Shown here piece after piece: positions 1-64,000 of a DNA stretch of 64,000 bases. Source of the stretch: Candidatus Tumulicola sp. (lineage in GTDB: Bacteria; Vulcanimicrobiota; Vulcanimicrobiia; Vulcanimicrobiales; Vulcanimicrobiaceae); the NCBI GenBank assembly GCA_036490475.1, contig DASXDT010000006.1, positions 1,426,001 to 1,490,000 of the forward strand. The letters are read 5' to 3'. The notes beneath the pieces were generated by a model. It worked only from the letters and a program-made list of their open reading frames with translations, searched no databases and had not been told where the DNA came from. Made by a program: the position numbers and the translations under genes. Numbering within the stretch: position 1 is the stretch's first letter; every line of letters starts with the position of its first letter.

Positions 1-807
1 GTTTTGTTGAGCAGTCTCGTCATCTAGTCGTCTAATTGCAAGTTTGATGAACTGCTTGTCCTGCTCGAACCCGATAAATTTGCGTTTGTTGCGGACTGCG
101 GCGACGCCAGTTGTTCCTGATCCGCTAAAGGGGTCGAAGACCACGTCCCCTTCATTAGTGGAAGCAAGAAGGCAGCGCTCCACCAACCCGACCGGCTTCT
201 GCGTGGGATGTTTTCCGAAATATTTTTCGGCTGCGGTCGGTACCGGTAGACGCCAGACATTTTTCATCTGTCGCCCTCCGTTCAGCGTCTTCATCTCGTC
301 GTAGTTGAAAGTGTAACGGTCGGCGCTCCCTTTCTTAGCTTTGCTGGCCCATAGAATTATCTCGGTCGAATGCGTGAAGCATCTGCAACCAAGATTTGGA
401 GGAGGCGCCGGTTTTTCCCAAACGATGTCGTTGAGAATGCGGAACCCCGTTTCCAGAAGCGCCATGCCCACGCTAAGGTACACGTGTAGGGTGCCGGATA
501 CCCACATGGTGCCGGTCGGCTTCAAAACTCTGTGGCATTCCGCGATCCAAGTTCTGTTAAAATCGTGGTCCGCGACAAGACCTTTACTGCGATCCCAACT
601 GCCCTTATCAACCTTGACCATCTTGCCAGCAACGCATGTGACACCGCCGTTGGAGAGTAGGTACGGAGGATCCGTCCAAACGCAGTCGACCGAGTCATCG
701 GGCAAGGCAGAAAGAAGCTTCAAGGACTCGCCGCGGAAAAGCGTGGCGCTGCCGTCGCGAGACCGCCACGATGGCGACACGTCGTCCTTCGCGGGTTTAG
801 AGCGCAC
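1..807 (-). CDS. Beta-class DNA methyltransferase of a type II R-M system, C-terminus off window
   Basis: Transfers a methyl group from S-adenosylmethionine to DNA, probably to adenine N6. The 269 visible codons have no stop before the left edge. The catalytic DPPY motif is near residues 46-49 and the AdoMet-binding DPFSGSG motif near residues 225-231. This order, catalytic motif first, marks the beta class, and DPPY rather than SPPY favours N6-adenine. I chose the GTG at 807 because in-frame stops lie at 826-831 and a GGAG ribosome site lies 8 bases upstream. It diverges from a small HTH-like gene and a DpnII-family endonuclease, so it is likely the protective methylase of that pair. The target sequence is not readable; GATC is a guess from the endonuclease family. 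Confidence 0.88.
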   Translation of the reverse strand, partial: MRSKPAKDDVSPSWRSRDGSATLFRGESLKLLSALPDDSVDCVWTDPPYLLSNGGVTCVAGKMVKVDKGSWDRSKGLVADHDFNRTWIAECHRVLKPTGTMWVSGTLHVYLSVGMALLETGFRILNDIVWEKPAPPPNLGCRCFTHSTEIILWASKAKKGSADRYTFNYDEMKTLNGGRQMKNVWRLPVPTAAEKYFGKHPTQKPVGLVERCLLASTNEGDVVFDPFSGSGTTGVAAVRNKRKFIGFEQDKQFIKLAIRRLDDETAQQN

Positions 808-941
808 GCCGAAGGCTCCTACAAATCATCAGCATAACCTACTCATACATAACACAAAAATTGGCAAGGGGTTCTGCGACAGGAGGGCGATCTTTCCCGA
901 AAGGTTCCGAAAGACGCAGTATCTTACAAGGAGGGCATTTT

Positions 942-1169
942 ATGGCTCGACGGTCCAAGTTCGCTACGGCAGCTCACGATTGGCTGCAACACAACGCAAA
1001 AGGCAAGACCGTGACAACCGACGAGCTTTGGGATGGTCTGACCAAACAGCACCCAGACCTCACCGCCGCGACGGAACAGCGCAAGACTCCGCGTACAACG
1101 TGTATGAGGGACCTACGAAAAGACGCAGCGTTCGAGATTGGTGACAGGAAGGTAAAACTCGCCGACTAA
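942..1169 (+). CDS. Small winged-helix/HARE-HTH-like protein of the R-M locus
   Basis: A 75-residue basic protein whose ATG at 942 follows a strong AAGGAGG site at 928-934. The layout, an N-terminal 'AAHDWLQ' helix, an 'ELWDGL' helix, then 'RKTPRTTCMRDLRKD' and a final 'FEIGDRKVKL' strand, resembles the HARE-HTH fold, which is often fused to or encoded beside restriction enzymes and other DNA-modifying enzymes. It lies between the divergent methylase and the endonuclease. It could be a controller or a DNA-recognition accessory. The fold call is my own pattern reading, without a profile search. Confidence 0.7.
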   Translation: MARRSKFATAAHDWLQHNAKGKTVTTDELWDGLTKQHPDLTAATEQRKTPRTTCMRDLRKDAAFEIGDRKVKLAD

Positions 1170-1250
1170 CGCTGTTCCTATAACCAACGCGAGGCGGACT
1201 GCCGATGATAGGTCAGGCGGACGTCGGGGCTGAAATTCTATGGCTGCGGC

Positions 1251-1296
1251 TAGCCTATAAGTTTGATCGATGCGTAGGCTGACCGGATATAGGCTA
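1251..1296. repeat. 9-bp inverted repeat upstream of the endonuclease gene
   Basis: TAGCCTATA at 1251-1259 is repeated exactly as its reverse complement at 1288-1296. A partial third copy (GTAGGCT) lies between them. The repeat is in the 228-base gap between the small HTH gene and the endonuclease. It could be an operator for restriction-gene control or part of a leader hairpin. Confidence 0.5.
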
Positions 1297-1397
1297 ACCC
1301 GCGGTGGAGACTTTGATTTTCGTCAATTGTTCGGAAGGAGCTCGAGAATGCCACCGGAACCTCAGAGCCATTCATTTTGCCTTTTGAAAGAAAATGA

Positions 1398-2354
1398 TTG
1401 GCGAACATCGATTTCTATAGAAAACACTTCGGGATCACTTCCGTTGGCGCTGCTTTTGACAAGTTCGTCGAAACTTTAGCCAATTATTTCGACGCCAAGT
1501 ACTACGTAGATTGGTCTAAGGTTCTTTCCAACGCAAAACGGCACGAAAAGTCATTCCAGCTGCTCAGTGAACTTTGTGGGAGGGGCGATGTAAAGGTCAA
1601 GGCTGCTGAACTATTTTTCGCGCACCCTGAGACAATCGAAGCTCTGCCAATTCTTATCGCATGTCGGCGAGGGCTTTCAATCTCAGATCCTTTAAACGTT
1701 TCAGCGATGATGACGTATAGCTTTGCACCTAATGGCGCCACCGATGACGAGAAAAGGATCGAAGCCGAACATTACGCGGAGTTCCTGGTTCATTCGGGAC
1801 TAATAGACGTTTTTGCAATGATCCAAAATGCCGCGGATTTTGCGATCGGCGTAGAAGTAGGCCTAGACAGCAACGGCCGAAAGAACCGTGGGGGCAACTG
1901 CGGGATACAAGCTATCGCACCGGTAGTCGAATCGCTGCGCCAAACGATTCCGGGCCTTGTGATTCGCTCTGAAGCTGGATTCGCAGAACTCGAGAGAAAT
2001 GGATTCCGATTGCCTGTCCGATTTGATGGCATCGTCTGGGATCTAGCATTCTGGAAAGAAGACGGTAAGAAACTCGTTGTCGCAGAGGTCAATCACTATG
2101 GAACGAGCGGATCGAAACCTCCCGCGATCGCACGCGAGTATACCGATCGAAGTGAAGATCTTGCTGCCGCGGCTGTAGGTTTCGTGTGGATCACCGACGG
2201 CCTTGGTTGGCTTAGCATGAAGAATCCCTTGAGATTAGCGTTTCAAAACATCGACTATATCGTTAATGTTGAACTGGCGAAAGAGGGTCAACTCGCTGCG
2301 GCCTTACTGTCGTTGTTCGAAAAAAACGTCGAGGGAAATGTAACTTTCTCCTAA
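1398..2354 (+). CDS. DpnII-family type II restriction endonuclease
   Basis: Cleaves unmethylated DNA at a short palindrome; members of this family (DpnII, MboI) typically recognise GATC. The 318-residue protein has the family block GVEVGLDSNGRKNR at residues 151-164. Its active-site region has D210 in 'VRFDGIVWD' and E230/N232 in 'VVAEVNHYG', followed by 'GSKPPAIAREY'. The E-x-N in place of the common E-x-K matches the DpnII group as I know it. The TTG at 1398 is preferred because an in-frame TGA directly precedes it and homology-like sequence starts within the first 20 residues; the ribosome site is weak. It is co-directional with the 75-residue protein and pairs with the divergent methylase. 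Confidence 0.88.
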   Translation: MANIDFYRKHFGITSVGAAFDKFVETLANYFDAKYYVDWSKVLSNAKRHEKSFQLLSELCGRGDVKVKAAELFFAHPETIEALPILIACRRGLSISDPLNVSAMMTYSFAPNGATDDEKRIEAEHYAEFLVHSGLIDVFAMIQNAADFAIGVEVGLDSNGRKNRGGNCGIQAIAPVVESLRQTIPGLVIRSEAGFAELERNGFRLPVRFDGIVWDLAFWKEDGKKLVVAEVNHYGTSGSKPPAIAREYTDRSEDLAAAAVGFVWITDGLGWLSMKNPLRLAFQNIDYIVNVELAKEGQLAAALLSLFEKNVEGNVTFS

Positions 2355-2543
2355 ACATTTGCCCGCCGACGAATGAATTTCGCCAGCCAACCCGCCCCGG
2401 TGACTGCTGTCAGACCATGCGCAATCGGTAGTACTACAGTCGTTGCGGCCGGATGTAGAATAGCCCTGTAATAGTTAGCTTAAAAGTCCGGCGCTCGCTC
2501 CGCGCCGCCCGACCACATCCAGCGCAGGCCTAAGTACGCCGCA

Positions 2544-3572
2544 TTACGTCCCCGGAGATAGCGCGAGGCCGGTCGCGTCTCCGACAGATGCGACGGATCC
2601 AACCATTAGCCGATGATAGTCGAGCCGCATGAGCAGCTGGCAGTTGGTGGACGAAACGTAGAAGCGATCGGCGTCGCGCGGGAATGCGATGCCGTCGACG
2701 ATGTCGAGGAGCGAACTCTCGTCGATCTTGCGCACCGGTTCGGGGGCTCCCGGCGGAAAGATCCCGAGGTACTTCGGCTCGTTATGGTTGAGCGGCTCGT
2801 AGGCCAGCGCGAGATTGCCCTCGCGATCGAATGCTAGCGCGTATGCGGGGAACGAACCAGCGGGTAGGTCGAGCCCGAGATTCGTGCCGGTCGACGATCG
2901 CGGCGCGTATTTCTCGATTTGAATGTATGCCGACGTCAACGAGTACCACGATACGTACAGATTGCCGGAGGCGTCGAGCGCGACGTTGATGGCGGCCATT
3001 CCGGGCAGCGTCAGCGTTTGGCTGGGTACGGTGCTGCCCGATGGGTATTCGGTCACCGTCCCTGCGCCACTCCCGCTGCCGGTGACGTTCGCGATGTACA
3101 CGGTACCGTCGGTACCGACGCCGACGCCGTACGGCACGTTGACGCCGGTGGAATACGTGAGGCTGGGCGCGAGCGTCCCGGGCGCGTAGACCGTGACGGT
3201 GTTGTTGCCGCTGTTGGCGACGTAGAGGTTCCCTGCGGCATCCGTTGCGATCCCTTCGGGCGTAGAAATGCCGCTCGTAATCTCGCCAATCGGTGACTGA
3301 CCTTTGGGCGCGAAGATGTCGACGAAGCCGTTGTCGTAGGCGCCCTGACCGGCGACGTAGACGACGTGTTTGTGTCCCAGCGCTTGCAGCGACAACCACG
3401 CCTCGGGAGCGCGTTTGGCTCGAAGCGAGACTGCGGGTGGGCGGTTTGCTAGCGGATTGAGAGCCGATGCAGATTGCGGCGCTAACGTACTCACGCCGGA
3501 CGTGCAACTTTGCAGCGCGGCGGCCGCGGCGAAGGCCAGCAACGCGCGCGTGGCGGCATGACGGGAGTTCAT
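2544..3572 (-). CDS. Exported NHL-type beta-propeller lipoprotein
   Basis: A 342-residue predicted lipoprotein with an N-terminal hydrophobic stretch and a lipobox ending 'LQSC' near residue 23, so it probably sits on the cell surface or outer membrane. The rest is made of repeats such as 'GIATDAAGNLYVANSGNNTVTVYAPG', the blades of an NHL/SMP-30-like six-bladed propeller. No catalytic residues are recognisable; such folds usually bind ligands or partners. The ATG at 3572 overlaps the stop of the preceding propeller gene by 4 bases (ATGA), and an AGGAGG site is present, so the two genes are co-translated. Substrate unknown. Confidence 0.85.
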   Translation of the reverse strand: MNSRHAATRALLAFAAAAALQSCTSGVSTLAPQSASALNPLANRPPAVSLRAKRAPEAWLSLQALGHKHVVYVAGQGAYDNGFVDIFAPKGQSPIGEITSGISTPEGIATDAAGNLYVANSGNNTVTVYAPGTLAPSLTYSTGVNVPYGVGVGTDGTVYIANVTGSGSGAGTVTEYPSGSTVPSQTLTLPGMAAINVALDASGNLYVSWYSLTSAYIQIEKYAPRSSTGTNLGLDLPAGSFPAYALAFDREGNLALAYEPLNHNEPKYLGIFPPGAPEPVRKIDESSLLDIVDGIAFPRDADRFYVSSTNCQLLMRLDYHRLMVGSVASVGDATGLALSPGT

Positions 3573-4606
3573 TGTGGCCTCCTCGAGAGCGGACGAGTTC
3601 GTGCGGATCCCTGCAACGCGATGTTCGGGGCGAGGGCGACGCTCATCGTGCCCTCCGCGCTAAAGACCTGGCTGCCGATTTGTTCCAACGGCTGGTTCCC
3701 GTGCGGTCCGTAGGCGTACACTTCCGGGCACTGCGAATCCGTGCACGCGACCGGGACGTATACGTTGTCGTCGGGGCCAACGGCAAGCTTCAACGGGCCG
3801 CTTTGGAACCACGACGCTCGGTCGATCACGCGAAACGGCTCGGTCTTTCCGGCCTGGTATTCGAGCACGTAGTCCGACGTAACGGCGCTGCTGACGTAGA
3901 GGTCGCCTTCCGCGTCGATCGCGACGCTGTTGCGAATGATCCCGAGCAGTCCGCGTAGTCCGAGCGGGATCGGCTTCTTCGAGCCGGGCTTGAGTTTGAA
4001 GACGTCGGCGCCGAGCGAGTCCGGGTCCTCGTTGAGGACGTACACGTTGCCGTTCCGGTCGAGGGACATCCCGCCGAGGCTACCCAACAGCGGCGACGTA
4101 ACGGCTGTCGCCGGCGACGTCGCGCCGGCCGGATATTCGAAGATCTCCGGCGTTTCACCGACGCCTGCGCCCCAGTTGGTGACGTAGACGGTGCCATTGG
4201 CGTCGACCGTGACGCCGACCGGATAGAATGTCTCGCCCTGCCACACCGTGTTGAGGATCGTCGGCGCCGAGTTGTACGGAGGCGCGTATTCCGAAACGTA
4301 GTCGTCGTTGCCGTACGGTCCGTTGTTCACGACGAACAGATCGCCGTGCGCGTCGACGACCATCTGATCTTGGTAAGCCTGCAGGCCGCTGATCTGCGCC
4401 AGCGGCTTGCTCAGGTTTTTCAATCCATAAATCTGGATCGTGCCGGTTTCGCTGGGGACGAACAAGAGCTGCGATGGGAGCTTTGTCGCCGGCGCGCGCA
4501 CGGCACGCACGGCGCCCGGCGACGGCGCCGGAAGCACCGCCGCTACCGAGGCGGCGACGCAGCACAAAACGAGGGCCGAATAGCGCCGGATGCGCGAGGG
4601 TGACAT
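3569..4606 (-). CDS. Exported NHL-type beta-propeller protein
   Basis: A 345-residue protein with a signal-peptide-like N-terminus ('YSALVLCCVAASVAAVLPAP') and repeats of the form 'MVVDAHGDLFVVNNG', 'GVTVDANGTVYVTNWG' and 'MSLDRNGNVYVLNEDP', typical of NHL blades. The reading frame stays open far upstream, but the ATG at 4606 is correct: it follows a GGAGGAGC site and begins the signal peptide. It is the first gene of a two-gene operon with the next propeller and diverges from a LuxR-type regulator, sharing a 97-base control region. Function beyond binding is unknown. Confidence 0.85.
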   Translation of the reverse strand: MSPSRIRRYSALVLCCVAASVAAVLPAPSPGAVRAVRAPATKLPSQLLFVPSETGTIQIYGLKNLSKPLAQISGLQAYQDQMVVDAHGDLFVVNNGPYGNDDYVSEYAPPYNSAPTILNTVWQGETFYPVGVTVDANGTVYVTNWGAGVGETPEIFEYPAGATSPATAVTSPLLGSLGGMSLDRNGNVYVLNEDPDSLGADVFKLKPGSKKPIPLGLRGLLGIIRNSVAIDAEGDLYVSSAVTSDYVLEYQAGKTEPFRVIDRASWFQSGPLKLAVGPDDNVYVPVACTDSQCPEVYAYGPHGNQPLEQIGSQVFSAEGTMSVALAPNIALQGSARTRPLSRRPQ

Positions 4607-4646
4607 TGCTCCTCCGATCTTCGAACGGCCGCGCGGCGAACGTTCA

Positions 4647-4697
4647 TTGGCCCGCCCACGCACCTTGAGTATAGAAAGAGCCGCGCCGCCCTGACCT
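4647..4697. promoter_or_regulatory. Overlapping divergent promoters between propeller operon and LuxR-type regulator
   Basis: On the plus strand TTGGCC (4647-4652) and TATAGA (4670-4675) are 17 bases apart and point to the regulator. On the minus strand a -10 TATACT (4673-4668) overlaps it, with a weak -35 AGGTCA at 4697-4692 and an 18-base spacer, pointing to the propeller operon. The two -10 boxes share bases, so occupancy should be mutually exclusive. The boxes are read by eye. Confidence 0.5.
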
Positions 4698-4710
4698 AGG
4701 CACATGCCTA
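4697..4710. promoter_or_regulatory. Palindrome on the regulator start codon, candidate operator
   Basis: TAGGCA, two bases, then TGCCTA form a perfect 6-2-6 inverted repeat that includes the ATG at 4704. It touches the minus-strand -35 box at 4692-4697. A protein bound here could block the regulator's own translation or transcription and affect the propeller operon. No binding data exist in the sequence itself. Confidence 0.45.
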
Positions 4711-7481
4711 CCTTTGTTTTGCGCCGGCGCGGGGTGGCGTGCGGCCGGCGAGAAATCACACGACAAGTGGCTCGGACGCCGGTTTTCAATTCGCCGCAGA
4801 ATCCGCCGCACTGCGTGGGTCGCCGCGCGGAACTCGCGCGCGTGCAAGATGCTCTCCACGACGTGGCGCTCGGCACGGGGTCGGCACTGATCTTCGGCGG
4901 CGATCGCGGCGTCGGGAAGTCGCGATTGCTGAGCGAGTGCGCCGCGCTGAAGTCGCCGGTGGCCGCGTTTAGCATGCGCTGCGCGGGCGCCGCGTTGGGC
5001 GAACGCGACCTGCGCGCGCAACTCGCCGGTGCCCTTACCATAACCGGAGCGCGCGCAACGACGCGTTCCGCGGCCGACGTGCTGTCCGGCATAGTAACCA
5101 GAGCCAAGCGTAAGCCGATCGCGCTGCTGGTCGACGACGCGCACGCGGCGAACGCCGGCGAACTGCGGCTGATCGACGGTCTGCTCGCGCTGACACAGCG
5201 GCATCGGCTCGTGGTCGTCGCCTGCGTGTTCGATCCCTCGGTCGAGGGCGCGCCGTTCGGCTGGGGGGCCGATCGCTGGCGGCGTGCGGGCGTGGAGTAC
5301 CACTCACTCGACCCGCTCGGTGACGCCGATGTTGAACTGCTGATTCGCAGCGTGGGGCAACGGTGCGCGCATCCGCTTGGCAACGAAGATCTCCGCGAGA
5401 TGATGCGGGCGGCGCAAGGCAATCCGCGTTTGGCGATCGAGTTCGCAGGCAGCCCGCCGCAGTCACGCGGCCTTCCGCTGGTTGCGGCGAGCGCGCGGGC
5501 CGAGGTCGCGTCCATTCGTCACAGTATGTCGCCGAGTGAGTTCGATACGCTCTTGGCGTGCAGCGTACTCGGCGAGTCGTTCTCCGACGCTGCCATCGCG
5601 CCGGTCGCCGGACGTTCGTGCGACGCAGTCGCCGACGCGCTGCAACACGCATGCGCGCTGGGCGTGCTGATCGAGGATCCGGGCGATCGCGGGCGGCTCT
5701 GCTTTCGCCACGCGGCGTTGCGTAACGTGTTGTACGCGTCGCTCGTATCGCTCAAGCGGCGGATTCTGCATGAGCGTGCGATTCAGCACTCGATCGCTGC
5801 CGGTGGCGACGCACAATCGCTTGGCCGGCACTGGGAAGTCCTCGGCGATCGCGAACGCGCCGCGGAGTGTTTCAGCCGCGCCGCCGACGAGCAGTTCGCG
5901 GTTGCGGCGTTCGCGCCGGCCGCGGATCTCTACGAACGAGCCGCAATGCATTTGCCGGTTGGATCGAATGAGTGGGTGCGGGCGCAACGGTTCTTCGTGA
6001 GCAGCTGCAACGGCCTGGGCGACTGGGAACGCATGTTGCCGGTGCTCGCGTCGGTGTTGGTGGCGATCGATCGCGCCGGCGATCCCGAGAGCGCAATCGA
6101 GTTCCTCTGGCACCTCTTTCTGGCGCAACTCAACAACGGTGATCTTGCGGCTGCCGAACGCGCCTCCGAAAAGTTGGCGGCGATTAATTCGCCCGCCGCG
6201 CGCGCACATGCGCAAAACGCGGTGCTGACGCTGGCCTATGGGCTTTGCTATCGCGGACAGCTCACCGCAGCGGCGCGGCTCGCCGACTCCGTCGATCCCG
6301 CCGAACTCGTCAGCGACGAGGCGCGCATTCGGTACGCGATTACGCGCGCCGAGATCGGCGCGCTGCGCATTCCGCTCGAGCGATCCCTCGAACGAATTGA
6401 GGAAGCCGTGACGATCGCTACGGCATTGGCCGTGCGCGGCACGGTGCTCTGCTACCGGGTCGGTGCGGAGATCGCCGAGCGATTCGGCGATTTGCCAAAA
6501 GCGCGGGAGTACGTCGATCGTGCTACCGCATTCGTTTCGAGCCGTACCGGCACGATCGACGACTCGCGTCTGGGCATCGCCATGGAGTTGATGCGCATCT
6601 GCTTACTCTCGGGCGATTTGCCCGCGGCGCGAGACTTGCTGCAGTCGACGAACGGCCGGCGCAAATCGGGCCGGCACAACGAGGCCTTTTACGCCGGAAT
6701 AGGCGTGGCGATCGGCATGTGCGTCGGCGACCTGGCGTTAGTCGACGCGTTCTTCAACCCCGACTTGCTGTTCGCGTCGGCCGCGGCCGGTGACGCCGAA
6801 TCGTGCGGTCTGCTGCTGCCGGGTTTTGCCGAGGTGATGCGCGCGCATGGGATGATCAAGGAACTGGCGGCTGTGTTAGAGCGCTGCGTCGACGCCGAAC
6901 TGATCGACCCGCATGCGGCGGTGCAGCTGCACGCGGTTCGGTTTGCCGGTTTAGAATGCGCCAAACGCGCCGCCGAGCAGACGCAACGGCACTTTCGCGA
7001 CGCGGTCGCGCCGGCGGCGGCGGCCCACATCGCGCTCTGTAACGCAACCCTGCTGCGGCGCTGCCGCAGCCATACGCGGGCGGCCGAGGCGGCGCGCGAC
7101 GCCGCGGCGCGCTACGGGCATATGGGGTGGCGCCTGCATGAAGCGGCGGCGCTCGAACTCGCCGGTGATTCGAGCGGCGCCCGCCACGCGTACGAGCAGT
7201 GCGGCGCGATCCGAGACGCCGCGCGTTTGGCCGCCGGCCAGACGCGTAAGAGCCGGCGTGCGCCATTCGGTGCGCACCTGACGGCTCGCGAGGCCGACAT
7301 CGTGCGCCTCATCGTGCGCAAGCGTTCCAATCCCGAGATCGCTCGAGCGCTAGAGATCAGCTTGCGCACCGTGCAGCATCACGTCGAGGCGGCCTTCAGC
7401 AAACTCGGCATCCGCGCGCGTTGGCAATTAACTGCGGAGCTGCTCGAAGCGTCCGGCATTGCAGAGTCACGCCACGCCTAA
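4704..7481 (+). CDS. Large ATP-binding LuxR-type (LAL/MalT-like) transcriptional regulator
   Basis: A 925-residue cytoplasmic one-component regulator. An AAA-type NTPase domain near the N-terminus has a Walker A (GDRGVGKSR, residues 66-74) and a Walker B (LLVDDAH, residues 141-147). A long alpha-helical, TPR-like middle follows, and a LuxR-type DNA-binding domain forms the last 70 residues ('LTAREADIVRLI', 'NPEIARALEISLRTVQHHV'). This architecture fits LAL regulators, which bind ATP and an inducer before activating promoters. It diverges from a two-gene propeller operon and is followed by a third propeller gene on the same strand. It resembles the regulator at 27271-29910. The inducer is unknown. 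Confidence 0.9.
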   Translation: MPTFVLRRRGVACGRREITRQVARTPVFNSPQNPPHCVGRRAELARVQDALHDVALGTGSALIFGGDRGVGKSRLLSECAALKSPVAAFSMRCAGAALGERDLRAQLAGALTITGARATTRSAADVLSGIVTRAKRKPIALLVDDAHAANAGELRLIDGLLALTQRHRLVVVACVFDPSVEGAPFGWGADRWRRAGVEYHSLDPLGDADVELLIRSVGQRCAHPLGNEDLREMMRAAQGNPRLAIEFAGSPPQSRGLPLVAASARAEVASIRHSMSPSEFDTLLACSVLGESFSDAAIAPVAGRSCDAVADALQHACALGVLIEDPGDRGRLCFRHAALRNVLYASLVSLKRRILHERAIQHSIAAGGDAQSLGRHWEVLGDRERAAECFSRAADEQFAVAAFAPAADLYERAAMHLPVGSNEWVRAQRFFVSSCNGLGDWERMLPVLASVLVAIDRAGDPESAIEFLWHLFLAQLNNGDLAAAERASEKLAAINSPAARAHAQNAVLTLAYGLCYRGQLTAAARLADSVDPAELVSDEARIRYAITRAEIGALRIPLERSLERIEEAVTIATALAVRGTVLCYRVGAEIAERFGDLPKAREYVDRATAFVSSRTGTIDDSRLGIAMELMRICLLSGDLPAARDLLQSTNGRRKSGRHNEAFYAGIGVAIGMCVGDLALVDAFFNPDLLFASAAAGDAESCGLLLPGFAEVMRAHGMIKELAAVLERCVDAELIDPHAAVQLHAVRFAGLECAKRAAEQTQRHFRDAVAPAAAAHIALCNATLLRRCRSHTRAAEAARDAAARYGHMGWRLHEAAALELAGDSSGARHAYEQCGAIRDAARLAAGQTRKSRRAPFGAHLTAREADIVRLIVRKRSNPEIARALEISLRTVQHHVEAAFSKLGIRARWQLTAELLEASGIAESRHA

Positions 7482-7633
7482 GACTCTCGGGTTTTCAAGT
7501 GAGGCCGTGGTAATCCGAACTATTAACCACGACAACAACGTGCAAGTGCACCGACCAGATGTTGGAGAGGATGCGTTAGCAGAGCAATAACGAATAGATC
7601 CACTAGTATCCTTTGGAGTGGAGCTATATCAAT

Positions 7634-8707
7634 TTGAGAAATGCAATAACTGCGGTCGCTTCGGCTATACTTGTGGTGGTTCTGGCAGGGTGTTCCGGGG
7701 CGACCATCGTTCGTTCGGTCCCGGTGGCTCAACCGGCGGTGGGCTCACGTGCGACTACGACCACGTCGATGCTATATGTTTCGAGTTTCCACTTTATGTC
7801 CGGATTCGTGAGCGTGTACCCTCTCGGCCAGAAGAAACACGTTTTGCGCCTAAAGGCGGGACTAGACAATCCGAGTCGCATCGCTTTCGACTCTGAGGGA
7901 AATATTTACGTCGCCAACGACACCTCGGTCTGCGAGTTTGCGCCGGGTAGTAGGAAACGTCTCCGCACGCTCGATGGCGGCGTTGGTACGCACGGAGATC
8001 TGACGATCGATGCGGGCGGAACTGCGTATGTAGGATACTACTTTGGCCGAGCGTCGCGCATCTCTATCTACCCGCCTGGCAAAGAACAGCCGACGCTCGA
8101 CATCACAAAGGGTGTCACCGCCCCTGTCGCGGTGGCAGTAGATAGCGCGGGAAATCTGTACGTGGCGAACGCTGGTAACCCGAGCAACGTCAAGGTGTAC
8201 GCGCCCGGCGGAAAGTCACCCGTGCGATCTCTCGGCGGTCATTTTGTCGAGCCTACATCGCTGGCGTTCGATACGGATGGAAATCTCTATGTGGCCGATA
8301 AGGGAGATCAACAGTACGGCGTCCGCTCGAAAAATGCACGTGTAGCCGTGTATCCGCCAGGGAGTTCGAAGCCGTCACGCGTGATACGCGCCGGACTCCG
8401 CGGACCAGTTGCATTGAAATTTGACTCCGCTGGAAACCTCTACGTCGGAAACGTCTTTGTCGACAAAAAACCGGAAGCCCGCGGGTACGTTTCGGTGTAC
8501 GCGCCCGGTGCGACCAAACCGATGTATTCGACCGACACCGTCAACACCTACGAGATACTGCTCGGGCTCGATCCGCAGAACAACCTGTACGTGGGCCATA
8601 GCGGTACGAACGGTGTCGTCTCCATCTATCCCCCAGGATCGTCGAAACCGTCCTCGCGCATTTCCTATGCGATTGATACGTTGCAAGGGATCGGGGTTTC
8701 TCCCTAA
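7634..8707 (+). CDS. Exported NHL-type beta-propeller lipoprotein
   Basis: A 357-residue lipoprotein: 'MRNAITAVASA' leads into a hydrophobic segment and a lipobox 'LAGC'. At least six propeller repeats follow ('IAFDSEGNIYVAND', 'VAVDSAGNLYVANAG', 'LAFDTDGNLYVADKG', 'LKFDSAGNLYVGNV'), most followed by 'VYAPG' or 'VYPPG'. I prefer the TTG at 7634 because a GGAG lies 10 bases upstream; a TTG at 7613 is also possible. It follows the LuxR-type regulator after about 150 bases, a gap with an imperfect GTGGT...ACCAC hairpin. Probably a cell-surface binding protein. Confidence 0.85.
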   Translation: MRNAITAVASAILVVVLAGCSGATIVRSVPVAQPAVGSRATTTTSMLYVSSFHFMSGFVSVYPLGQKKHVLRLKAGLDNPSRIAFDSEGNIYVANDTSVCEFAPGSRKRLRTLDGGVGTHGDLTIDAGGTAYVGYYFGRASRISIYPPGKEQPTLDITKGVTAPVAVAVDSAGNLYVANAGNPSNVKVYAPGGKSPVRSLGGHFVEPTSLAFDTDGNLYVADKGDQQYGVRSKNARVAVYPPGSSKPSRVIRAGLRGPVALKFDSAGNLYVGNVFVDKKPEARGYVSVYAPGATKPMYSTDTVNTYEILLGLDPQNNLYVGHSGTNGVVSIYPPGSSKPSSRISYAIDTLQGIGVSP

Positions 8708-8890
8708 TTATGCTTCAACTTCCCTGAAACGCGTCAGTTGCGTTCCGTTGGGAACGACGAGTTCGTGGTCGCCGAAGCCAAGGCTCGCACGGGCGTCGTT
8801 ATAATAGGCGCCCCCTAGGGGTACGAGCGCTTTCTGCACGGTCGTGATAAACACGGTATTTTCGGCGACCACGGGCACAGAGCTGTAGCA
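8708..8890 (-). pseudogene. Remnant of a PQQ-type beta-propeller gene (C-terminal fragment)
   Basis: About 60 codons on the minus strand end in '...GGAYYNDARASLGFGDHELVVPNG...'. This closely parallels the C-terminus of the intact PQQ-propeller at 17977-19218 ('GYYRSAFAGLAFGDGELLVPNGPYL'), and the preceding 'SVPVVAENTVFI' matches its 'TPPLVVGEIVYV'. The upstream part of the frame does not look like propeller sequence and no signal peptide is present. I read it as the surviving tail of a deleted paralogue. Confidence 0.6.
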
Positions 8891-9215
8891 TAGTAACCGC
8901 TGCCGGACGCGATTTTTTGCGCTCACGGCAAATCCCCGACTGGAATTATCCCCGCGGACACGACCAAATCCGAATAAGACGATGGTCAGGCGGCCGCGCA
9001 AAACGTTTCGCAAGAAGCTCCCGCAAGTGCGCCGTCACTCGCAATATTCCGATTTTGGGGTAACGTGCCCGAACAGTCCGATCCCGAATACCCGACGGCG
9101 GCCGGTACGCAACTCCTCGCGCAACTCGCGGAGGTACCTAGGAGAAGAGGGCTATTCGGACGACCTTCAGTCCCTTCTCTTGACCGATATGCATGAATCC
9201 GCCATATTGATGCAT
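8891..9215. other. Intergenic stretch without a recognisable gene
   Basis: The plus frame is open through part of this stretch, but its translation is basic and resembles no family. It probably holds the vapBC promoter and decayed sequence from the deleted PQQ-propeller gene. No clear hairpin or promoter was found. Confidence 0.4.
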
Positions 9216-9416
9216 ATGAGAACGACCCTTATCATCGACGAGGCGCTCCTCCAGAGGGCGCGAGAGCTTAGTGGTATCCAGGAAAAGACGGCTCTCGTCC
9301 ATGCCGGGCTCAAAGCGCTCGTTGCACGTGAGGCGGCAAAGCGTCTGTCAAGTCTCGGCGGCTCCCAGCCAAAGCTGAGGGCGGTTCCGCGCCGACGTCC
9401 GCCTTCAGCGCGATGA
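9216..9416 (+). CDS. vapB: VapB-family antitoxin
   Basis: A 66-residue protein. It starts with 'MRTTLIIDEALLQRARELSG', the ribbon-helix-helix-like N-terminus of VapB antitoxins, and ends in a basic tail that would bind the toxin. It should neutralise the adjacent PIN-domain ribonuclease and repress its own operon. In-frame ATGs at 9189 and 9210 are alternatives; none has a good ribosome site. The stop overlaps the toxin start by 4 bases (ATGA at 9413-9416), typical of toxin-antitoxin coupling. Confidence 0.85.
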   Translation: MRTTLIIDEALLQRARELSGIQEKTALVHAGLKALVAREAAKRLSSLGGSQPKLRAVPRRRPPSAR

Positions 9417-9772
9417 TTCTCGTAGACACCTCGGTTTGGATCGAGCACTTCCGTTCGGGCAGTCCCAAATTGAGTAGAGCCCTGGACGACTCGCTCGTCT
9501 TGATGCATCCGTTCGTTGTCGGCGAGCTTGCGTGCGGCGGATTCAGGGATCGCGCGCGTGTACTCTCAGATCTGGCCGCGCTCCCCGCCGTGGATGCCGC
9601 CGAGCAGAATGAAGTATTACACTTGATCGGCGATCGCCGCCTCTGGGGTAAAGGCATCGGCTGGATCGATGCACATCTGCTTGCCTCGGCGTTGCTTTCT
9701 GGTTGCGGTTTGTGGACGCTCGACCGACGGCTCAATCGAATCGCCGGAGCGCTAGGCCTGACGGAATCGTGA
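9413..9772 (+). CDS. vapC: VapC-family PIN-domain ribonuclease toxin
   Basis: A 119-residue PIN-domain protein, the usual length for VapC. The acidic residues expected to hold the metal ion are visible: D5 in 'ILVDTSVWIE', E38 in 'VVGELACG', D86 in 'GWIDAHLLA' and D104 in 'WTLDRRL'. VapC toxins cleave tRNA or rRNA and are held inactive by VapB. All active-site positions are present, so the toxin appears intact. It is translationally coupled to the antitoxin gene. Confidence 0.9.
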   Translation: MILVDTSVWIEHFRSGSPKLSRALDDSLVLMHPFVVGELACGGFRDRARVLSDLAALPAVDAAEQNEVLHLIGDRRLWGKGIGWIDAHLLASALLSGCGLWTLDRRLNRIAGALGLTES

Positions 9773-9872
9773 CAACTACGCGATCTTGCGAGCGCTGACG
9801 CTTGGAACTCATGACGTTGTTGCAGAACCGAGGAACGCGGCAACTGCGACCATCAAGATCTTCGTGAACACG

Positions 9873-10538
9873 TTATGGCGCGATCGGATACTCGTACTCG
9901 CTGTCGTACTCGCCGTTGATTGGAGACGACGATAAGGTATAGCCTCCAAGCCGCGAGCGTACGATACGCACGGGAATCGCCGGACTAATAGGCGCTTTGC
10001 GAATGAAATCGACGCGGCTAACTAACACCGCAGGGTACCTGTGGGCCGGTACCGCGATCACGGAATCTTCCTCGGCAGAGCTGTGCGGCGGCAGATAAAA
10101 GCTCGTCTTAGGATTTCCGCCGACGGCGCCGCTTCGCAGATTGACCTTCGAGAACAGCAGGGCGACAGGGCGACGTGGCATGTCGGCCCGCAGCTCGATA
10201 GCGAAGGGCGTCTTGGTCAACTGTACGTGGCCGCCCGACTTCACGATTTTTTCGCCGTAGACGCTCAGCGCCTCGGCCGCAATATCGATCGGCACGTTGC
10301 CGGTGTTCTCTAGGCGCTTGTGAACGGTTAGGAACACCACGCCGTTTACGGTTGGTCCCTGCGTCACGGTGGTCGGAACCGAGAATTCGGCCTGCTCGGA
10401 AAGTGGCTTGATGCGCTGCTCGTAGACGAACGTGTAGAGCGCCCACAAACCTGCCGCCAGGATGGCGACGATCTCGACTGCAGTGCGCACTTGCTCAGCG
10501 CGCGTTGGCACCGAGTGGACGTGTAGTTCGCGTTTCAC
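9873..10538 (-). CDS. Membrane-anchored protein of unknown function
   Basis: A 221-residue protein with one transmembrane helix near residues 19-38 ('VEIVAILAAGLWALYTFVYE') and a soluble domain of beta-rich character containing 'LENTGNVPIDIAAEALSVYG', which suggests an Ig-like or transport-associated fold. I do not recognise a family. It is the last gene of a three-gene operon: its ATG overlaps the stop of the cysteine-synthase-like gene by 4 bases. The helix near the N-terminus and the position after a secreted peptidase suggest an extracytoplasmic soluble domain. Confidence 0.7.
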   Translation of the reverse strand: MKRELHVHSVPTRAEQVRTAVEIVAILAAGLWALYTFVYEQRIKPLSEQAEFSVPTTVTQGPTVNGVVFLTVHKRLENTGNVPIDIAAEALSVYGEKIVKSGGHVQLTKTPFAIELRADMPRRPVALLFSKVNLRSGAVGGNPKTSFYLPPHSSAEEDSVIAVPAHRYPAVLVSRVDFIRKAPISPAIPVRIVRSRLGGYTLSSSPINGEYDSEYEYPIAP

Positions 10539-11536
10539 CGATCGAGAATGGCGCCCAGCGTCTGACCGTTCGCAAAGTTATTTTCGGCCAACCATGTGCT
10601 GCTGAAGATTCGCGAGAGATATCGCGCGCCGCCATCGCAGAGAATGGTGACGACCGTCGAACCCTCGGGAAGTTCTCGTGCAATTGTGGCTGCACCAACG
10701 ACGTTCAAGCCGCTCGAACCGCCCACGAAGAGTCCCTCGTGCTCGAGCAGCCAGTGAGCCATCGCGATGGCTTGCGCGTCGGTCTTGCGAATCGCTCGAT
10801 CGATCGGCGCTCCCTTGAAGTTTGCGGTGACGCGCTTGATGCCGATTCCCTCCAGATCGGAGTCGCCCTCCGGCTTCAGTTCACCGCTGTTGACGTAGTT
10901 GTACAGCGCCGAGCCCATCGGATCGCAGAGCACGGTGAGGATGTCGCTGCGTCGCGCTTTCAGTGCGGTGGCGACGCCGGCGATCGTTCCTCCGGTGCCG
11001 GCCGCCGCAACGAACGCGTCGATGCGGCCTTCACATTGGTCCCAAATCTCCGGTCCGGTCGTTTCCTCGTGCGCGCGGCGGTTGGCAGTGTTCTCAAATT
11101 GATTCGCCCAGAACGCGCCGGGCAGCTCCTCGGCGATTCGTCGCGCGACATGATAATAGTTCTCGGGGTTGGTAAACGGCACGGCGCGAACGACGCGCAC
11201 GTCGGAACCATACGTCCGCAGCAGGTCGATCTTTTCAATCGACTGATCGTCTGGCACGATGATGATGCTGTTGTATCCGCGTTCGTTCGCGACGAGCGCG
11301 ATCGCGATGCCGGTATTGCCGGCCGTTCCCTCGACGATCGTGCCGCCGGGCTGCAGCGCACCACGCGCCACGGCATCGTCGACGATCGCCCGCGCGGCGC
11401 GGTCTTTTACCGATCCGCCTGGATTAAGAAACTCAGCCTTTCCGAGAATCCGCCGGCCAAGCTGGCGCGAAAGCTCGCGCAGTTCGATCAGCGGCGTATT
11501 GCCGACGGCACCGGAGAAGCCGTTGACGACCGTCAC
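10535..11536 (-). CDS. Cysteine synthase/cystathionine beta-synthase family PLP enzyme
   Basis: A 333-residue fold-type II PLP enzyme. The motif 'NPGGSVKDRAA' holds the lysine that binds PLP, 'EGTAGNTGIAIA' binds the substrate carboxylate and 'GTGGTIAGVA' binds the cofactor phosphate. The likely reaction is beta-replacement on O-acetylserine (or a related serine derivative) with sulfide to give cysteine. I place the start at GTG 11536: the frame is open further upstream only because it overlaps the peptidase gene, and a GTGA overlap with that gene's stop fits an operon. It differs from textbook CysK in 'TAGNTG' versus 'TSGNTG', so a CBS-like specificity is possible. Confidence 0.85.
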   Translation of the reverse strand: MTVVNGFSGAVGNTPLIELRELSRQLGRRILGKAEFLNPGGSVKDRAARAIVDDAVARGALQPGGTIVEGTAGNTGIAIALVANERGYNSIIIVPDDQSIEKIDLLRTYGSDVRVVRAVPFTNPENYYHVARRIAEELPGAFWANQFENTANRRAHEETTGPEIWDQCEGRIDAFVAAAGTGGTIAGVATALKARRSDILTVLCDPMGSALYNYVNSGELKPEGDSDLEGIGIKRVTANFKGAPIDRAIRKTDAQAIAMAHWLLEHEGLFVGGSSGLNVVGAATIARELPEGSTVVTILCDGGARYLSRIFSSTWLAENNFANGQTLGAILDR

Positions 11537-13689
11537 TTCACTTGAAACTCGGGGTCGCCTAACTGCCATAGCAAGAACGTCCACTCGTCCGCGCGCTCGT
11601 TCATTTGTTGCGTGCGGCTTGAGCCGATGCCGTGGCCGGCGTCGTAATCCACCCGCAGCAGAACCGGTTTTCCACTCGACGTCGCCGCCTGTAGGCGCGC
11701 GATCATCTTCGCGACCATCCACGTCGGAACTCGCGGATCGTTGAGTCCGGTCACTCCCATCACTGCCGGATAGCGCGTTCCATCCTTAACGTGCACGTAC
11801 GCGTCCATGTTGTACAGGTACTTGAAATCCGCCGCGTTATTGACATCGCCGAATTCCGGAATGTTGGCCGCGCCGCCTTGCGTCTGCTGGAAGCGCAGTA
11901 CGTTCGTCATGCCAACGTTGTCGACTGCGGCGCCGAACAGCTCGGGATGTTGCACGATCGAACCGCCGACGGCGATTCCGCCGGCACTCGTCCCACGCAC
12001 CGCGAGATGCGCGGGCGACGTGTATTTCTCTGCGATGAGATATCGCGCCGTCGCGATCATGTCGTCGATCGTATGTTGTTTCGTCGCCTTCTGGCCGGCG
12101 AGGTGCCAGCGCTCGCCGTATTCTCCGCCGCCGCGCACGTGCGCGGTCGCGAGCACGCCGCCGCGGAGCACCCACTCGAGCGAGCTTGCCGAGAAGTACG
12201 GATCCGACGGACTGCCATACGAACCGTAGCCTTCGAAAAGCGTCGGATGCGAGCCGTCGAGCGCGATATCGTCGCGGTAGATAATCGATACTGGAACTCG
12301 CGCGCCGCCGGTCGACGGCACCATCGCTTCGCGAACCCGGAGGTGTGAAACGTCGAGCGGGTCTTTCGGGACGACTCCTGTATCGGCGACCGCGCCCGTC
12401 GCCGGGTCGTACGCGAATAGCGCGGGCGAACGAATCCACGAATCGATTCCGAAGCGCAGACCCTTCTCGAGCGGCGACGCGTCGATGCCGTAGACCGTGC
12501 CCTGGTACGGGAGCGTTACCTTCCCAGTCATGGCGCCGTTGATATCGATCTTAGAGATGTTGAATGTAATGCCGTCGCGGTACTCGACATAGACCCCATC
12601 GGCGGCGCCGAATACGCCCTCGATAATTCGGTCGCTCGTCGCCGCGATGATCACGGGCGCCGCCGACGAATTGGCAAGATTGTAACGAAGGATGCGGCCG
12701 TTGGGCGAATCTTGCAGAATCGCGTATAGGTTCGTTCCGAGAAATGCTAACGAACTCGATCCGCTGGTCGCCAGTTTGTCCGACGGCTTGAGGAGGAGCT
12801 TCCAATCCGCGCTGCCTTCGCGACCGACGTAGTACTCGCCGGGGTCGGTCGTGCCCGCGCTATGGCTCGCCAATAGAAGATCGCTTCTCGGAACCACCGT
12901 GACCTGATTGAAGCCGGCTGCCGGAACCGTCGTTTGCGCGTCGACGCCCGGACCGAAAACGGCTTTATCAGCGTCTGGGTTCGTTCCTAAGACATGCAGA
13001 TACACGCGTTGATTGACGTAGATTTGATCCGATGAAGCGCCCGGGGCGAGCTGCTGCAGCCGGCTGTAGTAGAAGGAGCGACCGTCGGCGCGCCAGGACG
13101 GCGAACCGTACTGCGTGCGCGTGATCTCTTCCGGGAGCAATTTGCCCGTTGCGGTTTCGACGACGTGAATCGTATCGTTCTCCGAACCCGCCTCCGCCGC
13201 GCCGACCGCCACGTACGAACCATCTTGCGACGGCTGGAAGTAATCGATGGCGACGTGCGTGGTCGCCGTTGCAAACGTTGCCGGATCGAACAGCGTGCGC
13301 GTTTGGCCGTCCGTATCTTTCACGCGAACGACGGGTACTGACGCCGTCGGATCGAGTTCTTCGAAGAAGAGCTTGCCGCCGGCTTGTTGCCAAGCGGAGA
13401 TCCGCGCGACGCCCGCCGACAGCGCCATCAGCTTGGCTTTTAACGCATCGCGTTGCGCCGACAGCGGCGCGAGCACCGAAGCGGTGTAGTCGCTCTGTGC
13501 CTTCAGGTACGCGAGAAATCGCGGATCCGCAGAACCTTGCTCCATCCAGCGGTACGGATCGACGATCGTCGTCCCGAACTGGGTGTCGGTCACCGGTTCG
13601 ACCGGTGCGACGGGCTGGGTCGTCGCGGCGAAGACCGGGGCGATCGTCAGCGTCGAGACGACGCAAATTAGAAGCAGTCGGCGATACAT
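11533..13689 (-). CDS. Secreted prolyl oligopeptidase (S9 family serine peptidase)
   Basis: A 718-residue exported peptidase. The signal peptide 'MYRRLLLICVVSTLTIAPVFA' is followed by an N-terminal prolyl-oligopeptidase segment ('TQFGTTIVDPYRWME'), a seven-bladed propeller gating domain and an alpha/beta-hydrolase domain. The catalytic serine is in 'VRGTSAGGIAVGG', the aspartate near 'GLNDPRVPTW' and the histidine in 'DAGHGIGS'. It should cleave after proline in short peptides outside the cytoplasm. I chose the ATG at 13689, which has AGAGG upstream, rather than the longer frame to 13719. It is the first gene of an operon with a cysteine-synthase-like enzyme and a membrane-anchored unknown, all joined by 4-base overlaps. 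Confidence 0.9.
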   Translation of the reverse strand: MYRRLLLICVVSTLTIAPVFAATTQPVAPVEPVTDTQFGTTIVDPYRWMEQGSADPRFLAYLKAQSDYTASVLAPLSAQRDALKAKLMALSAGVARISAWQQAGGKLFFEELDPTASVPVVRVKDTDGQTRTLFDPATFATATTHVAIDYFQPSQDGSYVAVGAAEAGSENDTIHVVETATGKLLPEEITRTQYGSPSWRADGRSFYYSRLQQLAPGASSDQIYVNQRVYLHVLGTNPDADKAVFGPGVDAQTTVPAAGFNQVTVVPRSDLLLASHSAGTTDPGEYYVGREGSADWKLLLKPSDKLATSGSSSLAFLGTNLYAILQDSPNGRILRYNLANSSAAPVIIAATSDRIIEGVFGAADGVYVEYRDGITFNISKIDINGAMTGKVTLPYQGTVYGIDASPLEKGLRFGIDSWIRSPALFAYDPATGAVADTGVVPKDPLDVSHLRVREAMVPSTGGARVPVSIIYRDDIALDGSHPTLFEGYGSYGSPSDPYFSASSLEWVLRGGVLATAHVRGGGEYGERWHLAGQKATKQHTIDDMIATARYLIAEKYTSPAHLAVRGTSAGGIAVGGSIVQHPELFGAAVDNVGMTNVLRFQQTQGGAANIPEFGDVNNAADFKYLYNMDAYVHVKDGTRYPAVMGVTGLNDPRVPTWMVAKMIARLQAATSSGKPVLLRVDYDAGHGIGSSRTQQMNERADEWTFLLWQLGDPEFQVK

Positions 13690-13859
13690 ACGAACCTCTT
13701 GGCGCTCCTCGGCGGCCAATCATTCTCTTGGGCCGAGCGACCGGGAAAACCCCTACGTATGATTGCCCTGACGGTGCGAAGTGGTCCGGGACGTCGCGGC
13801 CAAAACCGGTGTAGTGGCTAAGGCCGCGGCGATGGACGTAGAAAAGCGGTCGGGAAATG

Positions 13860-14858
13860 CTATTTTGCCGTGCTGATCACCGTCCCGACCGGTTCGTTTC
13901 CTTCATTGATTGTTTTCACTGTATCGCCACCGGCGGGATAGGCGTAAATGCCGACGATCCCCGACTGAACTGATGGCACGATAATGTTTTTGCCAAACAC
14001 GGTGAATTGCGCGATCGAGGAAGCCCCGTTGAGCTGCATCGAGCTTACCGTCGTCGCCTTGTTACCGTGGATCTGGAATCGATAAACGAACGGGTTGGTA
14101 TCGTTACCGTTTCCGGCCGCCAAATATTTTCCGTCCCATCGAATTCCGACCGGCCAGCTCATGGGCTCGTCCAGCTGCAACGTCTTAAAGTTTTTGGAGC
14201 CTTTGGGCAGTTCGACAAAGACGACCTGACTCGCTGAGTTGAACCCATTGACGAAAAGATTGCCCTTGTCGTCGTAGGTACACCAATAGTAGAAGAAGAT
14301 GTCTGGGGAGGTGTACGTCACCGGATCGCCCTTGGCTTTGGTGTAGATCCCGATGTTTCCCGAAGAGTACTCTCCCGTCGCCGGAATTCTATTGGCGATG
14401 GCGAGGTTTCCGGTGGTCGGGTCGATGGAGCAGTCTCCCGGTGATTGATTCGCATCTTGCAGCGTTGCGATGATTTTGGTGCCGCCGTGGGCGTATTCGG
14501 TCATGTAGCCGGGCAAGTAGCCATGAAACTCGTAGTTGGTAACCCAGACGTTACCCGCTTTGTCGCTGCACAAGCCTTCGGGCCATTGCGTGTCCGTCAG
14601 CGCACCGACCTGTTTAAGTTTTGGATACGAGTAAATTTCGACGGCGCTGTTCCCCGCCGTCGCGACATACAACAGATCGCCGCCCTTGGCGGCGGGATCC
14701 ATCCACGTGCGGCCGGACGTCGTCGGGCCGGACGGCCGATGCATGGCCAAGCCACGAGCCTGTGGCGTCATCTGCGACGACGTGCCGGCGCAGCCTGCGA
14801 ACAACATTGCGGCGGCGCACAGTCCGGCAGCGGTACGAATAGAGGTCGAAACTTGCAT
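13860..14858 (-). CDS. Exported NHL-like beta-propeller lipoprotein
   Basis: A 332-residue lipoprotein with a signal peptide ending at the lipobox 'LFAGC' and repeats such as 'GLCSDKAGNVWVTNYE', 'CTYDDKGNLFVNGFN' and 'IRWDGKYLAAGNGND'. These are looser than in the other propellers here but are still beta-propeller-like. I chose the ATG at 14858, which has GGAG six bases upstream; an ATG at 14864 lies directly on that GGAG. It resembles the protein at 49091-50113 (shared 'WDGKYL' and 'ELPKGSK' blocks). It lies just downstream of a TPR regulator on the same strand. Confidence 0.8.
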   Translation of the reverse strand: MQVSTSIRTAAGLCAAAMLFAGCAGTSSQMTPQARGLAMHRPSGPTTSGRTWMDPAAKGGDLLYVATAGNSAVEIYSYPKLKQVGALTDTQWPEGLCSDKAGNVWVTNYEFHGYLPGYMTEYAHGGTKIIATLQDANQSPGDCSIDPTTGNLAIANRIPATGEYSSGNIGIYTKAKGDPVTYTSPDIFFYYWCTYDDKGNLFVNGFNSASQVVFVELPKGSKNFKTLQLDEPMSWPVGIRWDGKYLAAGNGNDTNPFVYRFQIHGNKATTVSSMQLNGASSIAQFTVFGKNIIVPSVQSGIVGIYAYPAGGDTVKTINEGNEPVGTVISTAK

Positions 14859-14914
14859 GCTCATCTCCAAAGTAGTGGGATAGCACGCGGTTACGCGCAC
14901 GTACCCAAACGAGC

Positions 14915-14953
14915 CCTTCGTGAAGGTCAAAAACTCCGAGTTTGGGTCAAAAA
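14915..14953. promoter_or_regulatory. Small palindrome and helical-phase direct repeats before a propeller gene
   Basis: CCTTC, two bases, then GAAGG form a perfect 5-2-5 palindrome at 14915-14926. On the minus strand TTTTTGACC occurs twice, at 14933-14925 and 14953-14945, exactly 20 bases apart or about two helical turns. They lie upstream of the propeller gene in the 97-base gap after the TPR regulator. They could be regulator binding sites. ACCCAAAC and GTTTGGGT also form an inverted repeat in this gap. Confidence 0.4.
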
Positions 14954-14955
14954 GT

Positions 14956-16596
14956 CTAGGCGCAGATGACGTCGGCGACTTCGCGGGCGCGGCGCTTATA
15001 CTGCGCTCCGCCGATCGCTTTGGCAGCTACTTGGTATGCTTCTTTGAGCAACGGCGCCAATCCGAAGCGTTCCGCCTCGGTAACCGCCATTTCTGCCAGC
15101 GCCTGCGCGTCGCGTTTCTTTCCAAGCTCGTGTGCAGCACTAGCGCCGACGATCCGGCGACGCGCCAATAGCGCCGAACTGCCCGCGCGACCGGCATCGC
15201 TGTTTGCGAGTTTCCAAGCTTCGCGCAACCTTCCGGATTTCAACGCCCACGCCGCTGCAAAATACTCGGCCAGTTGCCGATGATAGGCGTCACACGAATC
15301 CAGCTGGCTCGCATGCGGAACTAGCGCAGACGCGGATCGCCAATGGCGGGTCATAAGCAGCAGCACCGCAAGATTGAGCGCGGTCTGCACCCGGATTCGC
15401 TCGCTAGGTTGATTCTTCGCAAGCAACATCGTCTGGCGTGTCGTATCGAGCAGTTCGCGTTCGTTTCCAGCCATCGCATGAAACTCAGCGAGTACCCGAA
15501 GCGCTACCGTCGCTTCGATGAGCGAGCCGGATGAATAGGAAAGCTCGAACGCTTTCGTTAGACCTTCCATCCGTTCGCGAGCCGGATACCAGCTGCGCGA
15601 ACCGAGGGGCAGGTACGTTCGAAGCATCCAAACTTCTAGCGTAACCCTCGCCGCTAACTGCGACGACGCGCAACGGGCGCGCCCCAACTGCGTCTCGGCA
15701 TCGGCCAGCTCGTCGTGGCCGCGTTCCCACTCTCCCGCATTGCACAACGACGACCCGAGTTCGCCGCGACTCTCAGCGTACAGCTCTTTGAGATGCGGCG
15801 ACGTCGTTTCGAGCGCTTCGAAACTCGTGACGGCGCGTCGAGCCAAGGCTAGCGCGTCGTTCACGTTTCCGCGGTAGTACGCGAACTGCGCGCCCAGGAG
15901 CGCGAGGCACGCCGCGCCGGCGTCTCGTTGCACCGGCGTCTGTGCCGCCTTTTCGCGTTGCCATACGTCGGTGGCCGCGGCAGACGCGTGTTCGGCCCGG
16001 TCGACCGCCCCGAAGCGCATCGATGTAAATGCGTTCGCTCGTAGCGCCTCGATCTTTTGGTATCCTGGCAGCGCGTCGGCGACGAGACTGTCGCATTCAC
16101 GAAACGCAATATCGACGTCGCCGAAGGTCGCGTAGTGCAGCACGCGGTGTACGCGCACTTGAAAATCGTCGACTTCGGGCAAATACGAAATGCGCGGCCG
16201 ATCGACATAGTTCGAGAGGTATCGCGCGATTCGTAGATAGATCTGTGCGCGCTCGCGATAACAATACCCGAGCGAGACGCCGAGCTTGGCCGCAACGGCC
16301 TCCATGGGCTGGTTTTCGAGACATTGAAGCGTTACGATCGTATGCCTGCGTAACGCGCGTTCGTCGTCGTCACCATTCGAGAGGTCGAGGTCTCGACAGT
16401 GTTCCGCGGCTTGCCGAATCAGACGATGAACGCGCGCAAGGACTTCTCGCTCGCGCAGTCGCCCGAAGCTGCCGATCGAAGAATCTTCGAAGAAGCGGCG
16501 GACGAGCAAATTTTTGCGGAGGGCGCGGGGTTCGTCTAAGTGACGAAAGAGGTGCTTTACCGCAGCACGTAGCGCCGCATCCGTCGGCGGTTGCAT
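14956..16596 (-). CDS. TPR-rich putative transcriptional regulator with HTH-like N-terminus
   Basis: A 546-residue cytoplasmic protein. Residues about 70-140 contain 'MEAVAAKLGVSLGYCYRERAQIYLRIARYL', which looks like a helix-turn-helix of sigma-region-4 type. The rest is alpha-helical repeats rich in alanine and leucine, as in TPR proteins. It is similar in layout to the protein at 43679-45256; both carry 'R-x-N-x-[LI]-V-R' near the start and 'S-x(4)-YRER' in the HTH-like region. Both lie beside a propeller lipoprotein gene. A GTG at 16620 is an alternative start. A regulatory role is inferred from the HTH-like motif and context only. Confidence 0.65.
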   Translation of the reverse strand: MQPPTDAALRAAVKHLFRHLDEPRALRKNLLVRRFFEDSSIGSFGRLREREVLARVHRLIRQAAEHCRDLDLSNGDDDERALRRHTIVTLQCLENQPMEAVAAKLGVSLGYCYRERAQIYLRIARYLSNYVDRPRISYLPEVDDFQVRVHRVLHYATFGDVDIAFRECDSLVADALPGYQKIEALRANAFTSMRFGAVDRAEHASAAATDVWQREKAAQTPVQRDAGAACLALLGAQFAYYRGNVNDALALARRAVTSFEALETTSPHLKELYAESRGELGSSLCNAGEWERGHDELADAETQLGRARCASSQLAARVTLEVWMLRTYLPLGSRSWYPARERMEGLTKAFELSYSSGSLIEATVALRVLAEFHAMAGNERELLDTTRQTMLLAKNQPSERIRVQTALNLAVLLLMTRHWRSASALVPHASQLDSCDAYHRQLAEYFAAAWALKSGRLREAWKLANSDAGRAGSSALLARRRIVGASAAHELGKKRDAQALAEMAVTEAERFGLAPLLKEAYQVAAKAIGGAQYKRRAREVADVICA

Positions 16597-16763
16597 CAAG
16601 GCGAGAGATTGGCTTGACACCGCAGGTAGTTATCACCGAACTTGAGGTCAACCCTTTCAGTGCGATGTACCGCGACGATGTGGTGAACGATAGCGTTGAT
16701 CGAACGAAGCGCCCAATCGTCCGCGCCCTTGGCTGGTTGCACGACATTGTCTTCACTCGGACC

Positions 16764-16807
16764 TTGACGCCGTGTGGGTGCGCGGTTATTATAGAACCAT
16801 ATGGTTC
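16764..16807 (+). promoter_or_regulatory. Promoter and palindromic operator of the ArsR-type operon
   Basis: TTGACG (16764-16769) and TATTAT (16787-16792) are spaced by exactly 17 bases. The expected transcript start falls at about 16799-16801, on the ATG at 16801, so the mRNA should be leaderless. A perfect 14-base palindrome (GAACCAT then ATGGTTC, 16794-16807) covers the start site and the first codons. This fits an autorepressor operator for the ArsR-type protein. Confidence 0.65.
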
Positions 16808-17163
16808 CAGAACTAGTAGGTTCCGCTAGGCGGGGCGACGACGCCTTGAGCGCGACGTTCGCGGCGCTCGCCGACCCAACGCGACGTGCCATCCTGGCGC
16901 GGCTCGCGAACGGTGAAGCCTCGGTCCGCGAGCTGGCCGCGCCGTTCTCAATCAGCGAGCGCGCGATTTCCAAACACGTCGGCGTGCTCGAGCGTGCCGG
17001 GCTGATCTCGCGTTCGCGCGACGCTCAACGCCGGCTGAGTCGCATCGAGGCGATGCCACTCCACGACATCTTTAACTGGCTCGAGGAATACCGCGAGCTT
17101 TGGAGCGGACGCTTCGATCGCATCGAGCGGGTCGTCAAACGAGCGAAACGAGGGCAATCATGA
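16801..17163 (+). CDS. ArsR-family winged-helix repressor
   Basis: A 120-residue DNA-binding protein with the ArsR-type segment 'FAALADPTRRAILARLANGEASVRELAAPF' and the recognition helix region 'SERAISKHVGVLERAGLI'. It lacks clear metal-binding cysteines, so it belongs to the group that partners SRPBCC proteins rather than to metal sensors. It heads a three-gene operon with an SRPBCC protein (ATGA overlap) and a VOC protein. The start at 16801 lies inside a palindrome and has no ribosome site, consistent with a leaderless transcript. Confidence 0.88.
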   Translation: MVPELVGSARRGDDALSATFAALADPTRRAILARLANGEASVRELAAPFSISERAISKHVGVLERAGLISRSRDAQRRLSRIEAMPLHDIFNWLEEYRELWSGRFDRIERVVKRAKRGQS

Positions 17164-17597
17164 TCGAATCCAACGCGGCCTGTTTCACGCTGACGCGCAC
17201 GTTCGATGCGCCCTGCGACGTCGTGTTCCGCGTTTTCACGCAGCCGGAATACGTTGCCGAATGGTGGGGATGCGAGGGATCGACGACGATCGTCCACACG
17301 CTCGACGTTCGAACGGGCGGTACGTATCACATCGACCTTCGTCTTCCCGACGGATCGGTGTACGTGAATCGAGGAACATATAGTGACGTGTTGCCGGGCA
17401 AGCGGATCGTCTCGAGCGACGGCATTGCGACGCACACCATAACATTTGAAGAGCGCTACGGTAAAACGACCGTCACATTGCTCGCAGCCTACTCGACGCA
17501 AGCCGCATTCGAACGCGCCATGGAGTTAGGCGTACAGATCGGCACCGCAAGCAGCTGGGATATCATAGAGAGGATGGTCCAAAATGTCGACCGTTGA
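17160..17597 (+). CDS. SRPBCC (AHSA1/START-like) protein
   Basis: A 145-residue protein with the AHSA1-type opening 'LTRTFDAPCDVVFRVFTQPEYVAEWWG' and the later 'VRTGGTYHIDLRLPDGS', both typical of the activator-of-Hsp90-like START fold that binds small hydrophobic ligands. The ATG at 17160 overlaps the ArsR-type gene's stop by 4 bases; the ORF is open further upstream only within that gene. ArsR/SRPBCC pairs are common in bacteria and their ligands are mostly unknown. Confidence 0.88.
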   Translation: MIESNAACFTLTRTFDAPCDVVFRVFTQPEYVAEWWGCEGSTTIVHTLDVRTGGTYHIDLRLPDGSVYVNRGTYSDVLPGKRIVSSDGIATHTITFEERYGKTTVTLLAAYSTQAAFERAMELGVQIGTASSWDIIERMVQNVDR

Positions 17598-17973
17598 TGG
17601 CGCAATATGTCTTTCACCGTACGTCTATCTGTACGGTCGAGCGGCCGAAGCTCTCGAGTTCTATCAATCAGTTTTCGGAGGTACGTACGAGATCGTCATG
17701 CGCGACGATCGCGGGATGATTTCGCACGCGACGTTCGCAGGCCCGGGATTCACGCTGATGTTTTCCGACGGAGCCTCGCAGCGAGCCGTCAATCCAAACG
17801 ATGGAAACGTGTCCCTCCAGCTTGCGGCCCCCGACGCGGAGAAAGCACGCAGCATCTACAACGCGTTGCTAGATGGTGGCAATAGTAAAGTAGCTTTCGC
17901 GACGCAACCTTGGGGTGGCGTACTCGGCGTAGTACACGACCGCTACGGCACCGAGTGGATCGTAACCGCCTAA
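17584..17973 (+). CDS. VOC-family (glyoxalase/PhnB-like) protein
   Basis: A 129-residue protein of the vicinal oxygen chelate fold. 'YVYLYGRAAEALEFYQSVFGGTYE' is the first beta-alpha-beta unit and 'FTLMFSDG' and 'GGVLGVVHDRYGTEWIV' make up the second half, as in PhnB-like proteins. Members of this fold act as metal-dependent isomerases or dioxygenases, or simply as binding proteins. It overlaps the SRPBCC gene by 14 bases, so it belongs to the ArsR operon. The substrate is not predictable. Confidence 0.85.
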   Translation: MSTVDGAICLSPYVYLYGRAAEALEFYQSVFGGTYEIVMRDDRGMISHATFAGPGFTLMFSDGASQRAVNPNDGNVSLQLAAPDAEKARSIYNALLDGGNSKVAFATQPWGGVLGVVHDRYGTEWIVTA

Positions 17974-17976
17974 GAC

Positions 17977-19218
17977 TTAGCTTCCCTGGAACGCAATAAG
18001 GTACGGTCCATTAGGGACGAGTAGCTCGCCATCACCGAAGGCTAGGCCGGCAAAAGCACTGCGATAGTAACCGCTATTCGGGACGATAATATCAACGTTC
18101 TTCTTGCCACTCCTAATATCATAACCCAGGAGATTGCTTCCGGCAGTCTCGACATACACGATCTCGCCGACGACTAGCGGCGGGGTCAAGTAGTCATCGC
18201 CTGTGCGTACCTGCGCGTTCCAGACCTGCTTCATTGTCGGAATACTTTGCGCTTCAAGCGTCGTAGGGTTGACGAAAAAGCCTAATGTATTTGCGAAGGC
18301 GGGTGGGAACATCGCGTTAAAAGCGCCCGCTATCGTTCCATTCTTGGCATTCAAAATGAGTCCGTTGTATCCGACGGATTGTTGGCTATCACCGACAAAG
18401 AGAAGATCGTGATACAACACGGGTGTGCTGCCACCGCCTCCTTGGCAAGGGCCGCTAAATTGCCAGATCTGCTGACCGTCGCTGGGTCGTAAGTCATACG
18501 TTTGCGGGCAAGCGTATGAAACGAATATTCCGGTCGACGTTACAGCCGGCGAAGAGTCGTCGGCGCCATTCACCGGCGCCGTCCACGTCAGCGCTCCCGT
18601 GAACTCATCGAACGCGTAGACCGTCCCGCCGACACCTCCCGCTGCCGCATACACGACACCCGAAGCGGCGGTTGGCGGAGATGAAGAGACGGACTGACCG
18701 GGAGTCGGTGCCGACCACAGTTTCTCACCGGTCCGTTCGTCGAACGCGTATATTCCGATGTGTTTTTGCCAACGACTCAAATATGAATTCGCAAAAATGA
18801 TTCCGTTGTCGTACGCCTGACCGACCCAGCCGTTACCGCCCGGCGAGCGATGCACCCAAAGCTTCTCGCCCGTTTTTTCGTCAAGAGCGATGAGTCTCTC
18901 GTTGGCAATGACGACGACGATGCCATTCGCTATGACTGGATAGCCAACGCCGCCGCGTTTGCCGCCGAGATCGACCGACCACAACTGCTTGAGGGGAAGG
19001 CGCAGTGGACCGCGGGCGAAGCCCGTGTGCGCGACGTCGATCTGATACGCGACGGATTGACCGCTCGCATTATCCACCTTGGTTTGCGACAACAGCGTCG
19101 AGTTGAGCGCCGTAATCGACGAGGCGCTCTGTGATTGACAGGCAGTCAGGAATGAGACTGCCGCGAGAACTAAAGCTGCTTTTAGTTGCCTGGGAATAAT
19201 TGCCAACCTCCGGCTCAT
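17977..19218 (-). CDS. PQQ-type beta-propeller lipoprotein
   Basis: A 413-residue exported protein with the lipobox 'FLTAC' and PQQ-propeller repeats such as 'LIALDEKTGEKLWVHR', 'IYAFDERTGEKLWSAP' and 'VYAFDEFTGALTWTAP'. These resemble BamB and PQQ-dependent dehydrogenases, but no dehydrogenase active-site or calcium-site sequence is evident, so binding or scaffolding is more likely than catalysis. The ATG at 19218 is chosen because the signal peptide starts there; its ribosome site is weak. A fragment of a paralogue lies at 8708-8890. It diverges from a GH99-like lipoprotein gene. Confidence 0.82.
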   Translation of the reverse strand: MSRRLAIIPRQLKAALVLAAVSFLTACQSQSASSITALNSTLLSQTKVDNASGQSVAYQIDVAHTGFARGPLRLPLKQLWSVDLGGKRGGVGYPVIANGIVVVIANERLIALDEKTGEKLWVHRSPGGNGWVGQAYDNGIIFANSYLSRWQKHIGIYAFDERTGEKLWSAPTPGQSVSSSPPTAASGVVYAAAGGVGGTVYAFDEFTGALTWTAPVNGADDSSPAVTSTGIFVSYACPQTYDLRPSDGQQIWQFSGPCQGGGGSTPVLYHDLLFVGDSQQSVGYNGLILNAKNGTIAGAFNAMFPPAFANTLGFFVNPTTLEAQSIPTMKQVWNAQVRTGDDYLTPPLVVGEIVYVETAGSNLLGYDIRSGKKNVDIIVPNSGYYRSAFAGLAFGDGELLVPNGPYLIAFQGS

Positions 19219-19290
19219 GAAGATCCGCGGGATCTGGAGCGTGATGACACAGAGTATTGGACCCTGCATCCGTAAAAGCATGTCAACGAA

Positions 19291-20502
19291 ATGCGCCTAT
19301 CGACCGCTGCGGTCATCGCTGCCCTTTCGATCGCACCGGCGGCCTGTTCGAGCACGCTGGTAACGCCGGCTGCGAAGCCGCCTCCGCCGCCGACATCAAG
19401 TTCGGTCGTCGTTCTCGAGTACGAAGCGTGGTTCGGGCCGCAGGCCGCTACTTTTCAGGGAGCCGAAGCGATGCCGATTTTGCAATCGAAAGATATGCAA
19501 TCGATCGGTGGTGGCTATGACAGTGCGGATCCGCACGTCATCGCACAACATCTCAAGTGGATGGAATACATGGGCGTCGACGCCGCAACGGCCGACGTGT
19601 CGAACAATGTCGGTTGCATTTTCAGCACGGGACCGCCTTCCCCGAAATTCTGCCGGCCCGCGAGCGAGTCGTTCCGGAACTCGAACCGTGTAATACGCGA
19701 TAATACCGGCAATCTCTATCCGGCGTGGTCGAAACTTCGATCACCGATCAAGCTCATACCGTTGCTGGGATGCCTATCGAGACTCGATCTGCACAAAGGG
19801 CGCGACGGCAAGTCGGGGTTCCAAAAAGAAATCGAATACTTCGGCCGCTTGATGGAGCAGTATCCCGAGCTTAGCGAGACGTACGCCCGTCATCCACTGA
19901 TGCTGGTGTACGTCGGTACGCCGGTAGACCCGGCGATACTCCAGGGCGCCAAATCCGTATTGCGTGAAAGCGGGCTCGATACGCAATACACGTTTCGCAT
20001 CGTCGGCGGGTATCTCGATGCGCAGCCAACGTTCTGGGCCGATCCAAGTCGGACACCGGATGGCCCCACGGAAATCGCACCGCGATACGGGTTTTGGAGC
20101 TATGTCGATCGCTACAAGCCCGAGTTCGGATACTATCCCACGTACAGCGTGATTCCGGGCACCGATGCCGCAGAAAACCTAACGGTGTCGATTGCAACGG
20201 CTGGCCACAGAGGTTGGGGTTGTCCCAGGCCCCATAAGATCTGCCCCGACGTCGCAACGCGATACGGGCCTACCGGCCACAGGTACGTCACACTCGAATC
20301 CTACATGAAGCTCGCCGCGCAACTGCGGCCGACGTTCTTACTCGTCCATCAGTTTAATGAATTCGTTACGCCGGACGAAGGCTGGAACGCGCAGACCAGT
20401 GACGATAGCGAACCAACGCAGATGCCGCACGGATGGGGATACAGCGGCATCGACGCCGTTCGCGAGGCAATCTCGAGTTATCGAAAAAGCCTGGCGCATT
20501 AG
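19291..20502 (+). CDS. Lipoprotein resembling GH99/GH71-type glycoside hydrolases
   Basis: A 403-residue lipoprotein with the signal 'IAALSIAPAAC' and a short proline-rich linker. The mature part starts 'VVVLEYEAWFGPQ', has 'LKWMEYMGVDAATADV' and later 'FLLVHQFNEFVTPDEGW'. That layout (YxxWFG, MxxxGVD, NE[FW]) is reminiscent of GH99 and GH71 TIM-barrel enzymes, which cleave alpha-mannosidic or alpha-glucan links. I cannot confirm the catalytic acids. It is convergent with the next gene at a 7-base gap. Confidence 0.5.
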   Translation: MRLSTAAVIAALSIAPAACSSTLVTPAAKPPPPPTSSSVVVLEYEAWFGPQAATFQGAEAMPILQSKDMQSIGGGYDSADPHVIAQHLKWMEYMGVDAATADVSNNVGCIFSTGPPSPKFCRPASESFRNSNRVIRDNTGNLYPAWSKLRSPIKLIPLLGCLSRLDLHKGRDGKSGFQKEIEYFGRLMEQYPELSETYARHPLMLVYVGTPVDPAILQGAKSVLRESGLDTQYTFRIVGGYLDAQPTFWADPSRTPDGPTEIAPRYGFWSYVDRYKPEFGYYPTYSVIPGTDAAENLTVSIATAGHRGWGCPRPHKICPDVATRYGPTGHRYVTLESYMKLAAQLRPTFLLVHQFNEFVTPDEGWNAQTSDDSEPTQMPHGWGYSGIDAVREAISSYRKSLAH

Positions 20503-20509
20503 CGAATGG

Positions 20510-21892
20510 CTACGGCGTGGTAGAGGCGTTCCTGAAGCGAAGCTGCAACGATTTCTGCGCCGTCTGCGATGACGACGGATCGGTCGCAGTGATCCGTACA
20601 AACACTGCCTGTTGACCCATCAGCGCTTTCAGCGTCACCGAGATTTGGAAATTCCCGCGAGGGCCGGCCGTCGTGTTGCCGTTGAATAGGCCCGCGCCGC
20701 CTTGCGCCGCGCCCGCAATGACGTTGATGGTCGCGTTCGGCGCGGTGCTGCCCGCTACCGTGAACGTGCGACCGACGGCGGCATCCGGATTCGGCTGGCC
20801 GATCGTCAGCGAGATCGGCGCCGGTCCAGATCGACGCACGTTGAACGACCAAGAATGGTCGAAAGCCGAACCGCTACCACGGGCGCGCCCGTTGACTCGC
20901 ACGCTATGCGAACCGAATTCGAGCGGTGCCGGAGGTTTGTAGGAAAATCCGCCAGCCCACACTCCGGCACGACCGGTGATATCGTTTCCGTCTAACCGCA
21001 CGCGTACGCTGGCAGCTTCAGCTTCGGGCGCAAAGTTCGCCGAGATCACCGCGAAGCGATTGTCGACCGTGCTGCTCGGCGAAGGCTGTTGATTGCGCAA
21101 CTGTACCGGCGTTACCACCGGCGGTGGTAACGGCCGACCCGTCGTCGTGAACGACCACGAATGATCGAATGGCGCGCCCGATCGTCCGCGACCCGTTACT
21201 CGAATCGTATGCGTTCCATTGGCAAGCGCATCCGAAGGCCGGAAAGAAAAGCCGCTTGCCGATACGTTGCTGGCCCACGTGATGTCGCGTCCGTCTAGCC
21301 GGACGTTGATACTCCCACCTTCGGCTACCGGCGAGAAGTTCGCCGCGATTCTTGGGTTGCGTTCGTTCACCGTACCGTTGGGTGCGGGCTCGAGGTTCCG
21401 CAACTGGACGCGAGCCGCGGGCGGCGGCATCGGCGGCGGGTGGTTCGGCCGAGGCGGCGGTGGTGCGTAGCCGCCTCCGCCTCCGGATGATGTTATTGCA
21501 ACGAGCTGCGTGTTGCCGTTGTAGTCGACAACGGCGCCCAGCGATTGCGCGACGAATCGTAACGGCACGTAGGTGGTCGCGCCGATGATGAACGGCGCAA
21601 CGTCGAGCACTTGCGGTTGGCCGTTGACCGTTGCTTGCTGCGAACCGATGTTCAGCGATACGCTGGTGCTGCCTTTGGTCGAGTTGATCTGACCGTTCTG
21701 GTACACCACGCTGGCGCCGAGGCGTTCGAAGATGCTCCGTAACGGAACGAAGACGCGCCCGGCACGTTCGATCGGTCCGGGGTTCAAATATAATGGCTGT
21801 CCGTCGACGTTGACGGTAACGCCCGCGGCGACCGCCGGGCTTCCTGTGAAAACGAACGCAACGATTACGAGCGCCGATATGAAGCGAAGCAT
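20510..21892 (-). CDS. Exported protein with copper amine oxidase N-terminal domain and Ig-like repeats
   Basis: A 460-residue secreted protein with a signal peptide ending near 'SPAVAAG'. Residues about 25-135 carry two copies of the copper-amine-oxidase-N1 motif ('VFVPLRSIFERLGASVVY' and 'TYVPLRFVAQSLGAVVDY'), a domain common in cell-surface proteins. A glycine- and proline-rich linker follows, then Ig-like repeats beginning 'VQLRNLEPAPNG', 'VQLRNQQPSPSS' and 'ISLTIGQPNPDA'; the first two also share 'DGxDITxxA' and 'GxSFRP/SYKP'. It is probably a cell-envelope adhesion or binding protein, not an oxidase. The ATG at 21892 has a GGGGGTT upstream. Confidence 0.75.
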   Translation of the reverse strand: MLRFISALVIVAFVFTGSPAVAAGVTVNVDGQPLYLNPGPIERAGRVFVPLRSIFERLGASVVYQNGQINSTKGSTSVSLNIGSQQATVNGQPQVLDVAPFIIGATTYVPLRFVAQSLGAVVDYNGNTQLVAITSSGGGGGYAPPPPRPNHPPPMPPPAARVQLRNLEPAPNGTVNERNPRIAANFSPVAEGGSINVRLDGRDITWASNVSASGFSFRPSDALANGTHTIRVTGRGRSGAPFDHSWSFTTTGRPLPPPVVTPVQLRNQQPSPSSTVDNRFAVISANFAPEAEAASVRVRLDGNDITGRAGVWAGGFSYKPPAPLEFGSHSVRVNGRARGSGSAFDHSWSFNVRRSGPAPISLTIGQPNPDAAVGRTFTVAGSTAPNATINVIAGAAQGGAGLFNGNTTAGPRGNFQISVTLKALMGQQAVFVRITATDPSSSQTAQKSLQLRFRNASTTP

Positions 21893-21977
21893 GGTCAACC
21901 CCCACTGAGCCCAGGCAGATGTCGCTTGCTTCTCTCTTTGGCTAGCGACAGCCTAGTTAGGCACCAGTGCCCGCTGG

Positions 21978-22916
21978 TTACTGTGGCCGAAAGACTGTGC
22001 TCCAGTCGCGTTTCATATCCACGACCGTCCAACCCCTAGCCTTTGCTTCGTCGAGCGCCTTATCGAGCTTGCCGAACGGAGAATGCGCGTCGTACGCATA
22101 CTCGCGCTCTGCGTCGGTGTGGTGCACGAGACCCATCAGCCGCGGGCCTTCGCCGGACGCCGTCCACTGCAGCATCTCTAAGTCGCCGTCGGAGTTTCCG
22201 AAGGCCGCGATCGGCTGCTGCCCGATGAACTCGTGGATCCCGACCGGCTTACCGTTGCCGTCGTTTAGCAGATTGATCTCGGCGGTGCGAACGAGCACCG
22301 GCTGGTTGTCGCGCATCTCAAACGTTGTTTTTATCGAACTGCCGACCACTCGTCGCAGCGGTACGCCGTACACGCGTTCGGCCCACGGACGAACGAATTC
22401 CACGCCGCCGCCGGTGACGATGTACACGTCGAAGTCGTTTGCCCGAAGATATTCGATAAGCTCCAGCATCGGCTGGTAAATGCACTCCGTGTAAAGGCGG
22501 TCGAATTTCGGATGGCGAGCCGTTTCGATCCAGTCCTTGGCGATTTTCGCAAACTCTTCGGTCGTCATTCCGCACTGCGTTGCCGCGAAAAGCTGCATGA
22601 TCGCCGGCACTCCTGCCGCAGCTAATCCAGCCAGATCGTTTTCTAAAACGAACTTGAAGGGTGCCGTCGTTTTCCACTCGGGATGTTGCGGAGCGGCCTC
22701 ACGAACGCTTTCGAGTAAAAACGCAAGCTGTGTGTACATCGGCTGCTCGACCCACAGCGTCCCGTCGTTATCGAACAGCGCGATGCGATCCGGCACGCGC
22801 ACGAAGTCGGGACTTCCTTGAGTCGTTGTTTTCTTTACGAAATCGGTGATCGCGGTTTTTGTTGTACCATCGTTCCACGAAGGAAGAGGGTCGGCTTGTC
22901 GAGTGTTGTCCGGCAT
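21978..22916 (-). CDS. HAD-superfamily phosphatase
   Basis: A 312-residue hydrolase of the haloacid-dehalogenase fold. Motif I 'ALFDNDGTLW' has the nucleophile D49 and acid D51, motif II is 'YIVTGGGVEF' and the late 'GNSDGDLEML' supplies the magnesium-binding acids. These support a phosphatase acting on a phosphomonoester; the long inserted cap hints at a small organic substrate. The open frame extends past the start, but the ATG at 22916 begins the recognisable protein. A CHY zinc-finger gene lies 35 bases upstream on the same strand, so the two may form an operon. Confidence 0.82.
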   Translation of the reverse strand: MPDNTRQADPLPSWNDGTTKTAITDFVKKTTTQGSPDFVRVPDRIALFDNDGTLWVEQPMYTQLAFLLESVREAAPQHPEWKTTAPFKFVLENDLAGLAAAGVPAIMQLFAATQCGMTTEEFAKIAKDWIETARHPKFDRLYTECIYQPMLELIEYLRANDFDVYIVTGGGVEFVRPWAERVYGVPLRRVVGSSIKTTFEMRDNQPVLVRTAEINLLNDGNGKPVGIHEFIGQQPIAAFGNSDGDLEMLQWTASGEGPRLMGLVHHTDAEREYAYDAHSPFGKLDKALDEAKARGWTVVDMKRDWSTVFRPQ

Positions 22917-22951
22917 ATTCAAAGGCTTCCGAGCCCAGCGAATACGGACCT

Positions 22952-23269
22952 TTACGGTACGAAGTAGTAGTCGTGATGTTCGCTGCAGTGGGGATTGAAC
23001 GACGCGCTGCAAACCGCACAACGCGTCGAGCTGTCCAGATACCCGGCAATTGTCAGCTCCGATTGGCAGGCGCCGCACAGTATTGCGCGCTCGCCGCGCT
23101 CTTCGCGAGGCCATGGCTTGAGGGGGTGGCCGGCGAGCGTGTCGTGGCATTCCTTGCACGCGAAGTACTCGCCGCAGCACTTCATCTTGATGGCGATCAC
23201 GTCGACCGGCGAGTTGTAGTGAGCGCAACGGGTTTGCGCATCGACGCTGACTCCGCGGACCTCTGGCAT
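22952..23269 (-). CDS. CHY-type zinc-finger protein
   Basis: A 105-residue protein made almost entirely of a CHY zinc-finger. The pattern 'CAHYNSPVDVIAIKMKCCG', 'YFACKECHDTLAGH', 'CGACQSELTI' and 'CAVCSASFNPHCSEHH' holds the full set of cysteines and histidines that bind three zinc ions. In eukaryotes the domain occurs in RING ubiquitin ligases; stand-alone bacterial versions have no settled role. The ATG at 23269 begins the conserved part. It lies upstream of a HAD phosphatase and divergent from a GloVer-repeat lipoprotein. Confidence 0.85.
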   Translation of the reverse strand: MPEVRGVSVDAQTRCAHYNSPVDVIAIKMKCCGEYFACKECHDTLAGHPLKPWPREERGERAILCGACQSELTIAGYLDSSTRCAVCSASFNPHCSEHHDYYFVP

Positions 23270-23357
23270 CACGCATGCTGTATTCAATCGGGGAGCCGCG
23301 TTCGCATGCGCGACCCCTCGGTACGCTGGCCGCACGGCCGGACGATATCGTAGGTTC

Positions 23358-24521
23358 ATGCGGAAATTACGATCGACCATCAGTCTCCTCGCCTTAGCCG
23401 GTGTCAGCCTCGCCGGCTGCTCTCAACCGGGAGGGCCGGCCGTCCCGGCTACCTGGCAAGCTGCCGGCCTAAGCGGCGATGCTTCAGCCTTGCAAACCAT
23501 CTACTCATTCACGGGAGTGCCCGACGGCACGTCGCCCAATGGCGACCTGATCGCAGTGAAGGGCGCACTGTATGGGACGACGGCGAACGGCGGAGTTAGC
23601 AATCTCGGAGCGGTGTTTAAAGTCAGTCTCGCCGGAAACGAGCAGATGCTGTTCTCGTTCGGCGGCGGCGCCGGCAGTAACTCGCCAAACTCGGGGTTGC
23701 TGTATCGCTCCGGCACGTTGTATGGAACGACCAACACCGTGTCGTACGACATCGACGCAAAGGGCAACGAACACGTGCTGCACGCGCTCGGCGGCGGAGC
23801 GGATGGCTACGACGAGCAAGGACCGCTCGTCTATTTCAACAGTCTCTTCTACGGCGCGACGCAACTCGGCGGTGAGAAGCAGTGCAACAGTGGTTGCGGC
23901 CTCGTATACGCGGTTTCATCCGCCGGAAAAGAACACGTCGTGTACGATTTCAAAGGCGCCGGCGACGGTTTCGATCCACAGGGCGGCGTCGCGCTCGCGG
24001 GCAGCACCCTCTACGGCACTACGTCGTACGGCGGCAAGGACGACTCCGGAACGATCTACAGCCTAACCGCCAACGGCACGAAGAAAACGATCTACAACTT
24101 TACGGGCGATAGCGACGGTTCGTATCCGACGGGCAGACTACTGATTTCGCAGGGTACGATCTACGCTGCAACACGGTACGGCGGACAATACGGATATGGC
24201 TCCGTCGTAGCTATTTCGGCGGCCGGTAAAGCTACCGTCCTTCACCAGTTTTCGAATAAAGCCGATGGCGGCCAGCCCAACGGGAGCCTCGTTCTCGTAA
24301 AGGGCACGATCTACGGAACGACACTTCAAGGCGGCAGCGGCGGCAAAGGCGTGGTGTTTTCGCTCACGCATGCCGGCCAAGAAAAGGTGCTCGGCGATTT
24401 CCACAGTTCGAACGGCGACACGCCGCAGGCCGGTCTCGTGTTTCTCAACGGTTCGCTCTACGGAAGCACGATCAAAGGTGGACCGAAAAATGCGGGAACC
24501 ATCTTTAAAGTGAAGCCGTAA
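23358..24521 (+). CDS. GloVer tandem-repeat lipoprotein (TIGR03803-type)
   Basis: A 387-residue lipoprotein with the lipobox 'LAGC' near residue 20 and tandem repeats of about 45 residues of the type 'LYGTTANGGVSNLGAVFKV...', each with 'DG' and 'P-x-G-x-L' marks. This is the Gloeobacter/Verrucomicrobia repeat family, thought to form a beta-propeller-like exported structure. No enzyme motif is visible. A similar protein, richer in cysteine, lies at 59158-60471. The last 17 bases overlap the convergent DUF3830 gene. Confidence 0.85.
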   Translation: MRKLRSTISLLALAGVSLAGCSQPGGPAVPATWQAAGLSGDASALQTIYSFTGVPDGTSPNGDLIAVKGALYGTTANGGVSNLGAVFKVSLAGNEQMLFSFGGGAGSNSPNSGLLYRSGTLYGTTNTVSYDIDAKGNEHVLHALGGGADGYDEQGPLVYFNSLFYGATQLGGEKQCNSGCGLVYAVSSAGKEHVVYDFKGAGDGFDPQGGVALAGSTLYGTTSYGGKDDSGTIYSLTANGTKKTIYNFTGDSDGSYPTGRLLISQGTIYAATRYGGQYGYGSVVAISAAGKATVLHQFSNKADGGQPNGSLVLVKGTIYGTTLQGGSGGKGVVFSLTHAGQEKVLGDFHSSNGDTPQAGLVFLNGSLYGSTIKGGPKNAGTIFKVKP

Positions 24522-24924
24522 CGATTTCTAATTCTTGAGCCCCGTTCCAAAGTGTGAGGCGCCCAAGCTCGCTCAGTTTTTCCATCCCTTGCGTGATGGT
24601 CATGAAGTGATTGCCTGCAAGTTGCCCCAGTTTGCTGGCAAAGTGAACGCCGCCGTACGGGAGGAGCAGCTCCGCTTCGCTGTGTCCTCCCGGGTAATAG
24701 ATGAGTTGTCCAGGCGCCGGATAGCTGGTCGCATTTTCAAACGGAAGGTGCGACGCGAGATCGCCGAGTGGTATCCAACAGCCCTCACCGCTCCAACGAC
24801 AGTGTATGATGTGCTGTCGAAGCGGAAGTAAGGACGCGAAGAACTCGCACGTCTTCGGCGCTGCTGCATTTTCAAATCGCGCGGAAAACGTAAATGGCCC
24901 GGCCTTGATTGTAACCGCGTTCAT
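24505..24924 (-). CDS. DUF3830-family (cyclophilin-like) protein
   Basis: A 139-residue protein that starts 'MNAVTIKAGPFTFSARFE' and carries 'PLRQHIIHCRWSGEGCWIPL' and 'PAPGQLIYYPGGHSEAELLLPYGG'. The 'WSGE' and 'PGQLIYYPGG' blocks match the DUF3830 group with its cyclophilin-like beta-barrel, as I recall it. The biochemical role of the family is unclear. The ATG at 24924 overlaps the stop of the upstream hydrolase gene by 4 bases, so it is the second gene of that operon. Confidence 0.7.
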   Translation of the reverse strand: MNAVTIKAGPFTFSARFENAAAPKTCEFFASLLPLRQHIIHCRWSGEGCWIPLGDLASHLPFENATSYPAPGQLIYYPGGHSEAELLLPYGGVHFASKLGQLAGNHFMTITQGMEKLSELGRLTLWNGAQELEIVTASL

Positions 24925-26096
24925 CGAGCAAAGCCACGTTGGCGCAGCCAGGTGAGCATGACGGCGGGATAGCCGCGAGTGTATCGCACCGGCTTCGTAT
25001 CGTCGAAGCCGTTCGACGTCACCTTCATCGTGTGTCCTGCGTCTGCAAACCAGCGAACGGTAAGATCGTGCATGCCGGCTCGTCGAAACGCGACTTCGAT
25101 CGCCGGAACGTCGTGCGTGACATCGACCTTCGTGTCGCGCGCGCCATACAGCGCGAGGGTCGGCGCGCGAACCGTCGCCAGCGTCTCTGCGGGATCGTAG
25201 CGTAAGAACCGTCGCCATCCGCTCAACTGCGGCTCCTCGAACGCCGTTTTTACGGGAACCAGCGGGAGCAGCGAATCATCGAACCAACTCGCGCGTGCTG
25301 CCTTCGCGTACGCCGTCTTTGCCGTTGGGATGGGCGTGCGCCCTTCGATTGCTGCGAGCACGATCTGCCAGGTTTCGACGGCGCGTTGGGTGTCCGCTGC
25401 AGTATGACCGATGCCGCGCATCGTCTCTTTCGCTTCGTAGATAACGTTTTGCTCGACGCTCGACGCTGGCGCGCTCTGAAGGATCATAAACGCGATCGGG
25501 CGGTCTACGGCTACAATCGGCGCCGTCCACCCGCCATTGCTGAAACCCCAGATGCCGATGCGTTGTGGATCGACGCGCGGATCGGTACGGAGCGCATCAT
25601 AGATCGCGTTGGCATCGCGCGCTCTCTGCGGTGGTCCGTTCGCTAGCCAATTGCCGCTCGATTCGCCGGTGCCGCGCTGATCGTAACTGATAACGTTGAC
25701 GCCGTTACACGCGAAGTACGGTACGATCCAACCCATCTCGCGCGTTTCTGCGTCGCTTCCGTGAATCAGCAAGATCGTGCTGCGAGGAGCGGCGCCATGG
25801 TAGTACAGGGAAACTCCGAGGACGCCGAGCGGCGAGCGAACGACGCGCCGTTCTTCTTGCACGGCGCAGACGCTCACGAGGTGCCGGTCCGGCGGCAATG
25901 CACCGCTCGTCCCAGACGAGGCGTTCAAATATTGTGAGTACGCGGAATCCGGGAGCTCGTGTTCGGTCCCGACGTACAACTTCGCGCCCGTTGCGTTCAG
26001 ATACAGGCCGGGGGCGAGCGAGGCGGCGTCGACCGCGAGTGGCGATGCGACGAATAGGAGGAAGGCCAGTGTCGCGGTGAGCGGCTCTCGTTTCAC
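24921..26096 (-). CDS. Exported alpha/beta-hydrolase
   Basis: A 391-residue protein with the signal peptide 'LTATLAFLLFVASPLAVDA'. Its hydrolase domain has 'ILLIHGSDAETREMG' at the oxyanion strand, 'SYDQRGTGESSGN', the nucleophile serine in 'GIWGFSNGGWTAP', the aspartate near 'ALYGARDTKVD' and the histidine in 'FADAGHTMK'. All triad positions are present. It is likely an esterase or peptidase; the substrate is unknown. The GTG at 26096 is chosen because the signal peptide begins there. It shares an operon with a DUF3830 gene. Confidence 0.85.
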   Translation of the reverse strand: MKREPLTATLAFLLFVASPLAVDAASLAPGLYLNATGAKLYVGTEHELPDSAYSQYLNASSGTSGALPPDRHLVSVCAVQEERRVVRSPLGVLGVSLYYHGAAPRSTILLIHGSDAETREMGWIVPYFACNGVNVISYDQRGTGESSGNWLANGPPQRARDANAIYDALRTDPRVDPQRIGIWGFSNGGWTAPIVAVDRPIAFMILQSAPASSVEQNVIYEAKETMRGIGHTAADTQRAVETWQIVLAAIEGRTPIPTAKTAYAKAARASWFDDSLLPLVPVKTAFEEPQLSGWRRFLRYDPAETLATVRAPTLALYGARDTKVDVTHDVPAIEVAFRRAGMHDLTVRWFADAGHTMKVTSNGFDDTKPVRYTRGYPAVMLTWLRQRGFAR

Positions 26097-26108
26097 AACT
26101 ATTCTAGA

Positions 26109-26143
26109 GGAGCGCGACGCCGTATGTTTCGACGTCGCGCCCC
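26109..26143 (-). terminator. Strong hairpin between a propeller gene and the hydrolase operon
   Basis: GGAGCGCGACG and CGTCGCGCCCC pair over 11 positions with one mismatch around a 13-base loop. It follows the stop of the propeller gene at 26171 on the minus strand and precedes the hydrolase start at 26096. There is no clean U-tract, so it may stabilise a 3' end rather than terminate by itself. Confidence 0.5.
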
Positions 26144-26170
26144 TAAAACGCGGAGCCCTGGGGCGAGAAG

Positions 26171-27208
26171 CTACTGACCCGCGGGCGGCGGATCTACTGC
26201 TGGGACGAGTAGCGTCCAACCGCTTTGGTTGTCGATGCCGGATGTGAACTCCGTGACCAGCTTGCCCTGCGGATACGTGTACTCTTTAATCGCCGCGGGA
26301 TTGTTGTTGACGTAGCAGACCAGTTCGGTAAAGAGCGTTCCGACGTAGATGCGGTCCTTCTTGGCATTCAGCCCCGGTCCGACCCACTCGTCGCAACTCG
26401 GGTTGCCGGTGATCACCGATGACGGTGACGTGGCACCTTTCTTAAACGTGTCGATCTTGGCTGGCAGATTGTAACCGGTAATACCCTGCTCGGTCACGAT
26501 GATGGTGTCGTCTTTCAGCACTAAGATGCCACCCGGGGACGTTCCAAGCGTGATTCCGAGGCTCGTGGGTGTCGTCGATCCATGCACGAACTCGTCGACC
26601 GCACCGCCCGGCCCGCTCTTTGCCTGATACGCAAAGAACACGTTGTGATGCTGGTCGACTGCGACCCAGCCACAACAGCTGCCGTTAGTGTCGGTCAGCG
26701 TCGACGTCGGCGTGTTGCTTCCGGGCGCGAAAACCAAAATTTCGCCGTGTCCCTCATTTTCGTCGGTCGCGTAGACGGTGCCGTCACCGTCGATCGCGAC
26801 TCCAACCGGAATGTGCGTGACACCGGTCAGCGTTCGGAACGGCGTCGACGCTCCAGGCTTGTACACGTACAGGCTGGGACCCGAGCCGGCGGTATTCAGA
26901 GCAACCCACAGATTGCCGTCGCCATCGACATGGACGGAGTTTGGACCGTACGGCGCAGTGCTGATCTCTCTCAACAGCGCATGTTTTTTGTTTGCCGAGA
27001 CGACTTCGACGGCGTTACGGTACCAGTTCGCAACGTAGACGACCGAGGCTCCGCTCCCGTTTGGAATCGACATCGCGGATTGCTGCACTGGAATCATCGG
27101 CGAAGTTTGCTGCGACCCGCCGGAGCAGCCGCCGACGAGCGCCGCCGTGGCGCAGGCGAGAAGCGGGACAAGCAAGCTCCGAATCGAGAGCGGTCGACCA
27201 GGGTTCAT
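26171..27208 (-). CDS. Exported NHL-type beta-propeller lipoprotein
   Basis: A 345-residue lipoprotein with the lipobox 'LVGGC' and blades such as 'VHVDGDGNLWVALN' and 'VAIDGDGTVYATDENEG', each followed by a 'VYKPG' or 'VFAPG' strand. The ATG at 27208 has GGGAGG seven bases upstream; the longer frame lacks a signal peptide. It diverges, across 62 bases, from the large LuxR-type regulator at 27271, repeating the arrangement at 3.6-7.5 kb. Ligand unknown. Confidence 0.85.
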   Translation of the reverse strand: MNPGRPLSIRSLLVPLLACATAALVGGCSGGSQQTSPMIPVQQSAMSIPNGSGASVVYVANWYRNAVEVVSANKKHALLREISTAPYGPNSVHVDGDGNLWVALNTAGSGPSLYVYKPGASTPFRTLTGVTHIPVGVAIDGDGTVYATDENEGHGEILVFAPGSNTPTSTLTDTNGSCCGWVAVDQHHNVFFAYQAKSGPGGAVDEFVHGSTTPTSLGITLGTSPGGILVLKDDTIIVTEQGITGYNLPAKIDTFKKGATSPSSVITGNPSCDEWVGPGLNAKKDRIYVGTLFTELVCYVNNNPAAIKEYTYPQGKLVTEFTSGIDNQSGWTLLVPAVDPPPAGQ

Positions 27209-27270
27209 AGGGTCCTCCCACAAGCAACGGACGTGTACGCCAATCTTAGCTATCGCGAGACACGGAATAT

Positions 27271-29910
27271 ATGGGGAACTACCTACCTTCATCGTTCGAA
27301 TTGCTAGCAGATCAGCCGGGCTGGCCGTTTGTGGGCCGTGTCGCGCAAGTGAAGGCGGCGCGACAGCTCGTTATGCGCGCGAAATCGGGAACCGGCGCCG
27401 TAGCGTTGATCGACGGCGAGCCGGGAATGGGCAAGTCGCGCTTTCTGTATGAGATTGCCGCGCGCGAGTCCGAAGCGGCGGTGATGATTCCGCTCGTTTG
27501 CTCTGCCGCGATAGTCGACGAGGGACGTCCCTTACGCGAGCAGTTGACCGCAGCGTTGCGCGGACGCGATGTAGCCGGAGTCGCTCGGCAACGCCCGGTG
27601 CTCTGCACGATCGACGACGTGCACAACGCGACAACCGACGACCGCGCCGTCATCGAAACGTTAGCATCTGCCGCCGCCGCGCACCGCGTCGTGGTCCTCG
27701 CGTCGTGCGCGAGCGAGTGGTCGGGCGCATGGACCCGCGGCGGCGCTGTTTCGATGAATCTCGCGCCGCTCGATCGTTCGCGATCGGAGATCTTGCTCAA
27801 AGCGATGCTGTCGGTTTCGGGCGAGTCTGCCGATGCCCAAACGGTCGCAACCATCCTGCGCATCGCCGCCGGCAGCCCGCGATATTTGCACGAACTCGTT
27901 GCGAGACTATCCGACTTTCGCGCCGGCAATGCATCGCTGATTCCGCAGTCCGCCGAGGCGCAGGTCGTGATGCTGCGGCGCGAACTCGGACGCAGTAACT
28001 TTGAAGTTTTGCGCGAGGCCTCGGTTTTTGGCGCGGAGTTTCGGGAAGAGTGGCTGGCCCGGCTCGCGCGGCGTTCGAACGACGAGGTTATCGCCGCTCT
28101 ACAAGACGGCGTCGATTCCGGGTTGATACGCGAGCTCACAAATCGGCGGGCGACGTTCGTTTTTCGCGACGAGGGCGTGCGATCCGCATTGTACGAGACG
28201 CTCGTAACTGCGAGAAGGCGCACGCTCCACCGGCGCATTGCGTCGCAATTGTGCGGCGACGATTCCGGCGACGAAGTCAACGCGCTGGCCGCGCGGCACT
28301 GGGCCGAAGCCGGAGAGGCCGGCCGTGCAGTCGACGCATTGCTGTCGGCGGCGGCGCGCTCCGCGAAGCGTTTAAACTTCGGCGATGCGCAAGAACTGGC
28401 GCGAACGGCCGCTGCGCTCTCCGAGCGCGATTCCGATGCGTGGTGGAATGCCCAAGAACTAATGGCCGATTTTGCAGCGGCGACCGGGGAGTTTCGCGGT
28501 GCGTCGAGGCTGCGCCGCCGGCTCGCGCAGCATTATCGCGCGATGGGCCGCGATGACGATGCGTTCGATCAGCTGTTTAGCTTGATGCACGACTATTGGT
28601 ACGACGGCCGGCCCACGATGGCCGACGCGATCTACGGCAAGCTGCAAAAATTCGCCGACCAGCTGCAAGGCAGCCGGCCAGCGCAAGTCGAGATCGGCTA
28701 TGCCGAACTGTGCGGGGCTGCCGGACGCAGAACCGAGGCACTCCGCATTCTCGCGCAGCTGCCTGCAGAAGCCTTAGCCACGCAGACGCTGGCCATTCAA
28801 TATCGCCGGCAACTCGCGTCGATGGGAAGCCGCGACCGGCCGATTGCCGATACGCTCGCGATGTTTGAAGAGTCGTGCGCGCTCGCGCAAGCAGCCGGCG
28901 ATCATAGCGATGCGTATTATACGGCGTTTGCTGCTGCGGCGGCGGCGGCCGAGTTGGGGTTGGTGAGCCTCGGGCGTGACTGGCTTGCGAGAGCCGAACG
29001 GGTGTTGTTCGCGCATGCGGACGCAGCCGTTGGAACGGCGCGGTTCTTGCCGCTTCAACTGTGCGAGCTGCTGTTGCTGCAAGGACGCTTTGAAGAAGCG
29101 CGCGATGCAATCGCGGAAGCCGGCTTGGGCAAGCGTTTGGGCGGTTATTTCGAAGCGCTGTTGTCGGGGTTTGGCGTGTTCATCGGAATGCGCCTCGGCG
29201 ATGCATCCCTCATCGCGCCATACTTCAATAACGTGCACCTGCACCGCTCTATACGCGCGGGCCAAGCTGAAGCTACGGGCGTGTTGCTTTGGGGTTACGC
29301 CGAGTTCATGCAGTCGCAGGGCATGCACGACGAGCTCGCGACGGCGCTGCGCCGCTGCACGGAAAACGAACTGATCGACCCGTATTTTTCGATTCAACTG
29401 CACTGCGCGCGTTTTGGAAGCGACGATGACGTTAGCATCGCGCGCAAACAACTCGACGTCGAGGTTTCGCGCGAGAGCAACGTTGTCGCGCGTGCCTGTT
29501 CGAAACTCTTCGACGCGTTCGCGGCGGCGCGCCAAAATCGCGTCCGTGCGGCGGCGAGCGCGGCACGAGCGGCGGCGGCGGCGTTTCGCGAGTTAGAGTG
29601 GCCGTGGCTGGAGGCGTTGGCGCTCGAAACGGCCGGCGATCGCGCAGAGGCTATGGCGCTGTACACTGGATGTGGCGCCGTACGCGACGCGGGCCGCGCG
29701 GCGGGTCTGTCGCGCAAGGAGCGGCGCGCTGCGTTCGGCGCATCGCTGACGCCGCGCGAGTTGGAGATCCGCACGCTCGTGCCGCTGGGACTGACGAATC
29801 GTGAGATCGCTAATCGGCTGGGCGTGACCGAGCGTACTGTCGGACATCATCTCGAGTCGATCTACAGTAAGTGCGGAGTGCGAGCGCGGTGGCAGCTCGG
29901 CCCCGAATAG
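27271..29910 (+). CDS. Large ATP-binding LuxR-type (LAL/MalT-like) transcriptional regulator
   Basis: An 879-residue regulator with the same layout as the one at 4704-7481. It has an N-terminal NTPase domain (Walker A GEPGMGKS at residues 49-56, Walker B 'CTIDDVHN'), a helical TPR-like middle and a C-terminal LuxR-type HTH ('LTPRELEIRTLV', 'TNREIANRLGVTERTVGHHLESIY'). The two proteins share long collinear blocks in the middle, such as 'ELIDP' and 'ATGVLLWGYAEFM' versus 'SCGLLLPGFAEVM', so they are paralogues. It diverges from a propeller lipoprotein gene and probably controls it. The inducing signal is unknown. Confidence 0.9.
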   Translation: MGNYLPSSFELLADQPGWPFVGRVAQVKAARQLVMRAKSGTGAVALIDGEPGMGKSRFLYEIAARESEAAVMIPLVCSAAIVDEGRPLREQLTAALRGRDVAGVARQRPVLCTIDDVHNATTDDRAVIETLASAAAAHRVVVLASCASEWSGAWTRGGAVSMNLAPLDRSRSEILLKAMLSVSGESADAQTVATILRIAAGSPRYLHELVARLSDFRAGNASLIPQSAEAQVVMLRRELGRSNFEVLREASVFGAEFREEWLARLARRSNDEVIAALQDGVDSGLIRELTNRRATFVFRDEGVRSALYETLVTARRRTLHRRIASQLCGDDSGDEVNALAARHWAEAGEAGRAVDALLSAAARSAKRLNFGDAQELARTAAALSERDSDAWWNAQELMADFAAATGEFRGASRLRRRLAQHYRAMGRDDDAFDQLFSLMHDYWYDGRPTMADAIYGKLQKFADQLQGSRPAQVEIGYAELCGAAGRRTEALRILAQLPAEALATQTLAIQYRRQLASMGSRDRPIADTLAMFEESCALAQAAGDHSDAYYTAFAAAAAAAELGLVSLGRDWLARAERVLFAHADAAVGTARFLPLQLCELLLLQGRFEEARDAIAEAGLGKRLGGYFEALLSGFGVFIGMRLGDASLIAPYFNNVHLHRSIRAGQAEATGVLLWGYAEFMQSQGMHDELATALRRCTENELIDPYFSIQLHCARFGSDDDVSIARKQLDVEVSRESNVVARACSKLFDAFAAARQNRVRAAASAARAAAAAFRELEWPWLEALALETAGDRAEAMALYTGCGAVRDAGRAAGLSRKERRAAFGASLTPRELEIRTLVPLGLTNREIANRLGVTERTVGHHLESIYSKCGVRARWQLGPE

Positions 29911-30031
29911 ACTGTTACAAGGGAGAACTCACCGGAAAAGCCGGCGGCGCACAGCGCCCAGCCCTCGGCACGCCGGCCGCACGCGCTTGCGATACGATGA
30001 CGCCACGACAGCTTCACAAAGGATGTGTCAT

Positions 30032-30547
30032 ATGATGAGATACCCGCTCGCGCTCGGCGCATTGCTGAGCATTGCTCTTCTCACCAGTGCCGAGGCGGCT
30101 CCGACGCCCGCACCCGGGGGAGCCAACCAAGTGAGCGCGTTGTCGGGCAAGATCGGTCAGACGGTGTTCAACGGTAATCTGCGCATCAAGATCGTCGAAC
30201 TACGCGCGGCAACGGCATCAGATAGCCAAGGAATCGAGTATCCACCGACTCCCACCGCCGCCCAGAACACGATGTACATGCGGGTTTTGCTGAATAACGG
30301 CACGCACGACGTTTGGGGCGGGATCGTAACGTACACGCTTGCCGATAAGGATGCCATCAGCGTCGAGATCCCAACGAATTCGGTCGTAAAACCATCGCTA
30401 CGCATCTTACAAGGAGCCGCTGCCCGCCAAACTGCGTTGTTCCTCGTCGATAAGGATTTCGTTCCAACCAAATTGATCGTCGACTGCTCTACCTGTGCCT
30501 CGAATGCCGGCTTCCGGCCAATCCGCTTCACCATCAGCCCTTCCTAA
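30032..30547 (+). CDS. Small secreted protein of unknown function
   Basis: A 171-residue protein with the signal peptide 'MMRYPLALGALLSIALLTSAEA'. The mature part has 'GKIGQTVFNGNLRIKIVELR' and 'NTMYMRVLLNNGTHDVW', the pattern of a DUF4352-like or telokin-like Ig fold, but the match is loose. An AAAGGATG site is upstream of the ATG at 30032. It is convergent with the 887-residue secreted protein, and their 3' ends overlap by 4 bases. Confidence 0.65.
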   Translation: MMRYPLALGALLSIALLTSAEAAPTPAPGGANQVSALSGKIGQTVFNGNLRIKIVELRAATASDSQGIEYPPTPTAAQNTMYMRVLLNNGTHDVWGGIVTYTLADKDAISVEIPTNSVVKPSLRILQGAAARQTALFLVDKDFVPTKLIVDCSTCASNAGFRPIRFTISPS

Positions 30548-33207
30548 TTTCGAGTTGTGGATGGGAGCGTTGGGTGCGGTTCGACAGAGCCGGTTGGGCT
30601 GACCAAGGCGCCCGCGTAGCGGCGAATTCCTTCGCCGAAGCTCGGTATGCCCGAGTCGAGTCCAATATATTCCGGCATGCCGAGGGTGTACGATCCGAGC
30701 ACTGCGGTGCCGTTTGATAGTAGCATCCAATCCGACGAGAACTGACCCGCTACGATCGAGAGGTCAATAGATTGCGGTTGCTCCAAAACAAACCATGCGA
30801 CACCCGGAGAGCGCGACATCCTGCGTATGTCTGTTGCGGGCGATCCGGAAACAACGTTAGGCCAGTTGTCGAAATCGTCGACGGCATCCTCATCCGCGTA
30901 TTGGTAGTCCTGTAAACTCCGCCACGGATACGCCATGACGCGCAGTTCGGGGCGTGCCAATGCGCGTCGTATCCAAGCGATTCGAGCCAATCTCGTGCCA
31001 AGCGCGATCGACGCTGCAAGTGTTGCCGGTATATCACGTTTCGTCACGTTCACCGGGCATCGAAACTGAACCCAAACACTGCTGTTCCAGCCCGGCGACG
31101 AAAGCATTCCGACAACGCTGTTCGCGTCCTGATCGTACACGAGGTTCTCGAGCCGATAACCCTGCGCCACCGCGTACCGCCGAAGTACGGGAGCCAGTAT
31201 CGCTGCAGGCGGCAACTCGGCTGGGTGGCCCGAATATTGATAGAGCTTCTGTCGTATGTCGGTACCATATTGCTGCGGCAAGATGCTTCCATCAAGCCGG
31301 GTTAGATTCGGATCCGATCGCTTGGTTATCGACGCTAAGGCGACGCCGATGTCCGGATCGTAGCTCGTCCATGGGACGCCGGTCGAGGTAATGCTCCAGG
31401 GAATCATGTACGCCAGATGTGAGTCCGAGGTGAGTTTCAGTATAGCGCCGCTCGCGTATGTAATAGTAACCTCGGTGCTGCCATTGAAGCCGTCTTCGAG
31501 GACGACGCCATCCGGTGAGTTGTTGTAGTCTTCCAAGAACGATGTTAGGTTGTGGGCGTCACGGCAGCGTTGCTCGAACAGAGCCGATGCCTGTCGCGAC
31601 GATGCATATGCACCGAGCTGCTGACTCGTGATCCGATCGCATTCGCGAAGTAGCGTAACCGACTCGGCGCTAGACGTAGAGGCCAGCGGCGAGAACGACG
31701 CGCTGTATATAGCGTCTAGAAGTCGAGATAGCGCAGCGGTGAATAGCGGATGGTCGTTCGCCTGGAAGTCGCTCGCTTCGAGGACCGTCTTTGTGGGACT
31801 TCCATTCCCGCGAGACTCGATCGTTATCGAAGAAACGTCAGCCACCCGTTCGCGCGCCGGCAGGCTTGCGATCGGGCCGATTAAAACCCCGTCGGCGCTG
31901 AACAATGCCGCGACTTTTCGATACCAACCGGTGCCTCCGAGACGCGACTCGTCAAGGCCGGCCGCCGACATCAATGGCCCAGGGTTGTATGCAACGAGAA
32001 TCAGTCGCTTGTCGGGTAGTAGCACCCAGGTCGAGCTGCCGTCGACATCGCCTTGTTTGGCCGGCTCGATCCAAAAAACGATACCCGAAGTTCGCGCGAG
32101 CGGCAGCAAAGGTGCAAGATCGGCTCTACTGTTTGCCAGCTCCGAAAGCTGCCCGATGTCTTGAGATGCGAAATCGTCGCCGACAATCTGTACTTGCAAC
32201 TGCGGCCGAAGAGAGATCGCTCGAACCCATGGAAGCGCGGCCAGCTTATCGGCTCGCTCGATCGGGGTGGCCAAACAGTTGGCCGCCGATGTCGCGTCGG
32301 TGGGTTCTGGGCAATCGAAAGCAACAGTAATTCCGCCCCATCGTGGCGATCCGATCTCGCCGACGATCCGTGAACCGCTCAGTTCGCTCCATTTCGCGAA
32401 CACGTTTGCAGACGCCATTGCGTTTTGAAGCGGCTCGTTGCGGACGACCGGGGCGGGAGTAGGCATGGAGGCAGGCGGTTCCACCCGTAAAGTCTCCGCA
32501 TATTCGGCAGCCAGAAAGGTAGGGCGCAGCCGGTCTGCGTTTACATCGTTGTTGCCGAAGAGTGCCAGGATGCTCTTGGCGATCGCCGTGTCGTAGACGA
32601 GAGTTTGCGATGACGGGTCCACGACTCGCCAAGGTAACATGAACGCATTTTGGGATTTCGAAATGGCGGATATGGTATGACCGTCGTCAAATTTGACAAC
32701 GATCGCTTCCTGTGGATAGTCGTCCGTGTGAAAGCTACGATTGCTGGGCGACAGGTATTCCGAAACGAAGGTATTTGCACCAGCTTTACACGTCGACAGC
32801 GCCGCGGCGCCGAATGCCTTGTCTCGCATTTGGGCAGCAAACTGATAGTTCAAGGCCGAGCTGCAGTGGTCTATCACGTACGTCGCCAAATCTGCTATTT
32901 GGGCTTTGGGTACGTGGCTCGCTCTGCTCCTAAGGGCATCGAGTAAGGTCGAAACCCTCGCACTATCGATTGCCTCGCGATCAAGAATAAACCCGGTTCG
33001 CGAGCGGTGGATCCTGCCCACGTACCGTTCACCCTTCGCCATGCCACCATGACTCGAGTCCAGACTAATGCTCACGATGTGGGCGGTCGTTTCTGAAGCC
33101 GCTTGACGCGACGTCATAACCGGTTGACTTTGAGAATACGCCGTCGCAATGCTAAATACGAGCGCGACGATAAGCCCCATCCAACAAAGCCTCCTTACTC
33201 TCGTCAT
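30544..33207 (-). CDS. Large secreted protein with two similar halves, function unknown
   Basis: An 887-residue protein with an N-terminal signal peptide ('WMGLIVALVFSIATAYS'). I do not recognise a family. The N- and C-terminal halves look like an internal duplication: 'AFMLPWRV' matches 'AYMIPWSI', 'IGSPRWGGITVAFDCP' matches 'LSSPGWNSSVWVQFRCP', 'LPWVRAISLRPQLQVQ' matches 'IAWIRRALARPELRVM', and 'GWYRKVAALFSADG' matches 'GIRRYAGALVSPTG'. Each half is about 400 residues. It is probably an extracytoplasmic structural or binding protein. An internal ATG at 33180 has a perfect AAGGAGG but would remove the basic start of the signal. It diverges from a beta-helix lipoprotein. Confidence 0.75.
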   Translation of the reverse strand: MTRVRRLCWMGLIVALVFSIATAYSQSQPVMTSRQAASETTAHIVSISLDSSHGGMAKGERYVGRIHRSRTGFILDREAIDSARVSTLLDALRSRASHVPKAQIADLATYVIDHCSSALNYQFAAQMRDKAFGAAALSTCKAGANTFVSEYLSPSNRSFHTDDYPQEAIVVKFDDGHTISAISKSQNAFMLPWRVVDPSSQTLVYDTAIAKSILALFGNNDVNADRLRPTFLAAEYAETLRVEPPASMPTPAPVVRNEPLQNAMASANVFAKWSELSGSRIVGEIGSPRWGGITVAFDCPEPTDATSAANCLATPIERADKLAALPWVRAISLRPQLQVQIVGDDFASQDIGQLSELANSRADLAPLLPLARTSGIVFWIEPAKQGDVDGSSTWVLLPDKRLILVAYNPGPLMSAAGLDESRLGGTGWYRKVAALFSADGVLIGPIASLPARERVADVSSITIESRGNGSPTKTVLEASDFQANDHPLFTAALSRLLDAIYSASFSPLASTSSAESVTLLRECDRITSQQLGAYASSRQASALFEQRCRDAHNLTSFLEDYNNSPDGVVLEDGFNGSTEVTITYASGAILKLTSDSHLAYMIPWSITSTGVPWTSYDPDIGVALASITKRSDPNLTRLDGSILPQQYGTDIRQKLYQYSGHPAELPPAAILAPVLRRYAVAQGYRLENLVYDQDANSVVGMLSSPGWNSSVWVQFRCPVNVTKRDIPATLAASIALGTRLARIAWIRRALARPELRVMAYPWRSLQDYQYADEDAVDDFDNWPNVVSGSPATDIRRMSRSPGVAWFVLEQPQSIDLSIVAGQFSSDWMLLSNGTAVLGSYTLGMPEYIGLDSGIPSFGEGIRRYAGALVSPTGSVEPHPTLPSTTRN

Positions 33208-33277
33208 TCGGTACCTAAACGTGTACTCCGGCTATTCGGGCGCACGAATCGTTCGATGCGACGGAGAAGACGGCAGT

Positions 33278-34432
33278 ATGCACTTTTCTTGCCGTGCGTT
33301 GCGACGCCTGGGGGTTGTTCTAACCATTTACGCGACGGCCGCACTGCTGGGCTGCGGGATCTCACCGCAGCCGGACGCTATGCCGCGGGTCGCAGCGATG
33401 CGCCCGCCGCTGGTTTCGTCTGGGACCACGCTGATCATCAGCAACCAGCATCACCGAACGTACAGACATCTCTCGATCAGCACGCTGGCTGGAAACTGTA
33501 TCGACGTTGAAGACTCCACCGACATTACGATCGAAGCGTCGCAAATCGGACCGTGCGGCGGTAACGGCATTAGCATTAGCGGTGGGCGGAACCTTCGGAT
33601 TATCGACAGCTACGTTCACCCCGAAACTCAGAGCACTGGTTGTTGCGATCATAACGATAGTATCTTCGTAGCAGATGCGACGGCCGTTACGATTCAGGGA
33701 AACGTCCTCGCGTACGGCGAGTCCAACGTAGAAGCCGGTCAGCATACAAAGCAGCTCGTCGTTATCGGCAACTTCCTGTTGAATCCGCGTGGGCCGTATC
33801 CTCGGGGTCAAAACGTGCAAGCATGGGGCGCGAGCGATGTGATAGCGGACGAAAACTACACGCTCAGCAGCACGGATACGAAACGGTACAAGTACCCTGA
33901 CGATCAGGAAGACTCGATCAATTTTGGCGTCGGCTCGAGTTTCGTTGCAAAAGACAACTACATCACAGGCGGCCACAGCGCGAGTGATTGCGGTCTCATC
34001 GCCGACGACGGAGCGAACGGCGCATCGTTCGTGCGCAATCAACTCGTCGACACGGGCGGTTGCGGGATCGGCATTGCAAGCGGAACCCAACAACTCGTTA
34101 GAGACAACCAGATCATCAACCGCACGCCCGTACCGGGTGCCGGGAATACTGCGCTGTACGTCTGGAGTCAGTATAAGGGCGTCGACTGCGGGCCGGTGAG
34201 CGTGATCGGCAACGTCGCGACGGAGTTGCGGAAGGACGGCACGCAATCCGGATACTGGAATGGCGGCGGCTGCTCGCCGGTCACCTCGAAGCACAATGTG
34301 TGGAACGAACGGGCGATGCGATTGCTGACACCGCCCGACAAGAAGCTTCCACCGCCAACGATTCCGCCGAAGCCCAGCCGGTGCGTGATCGAGTCGCCGT
34401 ATTCAAACCAGACCAAGTGGCCGGCTTGCTAG
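33278..34432 (+). CDS. Right-handed beta-helix lipoprotein
   Basis: A 384-residue lipoprotein with the signal 'LGVVLTIYATAALLGC'. The mature part alternates short strands with Asn- and Gly-rich turns ('NCIDVEDSTDITIEASQIG', 'GGNGISISGGRNLRIIDS', 'FVRNQLVDTGGCGIGIASG'), the pattern of parallel beta-helix proteins such as pectate lyases and polysaccharide-binding proteins. No catalytic residues can be assigned. The ATG at 33278 is chosen for the signal peptide. It diverges from the two-half secreted protein; both are extracellular, so they may act on the same polymer. Confidence 0.75.
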   Translation: MHFSCRALRRLGVVLTIYATAALLGCGISPQPDAMPRVAAMRPPLVSSGTTLIISNQHHRTYRHLSISTLAGNCIDVEDSTDITIEASQIGPCGGNGISISGGRNLRIIDSYVHPETQSTGCCDHNDSIFVADATAVTIQGNVLAYGESNVEAGQHTKQLVVIGNFLLNPRGPYPRGQNVQAWGASDVIADENYTLSSTDTKRYKYPDDQEDSINFGVGSSFVAKDNYITGGHSASDCGLIADDGANGASFVRNQLVDTGGCGIGIASGTQQLVRDNQIINRTPVPGAGNTALYVWSQYKGVDCGPVSVIGNVATELRKDGTQSGYWNGGGCSPVTSKHNVWNERAMRLLTPPDKKLPPPTIPPKPSRCVIESPYSNQTKWPAC

Positions 34433-34501
34433 TTACGAGTCTTTGGCGACTTTCTCGAGCGCTTCGGCGGCGTAGCGCCTGCGCCGCGGACCACCCTCGG
34501 A

Positions 34502-34615
34502 TCAGTGAAGAAACTCGACTTCAATCTGTGAGTCGGGGTGCACGGCGGTAACGACGGCCTCTTCGTCCTCGCCCTTTACGACCACGTGATCGCCGAGCCG
34601 GATCAAGACGCACAC
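34502..34615 (-). CDS. Possible 37-residue KOW/Tudor-like small protein
   Basis: The reading frame from GTG 34615 gives a short, strongly protein-like sequence with 'RLGDHVVVKGEDEEAVVTAV' and 'IEVEFLH' at the end, resembling a KOW/SH3-type barrel strand set. An in-frame stop directly precedes the GTG and there is no ribosome site, so it may be the tail of a lost gene rather than a real small gene. It lies in a 240-base gap between two convergent genes. Confidence 0.35.
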   Translation of the reverse strand: MCVLIRLGDHVVVKGEDEEAVVTAVHPDSQIEVEFLH

Positions 34616-34672
34616 TCATATCGTGAATTACTCATGCTTGTACGGTACAACGGAAGGTCCGGAACGTGCAAG

Positions 34673-36448
34673 TCACGCTCCTCCTGGGGCCAACGAACCT
34701 CCGTCGAGGAGTGGCTTGAGAAATGCGCCGTCGTTGACGCCGACTTCGGATGCAATAAGGTCGTTCAGTAATTGGTTCATGCGCAGAATCGTTTCGCGAT
34801 GTTTCTCCGGCGCAAGGACCAGGTTGTGAACCTCGTGAGGATCGGTGTGAAGGTCGAAGAGTTGCGCGTCGTTGTTCTTGAGAATTTCCTCGAGTGTCGT
34901 CGGCGTATTGAAGGCCGTCGGCGCGTAGAAGCGGCCGAACTTGTAGCGTCCGTCGAAGGCAAACGAAACCAGTCCACGTTTCGTCATGCCCGCCTTTGCA
35001 ATTGGGGGCTGCTTCGTGGAGTCGAGCATTTGCGATTCCATTACTGTCTTCAAATATTCGGCATCGACCGTTCCAAGACCGAGATAATTGTACAGCACGC
35101 CCTTGCGCACTTGGTGGACGCTTGCCGAATCCGCATTCGTCAGCAGACTTGAGAAGTCACGTCCCGGGAAACCCTCGATCGCCTGCGCCCGCTTTTCTTC
35201 GGGTAAACCAGTAAGCCCCACGAATGTTGGCACTAAATCTAGGTGACTCGTGAGGGCCACGCACTTCGCACCGCTTTCGCCCGTTGGATGGGCGATAAAC
35301 ATCGGCACGTGAGCGTTTTGCTCGTAAATAAACGGCCCTTTCCCTTTAAGGCCGCCGTGCGAGCCACCCATTTCGCCGTGATCGGCTGTAAATATCACGA
35401 CCGTGTCGCGCCACAAATCCATTTCGTCGCAAACGTCGACGATCTGCTTGACGCTACGTTCGTTATCCTGAATCGTGTTCAAATAGTAGTTGTAGAAAAT
35501 CGTCCACATGTCTTTACGGTCGGTAGGAATCGTGCCGGACCAACCGTCCCAGCCCTTCTTATATTCCGCGATCGCCGCGGGGGTACCGGGCGCACTCAAC
35601 GATTCAGAAAGGCTCGGCGCCAACGTCAACGGCCATTTCTTTTCGTAGATAGTGTTCGGCGGCGGAGGCGGTATGGCGGCCGCCGTCACAGCCTTTTGGA
35701 CCGGCGGTTCTCCGGGAACGTTGGCATCGCCGTACATGATGTCGTGCGGGTTGACGAAGCCGGCAACCATGAAGAATGGCTCGCGGTGCTTGCGTGACTG
35801 CAAGGCCGCATTGCGTAGCCAGCGCACGCTCTCACCAGCAATGAACGAATCGTTTTCAAAGCCGCTCAGGGGAGCGCTACCAATGTCCCCGCCGGCGCTG
35901 AAAGCGTCGAAGCCGTATGGCTGGGCAACCGTGCTATAGTTCACCGTTGGTTCGGGGTCCAATATGTTCTTGTCCATCTCGAACTTACCAAAATAGGCGG
36001 TCTTGTAGCCGAGATTTTTAAGGATCGAGCCCATGTTGGGGATAGCCGGGTTAAGCGTTGGAACGAAATCGAACTGCATTTGATCGATGACGTGGTGGTA
36101 CTGCGGAGGCCGCCCCGTGAGGAAGGTCGCGCGTGACGGCGAGCACTGTGCCGATGCGATGTAGTGATTGGTAAACGAAACGCCATTGCGCGCGATTCTG
36201 TCGGTGCCTTGGAGCTTGTAGTCGGGTCCGCCGAGGAGTTGGTGGGTTTGCTGGTCGACGATAATAAAGATGATATTATAAGGCGGTTTGCCCGCCGGCC
36301 CTTTTCGGACGTGACGTTCTTCGCTCGATTGTGCGGACGGCGATGCCTCCGCGACGCTGGGCAGTCCGAGCGCGGCCGCGGCCAGAGTCGACGCTCCAAC
36401 CAAAAGATCGCGACGATTCACCGTAGCTTTTGATTCCGACTCCTTCAC
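34673..36448 (-). CDS. Tat-exported sulfatase family hydrolase
   Basis: A 591-residue type I sulfatase-like enzyme. A twin-arginine signal ('NRRDLLVGASTLAAAALG') precedes the catalytic domain. The sulfatase signature has C102 in 'AQCSPSRATFLTGRPP', the cysteine converted to formylglycine, and 'IIVDQQTH', 'VIFTADHGEMGGSHGG' and 'KGPFIYEQNAHVP' hold the metal- and sulfate-binding residues. It should cleave sulfate esters outside the cytoplasm. I chose the GTG at 36448, which has AAGGAG eight bases upstream. No formylglycine-generating enzyme is encoded in this window. An 84-base gap separates it from the upstream membrane-protein gene. Confidence 0.88.
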   Translation of the reverse strand: MKESESKATVNRRDLLVGASTLAAAALGLPSVAEASPSAQSSEERHVRKGPAGKPPYNIIFIIVDQQTHQLLGGPDYKLQGTDRIARNGVSFTNHYIASAQCSPSRATFLTGRPPQYHHVIDQMQFDFVPTLNPAIPNMGSILKNLGYKTAYFGKFEMDKNILDPEPTVNYSTVAQPYGFDAFSAGGDIGSAPLSGFENDSFIAGESVRWLRNAALQSRKHREPFFMVAGFVNPHDIMYGDANVPGEPPVQKAVTAAAIPPPPPNTIYEKKWPLTLAPSLSESLSAPGTPAAIAEYKKGWDGWSGTIPTDRKDMWTIFYNYYLNTIQDNERSVKQIVDVCDEMDLWRDTVVIFTADHGEMGGSHGGLKGKGPFIYEQNAHVPMFIAHPTGESGAKCVALTSHLDLVPTFVGLTGLPEEKRAQAIEGFPGRDFSSLLTNADSASVHQVRKGVLYNYLGLGTVDAEYLKTVMESQMLDSTKQPPIAKAGMTKRGLVSFAFDGRYKFGRFYAPTAFNTPTTLEEILKNNDAQLFDLHTDPHEVHNLVLAPEKHRETILRMNQLLNDLIASEVGVNDGAFLKPLLDGGSLAPGGA

Positions 36449-36532
36449 CTGCGAAGCTCCTTTCGATACTGTGCGGCGACAGCGTCCCCGATGAGACGCT
36501 TGACCGTTCGGCAGCACAAGCTATCCCCCTCG

Positions 36533-37210
36533 CTATGCGCGTGCGAACTGAGTCTGTAATCCGTTCGCCGCGATCGTCGCCGCGCGTACGTGAGCGAAGA
36601 CGAGCGCGTGGCCGATCAGATACGTGGGCACGAGACACAGCGGAATGATCGACCACGGGAGCGTCGTCATCGCGGCCGATGCCCCACTCGTCGCATACTT
36701 CGCTCCGAGCGATACGGCCACGATGAGGTCGAGAGCACCAAGAATGTTCCATTCGAGAACGCGCACGTCGTTGGGTTTTCTAGCGGCTATACGCGCGACG
36801 CCGAGCGCTAATACTCCAGTGAGGATGTCGCCGATGCCGGCCGCGTACGGGAACGGCCCGCTCATCAGCCCCGTAAGAGCGGCGGTGAGCATAAGCACGC
36901 CGAGCACGCGCATTGCGTTGAGCGCGATGATCGACGACACGGGAATTGCCATCATCGCTGTGCGCACGGATGGGAACGTGGAGGCGAAGGCTGCTGCAAT
37001 CAGCGGAAGCATGAAGAACATCGGCATAGCAAATCGGGAGTGCATGAGCGCGCCGGACATGGTGATCGCAAGCGCAAGGGCGACCCAAACGCCCACCCCG
37101 GCTCCGAGCGCGAGCCGAGAGGCCGAACGAACGGGAAGCCAACCGAGGACTGCTGCAAACAAGGTGCCGGCCGTAGCGCCGAGGGTCAACGTCGTAACGA
37201 TTTCGAGCAT
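36533..37210 (-). CDS. Multi-pass membrane protein of unknown function
   Basis: A 225-residue hydrophobic protein with about seven transmembrane segments, for example 'GAGVGVWVALALAITMSGAL' and 'ILGALDLIVAVSLGAKYATSG'. I do not recognise the family. The ATG at 37210 has an AGAGGAAA site. Its promoter (TATAGT and TTGCAT, 17 bases apart) overlaps that of the divergent HxlR regulator, so the regulator probably controls it. Confidence 0.75.
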   Translation of the reverse strand: MLEIVTTLTLGATAGTLFAAVLGWLPVRSASRLALGAGVGVWVALALAITMSGALMHSRFAMPMFFMLPLIAAAFASTFPSVRTAMMAIPVSSIIALNAMRVLGVLMLTAALTGLMSGPFPYAAGIGDILTGVLALGVARIAARKPNDVRVLEWNILGALDLIVAVSLGAKYATSGASAAMTTLPWSIIPLCLVPTYLIGHALVFAHVRAATIAANGLQTQFARA

Positions 37211-37232
37211 GTATTTCCTCTACTTTCGTGAT

Positions 37233-37294
37233 AGTTACTTGTGTGAAGAAAGTGACTATACCACATTGACTTGCCTCATGCAAGTGACTAAACT
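37233..37294. promoter_or_regulatory. Overlapping divergent promoters and repeated operator of the HxlR pair
   Basis: To the right: TTGACT (37266-37271) and TAAACT (37289-37294), 17 bases apart. To the left: TTGCAT (37283-37278) and TATAGT (37260-37255), 17 bases apart. AAGTGACT occurs at 37250-37257 and 37282-37289, and as an imperfect inverted copy at 37233-37240. ACTTGC and GCAAGT form an inverted repeat at 37269-37285. This is a typical auto- and cross-regulated region. Confidence 0.65.
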
Positions 37295-37301
37295 TGATTT
37301 T

Positions 37302-37730
37302 ATGCGACACGTTAGCCTGGCGGACCAACCTTGCCCGATCGCTCGAACGCTCGACATCGTTGGGGAATGGTGGACGCTGCTCATCGTTCGCGATGCCGTC
37401 CTCGGTGCTCGGCGATTCGACGAGTTCAAAGCGACCGGCATCGCGGACAACGTCTTGTCGGCTCGCCTGAAAAAACTCACCGAGGCCGGTATCCTCAAGC
37501 GACGCCGCTATCAGCGGCTTCCCGATCGCTACGAGTACGTACTTACCGAAAAGGGCCGTGCGCTAGCGCCCGTCGTTCTGGCGCTACGCTCCTGGGGCAA
37601 GCGCTTTACGAAAGGAGACGACATGAGTCAAATCGTGCACGCCGAGTGCGGCAGCAGCGTCGAGCTGGGATTTCATTGCACCAAGTGTGCTCGCCGAATA
37701 GAAGGGGCGGAAATAGCCCGGACTTCATAA
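37302..37730 (+). CDS. HxlR-family winged-helix regulator with a C-terminal cysteine cluster
   Basis: A 142-residue transcription factor. 'CPIARTLDIVGEWWTLLIVRDAVLG' and 'RRFDEFKATGIADNVLSARLKKLTEAGIL' are the hallmark of the HxlR fold. A C-terminal extension has C-x(11)-C-x(2)-C ('CGSSVELGFHCTKCARR'), a possible zinc or redox site not found in minimal HxlR proteins. The ATG at 37302 sits about 8 bases after the -10 box, so the transcript is probably leaderless; an in-frame ATG at 37278 would lie upstream of the expected start of transcription. It probably represses the divergent membrane-protein gene. Confidence 0.88.
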   Translation: MRHVSLADQPCPIARTLDIVGEWWTLLIVRDAVLGARRFDEFKATGIADNVLSARLKKLTEAGILKRRRYQRLPDRYEYVLTEKGRALAPVVLALRSWGKRFTKGDDMSQIVHAECGSSVELGFHCTKCARRIEGAEIARTS

Positions 37731-37756
37731 ACGAATGTTAAGAGAAGCCCTGTAAA

Positions 37757-39271
37757 ATGGCGTCCATGGCACACAAGTCTGTTCAGGATTATATCGACGA
37801 ACTGCCTACCTGGCCCGATGGTACGCAGGTCACATCCATTCCCATGACGGTTATGCAGAAGCTGATCTGGTATCTCGCGGCGGCGGGCAAGTTCTTCGAA
37901 GGCTTCGTCGTCTTCATGACCGGCGTCGCGCTTCCACTGATCTCGCGCGAGTTTCATATCGCGCCGGCGCAAAACGGCATCGTCAGCGCGGCGAGCCTCT
38001 TCGGAATTTTAATCGGCGCGGTGGCCTTGGGGAGTCTTTCCGACTACTTCGGACGCAAGCGCATGTTCATCGTCGAAATGATCATTTTCTGCCTGTTCCT
38101 GGCGCTGTTGATGCTGTCGAACGGGTTTCTTCCGTTGGTGATCTGTCTCTTCGGACTCGGACTGGCGCTTGGGTGCGACTATCCGACGGCGCACATGATC
38201 ATCTCGGAAAATACGCCGAGTTCGAAGCGAGGCAGTTTGGTTCTCGGCGCGTTCGCGTTCCAAGCGATCGGAGCGCTCGCCGGAACGGGCGTCGGCTATA
38301 TGGTGCTATCGTTGAACCCCACGCTGGACGCCTGGCGCTGGATGTATGCCACCGCGGTGATCCCGGCGATCCTCGTTACGATCGGCCGTTTTTACATCAC
38401 GGAGAGCGCAAACTGGCTTTTCGCTCGCGGCGAAAAGGCCCGAGCCGAACGCGCTATGGCCGCGCTTCTGGTGCGATCGCCGCGCTATCCGACCGAGATC
38501 ACGCTGCAGACGCTCGATGGGTCCGAAACGCACACCGGCAAGCGACCCTCGTTCGCCGCGCTCTTCGAGAAGGGCCGTAACCTCCGCGCAACGATCCTGG
38601 CTTCGGTTCCATGGTTTCTCCAAGATCTCGGAACGTACGGCATCGGCATCTTCACGCCGACGATCCTCGCAACGGCCTTTGGAAGCCCGGCCGACCATGT
38701 TCGCAGCACCAGCGATCTCATCATGAACGACATCCTAGCAGCGAAAGGCTCGGCGTTGATTACGTCGCTGCTGATCGTTGGCATTGCGTTCGCAGTGCTT
38801 CTTGCCGACAGGCTCGGCAGGATCAGGTTGCAGATATTTGGTTTCGTAGGTTGCGCGGTAGGCCTCCTCATCGCGTCGTTCTCGGTCGACGTCGCCGGAC
38901 CGGGAAAGATCATGTTGATTTTTATCGGTTTCATGTTGTTCGATTTCATGACGAATCTGGGTCCGAACGCGCAGACCTATCTGCTCGCGGGCGAGGTCTT
39001 TCCGACGGAGATTCGTGGAATGGGCGCGGGCTTCGCTGCGGCCTTCGCTAAAATCGGGGCCGTGGCAACGGCCTTCCTTTTCCCGATCTTGCTCTCCGCG
39101 ATCGGGACGAAGTATTTGCTGTACTTACTCATCATCGCTTCGATCTTGGGCGCGATCGTGACGTGGATGTTCCGCATCGAAACGACCGGTGTGAAGCTCG
39201 ATACGATCGGCAGCGATGACGCGGTCGATCCCCACGCGTCATCCCCTCAATTAGTTGGGGCTGCGGGGTAA
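37757..39271 (+). CDS. Major facilitator superfamily metabolite/H+ symporter
   Basis: A 504-residue transporter with 12 predicted transmembrane helices and the sugar-porter-like marks 'GSLSDYFGRKRMF' (loop 2-3) and 'ERAMAALLVRSPRYP' in the central loop. It resembles proton-coupled symporters for organic acids or phosphate of the PHO84 type. The next gene, four bases downstream, encodes a PstS-like phosphate-binding protein, which makes phosphate or a phosphorylated solute a reasonable but unproven substrate. The 26-base gap after the HxlR gene suggests it may be co-transcribed with that regulator. Confidence 0.85.
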   Translation: MASMAHKSVQDYIDELPTWPDGTQVTSIPMTVMQKLIWYLAAAGKFFEGFVVFMTGVALPLISREFHIAPAQNGIVSAASLFGILIGAVALGSLSDYFGRKRMFIVEMIIFCLFLALLMLSNGFLPLVICLFGLGLALGCDYPTAHMIISENTPSSKRGSLVLGAFAFQAIGALAGTGVGYMVLSLNPTLDAWRWMYATAVIPAILVTIGRFYITESANWLFARGEKARAERAMAALLVRSPRYPTEITLQTLDGSETHTGKRPSFAALFEKGRNLRATILASVPWFLQDLGTYGIGIFTPTILATAFGSPADHVRSTSDLIMNDILAAKGSALITSLLIVGIAFAVLLADRLGRIRLQIFGFVGCAVGLLIASFSVDVAGPGKIMLIFIGFMLFDFMTNLGPNAQTYLLAGEVFPTEIRGMGAGFAAAFAKIGAVATAFLFPILLSAIGTKYLLYLLIIASILGAIVTWMFRIETTGVKLDTIGSDDAVDPHASSPQLVGAAG

Positions 39272-39275
39272 GATT

Positions 39276-40334
39276 GTGAAGCTCGTACGTTCTGTTTTCA
39301 TGGTTACGCTGTTAGCAATCACGGTGCTGCCGTCGTTGCCGGCGCGAGCTGCTGCACTCACACTCGTCGAGTCCGGCTCGACGCTCTTTTACCCGCTCTT
39401 TCGAATTTGGACCGCTGAATATGCAAAGGCGAGCCCGGGCGTTCGTATTACCGCGCGCGGAACGGGCTCGGAAGCCGGTGTGAAAGACGCAATCGCCGGA
39501 AGCGTGCAGATCGGTGCGTCCGATGCGTTCATGTCGGACGAACAGATAAAAGCAAGTCCGGACATTCTGAACATTCCGCTCGCGATCGGGGCGGAAACGG
39601 TTAACTACAACCTCCCAGGCCTGAACAAAGCGAACGTGCGGCTTGATGGCCCGGCGATCGCCGGCATCTACGCCGGTACCATCCGATTTTGGGATGCGAA
39701 GCCGATTGCCGCTCTGAACGCGGGAGTGGCGCTTCCGCATCATGCAATCGTCCCAATCCACCGAAGGGACGGCTCCGGTTCGACCTTCCTGTTCGCGCAG
39801 TACTTGGCATTTTCAACCTCCGCTTGGGAGCAAGGACCGAACTACGGCACGACGATCGCGTGGCCCGATGTTCCAGGGTCCATCGCTGCGCACGGAAATC
39901 CCGGCATGGTACAAGCGACGAAGAGCACTTCATACTCGATTTCATACGTTGGCTCGAGCCTTCACGGTGAAATTGCGAAGGCCGGCATCGGAACAGCGCT
40001 CATCGGAAATCAAGCCGGCAAGTTCTTGCTCCCGACGACCGACTCGGTCCGCGCCGGCGCAGCCGCGCTCGACTCGCGGACGCCGCCCGACGAGCGTTTG
40101 AGTTTGGTCTACGCGCCTGGTGAGAACTCGTATCCGCTGATCGGTTACGAATATGCGATCGTCTCGAAAAAACAGCCGAACCCGCAGGTAGCCGCCGCAA
40201 TTCGCAACTTCCTGACGTGGAGCATCGATTCGAGCCGCGGCAGTTCTCCGAAGAATATGGACGCCGTGCGCTTTATCCCGTTGCCCGAATATATTCGAGC
40301 GCTCACGATCCTACAAATCGAGAAGATCCAGTAA
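39276..40334 (+). CDS. pstS: PstS-like phosphate-binding protein
   Basis: A 352-residue periplasmic binding protein. After the signal peptide, 'LVESGSTLFYPLFRIW' and 'IVPIHRRDGSGSTFLFAQYL' are the two phosphate-contacting segments of PstS, and 'IGASDAFM' and 'GTIRFWDAKPI' also match. It would capture inorganic phosphate, normally for the PstCAB transporter, but no pstC, pstA or pstB gene is present nearby. The GTG at 39276 lies four bases after the MFS stop; a TTG at 39255 would overlap it. Confidence 0.88.
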   Translation: MKLVRSVFMVTLLAITVLPSLPARAAALTLVESGSTLFYPLFRIWTAEYAKASPGVRITARGTGSEAGVKDAIAGSVQIGASDAFMSDEQIKASPDILNIPLAIGAETVNYNLPGLNKANVRLDGPAIAGIYAGTIRFWDAKPIAALNAGVALPHHAIVPIHRRDGSGSTFLFAQYLAFSTSAWEQGPNYGTTIAWPDVPGSIAAHGNPGMVQATKSTSYSISYVGSSLHGEIAKAGIGTALIGNQAGKFLLPTTDSVRAGAAALDSRTPPDERLSLVYAPGENSYPLIGYEYAIVSKKQPNPQVAAAIRNFLTWSIDSSRGSSPKNMDAVRFIPLPEYIRALTILQIEKIQ

Positions 40335-40365
40335 CCGAGGGTCTTGAGAGTTCTGAGAGCGCGCG

Positions 40366-40683
40366 TCAGAAGATCGGTTCGAAACTCGCGAACATGTCGC
40401 GCGCTTCGGCCAACGTGCTCAAAGACACATAATCGCAGGCGGCCTCGTAGCGCTTCCAAAGTTTGGCGACCTCTGGATTCGAATGGGCTCCCTCTATCGA
40501 TGCGTTCGACTTCCACTCGAACACTTCTACGATCGTGCCGTCTTTAGCGCGCATCGCGTAAGCCGGGCGCTCTGTGACCAATCCCTCTTTGCGTAAGATA
40601 GGGACGTGCTCGCGCGTCAGCTGCAGCAATTCATCGTTCTTGCCCTCTTTGGGCCGGTAGCATGCTATCGAGAAAACGCTCAT
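40366..40683 (-). CDS. Small dimeric alpha/beta-barrel (ABM-like) protein
   Basis: A 105-residue protein. 'MSVFSIACYRPKEGKNDELLQLTREH' and 'TIVEVFEWKSNASIEGAHSNPEV' fit the antibiotic-biosynthesis-monooxygenase-like fold, a dimeric barrel that often acts on quinones or haem. A strong AAAGGAG site lies upstream of the ATG at 40683. It is 14 bases downstream of the antiporter gene and probably co-transcribed with it. Substrate unknown. Confidence 0.75.
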   Translation of the reverse strand: MSVFSIACYRPKEGKNDELLQLTREHVPILRKEGLVTERPAYAMRAKDGTIVEVFEWKSNASIEGAHSNPEVAKLWKRYEAACDYVSLSTLAEARDMFASFEPIF

Positions 40684-40696
40684 GAGTAGACTCCTT

Positions 40697-42355
40697 TTAC
40701 GATGTATTCCGGTCTGTATGCAATTGTACGTGGTCTTGCAGCGCTGCCTGGTCGATCAATTCGATTGCATCGATCGAGAGGCTTTCTTGGTCGAACATGC
40801 GGGTTAGGCGTTGCAGTACGACGTTGTCGATCTCGCCACGATTTCTCATCCCAATGATCTCCGCGCGCTCCGCTCGTAAGAGCTCGCGCTCGAGCTCCCG
40901 CATTTCAGACGATTCGACGAAGGCATCGTCGACCCCGTCGGCTTCGTCGATCGGTCCCTCCGAGTAGCGCTGTATTCGACCGGCGAATCGCCGCTCTAAA
41001 CCCACAGCCAGCGATGCCGCTACGCTGCCGTCACGCGTGAGTTCGCCGAGCCGCCGAAGCGCAGCAGCCGCTGCCGCTTGCATCGCTTCGCGCTGTTCTT
41101 TTGAATCGACGCCATCGTCCTTGATACGCAGCCAGCGAATCAGAAGAGGCAACGTCAGTCCTTGGAAGACGAGTGTGAAAACGACGACCACGTATGCAAG
41201 GTAGATCAGGAGTGCGCGGTGGGGAAAAAGACCGTTCGCGACGGTGGTGGGAATAGCGAGCGCCGCGGCGAGGGAAACCGCTCCGCGTATGCCCGCCCAC
41301 GAACTGAATGCGAAATGCGACCAGTGTGCGTCGCGTAACTTGCGCCGCTCGAGTACCGCGGCAATCGTTCCGTGTGCGAACAAGTAGAACGTGCGAGCGA
41401 TGATGAGCGTTGCGACGATGACGACCGCGTATTTGCCAAGAACATACCAGGGCGTACTTGAAAGATGTTCGACAACCGAGTGGAGCTGGAGTCCGACGAC
41501 CATAAAGAGCGTCGCATTGACGCCGAAGACGAGCGTTTCCCAAAAACCATAGGCTCGCAACCGCGTTTGGGGCACGAGGACGACCGGCGTGAAACGATTG
41601 ATGATCAGACCCGCCGTTACCACGGCCAATACCCCCGACACGCGGAGATATTGCGCCGGCAGGTAGGCTATGAATGGTGCCGACAGTGAAAGCGCCATTT
41701 GAAGACGAGGCGTTCGAATGATCTGCCAGAGAAAGCGTAACAGGAGTGCGGTTAGGCCACCGATGGCGAATCCGCCGAGGACGGAAAACACAAGACTGAG
41801 AAGCGCGTCGGTAACGTGAAAAGAGCCTGTGACGATCGCCGCAATCGCGAGCGCATACAACACGAGCGAAGTCGCGTCATTGAAGAGCGCCTCGCCTTCG
41901 ATATCGGAGATCAGGTGCCGTGGGATTTGAAAGCGTTCCGCAACCGGCGTAACGGCGAGCTCGTCAGTCGGCCCGAGGAGCGCACCCAATAGAAGCGCGA
42001 CGGGCCACGCGAGATGAAGGTACGCATGTGCGACGACGGCGACGGCGGCCACCGTGACGAGCACGAGCCCGACCGATAGCGAGAGAATCCACGTTTTGTT
42101 CCGCGCGAATTCCTCTTCAGGTGCGGTAATCGATTCCCAATACAGCAGCGGAGGTAAAGCGAAAAGCAGCACCGCGTCGGGCGGCAAATCCACACGCGGG
42201 AGGCCTGGAATTAAACCGATGCACAGACCTGCGACAACGAGCACGACCGGATATGCCACACGCAGCCGCTCGGCGAACGCACTCAGAATTATCGCGACAA
42301 CAAACAGCGCGGCGATAAATCCGATAATGTTAATCACCGCGATGAGTGCCCACAA
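40697..42355 (-). CDS. CPA1-type Na+(K+)/H+ antiporter
   Basis: A 552-residue membrane protein with about 12 helices and a 130-residue cytoplasmic tail. Helix 5-6 motifs 'LGALLGPTDELAV' and 'IEGEALFNDATSLVLYALA' carry the GPTD and ND acid pairs of the CPA1 family, here with GPTDELAV in place of the common SPTDPVAV. It should exchange cytoplasmic Na+ or K+ for external protons. The GTG at 42355 is a reasonable start, with the first helix at residue 5. It shares an operon with an ABM-like protein. Confidence 0.88.
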   Translation of the reverse strand: MWALIAVINIIGFIAALFVVAIILSAFAERLRVAYPVVLVVAGLCIGLIPGLPRVDLPPDAVLLFALPPLLYWESITAPEEEFARNKTWILSLSVGLVLVTVAAVAVVAHAYLHLAWPVALLLGALLGPTDELAVTPVAERFQIPRHLISDIEGEALFNDATSLVLYALAIAAIVTGSFHVTDALLSLVFSVLGGFAIGGLTALLLRFLWQIIRTPRLQMALSLSAPFIAYLPAQYLRVSGVLAVVTAGLIINRFTPVVLVPQTRLRAYGFWETLVFGVNATLFMVVGLQLHSVVEHLSSTPWYVLGKYAVVIVATLIIARTFYLFAHGTIAAVLERRKLRDAHWSHFAFSSWAGIRGAVSLAAALAIPTTVANGLFPHRALLIYLAYVVVVFTLVFQGLTLPLLIRWLRIKDDGVDSKEQREAMQAAAAAALRRLGELTRDGSVAASLAVGLERRFAGRIQRYSEGPIDEADGVDDAFVESSEMRELERELLRAERAEIIGMRNRGEIDNVVLQRLTRMFDQESLSIDAIELIDQAALQDHVQLHTDRNTS

Positions 42356-42468
42356 CTGATTCGCGGGCCGTTCCCAGTGTTCATAACCTACCGCTGGGTT
42401 TGTGCTAGGGTTTGAGGAGAGCCTCCCGCGCTCGCGAAGATAATGGGTCGAACGATCCTGACCCGGGG

Positions 42469-42496
42469 CGGTGGAGCGGCGTGTGCCACTCCACCG
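42469..42496. terminator. Hairpin between propeller and antiporter genes
   Basis: CGGTGGAG and CTCCACCG form a perfect 8-base stem around a 12-base loop, 12 bases past the stop of the propeller gene at 42508. The minus-strand side lacks a U-tract, so its strength as a terminator is uncertain. Confidence 0.4.
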
Positions 42497-42507
42497 TATT
42501 CAGTTTT

Positions 42508-43575
42508 CTAAAGGGGTGCTGCGGGATCGGTGGCGGCGCCGGTGGCGAAGCCGCTCGGCGAAAGTCCGTTGGTGAAACTATACTCGTACGTGCCGCTCGG
42601 ATATGCGTAAACGTCTACGCTGCCGCCCAAATCAGCGCAGAAGAGGAGCGTCTCTTTGCGATTGAGTGGGCACCACAGCGAGAGGCCTTGCATCGGCGTA
42701 ACGGTCGGCGAACCGTTGTACGGCGGTGCATAAACGTTCTGGGTGTAATTATTCCAGTCCGTAATAATCAGGTTATTCGAACGGTCGAATTGCGGGGCAC
42801 CGGGCAAGCCAAGAACGATTCCGCTAAGCAATGTTCCGGGCATTTTGCCGTGTGGGAACTCGACGACATCTGCGGTGCCTTGCGGATCCCGATTCGAGAC
42901 GAATATGTTATCGTGACTATCGGCAGCGATGCCGATGAGCTCGTTAAACGTCGAATAGGTAAGCGTTCGAAGTAACGTGCCGGTATTATCGTACACGTCG
43001 ACCGAACCCGGAGCGCCGGCGACGCCGAAGATGTTTAATATATAAATGTGGTGTTGGCGGTCGAATCCGACATCTGCCGGCTGACCGTTCGGGTCGGCGA
43101 TGTTGAGAAGCGCTTTGCCACAGTTCGGCGCATATTCTTGCGTATAGCCTGCGCCGCCGCCGGTTCCGTTCGGAACCCAAAGGTTTCCGGCTCGATCCAC
43201 TGCGATGCCATTGATTGATGTACCGGTTAGCGAGCACAATGCCGCTTTATTGCGCTTGTTGTTAAGGTGATACTCTTGAATGGGGCTTCCCGAGAATTGG
43301 CCAACGTACAAGTATCCCTTTGCCGCGTCCGGCACGATCGTATCGATACCAACCAAGTGGTGGATCGAACGGTCGCGCATTGCCGAAACCGGCGAAACAG
43401 CGCCGTTGCGACCGATGGTTAGTTCCTGTGAAACTGACGAACCGACGGTGGCCGGCGCGAATGCCTGTGACGAATCCGCGGTTTCCGAGTTGTTCCCCGA
43501 ACAACCGGCAGCCAGTGCGAAGGCCGCCGCAGAGACAATCCTCCCGACTTGAATTTGCGTGCGATGGCGCACCAT
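42508..43575 (-). CDS. Exported NHL-type beta-propeller lipoprotein
   Basis: A 355-residue lipoprotein with the lipobox 'ALAAGC' and propeller blades such as 'IAVDRAGNLWVPNGTGG', 'VGFDRQHHIYILNIFG' and 'IAADSHDNIFVSNRD'. The ATG at 43575 has an AAAGGAG site; the open frame continues upstream without a signal sequence. It diverges from a TPR regulator across about 100 bases containing a perfect 8-2-8 palindrome. Confidence 0.85.
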   Translation of the reverse strand: MVRHRTQIQVGRIVSAAAFALAAGCSGNNSETADSSQAFAPATVGSSVSQELTIGRNGAVSPVSAMRDRSIHHLVGIDTIVPDAAKGYLYVGQFSGSPIQEYHLNNKRNKAALCSLTGTSINGIAVDRAGNLWVPNGTGGGAGYTQEYAPNCGKALLNIADPNGQPADVGFDRQHHIYILNIFGVAGAPGSVDVYDNTGTLLRTLTYSTFNELIGIAADSHDNIFVSNRDPQGTADVVEFPHGKMPGTLLSGIVLGLPGAPQFDRSNNLIITDWNNYTQNVYAPPYNGSPTVTPMQGLSLWCPLNRKETLLFCADLGGSVDVYAYPSGTYEYSFTNGLSPSGFATGAATDPAAPL

Positions 43576-43631
43576 GACAGCTCCTTTCGATGTAGACGAA
43601 AACAACATATGCGGCCCGCCATTACGGGACC

Positions 43632-43649
43632 TTGGCAGTGGACTGCCAA
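43632..43649. promoter_or_regulatory. Perfect palindrome between propeller and TPR-regulator genes
   Basis: TTGGCAGT, two bases, then ACTGCCAA form a perfect inverted repeat midway in the divergent control region. Its GGCA...TGCC core resembles the TAGGCA/TGCCTA palindrome at 4697-4710 in front of the LuxR-type regulator. Candidate binding site for the adjacent regulator. Confidence 0.5.
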
Positions 43650-43678
43650 AACTCCCGAGTCGAAAGCGAGCACCGGGC

Positions 43679-45256
43679 ATGTCGTCAAATGATAATGCGG
43701 CCTACACGGCCGCACGCGAAATTCTTCGCTACCGCAACCATCCGCAGCGCCTGCGTGGGAACGCAATCGTTCGGTCGTGGTGGGCGGCGGCCCAAGCGGC
43801 CGACGCGACAGCCGGCAATGACGAAGCGCTTGTTTCGGCGTTAAATCGCCGGTTACGCGAGCTGATTGCCGGCATGCCGGAGCGGCATTCCGAGCTGTTA
43901 CGACGCTGCGATCTCGAGGGCGAACCGCACCGTAGCGCGATGCGCGCGCTCGCGCTCTCCGAGCGGCACTTCTATCGCGAACGGCACGCGGCGATCACGG
44001 CGTTGGGCCACCTTTTGAAACGCCACCCGGTGAAGAAGCGCAACCCTTCCATTTCGCTCGGTCACGACAGGCTAAGTCTCGGACTGGCCCGTGCCGATGC
44101 GCTCGAGCGGGCCGGACACACGGACGACGCGCTCGGCGTTCTCTTGCTCGTCCGCACCGGCGCGGCAGACGATCAAACTATCCGAGTCGACGTTCGATTG
44201 GCCGAAGTAAATCGCGATGCCGGACGGTTCGTCACCGCGGCACGGCATGCGCGGCTAGCGCGCGAGCGCTCCGGCGGAGACTGCGACACATCCGCGGAGT
44301 TGGATGGACTCAGCGCGACGATCGCTTGGCAGTCGGGAGATATCGCCTCGTTCTCTCACGATGCAATGCGTGCGCGGCTTACGCAGTTACGTGCCGGAGC
44401 GGGGAGGCGACCTGCGCTAATCCCGCACGCATTGTCGGACGCACTCGAAATGTCGGCCGAGTCGACGCTTGAGGCCGGCGACTGGCCACGTGCGCTAGCA
44501 TTGTTCGAAGAGGCATACGCTTCGCTGCCCCGTGTGCCGGCGCCACGCAACGACGTCGAGGCGCGTTCGTTGATCTGGATCGCAACAGCTCGGTCGTGGA
44601 TTGTCGGTGGATTGAAACCGGCGGCTGAGGAACTGGATCGGGCATACACGCTCGCATGCGCACAATCGTTGCCGCGCGAAGCAAGCCTGGCGCTGGGGCG
44701 CCTTTGCCAGCTGTACGATCTAACGGGGAACACGCCGCGAGCACTCGAGCTTGCTACAACGCAACTCGAGCCGGTAGCGAGCGGATTGGTTGGCGATTGG
44801 CGCGCCGGCGTGCATCTCGATATCGCCAGTACATTCGTATCGGCCGGGCGCCTTGCCGAAGCACGCGATCAGTTAACATTGGCGCGCGCGCACGCACCGC
44901 ACGGAAGCTTTGCCTCCGCGGCCGCGCTGATGCAGGAGTGTGAAATCGATCTCGCTGCTCGCGACACGTCTGCCGCGATCGCTCGTGCAACGGCGGCAAT
45001 ACAAGAGATGGAGCGACTCGGGCGATCGCGACACGTCGGCGTAGCCCTGGCGGTACGAGCCGAGGCGTTATGGCTCAACGGTAATACGCGCGAGGGCGCG
45101 ACGCAGATGCTCGATTCGCTCGATTTAATGGCGCGCTGCGCTCACCCACTACGCCTTGCCGCGCAATATCGGCGTGCCATGCGCGTAACCGGCGATCGCC
45201 GGCACGGCCAGCTCGCTCGCGAAATCTTGAACTCGTACGCGACGCGGCTGGCATAA
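43679..45256 (+). CDS. TPR-rich putative transcriptional regulator with HTH-like N-terminus
   Basis: A 525-residue cytoplasmic protein. The N-terminal 120 residues have 'RLRGNAIVRSWWAAA' and 'RALALSERHFYRERHAAITALGHLL', matching the HTH-like region of the protein at 14956-16596. The remainder is a run of helical repeats ('ADALERAGHTDDALGVLLLV', 'ALFEEAYASLPRVPA') typical of TPR. It is the second gene of this type in the window, again beside a propeller lipoprotein. The ATG at 43679 is my choice; the frame is open to 43559 but that would overlap the divergent gene. Confidence 0.65.
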   Translation: MSSNDNAAYTAAREILRYRNHPQRLRGNAIVRSWWAAAQAADATAGNDEALVSALNRRLRELIAGMPERHSELLRRCDLEGEPHRSAMRALALSERHFYRERHAAITALGHLLKRHPVKKRNPSISLGHDRLSLGLARADALERAGHTDDALGVLLLVRTGAADDQTIRVDVRLAEVNRDAGRFVTAARHARLARERSGGDCDTSAELDGLSATIAWQSGDIASFSHDAMRARLTQLRAGAGRRPALIPHALSDALEMSAESTLEAGDWPRALALFEEAYASLPRVPAPRNDVEARSLIWIATARSWIVGGLKPAAEELDRAYTLACAQSLPREASLALGRLCQLYDLTGNTPRALELATTQLEPVASGLVGDWRAGVHLDIASTFVSAGRLAEARDQLTLARAHAPHGSFASAAALMQECEIDLAARDTSAAIARATAAIQEMERLGRSRHVGVALAVRAEALWLNGNTREGATQMLDSLDLMARCAHPLRLAAQYRRAMRVTGDRRHGQLAREILNSYATRLA

Positions 45257-45257
45257 T

Positions 45258-45821
45258 ATGAGAGTGTTTTTCGTGTTCGTTCTTGCCGCGGTGGTCGTAT
45301 CGCCGGCGACAAGTGTTGCCGCTGCGAGGAGCCCACTGGCAACATGGTTCGGCACGCAGACGTGCTCCGCGCTCGACGGCCTGTATAGCAAAAAGGAACC
45401 GCCGGCCGTCAAGACCGGCATGGAAACATTGGTGGTCGACGTGCCGACAGGCGTGGCGGTGCAGCAAAAAGTCAGTATGACCGTTCCGTGGTACGTTTAC
45501 GATCCGAAGAGCAACGTCGCGCTCAGTCACGTCGGTGGAGACTCCGGCGTCGTCTGGACGTTGCGGGTCGTTAAAGGCGTACCGCCGGCGTCGCTTCCCA
45601 ACGTAGATTTGAGTGGCGCGCACACGACGTCTGGCATAAAGATCGGTTCGAGCGCTGAGTCGGTCGTCCGGATCCTCGGTAAGCCGCTCGTCGTTCGCTC
45701 CTGCGGTATGGAGCGATACGAATATAGCGATGCCAAGGTTGGCGACGGTGAACAAAACGATTTAGATTTTACCATTAAGGACGGTCGCGTCATCGAGATC
45801 GTCCACACTTCCTGGGGCTAG
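45258..45821 (+). CDS. Secreted protein of unknown function
   Basis: A 187-residue protein with the signal peptide 'MRVFFVFVLAAVVVSPATSVAA'. The C-terminal part 'GIKIGSSAESVVRILGKPLV' resembles the SmpA/BamE-like fold ('G-x-s-x-x-x-V-x-x-x-l-G-x-P'), which often packs on outer-membrane complexes. Two cysteines could form a disulphide. It begins one base after the TPR regulator's stop, so it is co-transcribed with it. It may be a sensor partner or a simple envelope protein. Confidence 0.65.
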   Translation: MRVFFVFVLAAVVVSPATSVAAARSPLATWFGTQTCSALDGLYSKKEPPAVKTGMETLVVDVPTGVAVQQKVSMTVPWYVYDPKSNVALSHVGGDSGVVWTLRVVKGVPPASLPNVDLSGAHTTSGIKIGSSAESVVRILGKPLVVRSCGMERYEYSDAKVGDGEQNDLDFTIKDGRVIEIVHTSWG

Positions 45822-45835
45822 GGTCGAACTCTCGG

Positions 45836-47662
45836 TTACGTGACCGGCAGTTCCTCAAGTTGATGAAGTAGCGTTTCCCATTCGGTGACGCGCTCCCGAT
45901 TGCGCGTTTTTAGTTCGGATAGTTCTTCGCTCAGTGTTAGGGATCTGGCCGGGTCGGTAAAGATCTCGGGCGTCTCGAACAGAAGCTCGATCTCGTTGAT
46001 GCGCGAATCGAGGCCCGCGATTTCCCGTTCGATTCGCTCGATCTGCCGCTTGAGCTGCGAGAGTATGCGCAATGGTGTTTGACGCGACGCCTTCGCTTTC
46101 ACGTTCGAATCTTCGACCGAGCGATCGATCAGCGCTTTGTCGCGTTCGCGCTGGGCCGCTTCGTAAACATCGTACCCGCCGTCGACGATTCCCCACTCGC
46201 CCCGTTCGATCCACAACACTCGATCGCATAGACGCTTGAGAAGATAGCGATCGTGCGAGACCACGACGATCGTTCCAGCGTAGTCGTATAAAACGCTTTC
46301 GAGCGCTTCGCGGCTGTCGATATCGAGATCGTTGGTCGGCTCGTCCAGCAATAAAATATCGGCCGCGCGCGCCATCAGTCGCGCCAGCATGATGCGGCGA
46401 CGTTCGCCGCCGGAAAAATCGCGCACCGCTTTGTCGGCGGCATCGCCGCTAATCCGCATGCGGCCGAGCAATCCGCGCGCCTCTTCTGGAGTCACGGCAG
46501 CGCCGTCCAGCACGGCTGCGAGCGCGCTCTCTTGGACGTCGAGCTGATCGTGCGAATTCTGGGCAAAGTATGCGACTTGCGCCGCCGGATTGAAGACAAC
46601 CGTCCCGGAATCCGGCTGCGCGGCGCCGGTGAGGATCTTTAGCAACGTGGACTTACCGGAACCGTTCGAACCGACAATGCCGAGTCGTTCGCCGCGCTCG
46701 ACGTCGAAGGTTAGCTCGCTAAAAAGCGGTTGATCGTAGGCTTTACTTAAGCCCTTTGCTTCGAAGGCGAAGCCGCCGCCCGCGCGCCGTGACGAGCGCA
46801 GGCTCACAGCTATCTGGCGTACGGAGACCGCGGGAGGCGGGGCTTGCATCGTCGTTTCGACGCGCGCCAACTGCTTCTCGCGACTGCGCACTTGGCTGTA
46901 ATCCGAGGAAGTGTGCGTCGCTCGTAACCCGGCGATGGTCTTGCGCCGCTTGTCGCGCTCGGTAACGAACGTTTCGTACGCGCGCCGTTCCGCCTCGAGC
47001 CGCAGGTCTTTTGCTGCGAGGTACGCGGTGTACGCGGGGCGTTCGGGTGCGTAGGCATGGAAGCGTCCGCGTTCGATCTCCCAGATGCGCGTAGCGATGC
47101 GGTCGAGAAAGTAGCGGTCGTGCGAAACGACGATATACCCGCGGGCATCGTTGGCCACGAACGATTCGAGCCAGCGGATCGTCGCGACGTCGAGATGGTT
47201 GGTCGGTTCGTCGAGAATCAGATAGTCGGGTTCGTCGATCAGCAAGTGCGCCAGCGCAACCTTGGCCCGCTGGCCGCCCGAAAACGAGCGTAGCGGACGA
47301 TCGTATTCCGTTGGCTCGAAGCCGAACGCGGAGAGCATGACGCGTAGCGCTTTGTTGCGCGCTCCCCACTCTTCGTGCGTCGCTTTCGCGAGCGCAGCAT
47401 CGATAAGGCTCTGCAACGTCGACTCGGTCTCGTCGGCCACGCCTTGAGCGAGATACCCGAGCTTCATGCCTTTCGCGCGCACGACGGTACCGCCGAAAGG
47501 CTGCTCGACGCCCGCGAGGAGACGCAACAGCGACGACTTCCCCGCGCCGTTCGGCCCCACGAGCCCGATGCGCTCGCGGTCGTTGAATACGCCACTCAGG
47601 CCCGCGAATATCTCGCGCGCCCCATAGTGACATTCGAGATCGGAAAACCGCAATAATTCCAC
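45836..47662 (-). CDS. ABC-F family ATPase
   Basis: A 608-residue protein with two ABC ATPase domains on one chain and no transmembrane segments. Walker A motifs are 'GLVGPNGAGKSS' and 'GIVGSNGSGKST', signatures 'RSFSGGQRAKVALA' and 'RDFSGGERRRIMLA', and Walker B 'LILDEPTNHLD' and 'LLLDEPTNDLD'. A linker of charged helices separates the domains and a C-terminal coiled coil follows, as in Uup. ABC-F proteins act on the ribosome; some give antibiotic resistance. I chose the GTG at 47662 because the domain starts there; a GTG at 47686 is an alternative. Confidence 0.9.
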   Translation of the reverse strand: MELLRFSDLECHYGAREIFAGLSGVFNDRERIGLVGPNGAGKSSLLRLLAGVEQPFGGTVVRAKGMKLGYLAQGVADETESTLQSLIDAALAKATHEEWGARNKALRVMLSAFGFEPTEYDRPLRSFSGGQRAKVALAHLLIDEPDYLILDEPTNHLDVATIRWLESFVANDARGYIVVSHDRYFLDRIATRIWEIERGRFHAYAPERPAYTAYLAAKDLRLEAERRAYETFVTERDKRRKTIAGLRATHTSSDYSQVRSREKQLARVETTMQAPPPAVSVRQIAVSLRSSRRAGGGFAFEAKGLSKAYDQPLFSELTFDVERGERLGIVGSNGSGKSTLLKILTGAAQPDSGTVVFNPAAQVAYFAQNSHDQLDVQESALAAVLDGAAVTPEEARGLLGRMRISGDAADKAVRDFSGGERRRIMLARLMARAADILLLDEPTNDLDIDSREALESVLYDYAGTIVVVSHDRYLLKRLCDRVLWIERGEWGIVDGGYDVYEAAQRERDKALIDRSVEDSNVKAKASRQTPLRILSQLKRQIERIEREIAGLDSRINEIELLFETPEIFTDPARSLTLSEELSELKTRNRERVTEWETLLHQLEELPVT

Positions 47663-47793
47663 CGCGCATCGTACGTTTGCGCGCACCCGGCCCGCGGCCT
47701 ACAAAAACCCGCACAATGGCACGTTCACGGCTTGCCTCGCTTGCCAGGTGCGTGGCGGGTCTGCGGGGTAGCGATGCACCGGGAGGAAGCAAC

Positions 47794-48846
47794 ATGCTCC
47801 GCATATCCGCGCGCGCTATATCTGCGTGCTCCATCGCATTCCTGACCGCGTGCTCGTCCGCGCCCTCGCAGAATCCGGCGTCGCTGCCAAACGTGCAACC
47901 TCGTCGTCCTGCTGCCTCCAGGGCCAAGAATTGGAGCAACGTCTACCTCATCAACCAGCCTGCAAAGGGTGCTGGATACGTCGCCGTGTACGCCGACGGC
48001 ACTTCGCACGTGTTGTATAAGATAACGCCTGGGATGACGGATGCGAGCTCGATCACCTTCGACCCCACCGGAAACGCGTACGTATATAATGGTCCGAGCG
48101 GCACGAACTGCATCATCGTCTTTGCTGCGAAGACGAACAAACGACTGTATACGATCAACGGCGGAACGGTAGCTCTGGGGCCGCCGGCGATCGATGGTCA
48201 AGGCAACTTGTACGTTCCTCACTTCCAGCAGAACCGGATCTTCGTCTACACTTCTGGCACCAAAAAAGTCATGCGAAAAATTTCTGCCCACATTTCTAGT
48301 CCCATGTCGTTAGCGTTCGATTCGAAGGACAATCTCTATGTGTTAAACGCATACAAGAAGATCGTCGAGTTTGCCGCTGGAACGAATCAGCCTATTCGAA
48401 CCATCGCAACCGGGACAACAATCGCTGGAATGGCGCTCGACGCTTCGGATAACTTGTACGCCCTTGATATCGAAAGCAAAAAGGAGCCGTCCGCAATAGT
48501 CGTGTTCCCTCCGAAGTCGTCGTCGCCGCAGACAACGATTACCGAGGGCCTCTCAAGTCCGCATGGCATTGCGTTCGACAGCACCGGCGACCTGTTTGTC
48601 TTGAACGGAAATGACATCACAGCGTACGCGCCGGGAACGACGACGCCGTACCTCACCTTCGACAGGAATAACGCCGGATCGATTGCTATCGCAATTGACG
48701 CTGCGAACAATCTCTACGTAGCGAGTTTCAGAAAAGGCAATTTTGGAGTCGGCTCGTTCAAAGTGTACGCGCTCGGCGCGAACAAGCTATTAAGAAAGGT
48801 GAGCCGAGACGTGAACATACCCATCGCGCTGTCTATCGGCCCTTGA
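47794..48846 (+). CDS. Exported NHL-type beta-propeller lipoprotein
   Basis: A 350-residue lipoprotein with the lipobox 'FLTAC' and blades such as 'ITFDPTGNAYVYNGP', 'LAFDSKDNLYVLNAYK', 'MALDASDNLYALDIE' and 'IAFDSTGDLFVLNGN'. The ATG at 47794 has a strong GGGAGGAAG site eight bases upstream. It diverges from the ABC-F gene and is convergent with another propeller gene; no regulator is adjacent. A 244-base gap follows in which I see nothing recognisable. Confidence 0.85.
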   Translation: MLRISARAISACSIAFLTACSSAPSQNPASLPNVQPRRPAASRAKNWSNVYLINQPAKGAGYVAVYADGTSHVLYKITPGMTDASSITFDPTGNAYVYNGPSGTNCIIVFAAKTNKRLYTINGGTVALGPPAIDGQGNLYVPHFQQNRIFVYTSGTKKVMRKISAHISSPMSLAFDSKDNLYVLNAYKKIVEFAAGTNQPIRTIATGTTIAGMALDASDNLYALDIESKKEPSAIVVFPPKSSSPQTTITEGLSSPHGIAFDSTGDLFVLNGNDITAYAPGTTTPYLTFDRNNAGSIAIAIDAANNLYVASFRKGNFGVGSFKVYALGANKLLRKVSRDVNIPIALSIGP

Positions 48847-49090
48847 AGCCCGCAGCCTGACCGCGGTTTCGCTCTTCGACGACGTTCACACGGGCTAGGC
48901 TAGGTTTTGCTAGGCCGGGCGCCTTTCGCAGCATTGATGCGTGCAGCTTTCGCCTTTCACTCGGATGTGGCTGCGCCGGCTTGGCGGGCCAGTTCTGACA
49001 TCCACTTCCTTCCGCCGAAGACGCCCCGAAGCAGCGCGCCAGAAGCGCAAGACGATTACGATTCGTTCCGAGCAGGCGGATCACTTCGAA

Positions 49091-50113
49091 CTATTTCTGC
49101 GCTGCGGTTACGCCAAGCGGTTCGTCGAAATCGCCTGTAAATGTTGCGATCGGCGCGCCACCCTTCGGGTATTTGAACACCTCTGCGGAGTCGTTCCCCG
49201 CGTCGGCGCAATACAGCAAGCCCTTTGCGATCCACGTTTGTGCGCAATCGCTCATCCCAGTGTACGTTATGGTGTGCTTCAACGTCGCCGTCGTTCCGCT
49301 GATGGTGTACTGATATGTCGAATTCGCGAGCTGATCGAACACCGTTAGATACTTTCCGTCCCATTGCACGGAGCCGGGGAACACCGGAGCGTTGCTCGTC
49401 GTGATGGTAACCGCTTGTTTGCTGCCCTTGGGAAGCTCTACGAGAGCCCAGTCCGACCGGTAGCCGGTAAAACCGTCGGCAAAGAGATTCCCTTTAGGGT
49501 CGTAACCGTCGAAGAATTCTTCGTCAAGCGCTGTTTCGTAGGCTTTGCCCGTGCCGCTTCCGTTCTTGAAGACTACGAGTTCGCCGCCTTTGCCGCTCGA
49601 TAAGCCATAGATTCCAACTGCGAGGTCGCCGCTCGCGTTCATCGCGCAACTGGTCGCAAAAGAATAATTTACGGAAAGCGTTTTGATCGGAGTCTTTGGA
49701 ACCTTGAATTCCGTAATCTGGTCGGGACCTCCGACGTTCCAGAAAATCCCTTTACCATAACCGTAGAGGGCGTTGGTGCAACCTTGGCCGCCGAGCCCGT
49801 TAATTTGGCCGATCTCCTGCGTACTCTTCGGATAGTCGAAGATGCTTGCGTACGTGCCGTACGCGTTGAAGATGTACTCGTAATATTTTGACTTAGACTC
49901 GGCCAGCACGTTAGAAACGGCCGATTCGAACCGGTGGCTCGTCGTTGGGCGAGCCGCCGTCGTCAGCGCGCTCGGAAAAACTGCCCCGCGTACGGTTGCG
50001 CCGGCAAACGCCCCGCTCGACGGCACGGCGGCCGTCCCGCCGCTACATGCCGAACAGACAGCCAGTGCGATTGCCGCACCGGCGTATTTTATTAAACTGC
50101 TCGAGTTCAACAC
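49091..50113 (-). CDS. Exported beta-propeller-like lipoprotein
   Basis: A 340-residue lipoprotein with the lipobox 'VCSAC' near residue 23. Its repeats ('CAMNASGDLAVGIYG', 'GYDPKGNLFADGFTG', 'VQWDGKYLTVFDQLA') match those of the lipoprotein at 13860-14858, so the two form a subgroup of the propellers here. The GTG at 50113 lies close after an AAGGGAG site. It is the last gene before the integrative element. Confidence 0.8.
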   Translation of the reverse strand: MLNSSSLIKYAGAAIALAVCSACSGGTAAVPSSGAFAGATVRGAVFPSALTTAARPTTSHRFESAVSNVLAESKSKYYEYIFNAYGTYASIFDYPKSTQEIGQINGLGGQGCTNALYGYGKGIFWNVGGPDQITEFKVPKTPIKTLSVNYSFATSCAMNASGDLAVGIYGLSSGKGGELVVFKNGSGTGKAYETALDEEFFDGYDPKGNLFADGFTGYRSDWALVELPKGSKQAVTITTSNAPVFPGSVQWDGKYLTVFDQLANSTYQYTISGTTATLKHTITYTGMSDCAQTWIAKGLLYCADAGNDSAEVFKYPKGGAPIATFTGDFDEPLGVTAAQK

Positions 50114-50247
50114 ACAACTCCCTTTCTCTACACTCAGTCTTTCATGCTATGCGGCTTTCGGAATGGCCATGGTGCACTCCACCCATGAAATCCTCAAGCT
50201 GTGTAATAAACGAAACCACCCCACGGTTGGACGAACTCGACTCCGCA

Positions 50248-50283
50248 AAAACCCGCACAAACGGTAACGTTCGTGCGGGTTTT
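50248..50283. terminator. Bidirectional rho-independent terminator of tRNA-Ala
   Basis: AAAACCCGCAC...AACG pairs with CGTT...GTGCGGGTTTT around a four-base loop, with one mismatch, giving a long GC-rich stem with A/T tracts on both sides. It lies directly after the tRNA 3' end on the minus strand, as expected for the original terminator of the tRNA gene. Confidence 0.75.
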
Positions 50284-50287
50284 GACG

Positions 50288-50333
50288 TGGTGGAGATGAG
50301 GAGACTCGAACTCCTGACCCCTTACATGCGAAG
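50288..50333 (-). other. Attachment site: 3' half of tRNA-Ala(CGC)
   Basis: Read on the minus strand, 46 bases match the 3' half of a tRNA: anticodon loop TTCGCAT (anticodon CGC, alanine), the 3' anticodon stem GTAAG, a five-base variable loop, the T arm AGGAG-TTCGAGT-CTCCT, the acceptor strand CATCTCC, A and CCA. No CTTAC partner or 5' half precedes it, so it is not a whole tRNA. With a tyrosine integrase 130 bases away, this is the left attachment site of an element; the intact tRNA should lie at the far end, on the minus strand. Confidence 0.8.
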
Positions 50334-50462
50334 CACCAGGATTGGCTTCCACGGCTTCCTTGGACTCCAGGCTTTACAGAGTTCGTGCTCGGATCTGCCG
50401 TCGAGGTTCCTTGGTTGCCTGTGGTTTACACTGGATTCTACTGTTTCAAGCTACACGATAAG

Positions 50463-51632
50463 CTACACGGGCTCAGTGCTCAGCGTCAGAGCAGCGTCGA
50501 GCTTGTCGGCGGCTTCATTCTGCATGCTGGGCAGAACGTGAGAGTACGTGTCCAGAGTCAGCCCGATGCTTGAATGCCCGAGCCGCTCCTGGACGACTTT
50601 CGGGTGAACGCCTTCGGCCATCAGCAGTGTGGCCGCAGTGTGGCGCAGGTCGTGAAACCGGATGTTGGGCAGACTTGCCGCTTCTAGCAGAGGCTTGAAG
50701 GAACGCCGGATCAGATTGCTTTTTCGGAGCGGGCCACCGTTCGAGTCGGCGAACACCCAGATGGGACGCGGTGCGCTGGTCCCAGATCTAAGCGACTGCT
50801 CTTCCAGCGCGCTCAGGGCGATCTTCGGTAACGTAACGAGACGCTTGGAAGCCCGCGTCTTTGGCTCGCCCAGTACGAGTCTGTTGTTCACCTCGAGTAG
50901 GGTGTGACGCACGCTTAATGTGCCTCGCTTGAAGTCGATGTCTGGCCACTGAAGTGCGAGGAGTTCTCCTTGCCTGAGACCGGTTGTCACGGCGAGCACA
51001 TAAAGGGCGTAGAGTTGCACACCTCGAGCAGTTTCCAAAAACCTACGCACCTCGTCGCGATCAAGAGCGCGCATTTGCTTGCGTTCGGCTCTCGGTGGGT
51101 CGACCAAGTCGGAGACATTGCGAAAGGCAAGTTCCCAGCGAACTGCCTGTTTAAGAGCGGAATGAAGTCGGGCGTGAACCATCTGCACCATCCTCTCTGA
51201 TGCTCCCAGAGACTTTAAACGGGTGTATAGGTTGCTGACATCAGAAGCAGCCAAATGCGCGAGACGTACTTTCCCGATGTGAGGGGCAATGTGGCGTTTT
51301 ACCAAAAGCGAATACAGTTGGTAAGTTGCTGGTCGGCATTGAACTCGAACACAGTCCCCGAGCCAGCGTTCTAAAAAGTCGCCAGTGCTCAGAGTATCGG
51401 ATTTCAGCTCAACTGTTTCATCCGCGCGAGCACGAAGCGCCCGTAACTTCTGCAGTACAGCATTTTGCGTGCGCCCATAGAGAACGCTCCGCTTCGCCGA
51501 ACCATCGCTCCGTCTCGTCGTGATGGCTCCGCACCATTTACCGTCACTCCGTTTGTAGATGGTCCCTTCGCCTTTTGCTCGCCGCCCACGCTTGGCAGGC
51601 GACACTAACTTCTTGTTGTCGGTAATTTCCAA
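50463..51632 (-). CDS. Tyrosine recombinase (phage-type integrase)
   Basis: A 389-residue site-specific recombinase. An N-terminal AP2-like DNA-binding segment ('GEGTIYKRSDGKWCG') and a SAM-like core-binding domain precede the catalytic domain. The active-site set is complete: arginine in 'TGLRQGELL', lysine in 'EPKTRASKRLV', 'HDLRHTAATLL', histidine in 'LGHSSI' and tyrosine in 'LDTYSHV'. It should integrate and excise the element at tRNA-Ala. Its 3' end faces the attachment site. The start overlaps the end of the repressor gene by 28 bases. Confidence 0.92.
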   Translation of the reverse strand: MEITDNKKLVSPAKRGRRAKGEGTIYKRSDGKWCGAITTRRSDGSAKRSVLYGRTQNAVLQKLRALRARADETVELKSDTLSTGDFLERWLGDCVRVQCRPATYQLYSLLVKRHIAPHIGKVRLAHLAASDVSNLYTRLKSLGASERMVQMVHARLHSALKQAVRWELAFRNVSDLVDPPRAERKQMRALDRDEVRRFLETARGVQLYALYVLAVTTGLRQGELLALQWPDIDFKRGTLSVRHTLLEVNNRLVLGEPKTRASKRLVTLPKIALSALEEQSLRSGTSAPRPIWVFADSNGGPLRKSNLIRRSFKPLLEAASLPNIRFHDLRHTAATLLMAEGVHPKVVQERLGHSSIGLTLDTYSHVLPSMQNEAADKLDAALTLSTEPV

Positions 51633-52417
51633 AGTGGTTCACCGTTCTGTTCTTCGTAGAATGAAGGATGGCGCATCAGCGCTTCCTGCAAGTTTTCTAA
51701 GGTCACATTGCACGATTGTAGGATGTATCCAAGCAATCGAATCGCATCGACTGCCTTGCGGTGCGGAACCGCGGGGACGCCCATGAGCGAGTCGTAAATT
51801 TCGACGAGGGTTTGCGAGTTCGGTTCTGAGGAAACCATGCGGCTGAGAAAGTCAAATTCTAGCCTAAACTTTCGCGCGACAGCGCGAAGTCCAAACGAGC
51901 CAAGCCCGCCGAATTCTCGTAGTAGATCGCGCTCTTCGGAAGATAGCGCTTCGAGTTCGGCCCGAGCTTCGGTGGCTGCAAACGTCCGTAGCACCGCATC
52001 TTGCCGTTGTAGCATCAACTGTTTGAACCAGTCTTCGAAAGCAAGCCCAGAACCAGGTTTAAGTCGCGACCCCTCTTGATCGAGGGTCTGGAGCATTTTT
52101 CTTTCATAGTTCGCCCGAGTAGCGATACTCAGTGGAGCTTCGTCAAAAGCGTAGTCAGAGTAGTCGTCGGGGAATCCCAGCGCGATCCAGTACCGTCGGA
52201 GGGTAGTTAAACGCGGATTTGCAGAGTCGAAGTGCCTCGAAACGACGCCAGGACTCGTCCGCAGGAGTTTCGCCAGACCTGCTTGACTCAGGCCCTGCGC
52301 TATGCTAGCTACCGCAATTTCGCGCATCTTTGGATGGCATCGGTCGTCGGCTAGGCGGTCTTGCAAGGGTCCAGGGCTTTTTGGCATATGACAATTATTT
52401 GTGACTATCTTTGTCAT
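51605..52417 (-). CDS. XRE-like repressor of the element
   Basis: A 270-residue protein with an N-terminal HTH of XRE type ('AVASIAQGLSQAGLAKLLRTSPGVVSRHF') and a long helical C-terminal part of unknown fold. By position, divergent from the excisionase gene and co-directional with the integrase, it is probably the maintenance repressor. An AAAGGA site precedes the ATG at 52417; an ATG at 52387 is an alternative that would place the adjacent inverted repeat upstream of the gene. Confidence 0.75.
   Translation of the reverse strand: MTKIVTNNCHMPKSPGPLQDRLADDRCHPKMREIAVASIAQGLSQAGLAKLLRTSPGVVSRHFDSANPRLTTLRRYWIALGFPDDYSDYAFDEAPLSIATRANYERKMLQTLDQEGSRLKPGSGLAFEDWFKQLMLQRQDAVLRTFAATEARAELEALSSEERDLLREFGGLGSFGLRAVARKFRLEFDFLSRMVSSEPNSQTLVEIYDSLMGVPAVPHRKAVDAIRLLGYILQSCNVTLENLQEALMRHPSFYEEQNGEPLWKLPTTRS
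52388..52417. promoter_or_regulatory. Inverted repeat at the repressor start, candidate operator
   Basis: ATGACAA (52388-52394) and TTGTCAT (52411-52417) are inverted repeats with a 16-base spacer, covering the repressor start region. A TATACT box for the rightward genes lies at 52428-52433 and is close enough to be blocked by a bound protein. Confidence 0.4.
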
Positions 52418-52439
52418 TTCCTTTGTTTATACTGGCTAC

Positions 52440-52712
52440 ATGGATTCTCCTGAACGGCCCGCGCTTCTATCAGATTCGGAACGCTTGCTAACAATCCGAG
52501 AGGTCGCCAAGTTCCTGAGCCTCGGAACGTCTACGGTTTACGCGCTTATGGACGAAGGTCGAATCGAGTACGCGAGAATCGGTCGTGCTCGTCGGATCAG
52601 CATGAAGGCGGCACTAGCCTTCATCGAGACTCACCGGTGTTGCGTTGATTCGGGCCAATCCAACGCCGCAGAGCAGAACTCGCAAGCGCACCTTACGGGG
52701 TCTGCCGAGTGA
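52440..52712 (+). CDS. Excisionase/MerR-type HTH protein
   Basis: A 90-residue protein with the excisionase-family DNA-binding segment 'LLTIREVAKFLSLGTSTVYALMDEGRIEYARIGRARRIS', the winged-helix fold of Xis and helix-turn-helix type 17 proteins. It would bend DNA at the attachment site and steer the integrase to excision, or act as a regulator. The ATG at 52440 lies about seven bases after a TATACT box and has no ribosome site, so a leaderless start is possible. The divergent partner is the repressor. Confidence 0.85.
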   Translation: MDSPERPALLSDSERLLTIREVAKFLSLGTSTVYALMDEGRIEYARIGRARRISMKAALAFIETHRCCVDSGQSNAAEQNSQAHLTGSAE

Positions 52713-52770
52713 GCGAGAAACTGGACAGGGCGTCGGAACTGTTTTGCATTGGGTCAGAGGTCGCAACTGG

Positions 52771-53835
52771 ATGAGTACCGATGGTCTTTCTTTAAACCCG
52801 TTCGACGTCGGGGCGGAGCCCCTAGACCTGTCAGACCTTATCAAGACGGGCCAACTAACGGCCGAGGATCTACGCATCCCGCTCGTCAGTTGTACCGCTG
52901 CTGAAGTTCGCGTCTATGCCACATTTCTTAGAGCAGCGATGAATAATCCAGCTCCCGATTTTCTTGCCGACGGCTACTTAGTCGTGGATCGTGGCGCTAC
53001 AGCTACAAAGAAACACGGTAGATACAAAGCGCACATTGCAAACCTGGTCCGGAAGCAACTACTGGTTCCTTTGAATCCCTCCGCCTCGCGCAATCAATAC
53101 TATCTGGTTGGCTGCCGTTATGACGGTTCGAATCTCTTCGCTTCGTGGATTCAAACAAGCATAGCGTGGCGCTTTGCTCGAACACCGGAGCCGACTGCAA
53201 CTCAGTACTCAAAACGAGCCGTGAGACCCCGGCAAGCAGAAAGGCCAAATACCCTTAAATTCAAGGGCTTTTTCCCGTGCGAGCCGATCGCTCTTTCCTT
53301 AAATAGCAACCCCCAGAAATATAGCGAGCCGGCACGGCAAACGCGAGCCCGGAGGAGTGGGACAGATTTATCTAGCCACCGTAAATCGCCGAACGGTTCG
53401 TCATACGAACAGCGCTTGGCTCTGGCTTCCGAGATCGCAAAACTAACTCAGACGCCGTCGATCTCAACCGGCAAGCATGGCAAGCTGCTCGATGGCCTCA
53501 TTAGGACTCACGGATACGCGGTTACCCTCAAGATCGTTCACGAGGCTTGGCATGACCGCGACTCCTTACTTACTGACCAATATCCGATGTTTACCGCCCA
53601 GACTGTTTATTTTTATGCTCGCTATAAGCGCACATCGCATCGCATCAACAAGGAAGCTCGACCCACGACCGTTAGCTTTCAACAACTCGTAATGGAGTGT
53701 CTCAACGATGAAGGAACAACAGACTATGAACAGTTGTGCAAGAGGATCCGGTTGTACGGAGTGCAGCGATCCGCAATGGTTGAAGCGATCTGCCGAGAAT
53801 TTGAGCTTGATCCCGACCAACTGTTCCCTATATAA
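52771..53835 (+). CDS. Replication-initiator-like protein of the element
   Basis: A 354-residue protein. The segment 'RKQLLVPLNPSASRNQYYLVG' resembles a winged helix, and the C-terminal 'TQTPSISTGKHGKLLDGLIRTHGYA' resembles DnaD-like phage replication proteins. I cannot name the family. A DnaC-like loader gene overlaps its end, which is the usual order of phage replication modules. I chose the ATG at 52771; the frame is open to 52645 inside the excisionase gene, so the start is uncertain. Confidence 0.55.
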   Translation: MSTDGLSLNPFDVGAEPLDLSDLIKTGQLTAEDLRIPLVSCTAAEVRVYATFLRAAMNNPAPDFLADGYLVVDRGATATKKHGRYKAHIANLVRKQLLVPLNPSASRNQYYLVGCRYDGSNLFASWIQTSIAWRFARTPEPTATQYSKRAVRPRQAERPNTLKFKGFFPCEPIALSLNSNPQKYSEPARQTRARRSGTDLSSHRKSPNGSSYEQRLALASEIAKLTQTPSISTGKHGKLLDGLIRTHGYAVTLKIVHEAWHDRDSLLTDQYPMFTAQTVYFYARYKRTSHRINKEARPTTVSFQQLVMECLNDEGTTDYEQLCKRIRLYGVQRSAMVEAICREFELDPDQLFPI

Positions 53836-54469
53836 AGATGCACTCCGCGTAGTTGACTGGGCTGACATTCCCGCCGCCTTCCGATCAATCGATGCACCCA
53901 CGGTGTCTTTGCCCGCTGAAATCTTCGAAAGCCGCCTCGGACTGTTCTTGTTCGATAACAAGTATCGTATTGCCACGGTGCACGGCGGAGCTCAATGTGG
54001 CAAGACATCGGTTCTCAGCATGCTGATGATGCGATTGATACTTTTGAACCGAGTGAACGAACGGGTGAGGAGGATTGGCCGCCCAAATCGATTCGTTTTC
54101 GTTAGTGACGGGCGGCTCATTAGATTATTGCGTAGCATGGGGGACGAAGGGCGCAACGCTGAGTCGCTTCTTTACGAGATCCGGACTCTCGCGATCGACA
54201 ACTTAGATAAAGTTGAGCCTAGCATGCGTGGCCTCGTTCGCGAGATAATCGTCTATCGCTCGGATCATGGGCTCAACACATTGTTGTCAGTGACGGATCC
54301 AGCCACGCTACGCGAATTCGACCCACAAGTGTACCGTCGTATCGAAGATGGCCGGCAGATAAAACTTGGGAACAGGGCTCCAGGAGGCCCTGCACCGCCT
54401 CGGCTTTGGTCCGATAACCATTCCAGCTCCTTAATCGAAGAACCAGTGGTCACGGCGCCCCACCAATGA
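53708..54469 (+). CDS. DnaC-like helicase-loading AAA+ ATPase
   Basis: A 253-residue protein. A cysteine cluster near the start ('NSCARGSGCTECS') may bind zinc. The ATPase core has a Walker A (GGAQCGKT, residues 93-100), 'RTLAIDNLDKVE' as Walker B and 'LLSVTDPATLREFDPQVYRRIEDGRQIKL' with the sensor-1 region and arginine finger expected of DnaC/IstB-like proteins. It would load the host DnaB helicase onto element DNA. It overlaps the preceding gene by 128 bases in another frame. Confidence 0.75.
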   Translation: MKEQQTMNSCARGSGCTECSDPQWLKRSAENLSLIPTNCSLYKDALRVVDWADIPAAFRSIDAPTVSLPAEIFESRLGLFLFDNKYRIATVHGGAQCGKTSVLSMLMMRLILLNRVNERVRRIGRPNRFVFVSDGRLIRLLRSMGDEGRNAESLLYEIRTLAIDNLDKVEPSMRGLVREIIVYRSDHGLNTLLSVTDPATLREFDPQVYRRIEDGRQIKLGNRAPGGPAPPRLWSDNHSSSLIEEPVVTAPHQ

Positions 54470-54681
54470 AGGTCGCTGGAACTTTGATCACGTGGCCAAG
54501 CTTTTGTTGCCCAGATCGGTCATTGTATTCCGTGACCTCGCAGATGCGGGAAGGAACTAGGCACAAGTAACAAGAGCCCCCACTTGCAGCCGAACGATCG
54601 ATGGGCTCGGCTAGCATGGTTCGCGTTGCCTAATCGGGCATCGATGCGGCGAGGCGGGCGGGGGTGCGCCGTTAGAACCAG

Positions 54682-55224
54682 TTAGTCGTGGTAATACTTG
54701 ATCAGCCCTGATTGTCTAGAGAGCTCATAAAGTCTATAATCAGAAACAGGCGCCACCTGGACGAAGCTGCTATCGGCGACAATCAACTGCGTCTTCTTGA
54801 GGGACGTACTCGTTAATTGAGCTATGCGTTGTTGCATAGCATCGTGTATTTCTTGGTTAGCGTCACGAGCAACATCTTTAGTCGGAGTATCCAGTAGTAG
54901 AATGGACGGGATGGGCAGTCCGTGGCGTTCCGCGACCTGGTGTATGGCGATGGCGTAGCAGACGGTGAATAGTACACGCCTTCCGTTGCTTCCGGCACTG
55001 TCGAAATCCCAGAACTGCCTCGGGTCGTTCCTGTTTTGAATCTTTGGCATCCACGTCCTGATATTTATTACTGCGCGATCCTCAGAGTCGACGCCAGGCA
55101 CACCGACTGCCATGAGGTTTTCCATGAGCGCTTCCTCGATCTCAGTAATAAGCTGCTGCGCTCCTGTAAGGGAACGCTGCTCCTCCTCAATCGCCTTCCG
55201 GAGCATGCGAGGCTTCGGCTTCAA
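54682..55224 (-). CDS. DUF3732-type ABC ATPase, C-terminal half (split from the N-terminal half)
   Basis: 180 codons carrying the second half of an SMC/Rad50-like ATPase: an ABC signature-like 'DFDSAGSNGRRVLF' and a Walker B 'IPSILLLDTPTKDV'. The N-terminal half lies immediately upstream in another frame and the two overlap by 38 bases. No convincing ribosome site precedes its TTG, and DUF3732 ATPases are normally a single chain of about 640 residues. I read this as one gene broken by a frameshift around 55200-55240, either a mutation or an assembly error; a genuine split gene is less likely. Confidence 0.75.
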   Translation of the reverse strand: MKPKPRMLRKAIEEEQRSLTGAQQLITEIEEALMENLMAVGVPGVDSEDRAVINIRTWMPKIQNRNDPRQFWDFDSAGSNGRRVLFTVCYAIAIHQVAERHGLPIPSILLLDTPTKDVARDANQEIHDAMQQRIAQLTSTSLKKTQLIVADSSFVQVAPVSDYRLYELSRQSGLIKYYHD

Positions 55225-56617
55225 CTTCCGCAGTCTCGAGACCTAACCCATTGACCTTCTCGTGAATCGAACGCAACTTAGTTACCTCGTTCAATTCGCC
55301 CTGAACTTGAGCAAGCTCGCGCTCAGCGACCCTAAAACGGCTAAGATAATCGGCATCGTACCTTCTTAATGTGTCAGACAATTCGTGATCCATTGTCTGC
55401 TTTCGCTTAATCATTCTCTGCATTTTGCGATCTTCCAGTTGAAGCGACACTTCTTGTCGAGCGATTGTCGCTTCGACCTCTGCAAGTCGCGCGTTTAAGT
55501 CCTGTCGCGTTGCTTCAAGGAACTCCGGCGACAAATGGGCCCAATTCTGAGATGATGATTTGCACAGAGGGCAATTACCGCCTTGAACCGTTGCCCTTGT
55601 TCCAATGTCTCTTGTGCACTGTGGGCAATAGTTGAATTGAATGTCGCCGATCACGGAAAGTGCCACCTGGGATCGATCTGCCTTATATTTCAGGCTATAG
55701 AACTCTGATCGTAACGCAGATAGTTCGTCTAGCCGATTTCTTTGGCGAGAAGTAGCTCGTTCTGCTTGAGCTAGGTCTTCGGACGCAACCCGAAGCGCAG
55801 CACGCATCTCGTCCGCAACGTGCGTAGCGCGCTCATATTGCCGGTTAGCGTCGGTTAAGCGCGTTTGACAGCGTTCTAACTCTGCTTCAAGGAAGGTTTC
55901 TCGAAGTCGTAACTCCTCGAGTGAGCCCTCATCATTAACCTTTTCCAATATACGCGCTAGTTCAGCGATTGCATATTCGCTCACATCCCGCTTTTTCTGC
56001 AGCGCCTCCAGGCGCAACGTCAACTGGGTCAGATGCGGTGAATACAACCCGCAAACGAACTTAAGCGCCTCACGACTTTTAGTTTTGACATGGTCATTCA
56101 AGTGAAAGAAGTTGGAATCCGAGGTCTGCTGTCGCACAAAGCAGTAGAACATGAGGTCGCGAAAGCTGAGCCGTATGAGGGGGCTCTCTTCGTCAGAGAT
56201 TGACTGCCTAACTTTGACGACATTTCGACCGGTCAAGAAAAACGAAAGATCGCTAAGAGTGATAACACCAGGTTCTACTTGTGGCTCATTCGGTGACGCC
56301 TGCAGCGGGACGTTCGCATACCTTGGTTGGCCGTCAGCTGCGCGCCACGTAACGGAAACCCTTTTTGAATTAAGCTCCCGCTCCAGTATAACGTGGTACT
56401 GCTCCACCGAAAGCTCAAGAGTCGCGGACAAGAATTCCTTTCTTAATGCCTCTGTCTGATAAGGCGTATTAGCTCCGAGACAGAAATCAATAAGGTGGAG
56501 TGCCGTCGATTTTCCGGTATTAATCTCTCCGACGATCGCCAGCAGGCCATGATCGAGGTCTAACGACTCAATCGATTGCCTGCAGTTCATGTCGAGACGC
56601 CGCAAGCGTATTTTCAT
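55187..56617 (-). CDS. DUF3732-type ABC ATPase, N-terminal half (ABC-3C component)
   Basis: 476 codons with the first half of a Rad50/SMC-like ATPase: Walker A 'VGEINTGKST' at residues 29-38, a 'DLSFFLTGRN' region, and a long coiled coil interrupted by a zinc-hook-like C-x(2)-C...C-x(2)-C ('CPQCTRDI', 'CPLCKSS'). This is the energy component of ABC-3C three-component conflict systems as described in the literature. The ATG at 56617 overlaps the middle-component stop by 4 bases (ATGA). The C-terminal half continues at 55224 in another frame. Confidence 0.8.
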   Translation of the reverse strand: MKIRLRRLDMNCRQSIESLDLDHGLLAIVGEINTGKSTALHLIDFCLGANTPYQTEALRKEFLSATLELSVEQYHVILERELNSKRVSVTWRAADGQPRYANVPLQASPNEPQVEPGVITLSDLSFFLTGRNVVKVRQSISDEESPLIRLSFRDLMFYCFVRQQTSDSNFFHLNDHVKTKSREALKFVCGLYSPHLTQLTLRLEALQKKRDVSEYAIAELARILEKVNDEGSLEELRLRETFLEAELERCQTRLTDANRQYERATHVADEMRAALRVASEDLAQAERATSRQRNRLDELSALRSEFYSLKYKADRSQVALSVIGDIQFNYCPQCTRDIGTRATVQGGNCPLCKSSSQNWAHLSPEFLEATRQDLNARLAEVEATIARQEVSLQLEDRKMQRMIKRKQTMDHELSDTLRRYDADYLSRFRVAERELAQVQGELNEVTKLRSIHEKVNGLGLETAEVEAEASHAPEGD

Positions 56618-57168
56618 AATGGTCGTGTAGGCTCCAAAGTTAGGGTTTCTGGCAATGAGTTGGCAATATACCTCTGCAGCGTGGCAACGCGGACATCGAG
56701 AGAGCGAACAATGACGTCAGCCCGCGTCGCCAACTCATGATATGCTGGAGAATCGAAAAGCAATTTAGCCACGGCTGCACCGCGATCAGTTGTCCGAAGA
56801 GCCCAATGTCGCTCGTCGGAGGCCTTAATCTCAACCGCTGCTAACCCGTTCGCGACCATCGAAGAAATGCAAAGTCGGTATTTGTCGTTCCAGGGTTCAA
56901 ATCGGAGCACTAGGTTTCGGGCTTCGATGGATTCTCTTTCGTAAACGGATATCCTCAAACGCGAAGCGTTACGGCCGGATCGCTCAGTCTTCAGCAAGGC
57001 TTCTAATCCGCCCGGTAGCTGAAGCAGAAAATCCAAGTAGCTCAGTTTTATAAATGACAATTCTCCGCCCGGCGAATATGTTTGATGGACCGTACCCAGG
57101 AGTAGAAGTCGCGCCGAGGCGACCCTTGGATCGGCATCGAGCCGCGGACCGTCGCTGAGAAATCTCAT
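56614..57168 (-). CDS. ABC-3C middle component-like protein
   Basis: A 184-residue protein between the nuclease and the ATPase, where the 'middle component' (MC) of ABC-3C systems is found. It has a helical N-terminal part and a C-terminal segment with 'RHWALRTTDRGAAVAKLL' that looks like a winged helix. It probably bridges the effector to the ATPase. The ATG at 57168 is the correct start: it overlaps the frameshift-corrected stop of the nuclease gene by 4 bases. The identification depends on gene order, since MC proteins are poorly conserved. Confidence 0.65.
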   Translation of the reverse strand: MRFLSDGPRLDADPRVASARLLLLGTVHQTYSPGGELSFIKLSYLDFLLQLPGGLEALLKTERSGRNASRLRISVYERESIEARNLVLRFEPWNDKYRLCISSMVANGLAAVEIKASDERHWALRTTDRGAAVAKLLFDSPAYHELATRADVIVRSLDVRVATLQRYIANSLPETLTLEPTRPL

Positions 57169-57425
57169 TCTAGCGAGTCCAAATCTTTTCGCGGTCCCCA
57201 CCAGAATAGACACTCGTCCGTGAGCAGCGCCAAGGTGCCGAGCAGTTCCTCTTCATCCGCAAACGGAAGATCACTCTTTCGAGATTGTAAAAGGTTTGGC
57301 AAGCCCCGGTCTATCGCGTTGTATAGCGAGGGCGCATCAACCTCCGATGATCGTTCCAGCCGTTCATATAGTCGGTTATAAAATCGTGACGCAATGGCGC
57401 GCAGCGCGGCCTCAACCTTTCCGCC
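57165..57425 (-). CDS. C-terminal segment of the DUF4297 nuclease, in a shifted frame
   Basis: From about 57425 to the TGA at 57165 this frame gives convincing protein ('EAALRAIASRFYNRLYERLE', 'DAPSLYNAIDRGLPNLLQ', 'ALLTDECLFWWGPRKDLDSLE'). It continues the preceding frame if one A is added in the AAA run at 57418-57420. Its stop then overlaps the next gene's ATG by 4 bases, as in the rest of this operon. I therefore take the true gene to be about 57165-58405 with one frame disruption. Confidence 0.7.
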   Translation of the reverse strand, partial: GGKVEAALRAIASRFYNRLYERLERSSEVDAPSLYNAIDRGLPNLLQSRKSDLPFADEEELLGTLALLTDECLFWWGPRKDLDSLE

Positions 57426-58405
57426 TCAGGCACACCTTCACTAATCTGCCGCGCGCGCATTCGTGCCGCCGCGTGGTATGCGCTTTGCTGTAAGACGACG
57501 ATGATGTTTTCGGAGGCGCCGTTGAGCGTTAGCTTGTCGCGAAGGGTCGGAAAGGCGTCGTTTGTTAGGGACGACCTGACGGGTGCGATCTGCCGCAGGG
57601 CTAGCTCCTCGTCGACGATTGCCTGCATCTCCGCTCGCCCAATCCGTTTAACAGCGAGCGTTGCAGCGTCTAATCCCGCCGAACCCGAGGTCACAGCAAT
57701 GTATGTCGTATTCGTCCCTTCGAATCGCTGAGACGCGGCCTGCTCAACGCGCTTTACGAGGCGGTCGTGTATTCGTTTGACGCAGGCAGGCGAGGGTTGG
57801 CGATGTTTCAACGTTTCGCTGATCACGGTGTATAGTTTATCGTAGGCTGTTGGCAGGGGCGGCCCCACTTGTAAGTCGGCCTTTTCCACAACTTTCGGCA
57901 GTGACGCGATTGGGCCGCCACCCAATTTGGCTTTTATCTTTTTGAAGAATGACTTGATTTTCGCATGCGTCCCATAATCGGAAAACGGTGTTGTCCGGGC
58001 TACAGCCAACACATGCACAAGGTTCTGTGAGTTATCTTGGCCAGTAAAAAAGCCGCAACTGGCCACAAAGCGGTAACTCGCGACGTCGGTTCTAATGGCT
58101 TCTGTCTCACAAAAAGTGGCAAAGGTGTGTACGACCTTTTCATCTTTTGCTTTTAACGCCGGTTGGGTGTGTTCCCGACTAGTCACTTGAACGCAAGTTA
58201 AGTCACCGTTGACCTGTTCGAGAAGTAGGTCGTCCACTGTCTCGCAATAGACATAAGCCATGTCTTCGTCATCTAATAAGCCAAACGCGAGGAGAGCCCC
58301 AACTGTATGTTGATAAGTGAAGCGGCTCTGTGCAATTGTGCCACCGCTTTGAGCAATCTCAACGCCGAGTGGATCAGCGGGCGCTTTAACTAGCTGGTCC
58401 GTCAT
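57311..58405 (-). CDS. DUF4297 (Cap4-like) dsDNA nuclease, N-terminal part, ABC-3C effector
   Basis: The first 364 codons of a DUF4297-type nuclease. The N-terminal block 'GGTIAQSRFTYQHTVGALLAF' is the family hallmark, and 'YCETVDDLLLEQVNG' with E55 and the D58/D59 pair, then 'CVQVTSRE', is the PD-(D/E)xK-like active site. The usual Q-x-K is here Q-x-T (Q73, T75), so a key lysine is not at its normal place. Such proteins cut double-stranded DNA when a conflict system is triggered. The ATG at 58405 begins the recognisable domain. After a frameshift near 57420 the protein continues in another frame. Confidence 0.8.
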   Translation of the reverse strand: MTDQLVKAPADPLGVEIAQSGGTIAQSRFTYQHTVGALLAFGLLDDEDMAYVYCETVDDLLLEQVNGDLTCVQVTSREHTQPALKAKDEKVVHTFATFCETEAIRTDVASYRFVASCGFFTGQDNSQNLVHVLAVARTTPFSDYGTHAKIKSFFKKIKAKLGGGPIASLPKVVEKADLQVGPPLPTAYDKLYTVISETLKHRQPSPACVKRIHDRLVKRVEQAASQRFEGTNTTYIAVTSGSAGLDAATLAVKRIGRAEMQAIVDEELALRQIAPVRSSLTNDAFPTLRDKLTLNGASENIIVVLQQSAYHAAARMRARQISEGVPEAERLRPRCAPLRHDFITDYMNGWNDHRRLMRPRYTTR

Positions 58406-58450
58406 GGGTCTTAATTTAGCTGCAACCGACCGGAATTTAATGCCTGCTGG

Positions 58451-58471
58451 TTTGGCCGCAATTCGGCCAAA
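58451..58471. repeat. Perfect 8-bp palindromic hairpin upstream of the defence operon
   Basis: TTTGGCCG, five bases, then CGGCCAAA. It is 46 bases upstream of the nuclease start, in the position of an operator or 5'-leader hairpin. Confidence 0.45.
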
Positions 58472-58791
58472 TCGCCCTCCGAGCAAGGAACCTCGAAAAG
58501 CTTGACGATGCCTCTAGCGGCGGTGCGCGGCTGCAAAATTACGGTGTAGCCATCGCGGTCGGGCATGCGATAAAACCTCGCGGTTAGCAGGCGGTTAAGT
58601 GCTAGAACTCCATATCAGACCCAACCACGCTGAATCCCTGTCATGCGCGGCGGTTTCCAAGTCGATTCAGCCTTAAATTCCTAGCCGCGCCGGAGTCGCG
58701 AGCAGTTTTCGACGGTTCTTCGGATGCCGGAATCTCCCAGCCCTCGCAGCTTTAACGTTCCGGCCGGCGTTTTCGTCTAGCTTGCTGTCCC

Positions 58792-58823
58792 ACCGCGCAT
58801 TTGTGCCGGACGGAATGCGCGGT
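58792..58823. repeat. 10-bp perfect inverted repeat
   Basis: ACCGCGCATT and AATGCGCGGT with a 12-base loop lie just past the stop of the XRE-type gene at 58853. It may be the terminator of that gene, but there is no U-tract. Confidence 0.4.
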
Positions 58824-58852
58824 GTCGAGGATGTAATTCGTCGGGTCGGGAC

Positions 58853-59074
58853 TTATCGCTTCAGCAAATCGGCCGGGGCTACTCCTAAAGCTGCCGCGAC
58901 AGCCACAAGGGTCTTCAGCGTAATCGGATCACCCGCTTCGACCCGTTGCCAAAGGCGCGATACGATGCCGGCCCGATGGGCCGCCTCCTCCTGACTGATC
59001 CCCATGCTCGCGCGCGCCGCTCTGGTGTTTAGAGCGATCGTTTTGAGCACTTGTTGAACGGTTGGCGAGCGCAC
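58853..59074 (-). CDS. XRE-family HTH protein
   Basis: A 73-residue protein with a complete XRE/Cro-type HTH ('NTRAARASMGISQEEAAHRAGIVSRLWQRVEAGD', then 'LVAVAAALGVAPADLL'). It is the kind of small regulator found in mobile elements and defence islands. I chose the GTG at 59074, which begins the compact domain; the frame is open to 59176 where the sequence is less typical. It could regulate the nearby defence operon. Confidence 0.7.
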   Translation of the reverse strand: MRSPTVQQVLKTIALNTRAARASMGISQEEAAHRAGIVSRLWQRVEAGDPITLKTLVAVAAALGVAPADLLKR

Positions 59075-59157
59075 TGCGCCGAGCGTATCGAAGGAAAGCC
59101 AGTCTTGCCACGCAAATATTTGCGTGACTCGTTGCGCTGCATCGAAAGGACAACGGC

Positions 59158-60471
59158 TTGCGAAGAGTACTTTCAAATTCCACAGCCGCGTTACTCAGCG
59201 TCGCAGCTCTATCGTTTGCGGGGTGCGACGGGAACGTTAGGCCGCTCCAGCCGTTAGCGCAGTCTGCCGGTGTCTTTCCGCGGCACCCAGCGGGGACCGT
59301 CGCCTACCGCCGCATCTACAGCTTCAAGGGTGGGGCTGATGGAGCGGCTCCCTCTGGTACCGTGCTTGCCTTGAACGACACACTCTACGGCACGACGTCG
59401 ACCGGCGGCGGCGGGCATTGCGGCGAGAAGCGCGGATGCGGTACCGTTTTCAGTTATAACGTCGGCACCTCGATCGGCGAAACGATCCTCTACCGCTTTC
59501 AAAACGGCCAAGACGGCGCTAATCCGTACTCAGGCGTTATCGCTGAAGACAATATCCTATACGGAACCACCTATCAGGGCGGAGGGTGCCCTGAAAGTTC
59601 CATAGGCTGTGGCACCGTGTTTGCGGTGAATCTAGGCGCTTCTGGCGCAGAGAGCGTGATCTATCGGTTCATGGGTGGTCAGGACGGTGCCTCGCCGCTC
59701 GCAGGCCTGATTGCAATTGGCGGCAATTTGTACGGAACAACAATCGCTGGCGGAACTGACGGCACCGTGTATCAGGTCACATCACAGGGCGATGAGAGCG
59801 TGCTCTACCGCTTCTCCGGCGGTAGAAACGGCCGAGAGCCGCAAGCGCCCCTAATCCAAGTAAACAACGCGCTTTTCGGCACTACAACGGGCGGCGGATT
59901 ATACCCTAAGTCGTGTAACCCCGTCGGATGCGGTACCATTTTCTCCCTCACGCCAGGTCCATCGTACAACCAAGAAAGCGTTGTTCATCGCTTTCAGGGT
60001 GGTAAACGAGGCGCCGATCCCATGGGTTCGGTCACTGATGTAAATGGTCAGCTATATGGAACAACGTATGCTGGCGGTGGTACCGGGTGCGCGGGCGGAC
60101 AGGGGTGCGGCACGCTCTTCACCATAAATCCGAGCTCGGGCGAGATGCGCACGCTGTATCGTTTCAAAGGGGTTGACGACGGCGCATATCCTGACGGGAA
60201 TCTTCTGTTTTTGAACGGCGTCCTTTATGGGACGACAGCCTCGGGAGGGGGCCAGGGCTGTAGAAACGGTGTAGGCTGCGGGACTGTCTTCGCTTTCACA
60301 CCGTCGTCAAGCGCTCTAACAATCGTCTACGCCTTCAAAGGCGGGATGAACGGACAAAGCCCGACAGGTTTAACGGCTATCGGCGGAATGATTTACGGCA
60401 GCACCGCATCGGGCGGAGGCGGCTGTAAGTATAACTTGGGCTGCGGAACACTTTTTTCGGTCACGCCATAG
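59158..60471 (+). CDS. GloVer tandem-repeat lipoprotein, cysteine-rich
   Basis: A 437-residue lipoprotein with the lipobox 'ALSFAGC' and about eight repeats of the form 'LYGTTSTGGGG...CGTVF...LYRF-x-GG-x-DGA-x-P', the same family as the protein at 23358-24521. Most repeats here contain a C-x(4-8)-C-G pair that could form a disulphide across the loop, absent in the other copy except once. A TTG at 59158 is the likely start. It is surrounded by element genes, so it may be element cargo or an older host gene. Confidence 0.82.
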   Translation: MRRVLSNSTAALLSVAALSFAGCDGNVRPLQPLAQSAGVFPRHPAGTVAYRRIYSFKGGADGAAPSGTVLALNDTLYGTTSTGGGGHCGEKRGCGTVFSYNVGTSIGETILYRFQNGQDGANPYSGVIAEDNILYGTTYQGGGCPESSIGCGTVFAVNLGASGAESVIYRFMGGQDGASPLAGLIAIGGNLYGTTIAGGTDGTVYQVTSQGDESVLYRFSGGRNGREPQAPLIQVNNALFGTTTGGGLYPKSCNPVGCGTIFSLTPGPSYNQESVVHRFQGGKRGADPMGSVTDVNGQLYGTTYAGGGTGCAGGQGCGTLFTINPSSGEMRTLYRFKGVDDGAYPDGNLLFLNGVLYGTTASGGGQGCRNGVGCGTVFAFTPSSSALTIVYAFKGGMNGQSPTGLTAIGGMIYGSTASGGGGCKYNLGCGTLFSVTP

Positions 60472-60495
60472 TCCATCGTTTAGGAGCAAACAGCT

Positions 60496-60661
60496 GTGAG
60501 CAAACCTCAGAAGCGGCCGCTGAAAAAAGAGTCGGCCGCTCGTACCGAATTGCAGCGACCCGGAGGGCGTTCACTACATGCTGTTCGGCAAGGATGTGAT
60601 GTCGCAACAGATCGCAGACGCAATCGAAGCTGAGGCGCAACGCCAAGGACTGAAGAAGTAG
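60496..60661 (+). pseudogene. Frameshifted small gene, paralogue of the next ORF
   Basis: A GTG at 60496 follows an AGGAG site (60482-60486). The first codons read 'MSKPQKRPLKK' and the frame then breaks. If one A is removed from the six-A run at 60523-60528, the frame continues as 'SRPLVPNCSDPEGVHYMLFG', then 'KDVMSQQIADAIEAEAQRQG', to the TAG at 60661, giving about 54 residues. That end matches the protein at 60777 ('HYMVFRKDMSADEIDDAI'). Either a decayed gene or an assembly error. Confidence 0.55.
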
Positions 60662-60776
60662 GCACCCAGTGTTAGCACTGCTCACAGGCAGCGCTAACGA
60701 TCCAAGAATCACAATCGGTGGCCGGTCGCTTCGTATCGTATTGGCGGCAACCGGCTAGAGGTAGTTTTAACGATAT

Positions 60777-60953
60777 ATGAGCGAACGCAAAGAGCAGTCT
60801 GATAAACACTCCGGTTCCGAGGCAGACGCAGACGAAAAAACCGTCATGGGCTCGACGACCCGCCACTACATGGTTTTTAGGAAAGACATGTCGGCGGATG
60901 AGATTGATGATGCTATTCGAGCTATGGGCGAGAAGCTTGGCATTTTCAAATAG
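60777..60953 (+). CDS. 58-residue small acidic protein
   Basis: The ATG at 60777 opens a 58-codon frame: a charged N-terminus ('MSERKEQSDKHSGSEADADE') and a helical end ('HYMVFRKDMSADEIDDAIRA', 'MGEKLGIFK'). The second part parallels the frameshifted ORF at 60496-60661, so the two form a tandem pair of related small genes. The matched tail, 'HYM[LV]F-x-KD-x-MS', supports it as a real gene. Function unknown. Confidence 0.55.
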   Translation: MSERKEQSDKHSGSEADADEKTVMGSTTRHYMVFRKDMSADEIDDAIRAMGEKLGIFK

Positions 60954-61197
60954 GCGCATCTTGAATGAGCTCGACTCGGTGGTAACGCGTCTGGTAAATG
61001 TGGAGTCCCATGCCCTTAGCAGAAGTAAGAAACACTTAGGGGTTCCGGGCAACCAGCTCAAGTGGGATTGCCGATATTGCGTGAGTATTCGCTCTTGCTG
61101 AGAACTCCGATCCGGGAAGCGCAATCGCCCAGCGAAATGAATGGTCATTCGCAGGTACTCTAGCCCCAGACTCTCCACGAATCGTGCGCTCGGTGCG

Positions 61198-61227
61198 TTG
61201 CCCCTAAGCCCACCATTGGTGTATAGT
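61198..61227 (+). promoter_or_regulatory. Promoter of the terminase-like gene
   Basis: TTGCCC (61198-61203) and TATAGT (61222-61227) are separated by 18 bases. The expected transcript start is at about 61234, on the first ATG, so the mRNA would be leaderless or nearly so. Confidence 0.5.
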
Positions 61228-61233
61228 TTTAGG

Positions 61234-61779
61234 ATGATGTCCGACTCAATGCCCGGTCGCGTACGCGCAGCGTTCAAGTGGTATCTCGACCAATCGCCGC
61301 GTCGTTCACTACAAGACCTCATCACGCATTGCAAAGAAAACAGCTTTGACGTATCAATAGCAACGCTAAAGCGCTGGTCAAGACGTTACGAGTGGCAACG
61401 ACACGTTGCGGAGCATGATCGTGTACTGGCAGAAGAAGCGAAGGCTATCACCTATGATCGGCGCGAGCAGGCTATACACCTCCAACTTAGATTAGCGATC
61501 GCGGCGTTAGAACCGTACGAGCAGCTTATTGATGCCAATAGTCTGGGCGGGACGCCAGCACGACCGGGGCGCTCACCTAAAATCAAGATTCGTGAGTACT
61601 TGAAACTCATCGAGATTGAGGAGAAGCTGTGGAAGCTTCTTGATACAATGCAGCCGGCGGAGCCAAGAAAATCAGAGCCAAACCTTACGGCGGAGGAAAT
61701 CGAGGCCATGATGCGAGCCCTCACCGAAGTTCGGCATGGTCTTCCAAAACACTCGCTAAGGCAAGAACAGACTTACTGA
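61234..61779 (+). CDS. Phage terminase small-subunit-like HTH protein
   Basis: A 181-residue protein. 'SPRRSLQDLITHCKENSFDVSIATLKRWSRRYEWQRHV' matches the DNA-binding N-terminus of phage terminase small subunits (the 'rWs-x-x-x-x-W' pattern), followed by a long charged helical region. In phages it would recognise the packaging site for the large subunit. No large-subunit gene follows, so it is an orphan or a remnant. Two adjacent ATGs (61234 and 61237) are possible starts. Confidence 0.6.
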   Translation: MMSDSMPGRVRAAFKWYLDQSPRRSLQDLITHCKENSFDVSIATLKRWSRRYEWQRHVAEHDRVLAEEAKAITYDRREQAIHLQLRLAIAALEPYEQLIDANSLGGTPARPGRSPKIKIREYLKLIEIEEKLWKLLDTMQPAEPRKSEPNLTAEEIEAMMRALTEVRHGLPKHSLRQEQTY

Positions 61780-62931
61780 AGCGTCCGCCGAACTTGGTCC
61801 ATCGATCGTAGTAAGCAGTAAGAACGCCGATTGCGGCGGGAGGCGAATCTGTACTTCCAGACTCACCGCATGCGTGTGTTCGCACTTACTTGAATCCAAA
61901 GGCCGCGCAAGATCCGGCAGACAGCGCCGATCAGCCGTTCAAATCCGGCCTTCTTGAGCAAAAGAGTCTTCTAAACCCCACGATTCGCCACGTTCTGGTG
62001 GCTGGTTTGATACCGAAGCGATACCGAATGAGGGTGATTTCCAACCTTTATGCCCTCGCTACGAACAGAATCGTATAACGCTCGTGCTCAACCCCAGGCC
62101 CGGCTTCGTGGCAGGTTGCACGAAATGACGGTCGTCGCGTACATTCCTAACAGATCAACGGTGTCGCGTGCAATGCAACGTCGATCTATTCAGTTTGCAC
62201 CGTCGTCGAGCGTTGTTTGTGCTCAGTTGCATGTTGCATAACATCGATTATATTGCATCGACGCGTTGATGGTATGCTTATCCGTCGTCATCCGAAACGA
62301 AACCCGCCATTGTAGATCTGGGTAAGTCAGTTCCGCGGGGTACCCATGTCGTCGGCGCCGCGGTGGGCTCTTCTCAAAATTATAGAAAAAATAGGCCGAT
62401 CGAACGCATGTTCAATCTAGCTTAATATAAAAATGTTACCGGGCCCTGACATGTCGGCTCGGGACGAAGATACCGGTCCGGCGAAACGCTCTTCCGCAGG
62501 ACGAAGCCTGACTTACCGCCGGGCGCTTCGAAGCGCCAACGACGCTACACTAATGAACGCCCGGCCGGGGTAGTCAAATCCGCTCATCTGGCGTCGAAAC
62601 TCCTTCAAGTTTGTACTCGGATCGGAATCGTTCTTTGTCCCATCTGTTGAGGCTCTTCGTACGCGCACGGTATAGCGGCGGACCTTACTTCAAATCGGAA
62701 CATCCCACTGGTAGACTTTGAGCGGCGGAATAAAGCCGCCCTGATTTCCAAGCAAAAAGCGTCCGCAGCCGGACCAGCGTCAGTGAAATGAACTCTAAGC
62801 TCTCAAGTAACGTAGAGGACCCCCCTGTATAGATCAAAACTGTATTGCGACTCGAGCGAACAACCCAGAGCCCAGCCAACGAACCTACGTGAGGTCATAA
62901 CTGTGACAACACCCGGACTCAGGTGCGAGGC
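61780..62931. other. Gene-poor 1.15-kb stretch
   Basis: I see no convincing gene. A 62-codon frame at 61890-62078 has no ribosome site and no recognisable motif. The stretch 62230-62280 is AT-rich with several TTGCAT-like words. It looks like degraded element DNA. Confidence 0.45.
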
Positions 62932-63642
62932 ATGAAACTCTTCTTTACAGCAGTGGCAGTTTTCCTCACCGTAGGTGCGCTGAACGGCGTTGCTCGCGCA
63001 GATGAGAGCGTCGACGGTAACCAATGCTGGGCAAAGCCGATCTTTGCATTGAATGGCGTACCAAAGCTGCTTTTTGGCAACTCTACAAATGATAAAAACT
63101 TGACCTACCTCGGTGTTAGCTTCACGAACAAGGGAGATCAACCACTAACGGACATCCGAGTGCATTACGTCTTCAGCGACGCCTTCGGAACGCAGGTCGA
63201 TTCTCTTGACGGCGTGTGGTCGGGTTCATTCGCGCCTAATGTCGTTATCAGCTTCATGCCACCGCGTGAGCATGGAGTCTTGGAGGAGCGCCCGTTACAA
63301 AACGCTGACCATGTCAAAGACGTAACGTGCACGATTACCGGGGCTCGTTGGGCTGATGGCACCGTCTTAACGCAGCCGGTCCATATCCAAGACTCTAGCC
63401 CCGGTTCGGAAAGCGGATCATCGACGTCACCGGTGGTTTCGGATTCCCCAGCTGTAGCTGCTGTTTCGCCACCGGTCCAGCCGCTCTCGGGCACGTGCTC
63501 TACCGTCTATGCCGCATATGAAACGCAGAAGGCGCTGGCCGACAGTAATGCTATGAAATGGGAAGCAGCTTTAAACGACGATGATAGGTTGCTGAGCGCT
63601 TGTACCCTGTATAGGAACGCTGCGGCGTTCCGATCACTCTAA
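62932..63642 (+). CDS. Secreted protein, N-terminal part, frame broken near its end
   Basis: 236 codons with the signal peptide 'MKLFFTAVAVFLTVGALNGVARA' and a domain with 'LTYLGVSFTNKGDQPLTDIRVHYVFSDAFG', resembling Ig-like folds. A Ser/Pro-rich linker follows, then a helical segment ending '...LYRNAAAFRSL'. The frame then stops, but a +1 shift near 63625-63640 continues smoothly as 'RSDHSKALVIIADVHF'. The family is unknown. An ATG with GAGG close upstream at 62932 is the start. Confidence 0.65.
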   Translation: MKLFFTAVAVFLTVGALNGVARADESVDGNQCWAKPIFALNGVPKLLFGNSTNDKNLTYLGVSFTNKGDQPLTDIRVHYVFSDAFGTQVDSLDGVWSGSFAPNVVISFMPPREHGVLEERPLQNADHVKDVTCTITGARWADGTVLTQPVHIQDSSPGSESGSSTSPVVSDSPAVAAVSPPVQPLSGTCSTVYAAYETQKALADSNAMKWEAALNDDDRLLSACTLYRNAAAFRSL

Positions 63643-63862
63643 AGCCCTCGTCATCATCGCAGATGTCCACTTCCAAGGCGTGTGGTTAGCACGACTTCAC
63701 CGTTGGTCCGAGGCTAGCACGGCGCTTGAAGAAGCGTACGAGGGAGCGGAGGTCGCAATCGCTGACAAGGATATGGACGCAAGCCAACTAAAGCAACTGC
63801 AAACGCTCCTTGAGGATATCAAACAAGAACAGTCGACGACCGCGCCCAATGTCAGGCGTTGA
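63632..63862 (+). CDS. C-terminal part of the broken secreted protein
   Basis: 77 codons in the +1 frame, starting 'DHSKALVIIADVHFQGVWLA' and ending in a charged coiled-coil-like helix ('ASQLKQLQTLLEDIKQEQS'). It joins the preceding ORF into one TPR-like helical domain if one extra base is removed. No independent start signal is evident. Read as the tail of the same gene, broken by mutation or by an assembly error. Confidence 0.6.
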   Translation, partial: DHSKALVIIADVHFQGVWLARLHRWSEASTALEEAYEGAEVAIADKDMDASQLKQLQTLLEDIKQEQSTTAPNVRR

Positions 63863-63884
63863 GCTTTTGCGAATGCTCTGTAAT

Positions 63885-63906
63885 GTAGCCCGGTTTTTCG
63901 GGTTAC
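63885..63906. terminator. Short hairpin between convergent genes
   Basis: GTA-x-CCCG and CGGG-x-TAC pair around a T-rich loop. It lies between the end of the broken secreted protein (63862) and the end of a minus-strand reading frame (63953), where a shared terminator would be expected. Confidence 0.4.
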
Positions 63907-63952
63907 CTCCGAGATCGTGCGAAGTTCGAGCGCTTGACGCGCGATCGCCCTG

Positions 63953-64000
63953 TTATCGACCTGGATGTGCCTCAAGCCATTCGGCCAGTGCCCTGTCAAC
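63953..64000 (-). CDS. C-terminus of a gene entering from the right
   Basis: The last 15 codons before a TAA read 'VDRALAEWLEAHPGR', a natural protein end. The start and the rest lie outside the window. It is convergent with the broken secreted protein. Only the frame's protein-like composition supports it. Confidence 0.3.
   Translation of the reverse strand, partial: VDRALAEWLEAHPGR

Follow-up and report, generated by a model that had tools for sequence, protein, structure and literature searches.

Does the long minus-strand gene at this locus, on which an initial annotation saw an unrecognised secreted protein of two similar halves, really encode a doubled protein, do its halves recur elsewhere, and what might such a protein do? 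The window, by which we mean the whole 64,000-nucleotide stretch analysed from Candidatus Tumulicola sp., comes from an assembly of 3.32 Mb in 7 contigs that is 95.9% complete; the phylum, Candidatus Eremiobacterota, has very few cultures. The open reading frame was found exactly where it had been placed, on the minus strand with 887 codons before the stop, and its own genome holds one copy of the doubled protein.

Alignment of the N half (residues 37-450) with the C half (451-882) by BLASTP gave 72.0 bits at E 5e-18, with 103 of 444 columns identical (23%). With the C half and 31 further window ORFs as targets, the N half matched the C half best, and the runner-up reached 21.9 bits (E 1.4). 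The Smith–Waterman score of half against half was 222, clearly above anything obtained from 500 shuffled sequences (mean 39.6, s.d. 5.9, maximum 73), a comparison that the initial annotation had proposed for its claim of two similar halves of about 400 residues, which is borne out. Where at least five ordered blocks were described there, the similarity is continuous from end to end and does not consist of isolated blocks. Three cysteines fall on matching columns of the two halves (115/523, 140/548 and 299/717), and these shared columns would suit an oxidising compartment. The N terminus reads as a signal peptide, with a maximum Kyte-Doolittle mean of 2.68 over 12 residues, in agreement with the secretion first proposed; export of the protein is likely, the segment being observed and its cleavage predicted. 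Of two possible start codons, the ATG at 33207 gives the better signal-peptide n-region and the in-frame ATG of Met10 is closely preceded by AAGGAGG (by eye); the start is uncertain and may lie 27 bases further in.

Each unit of ~410 residues comprises an N-module (~190 aa) and a C-module (~200 aa). The N-module signature runs from a strand pair through a helix, a variable helical insert and an acidic-proline segment, which reads TDDYP in unit 1, to a second strand pair, followed by S-x-S-x(4)-M-L-P, Y-D/N-P, a helix and N-x(3)-L. The C-module is marked by W-V/I-R and S-x-W-x-L-L/P. Both signatures are majority patterns from which some rows deviate. S143 and P152 are invariant columns of the N-module, in which D122 is nearly so; those of the C-module are W75, S140, W142, L152, D167 and G188. 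The two halves of the window protein matched the whole-unit profile over its full length at 3.9e-183 and 2.1e-180, both being rows of that profile. No kinship between the N-module and the C-module was detectable (hhalign 0.3%).

Table 1. Positions of the doubled gene, its modules and its immediate neighbours in the window.
Feature	Coordinates	Strand	Basis
Two-unit putative secreted protein, 887 aa	30544..33207	-	ORF list, self-alignment, start context
Signal-peptide-like segment, residues 1-26 (MTRVRR...hydrophobic core...AYS)	33130..33207	-	Kyte-Doolittle; cleavage point read by eye
Unit 1 N-module, residues 42-245	32473..33084	-	Alignments A1, A2, A4; profile match G000 5.3e-58 (row in profile)
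Unit 1 C-module, residues 253-452	31852..32451	-	Alignment A5; C-module profile (row in profile)
Unit 2 N-module, residues 455-652	31252..31845	-	Alignments, N-module profile
Unit 2 C-module, residues 667-887	30547..31209	-	Alignment A5, C-module profile
Divergent neighbour, Beta_helix protein, lipobox-like LLGC after internal Met (by eye)	33149..34432	+	Pfam PF13229 E 5.4e-9
Convergent neighbour, small secreted-looking protein, 186 aa, stop codons overlap	29987..30547	+	ORF list

The window protein had no match in Pfam (E<=1), NCBIfam (E<=5) or PADLOC (E<=1), and the Pfam and NCBIfam searches returned no Beta_helix, carbohydrate-active or carbohydrate-binding model at those thresholds. PHROGs yielded a single match at E 0.19, and the best match among PDB sequences had E 0.069; searches of the PDB sequences with profiles built from the whole family, from each module or from the f13 modules described below found nothing better than E 0.35. 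Among the papers listed in a limited PubMed Central search on Eremiobacterota genomes there was no description of the unit's family, and no paper was found there on Eremiobacterota with a signal peptide plus a domain of unknown function.

Relatives were found in other genomes of the phylum. Searching with the single protein matched 3 of 98 genomes, its own included. In the window's own taxonomic family (f1), profile A1, whose rows are the two window halves, L003 and L002, extended this to 8 of 99 genomes, again including its own (7 of the 98 others), with matches in G121 (2.0e-60), G123 (2.7e-56), G120 (1.7e-22), G037 (7.4e-11) and G122 (1.4e-5). A complete single unit is present in four relatives (G048, G121, G123 and G037), and among the family members found only the window's protein carries two. 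The single-unit proteins L005, L007, L008 and L010 have the same N-module, C-module and hydrophobic N-terminal segment as the window's protein, with one unit in place of two and 19-20% identity to its N half. The layout that the initial annotation could assign to no known family is indeed unrecognised, but it amounts to one unit duplicated, and that unit occurs singly in relatives. In G051 the N-module is kept and the C-module alignment ends within the frame. G120 has three shorter divergent genes and G122 one short gene, and profile A1 found the family absent from G001, the only other species of the genus searched. With a Kyte-Doolittle mean >=2.0 over 12 residues as the threshold, 9 of the 10 f1 genes, the window's included, have a hydrophobic N-terminal segment ahead of the module. 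The exception is L006; because it has no such segment in its frame and its C-module alignment ends in that frame, some copies of the family may be decaying. Confident C-module matches occurred only alongside an N-module; 5 genomes have such matches, at 6 places in total, and every one is a row of the profile. Nine further C-module matches in 8 genomes (E 0.003-0.1) were dropped as noise, as were matches of profile A7 in G032, G134 and G140 (E 0.02-0.08).

Across the whole phylum, profile A2 matched 11 of 149 genomes. The three additional genomes all belong to f13, a family of another class, and their matches (2.5e-6, 1.9e-5 and 2.3e-7) cover part of the N-module only. Profile-profile comparison of the f13 modules (A3) with A2 aligned 129 columns with a probability of 97.8 and E 1.1e-12. 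L023, which is the same gene as L032, carries ankyrin repeats (Pfam E 5e-25) C-terminal to the N-module, whereas in L024/L030 and L025/L031 the N-module stands alone; the small module ORFs L024 and L025 are each convergent with a GFA-like plus ankyrin ORF (names read from sequence). The f13 proteins share the N-module with the window's protein and differ from it in that no C-module was found, the N-module contains no long helical insert and no signal-like segment is present, a hydrophobic N-terminal segment being scored in none of the three genes (the prefix of L023 is too short to score).

Neither of two pattern scans of genome contigs gave a homologue outside the phylum: the first matched 5 stretches, of which none was confirmed, and the second matched 158 stretches and confirmed three, two from Candidatus Eremiobacterota and one from Bacterium isolate SZAS-1 EREM-KAN-1. 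No homologue was found on viral contigs, and none on plasmids for the window protein, L006 or L024; L023 had one weak 40-residue plasmid match, outside its module. These scans are pattern-limited or of pairwise sensitivity, and absence outside the phylum is therefore not proved; within what was searched, the unit's family is found only in Candidatus Eremiobacterota.

Substitution rates were estimated for two pairs of relatives. L007/L008 gave dN 0.084 and dS 0.326 (dN/dS ~0.26, NG86), and L024/L025 gave dN 0.244 and a dS of 1.78 that is near saturation (dN/dS 0.14); the family is therefore under constraint in these two pairs. No date for the duplication follows from the whole-unit and N-module trees, which disagree in part and have very long branches. 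The whole-unit tree joins the window halves as sisters (84/90, not starred); a grouping of the N half with L006 instead could not be rejected (p-AU 0.104). The first window module, WIN_N1, pairs with L006 (95/92) in the tree of the N-module, where forcing the two window modules together was rejected (p-AU 0.025).

Prediction of unit 1 from a two-row alignment containing only its sister unit gave a pLDDT of 42, usable only as a hint of secondary structure and yielding no confident model of the C-module. The compact N-module of L030, modelled with an alignment of L031, L032 and window pieces, reached a mean pLDDT of 78.7 and a pTM of 0.77. In this model, which is fairly confident and comes from a compact relative, the N-module consists of strand pairs alternating with two helices, the predicted strands lying at residues 8-17, 22-31, 34-37, 40-42, 73-80, 85-90, 99-102 and 105-108 and helices at 44-55, 110-119 and 127-130. 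Foldseek found no PDB match to the model at E<=0.001, and a search of viral structures likewise gave no match at that threshold. With VIA-align, the best structural matches were to Mago nashi/Magoh (1p27, 1oo0), a eukaryotic exon-junction protein, with eight rows at Z 5.0-5.8; the top one (Z 5.8, below the trusted 8) superimposed 107 residues at 3.7 Å with 8% identity. The SSI-type inhibitor sermetstatin (4hx3; 89 residues at 4.1 Å) and emfourin (PF20242, 6zyg; 80 residues at 4.7 Å) each scored Z 3.7, emfourin being at Foldseek rank 39 with E 0.37. No fold kinship is claimed from any of these matches, because a Z below 8 may reflect a common arrangement only. An internal symmetry of the N-module, with strand pair plus helix occurring twice, was an idea that arose from the structure model together with one misplaced alignment row; it was rejected when hhalign of the first against the second part gave 0.2%.

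The neighbourhoods of the relatives (gene calls by a crude script) differ from each other, and no ligand, partner or shared neighbour of the unit emerged from them. The only position that recurs, in G037 and G120, has lepA on one side and rdgB/HAM1 on the other (L041 and L043; Ham1 in L041 was assigned by Pfam and lepA by reading the sequence). Pfam identified an M17 aminopeptidase and a serpin near L037, an M3 peptidase near L043, a TAP-like hydrolase adjoining L038 and a beta-1,3-glucanase-like protein adjoining L039, and neither an M4 peptidase nor a Beta_helix protein among the 20 neighbour proteins scanned. In the window itself, a serine-peptidase-like hydrolase is encoded at 24924-26219, more than 4 kb from the doubled gene, and a sulfatase at 34673-36517. 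With 41 genomes searched, the divergent Beta_helix gene had no match at E<=1e-20 in the 40 others, and the convergent small gene had homologues in 14 of the 40, the best one in G017. Synteny with G017 through the latter gene was considered and discarded: it is the only substantial match, and the G017 neighbourhood is otherwise unrelated.

The reading that we favour, and advance tentatively, is of an exported two-headed binding protein built from a duplicated unit of an Eremiobacterota-only family. Its parts are of unequal strength. That the protein has two units and belongs to a sparse family without a name is, from the alignments, close to certain. Ser, Pro, Gly, Trp and hydrophobic residues make up most of the conserved positions of the unit, and no catalytic set is apparent among these positions; for that reason a non-enzymatic binder is the most likely kind of protein; a binding role, as suggested by these residue types and by the absence of any enzyme match, is nevertheless more doubtful than the reading taken whole. 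The two-unit protein arose from a single two-module unit by tandem duplication (or fusion), the unit would act as a binding domain outside the cytoplasm, in the periplasm or at the surface, and two heads could confer avidity or accommodate two ligands. The conserved aspartates, D122 in the N-module and D167 in the C-module, may alternatively serve a catalytic or metal site.

Among the alternatives, a two-headed protease inhibitor with an emfourin- or SSI-like N-module, directed at exported or competitors' proteases, is unlikely. Emfourin is an inhibitor of M4 metallopeptidases, and its gene is paired with one. According to PMC9505478, emfourin and protealysin are encoded in the same operon, and emfourin binds protealysin with 1:1 stoichiometry at the region of the active site; an immunity role is suggested by the authors. 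The presence of emfourin and sermetstatin among the structural matches favours this idea, as do an element order that looks alike by eye (strand pair then helix, twice) and the peptidase-type genes found only a few genes away from three relatives (L037, L043 and L038). However, the Z value of these inhibitors is attainable by unrelated folds and is exceeded by that of Mago nashi, which is not an inhibitor, and the peptidase genes are common, vary by locus and are mostly non-adjacent, and were given little weight. The sequence also lends no support: for kinship with emfourin, an idea prompted by the structure search, hhalign against emfourin and DUF6438 sequences gave at most 0.7% probability over a thin alignment, and the Pfam Emfourin model matched neither the window protein (E<=1) nor ten relatives including the ankyrin fusion (E<=10). 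The bolder version, in which the unit founds a phylum-restricted class of inhibitors with an emfourin- or SSI-like fold (single-headed and exported, cytoplasmic and ankyrin-fused, or, as here, two-headed and exported), is more improbable still.

Somewhat less probable than the inhibitor, and about equally so among themselves, are three other readings. The initial annotation linked the protein through the divergent beta-helix lipoprotein gene to an extracellular polymer, where it could bind, modify or export polysaccharide. The Beta_helix assignment is real, a sulfatase lies nearby and one relative adjoins the glucanase-like gene, but the protein matches no carbohydrate-related model and the relatives' neighbourhoods share no polymer gene; because those neighbourhoods differ and the Beta_helix gene is unmatched in the other genomes, the link is left without comparative support. 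An immunity-like or toxin-neutralising protein would be a sparse, fast-diverging domain, exported or ankyrin-joined depending on the class, and such behaviour is common in interbacterial conflict. The scattered distribution, the three divergent genes of G120, the ankyrin fusion of L023/L032 and the convergent ankyrin ORFs of L024 and L025 are consistent with it; against it, no adjacent toxin gene was noticed by eye in the relatives' neighbourhoods, and PADLOC was silent on the module, its only matches being ankyrin-type models that fall on the repeats of L032. Finally, the gene could be a lineage-specific one of little or no function that has drifted since its duplication, as its sparseness, its absence from the genus mate, the loss of the C-module in L006 and the shortened copies in G120 and G122 would allow. 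Yet 887 codons have stayed open, the family signature is kept in both units despite deep divergence, and the two relative pairs have low dN/dS.

What is well supported is a real tandem duplication in a new, otherwise ordinary lineage-restricted family. Duplication followed by fusion is ordinary by itself; the interest lies in one domain seemingly in two compartments, exported in its own family and signal-less and ankyrin-fused in another class. None of the libraries searched has a usable entry for the family that the protein defines, and the module boundaries, conserved positions and relatives given here can be used for structural or genetic study.

DUF6438 (PF20033) resembles the N-module by eye: a strand pair and a helix come first, and an acidic-proline segment leads on to another strand pair. 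Kinship was rejected, as Pfam gave no match and the hhalign probabilities for DUF6438 sequences of the phylum stayed below 1% on thin alignments (Neff 1.8-1.9); no paper mentioning DUF6438 was found in PubMed Central. A separate DUF6438 protein is present elsewhere in the genome from which the window comes.

The motif AAGGAGG occurs within the first codons of the two-unit gene (window 33180-33207), and because it sits directly upstream of a second in-frame ATG, Met10 may be the true start of the protein, as judged from sequence. The small secreted-looking protein encoded by the convergent neighbour (window 29987-30547) shares 77% identity with its counterpart in genome G017, where the neighbourhood is unrelated. 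The DNA identity is 81% and ends a few bases from the stop codon of the gene, which is possibly mobile or strongly conserved.

In an Eremiobacterota genome of family f13, the N-module of the window protein occurs without an export signal, fused to ankyrin repeats (loci L023/L032). Convergent pairs of an N-module ORF and a GFA-like/ankyrin ORF in two related genomes (L024, L025) echo this fusion.

lepA (named from its sequence) and rdgB/HAM1 flank the family genes at L041:5589-6878 and L043 ~5000-5520, an identical position in two genera, despite which the two family proteins are very different. At three loci (L037, L043, L038), a Pfam scan of neighbours identified peptidase-type genes no more than a few genes away from the family member. 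At L044:4912-7056, the family gene on contig 9 of genome G120 is preceded by two ORFs with a common DEYFGRLK motif, which look like paralogous secreted proteins.

Since a single stretch, G089:C237:273-512 (L035/L076), weakly matches both DUF6438 (7.0e-5) and Emfourin (1.0e-4), these Pfam families may be related to each other.

Features at family loci and elsewhere in the window's own genome
Location	Feature	Remark
L023:1258-2490 = L032:3342-4574	N-module, then ankyrin repeats	one gene; f13 genome
L024:1114-1704	small N-module ORF	convergent with GFA-like + ankyrin ORF 1686-2999(-); names read from sequence
L025:1198-1686	small N-module ORF	convergent with GFA-like + ankyrin ORF 1684-3006(-); names read from sequence
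L037:931-3617	M17 aminopeptidase + serpin	near family gene
L043:1-1590	M3 peptidase	near family gene
L038:7484-8998	TAP-like hydrolase	near family gene
G000:C6:1117422-1117766 (L033)	DUF6438 protein, above curated cut-off	elsewhere in window's own genome
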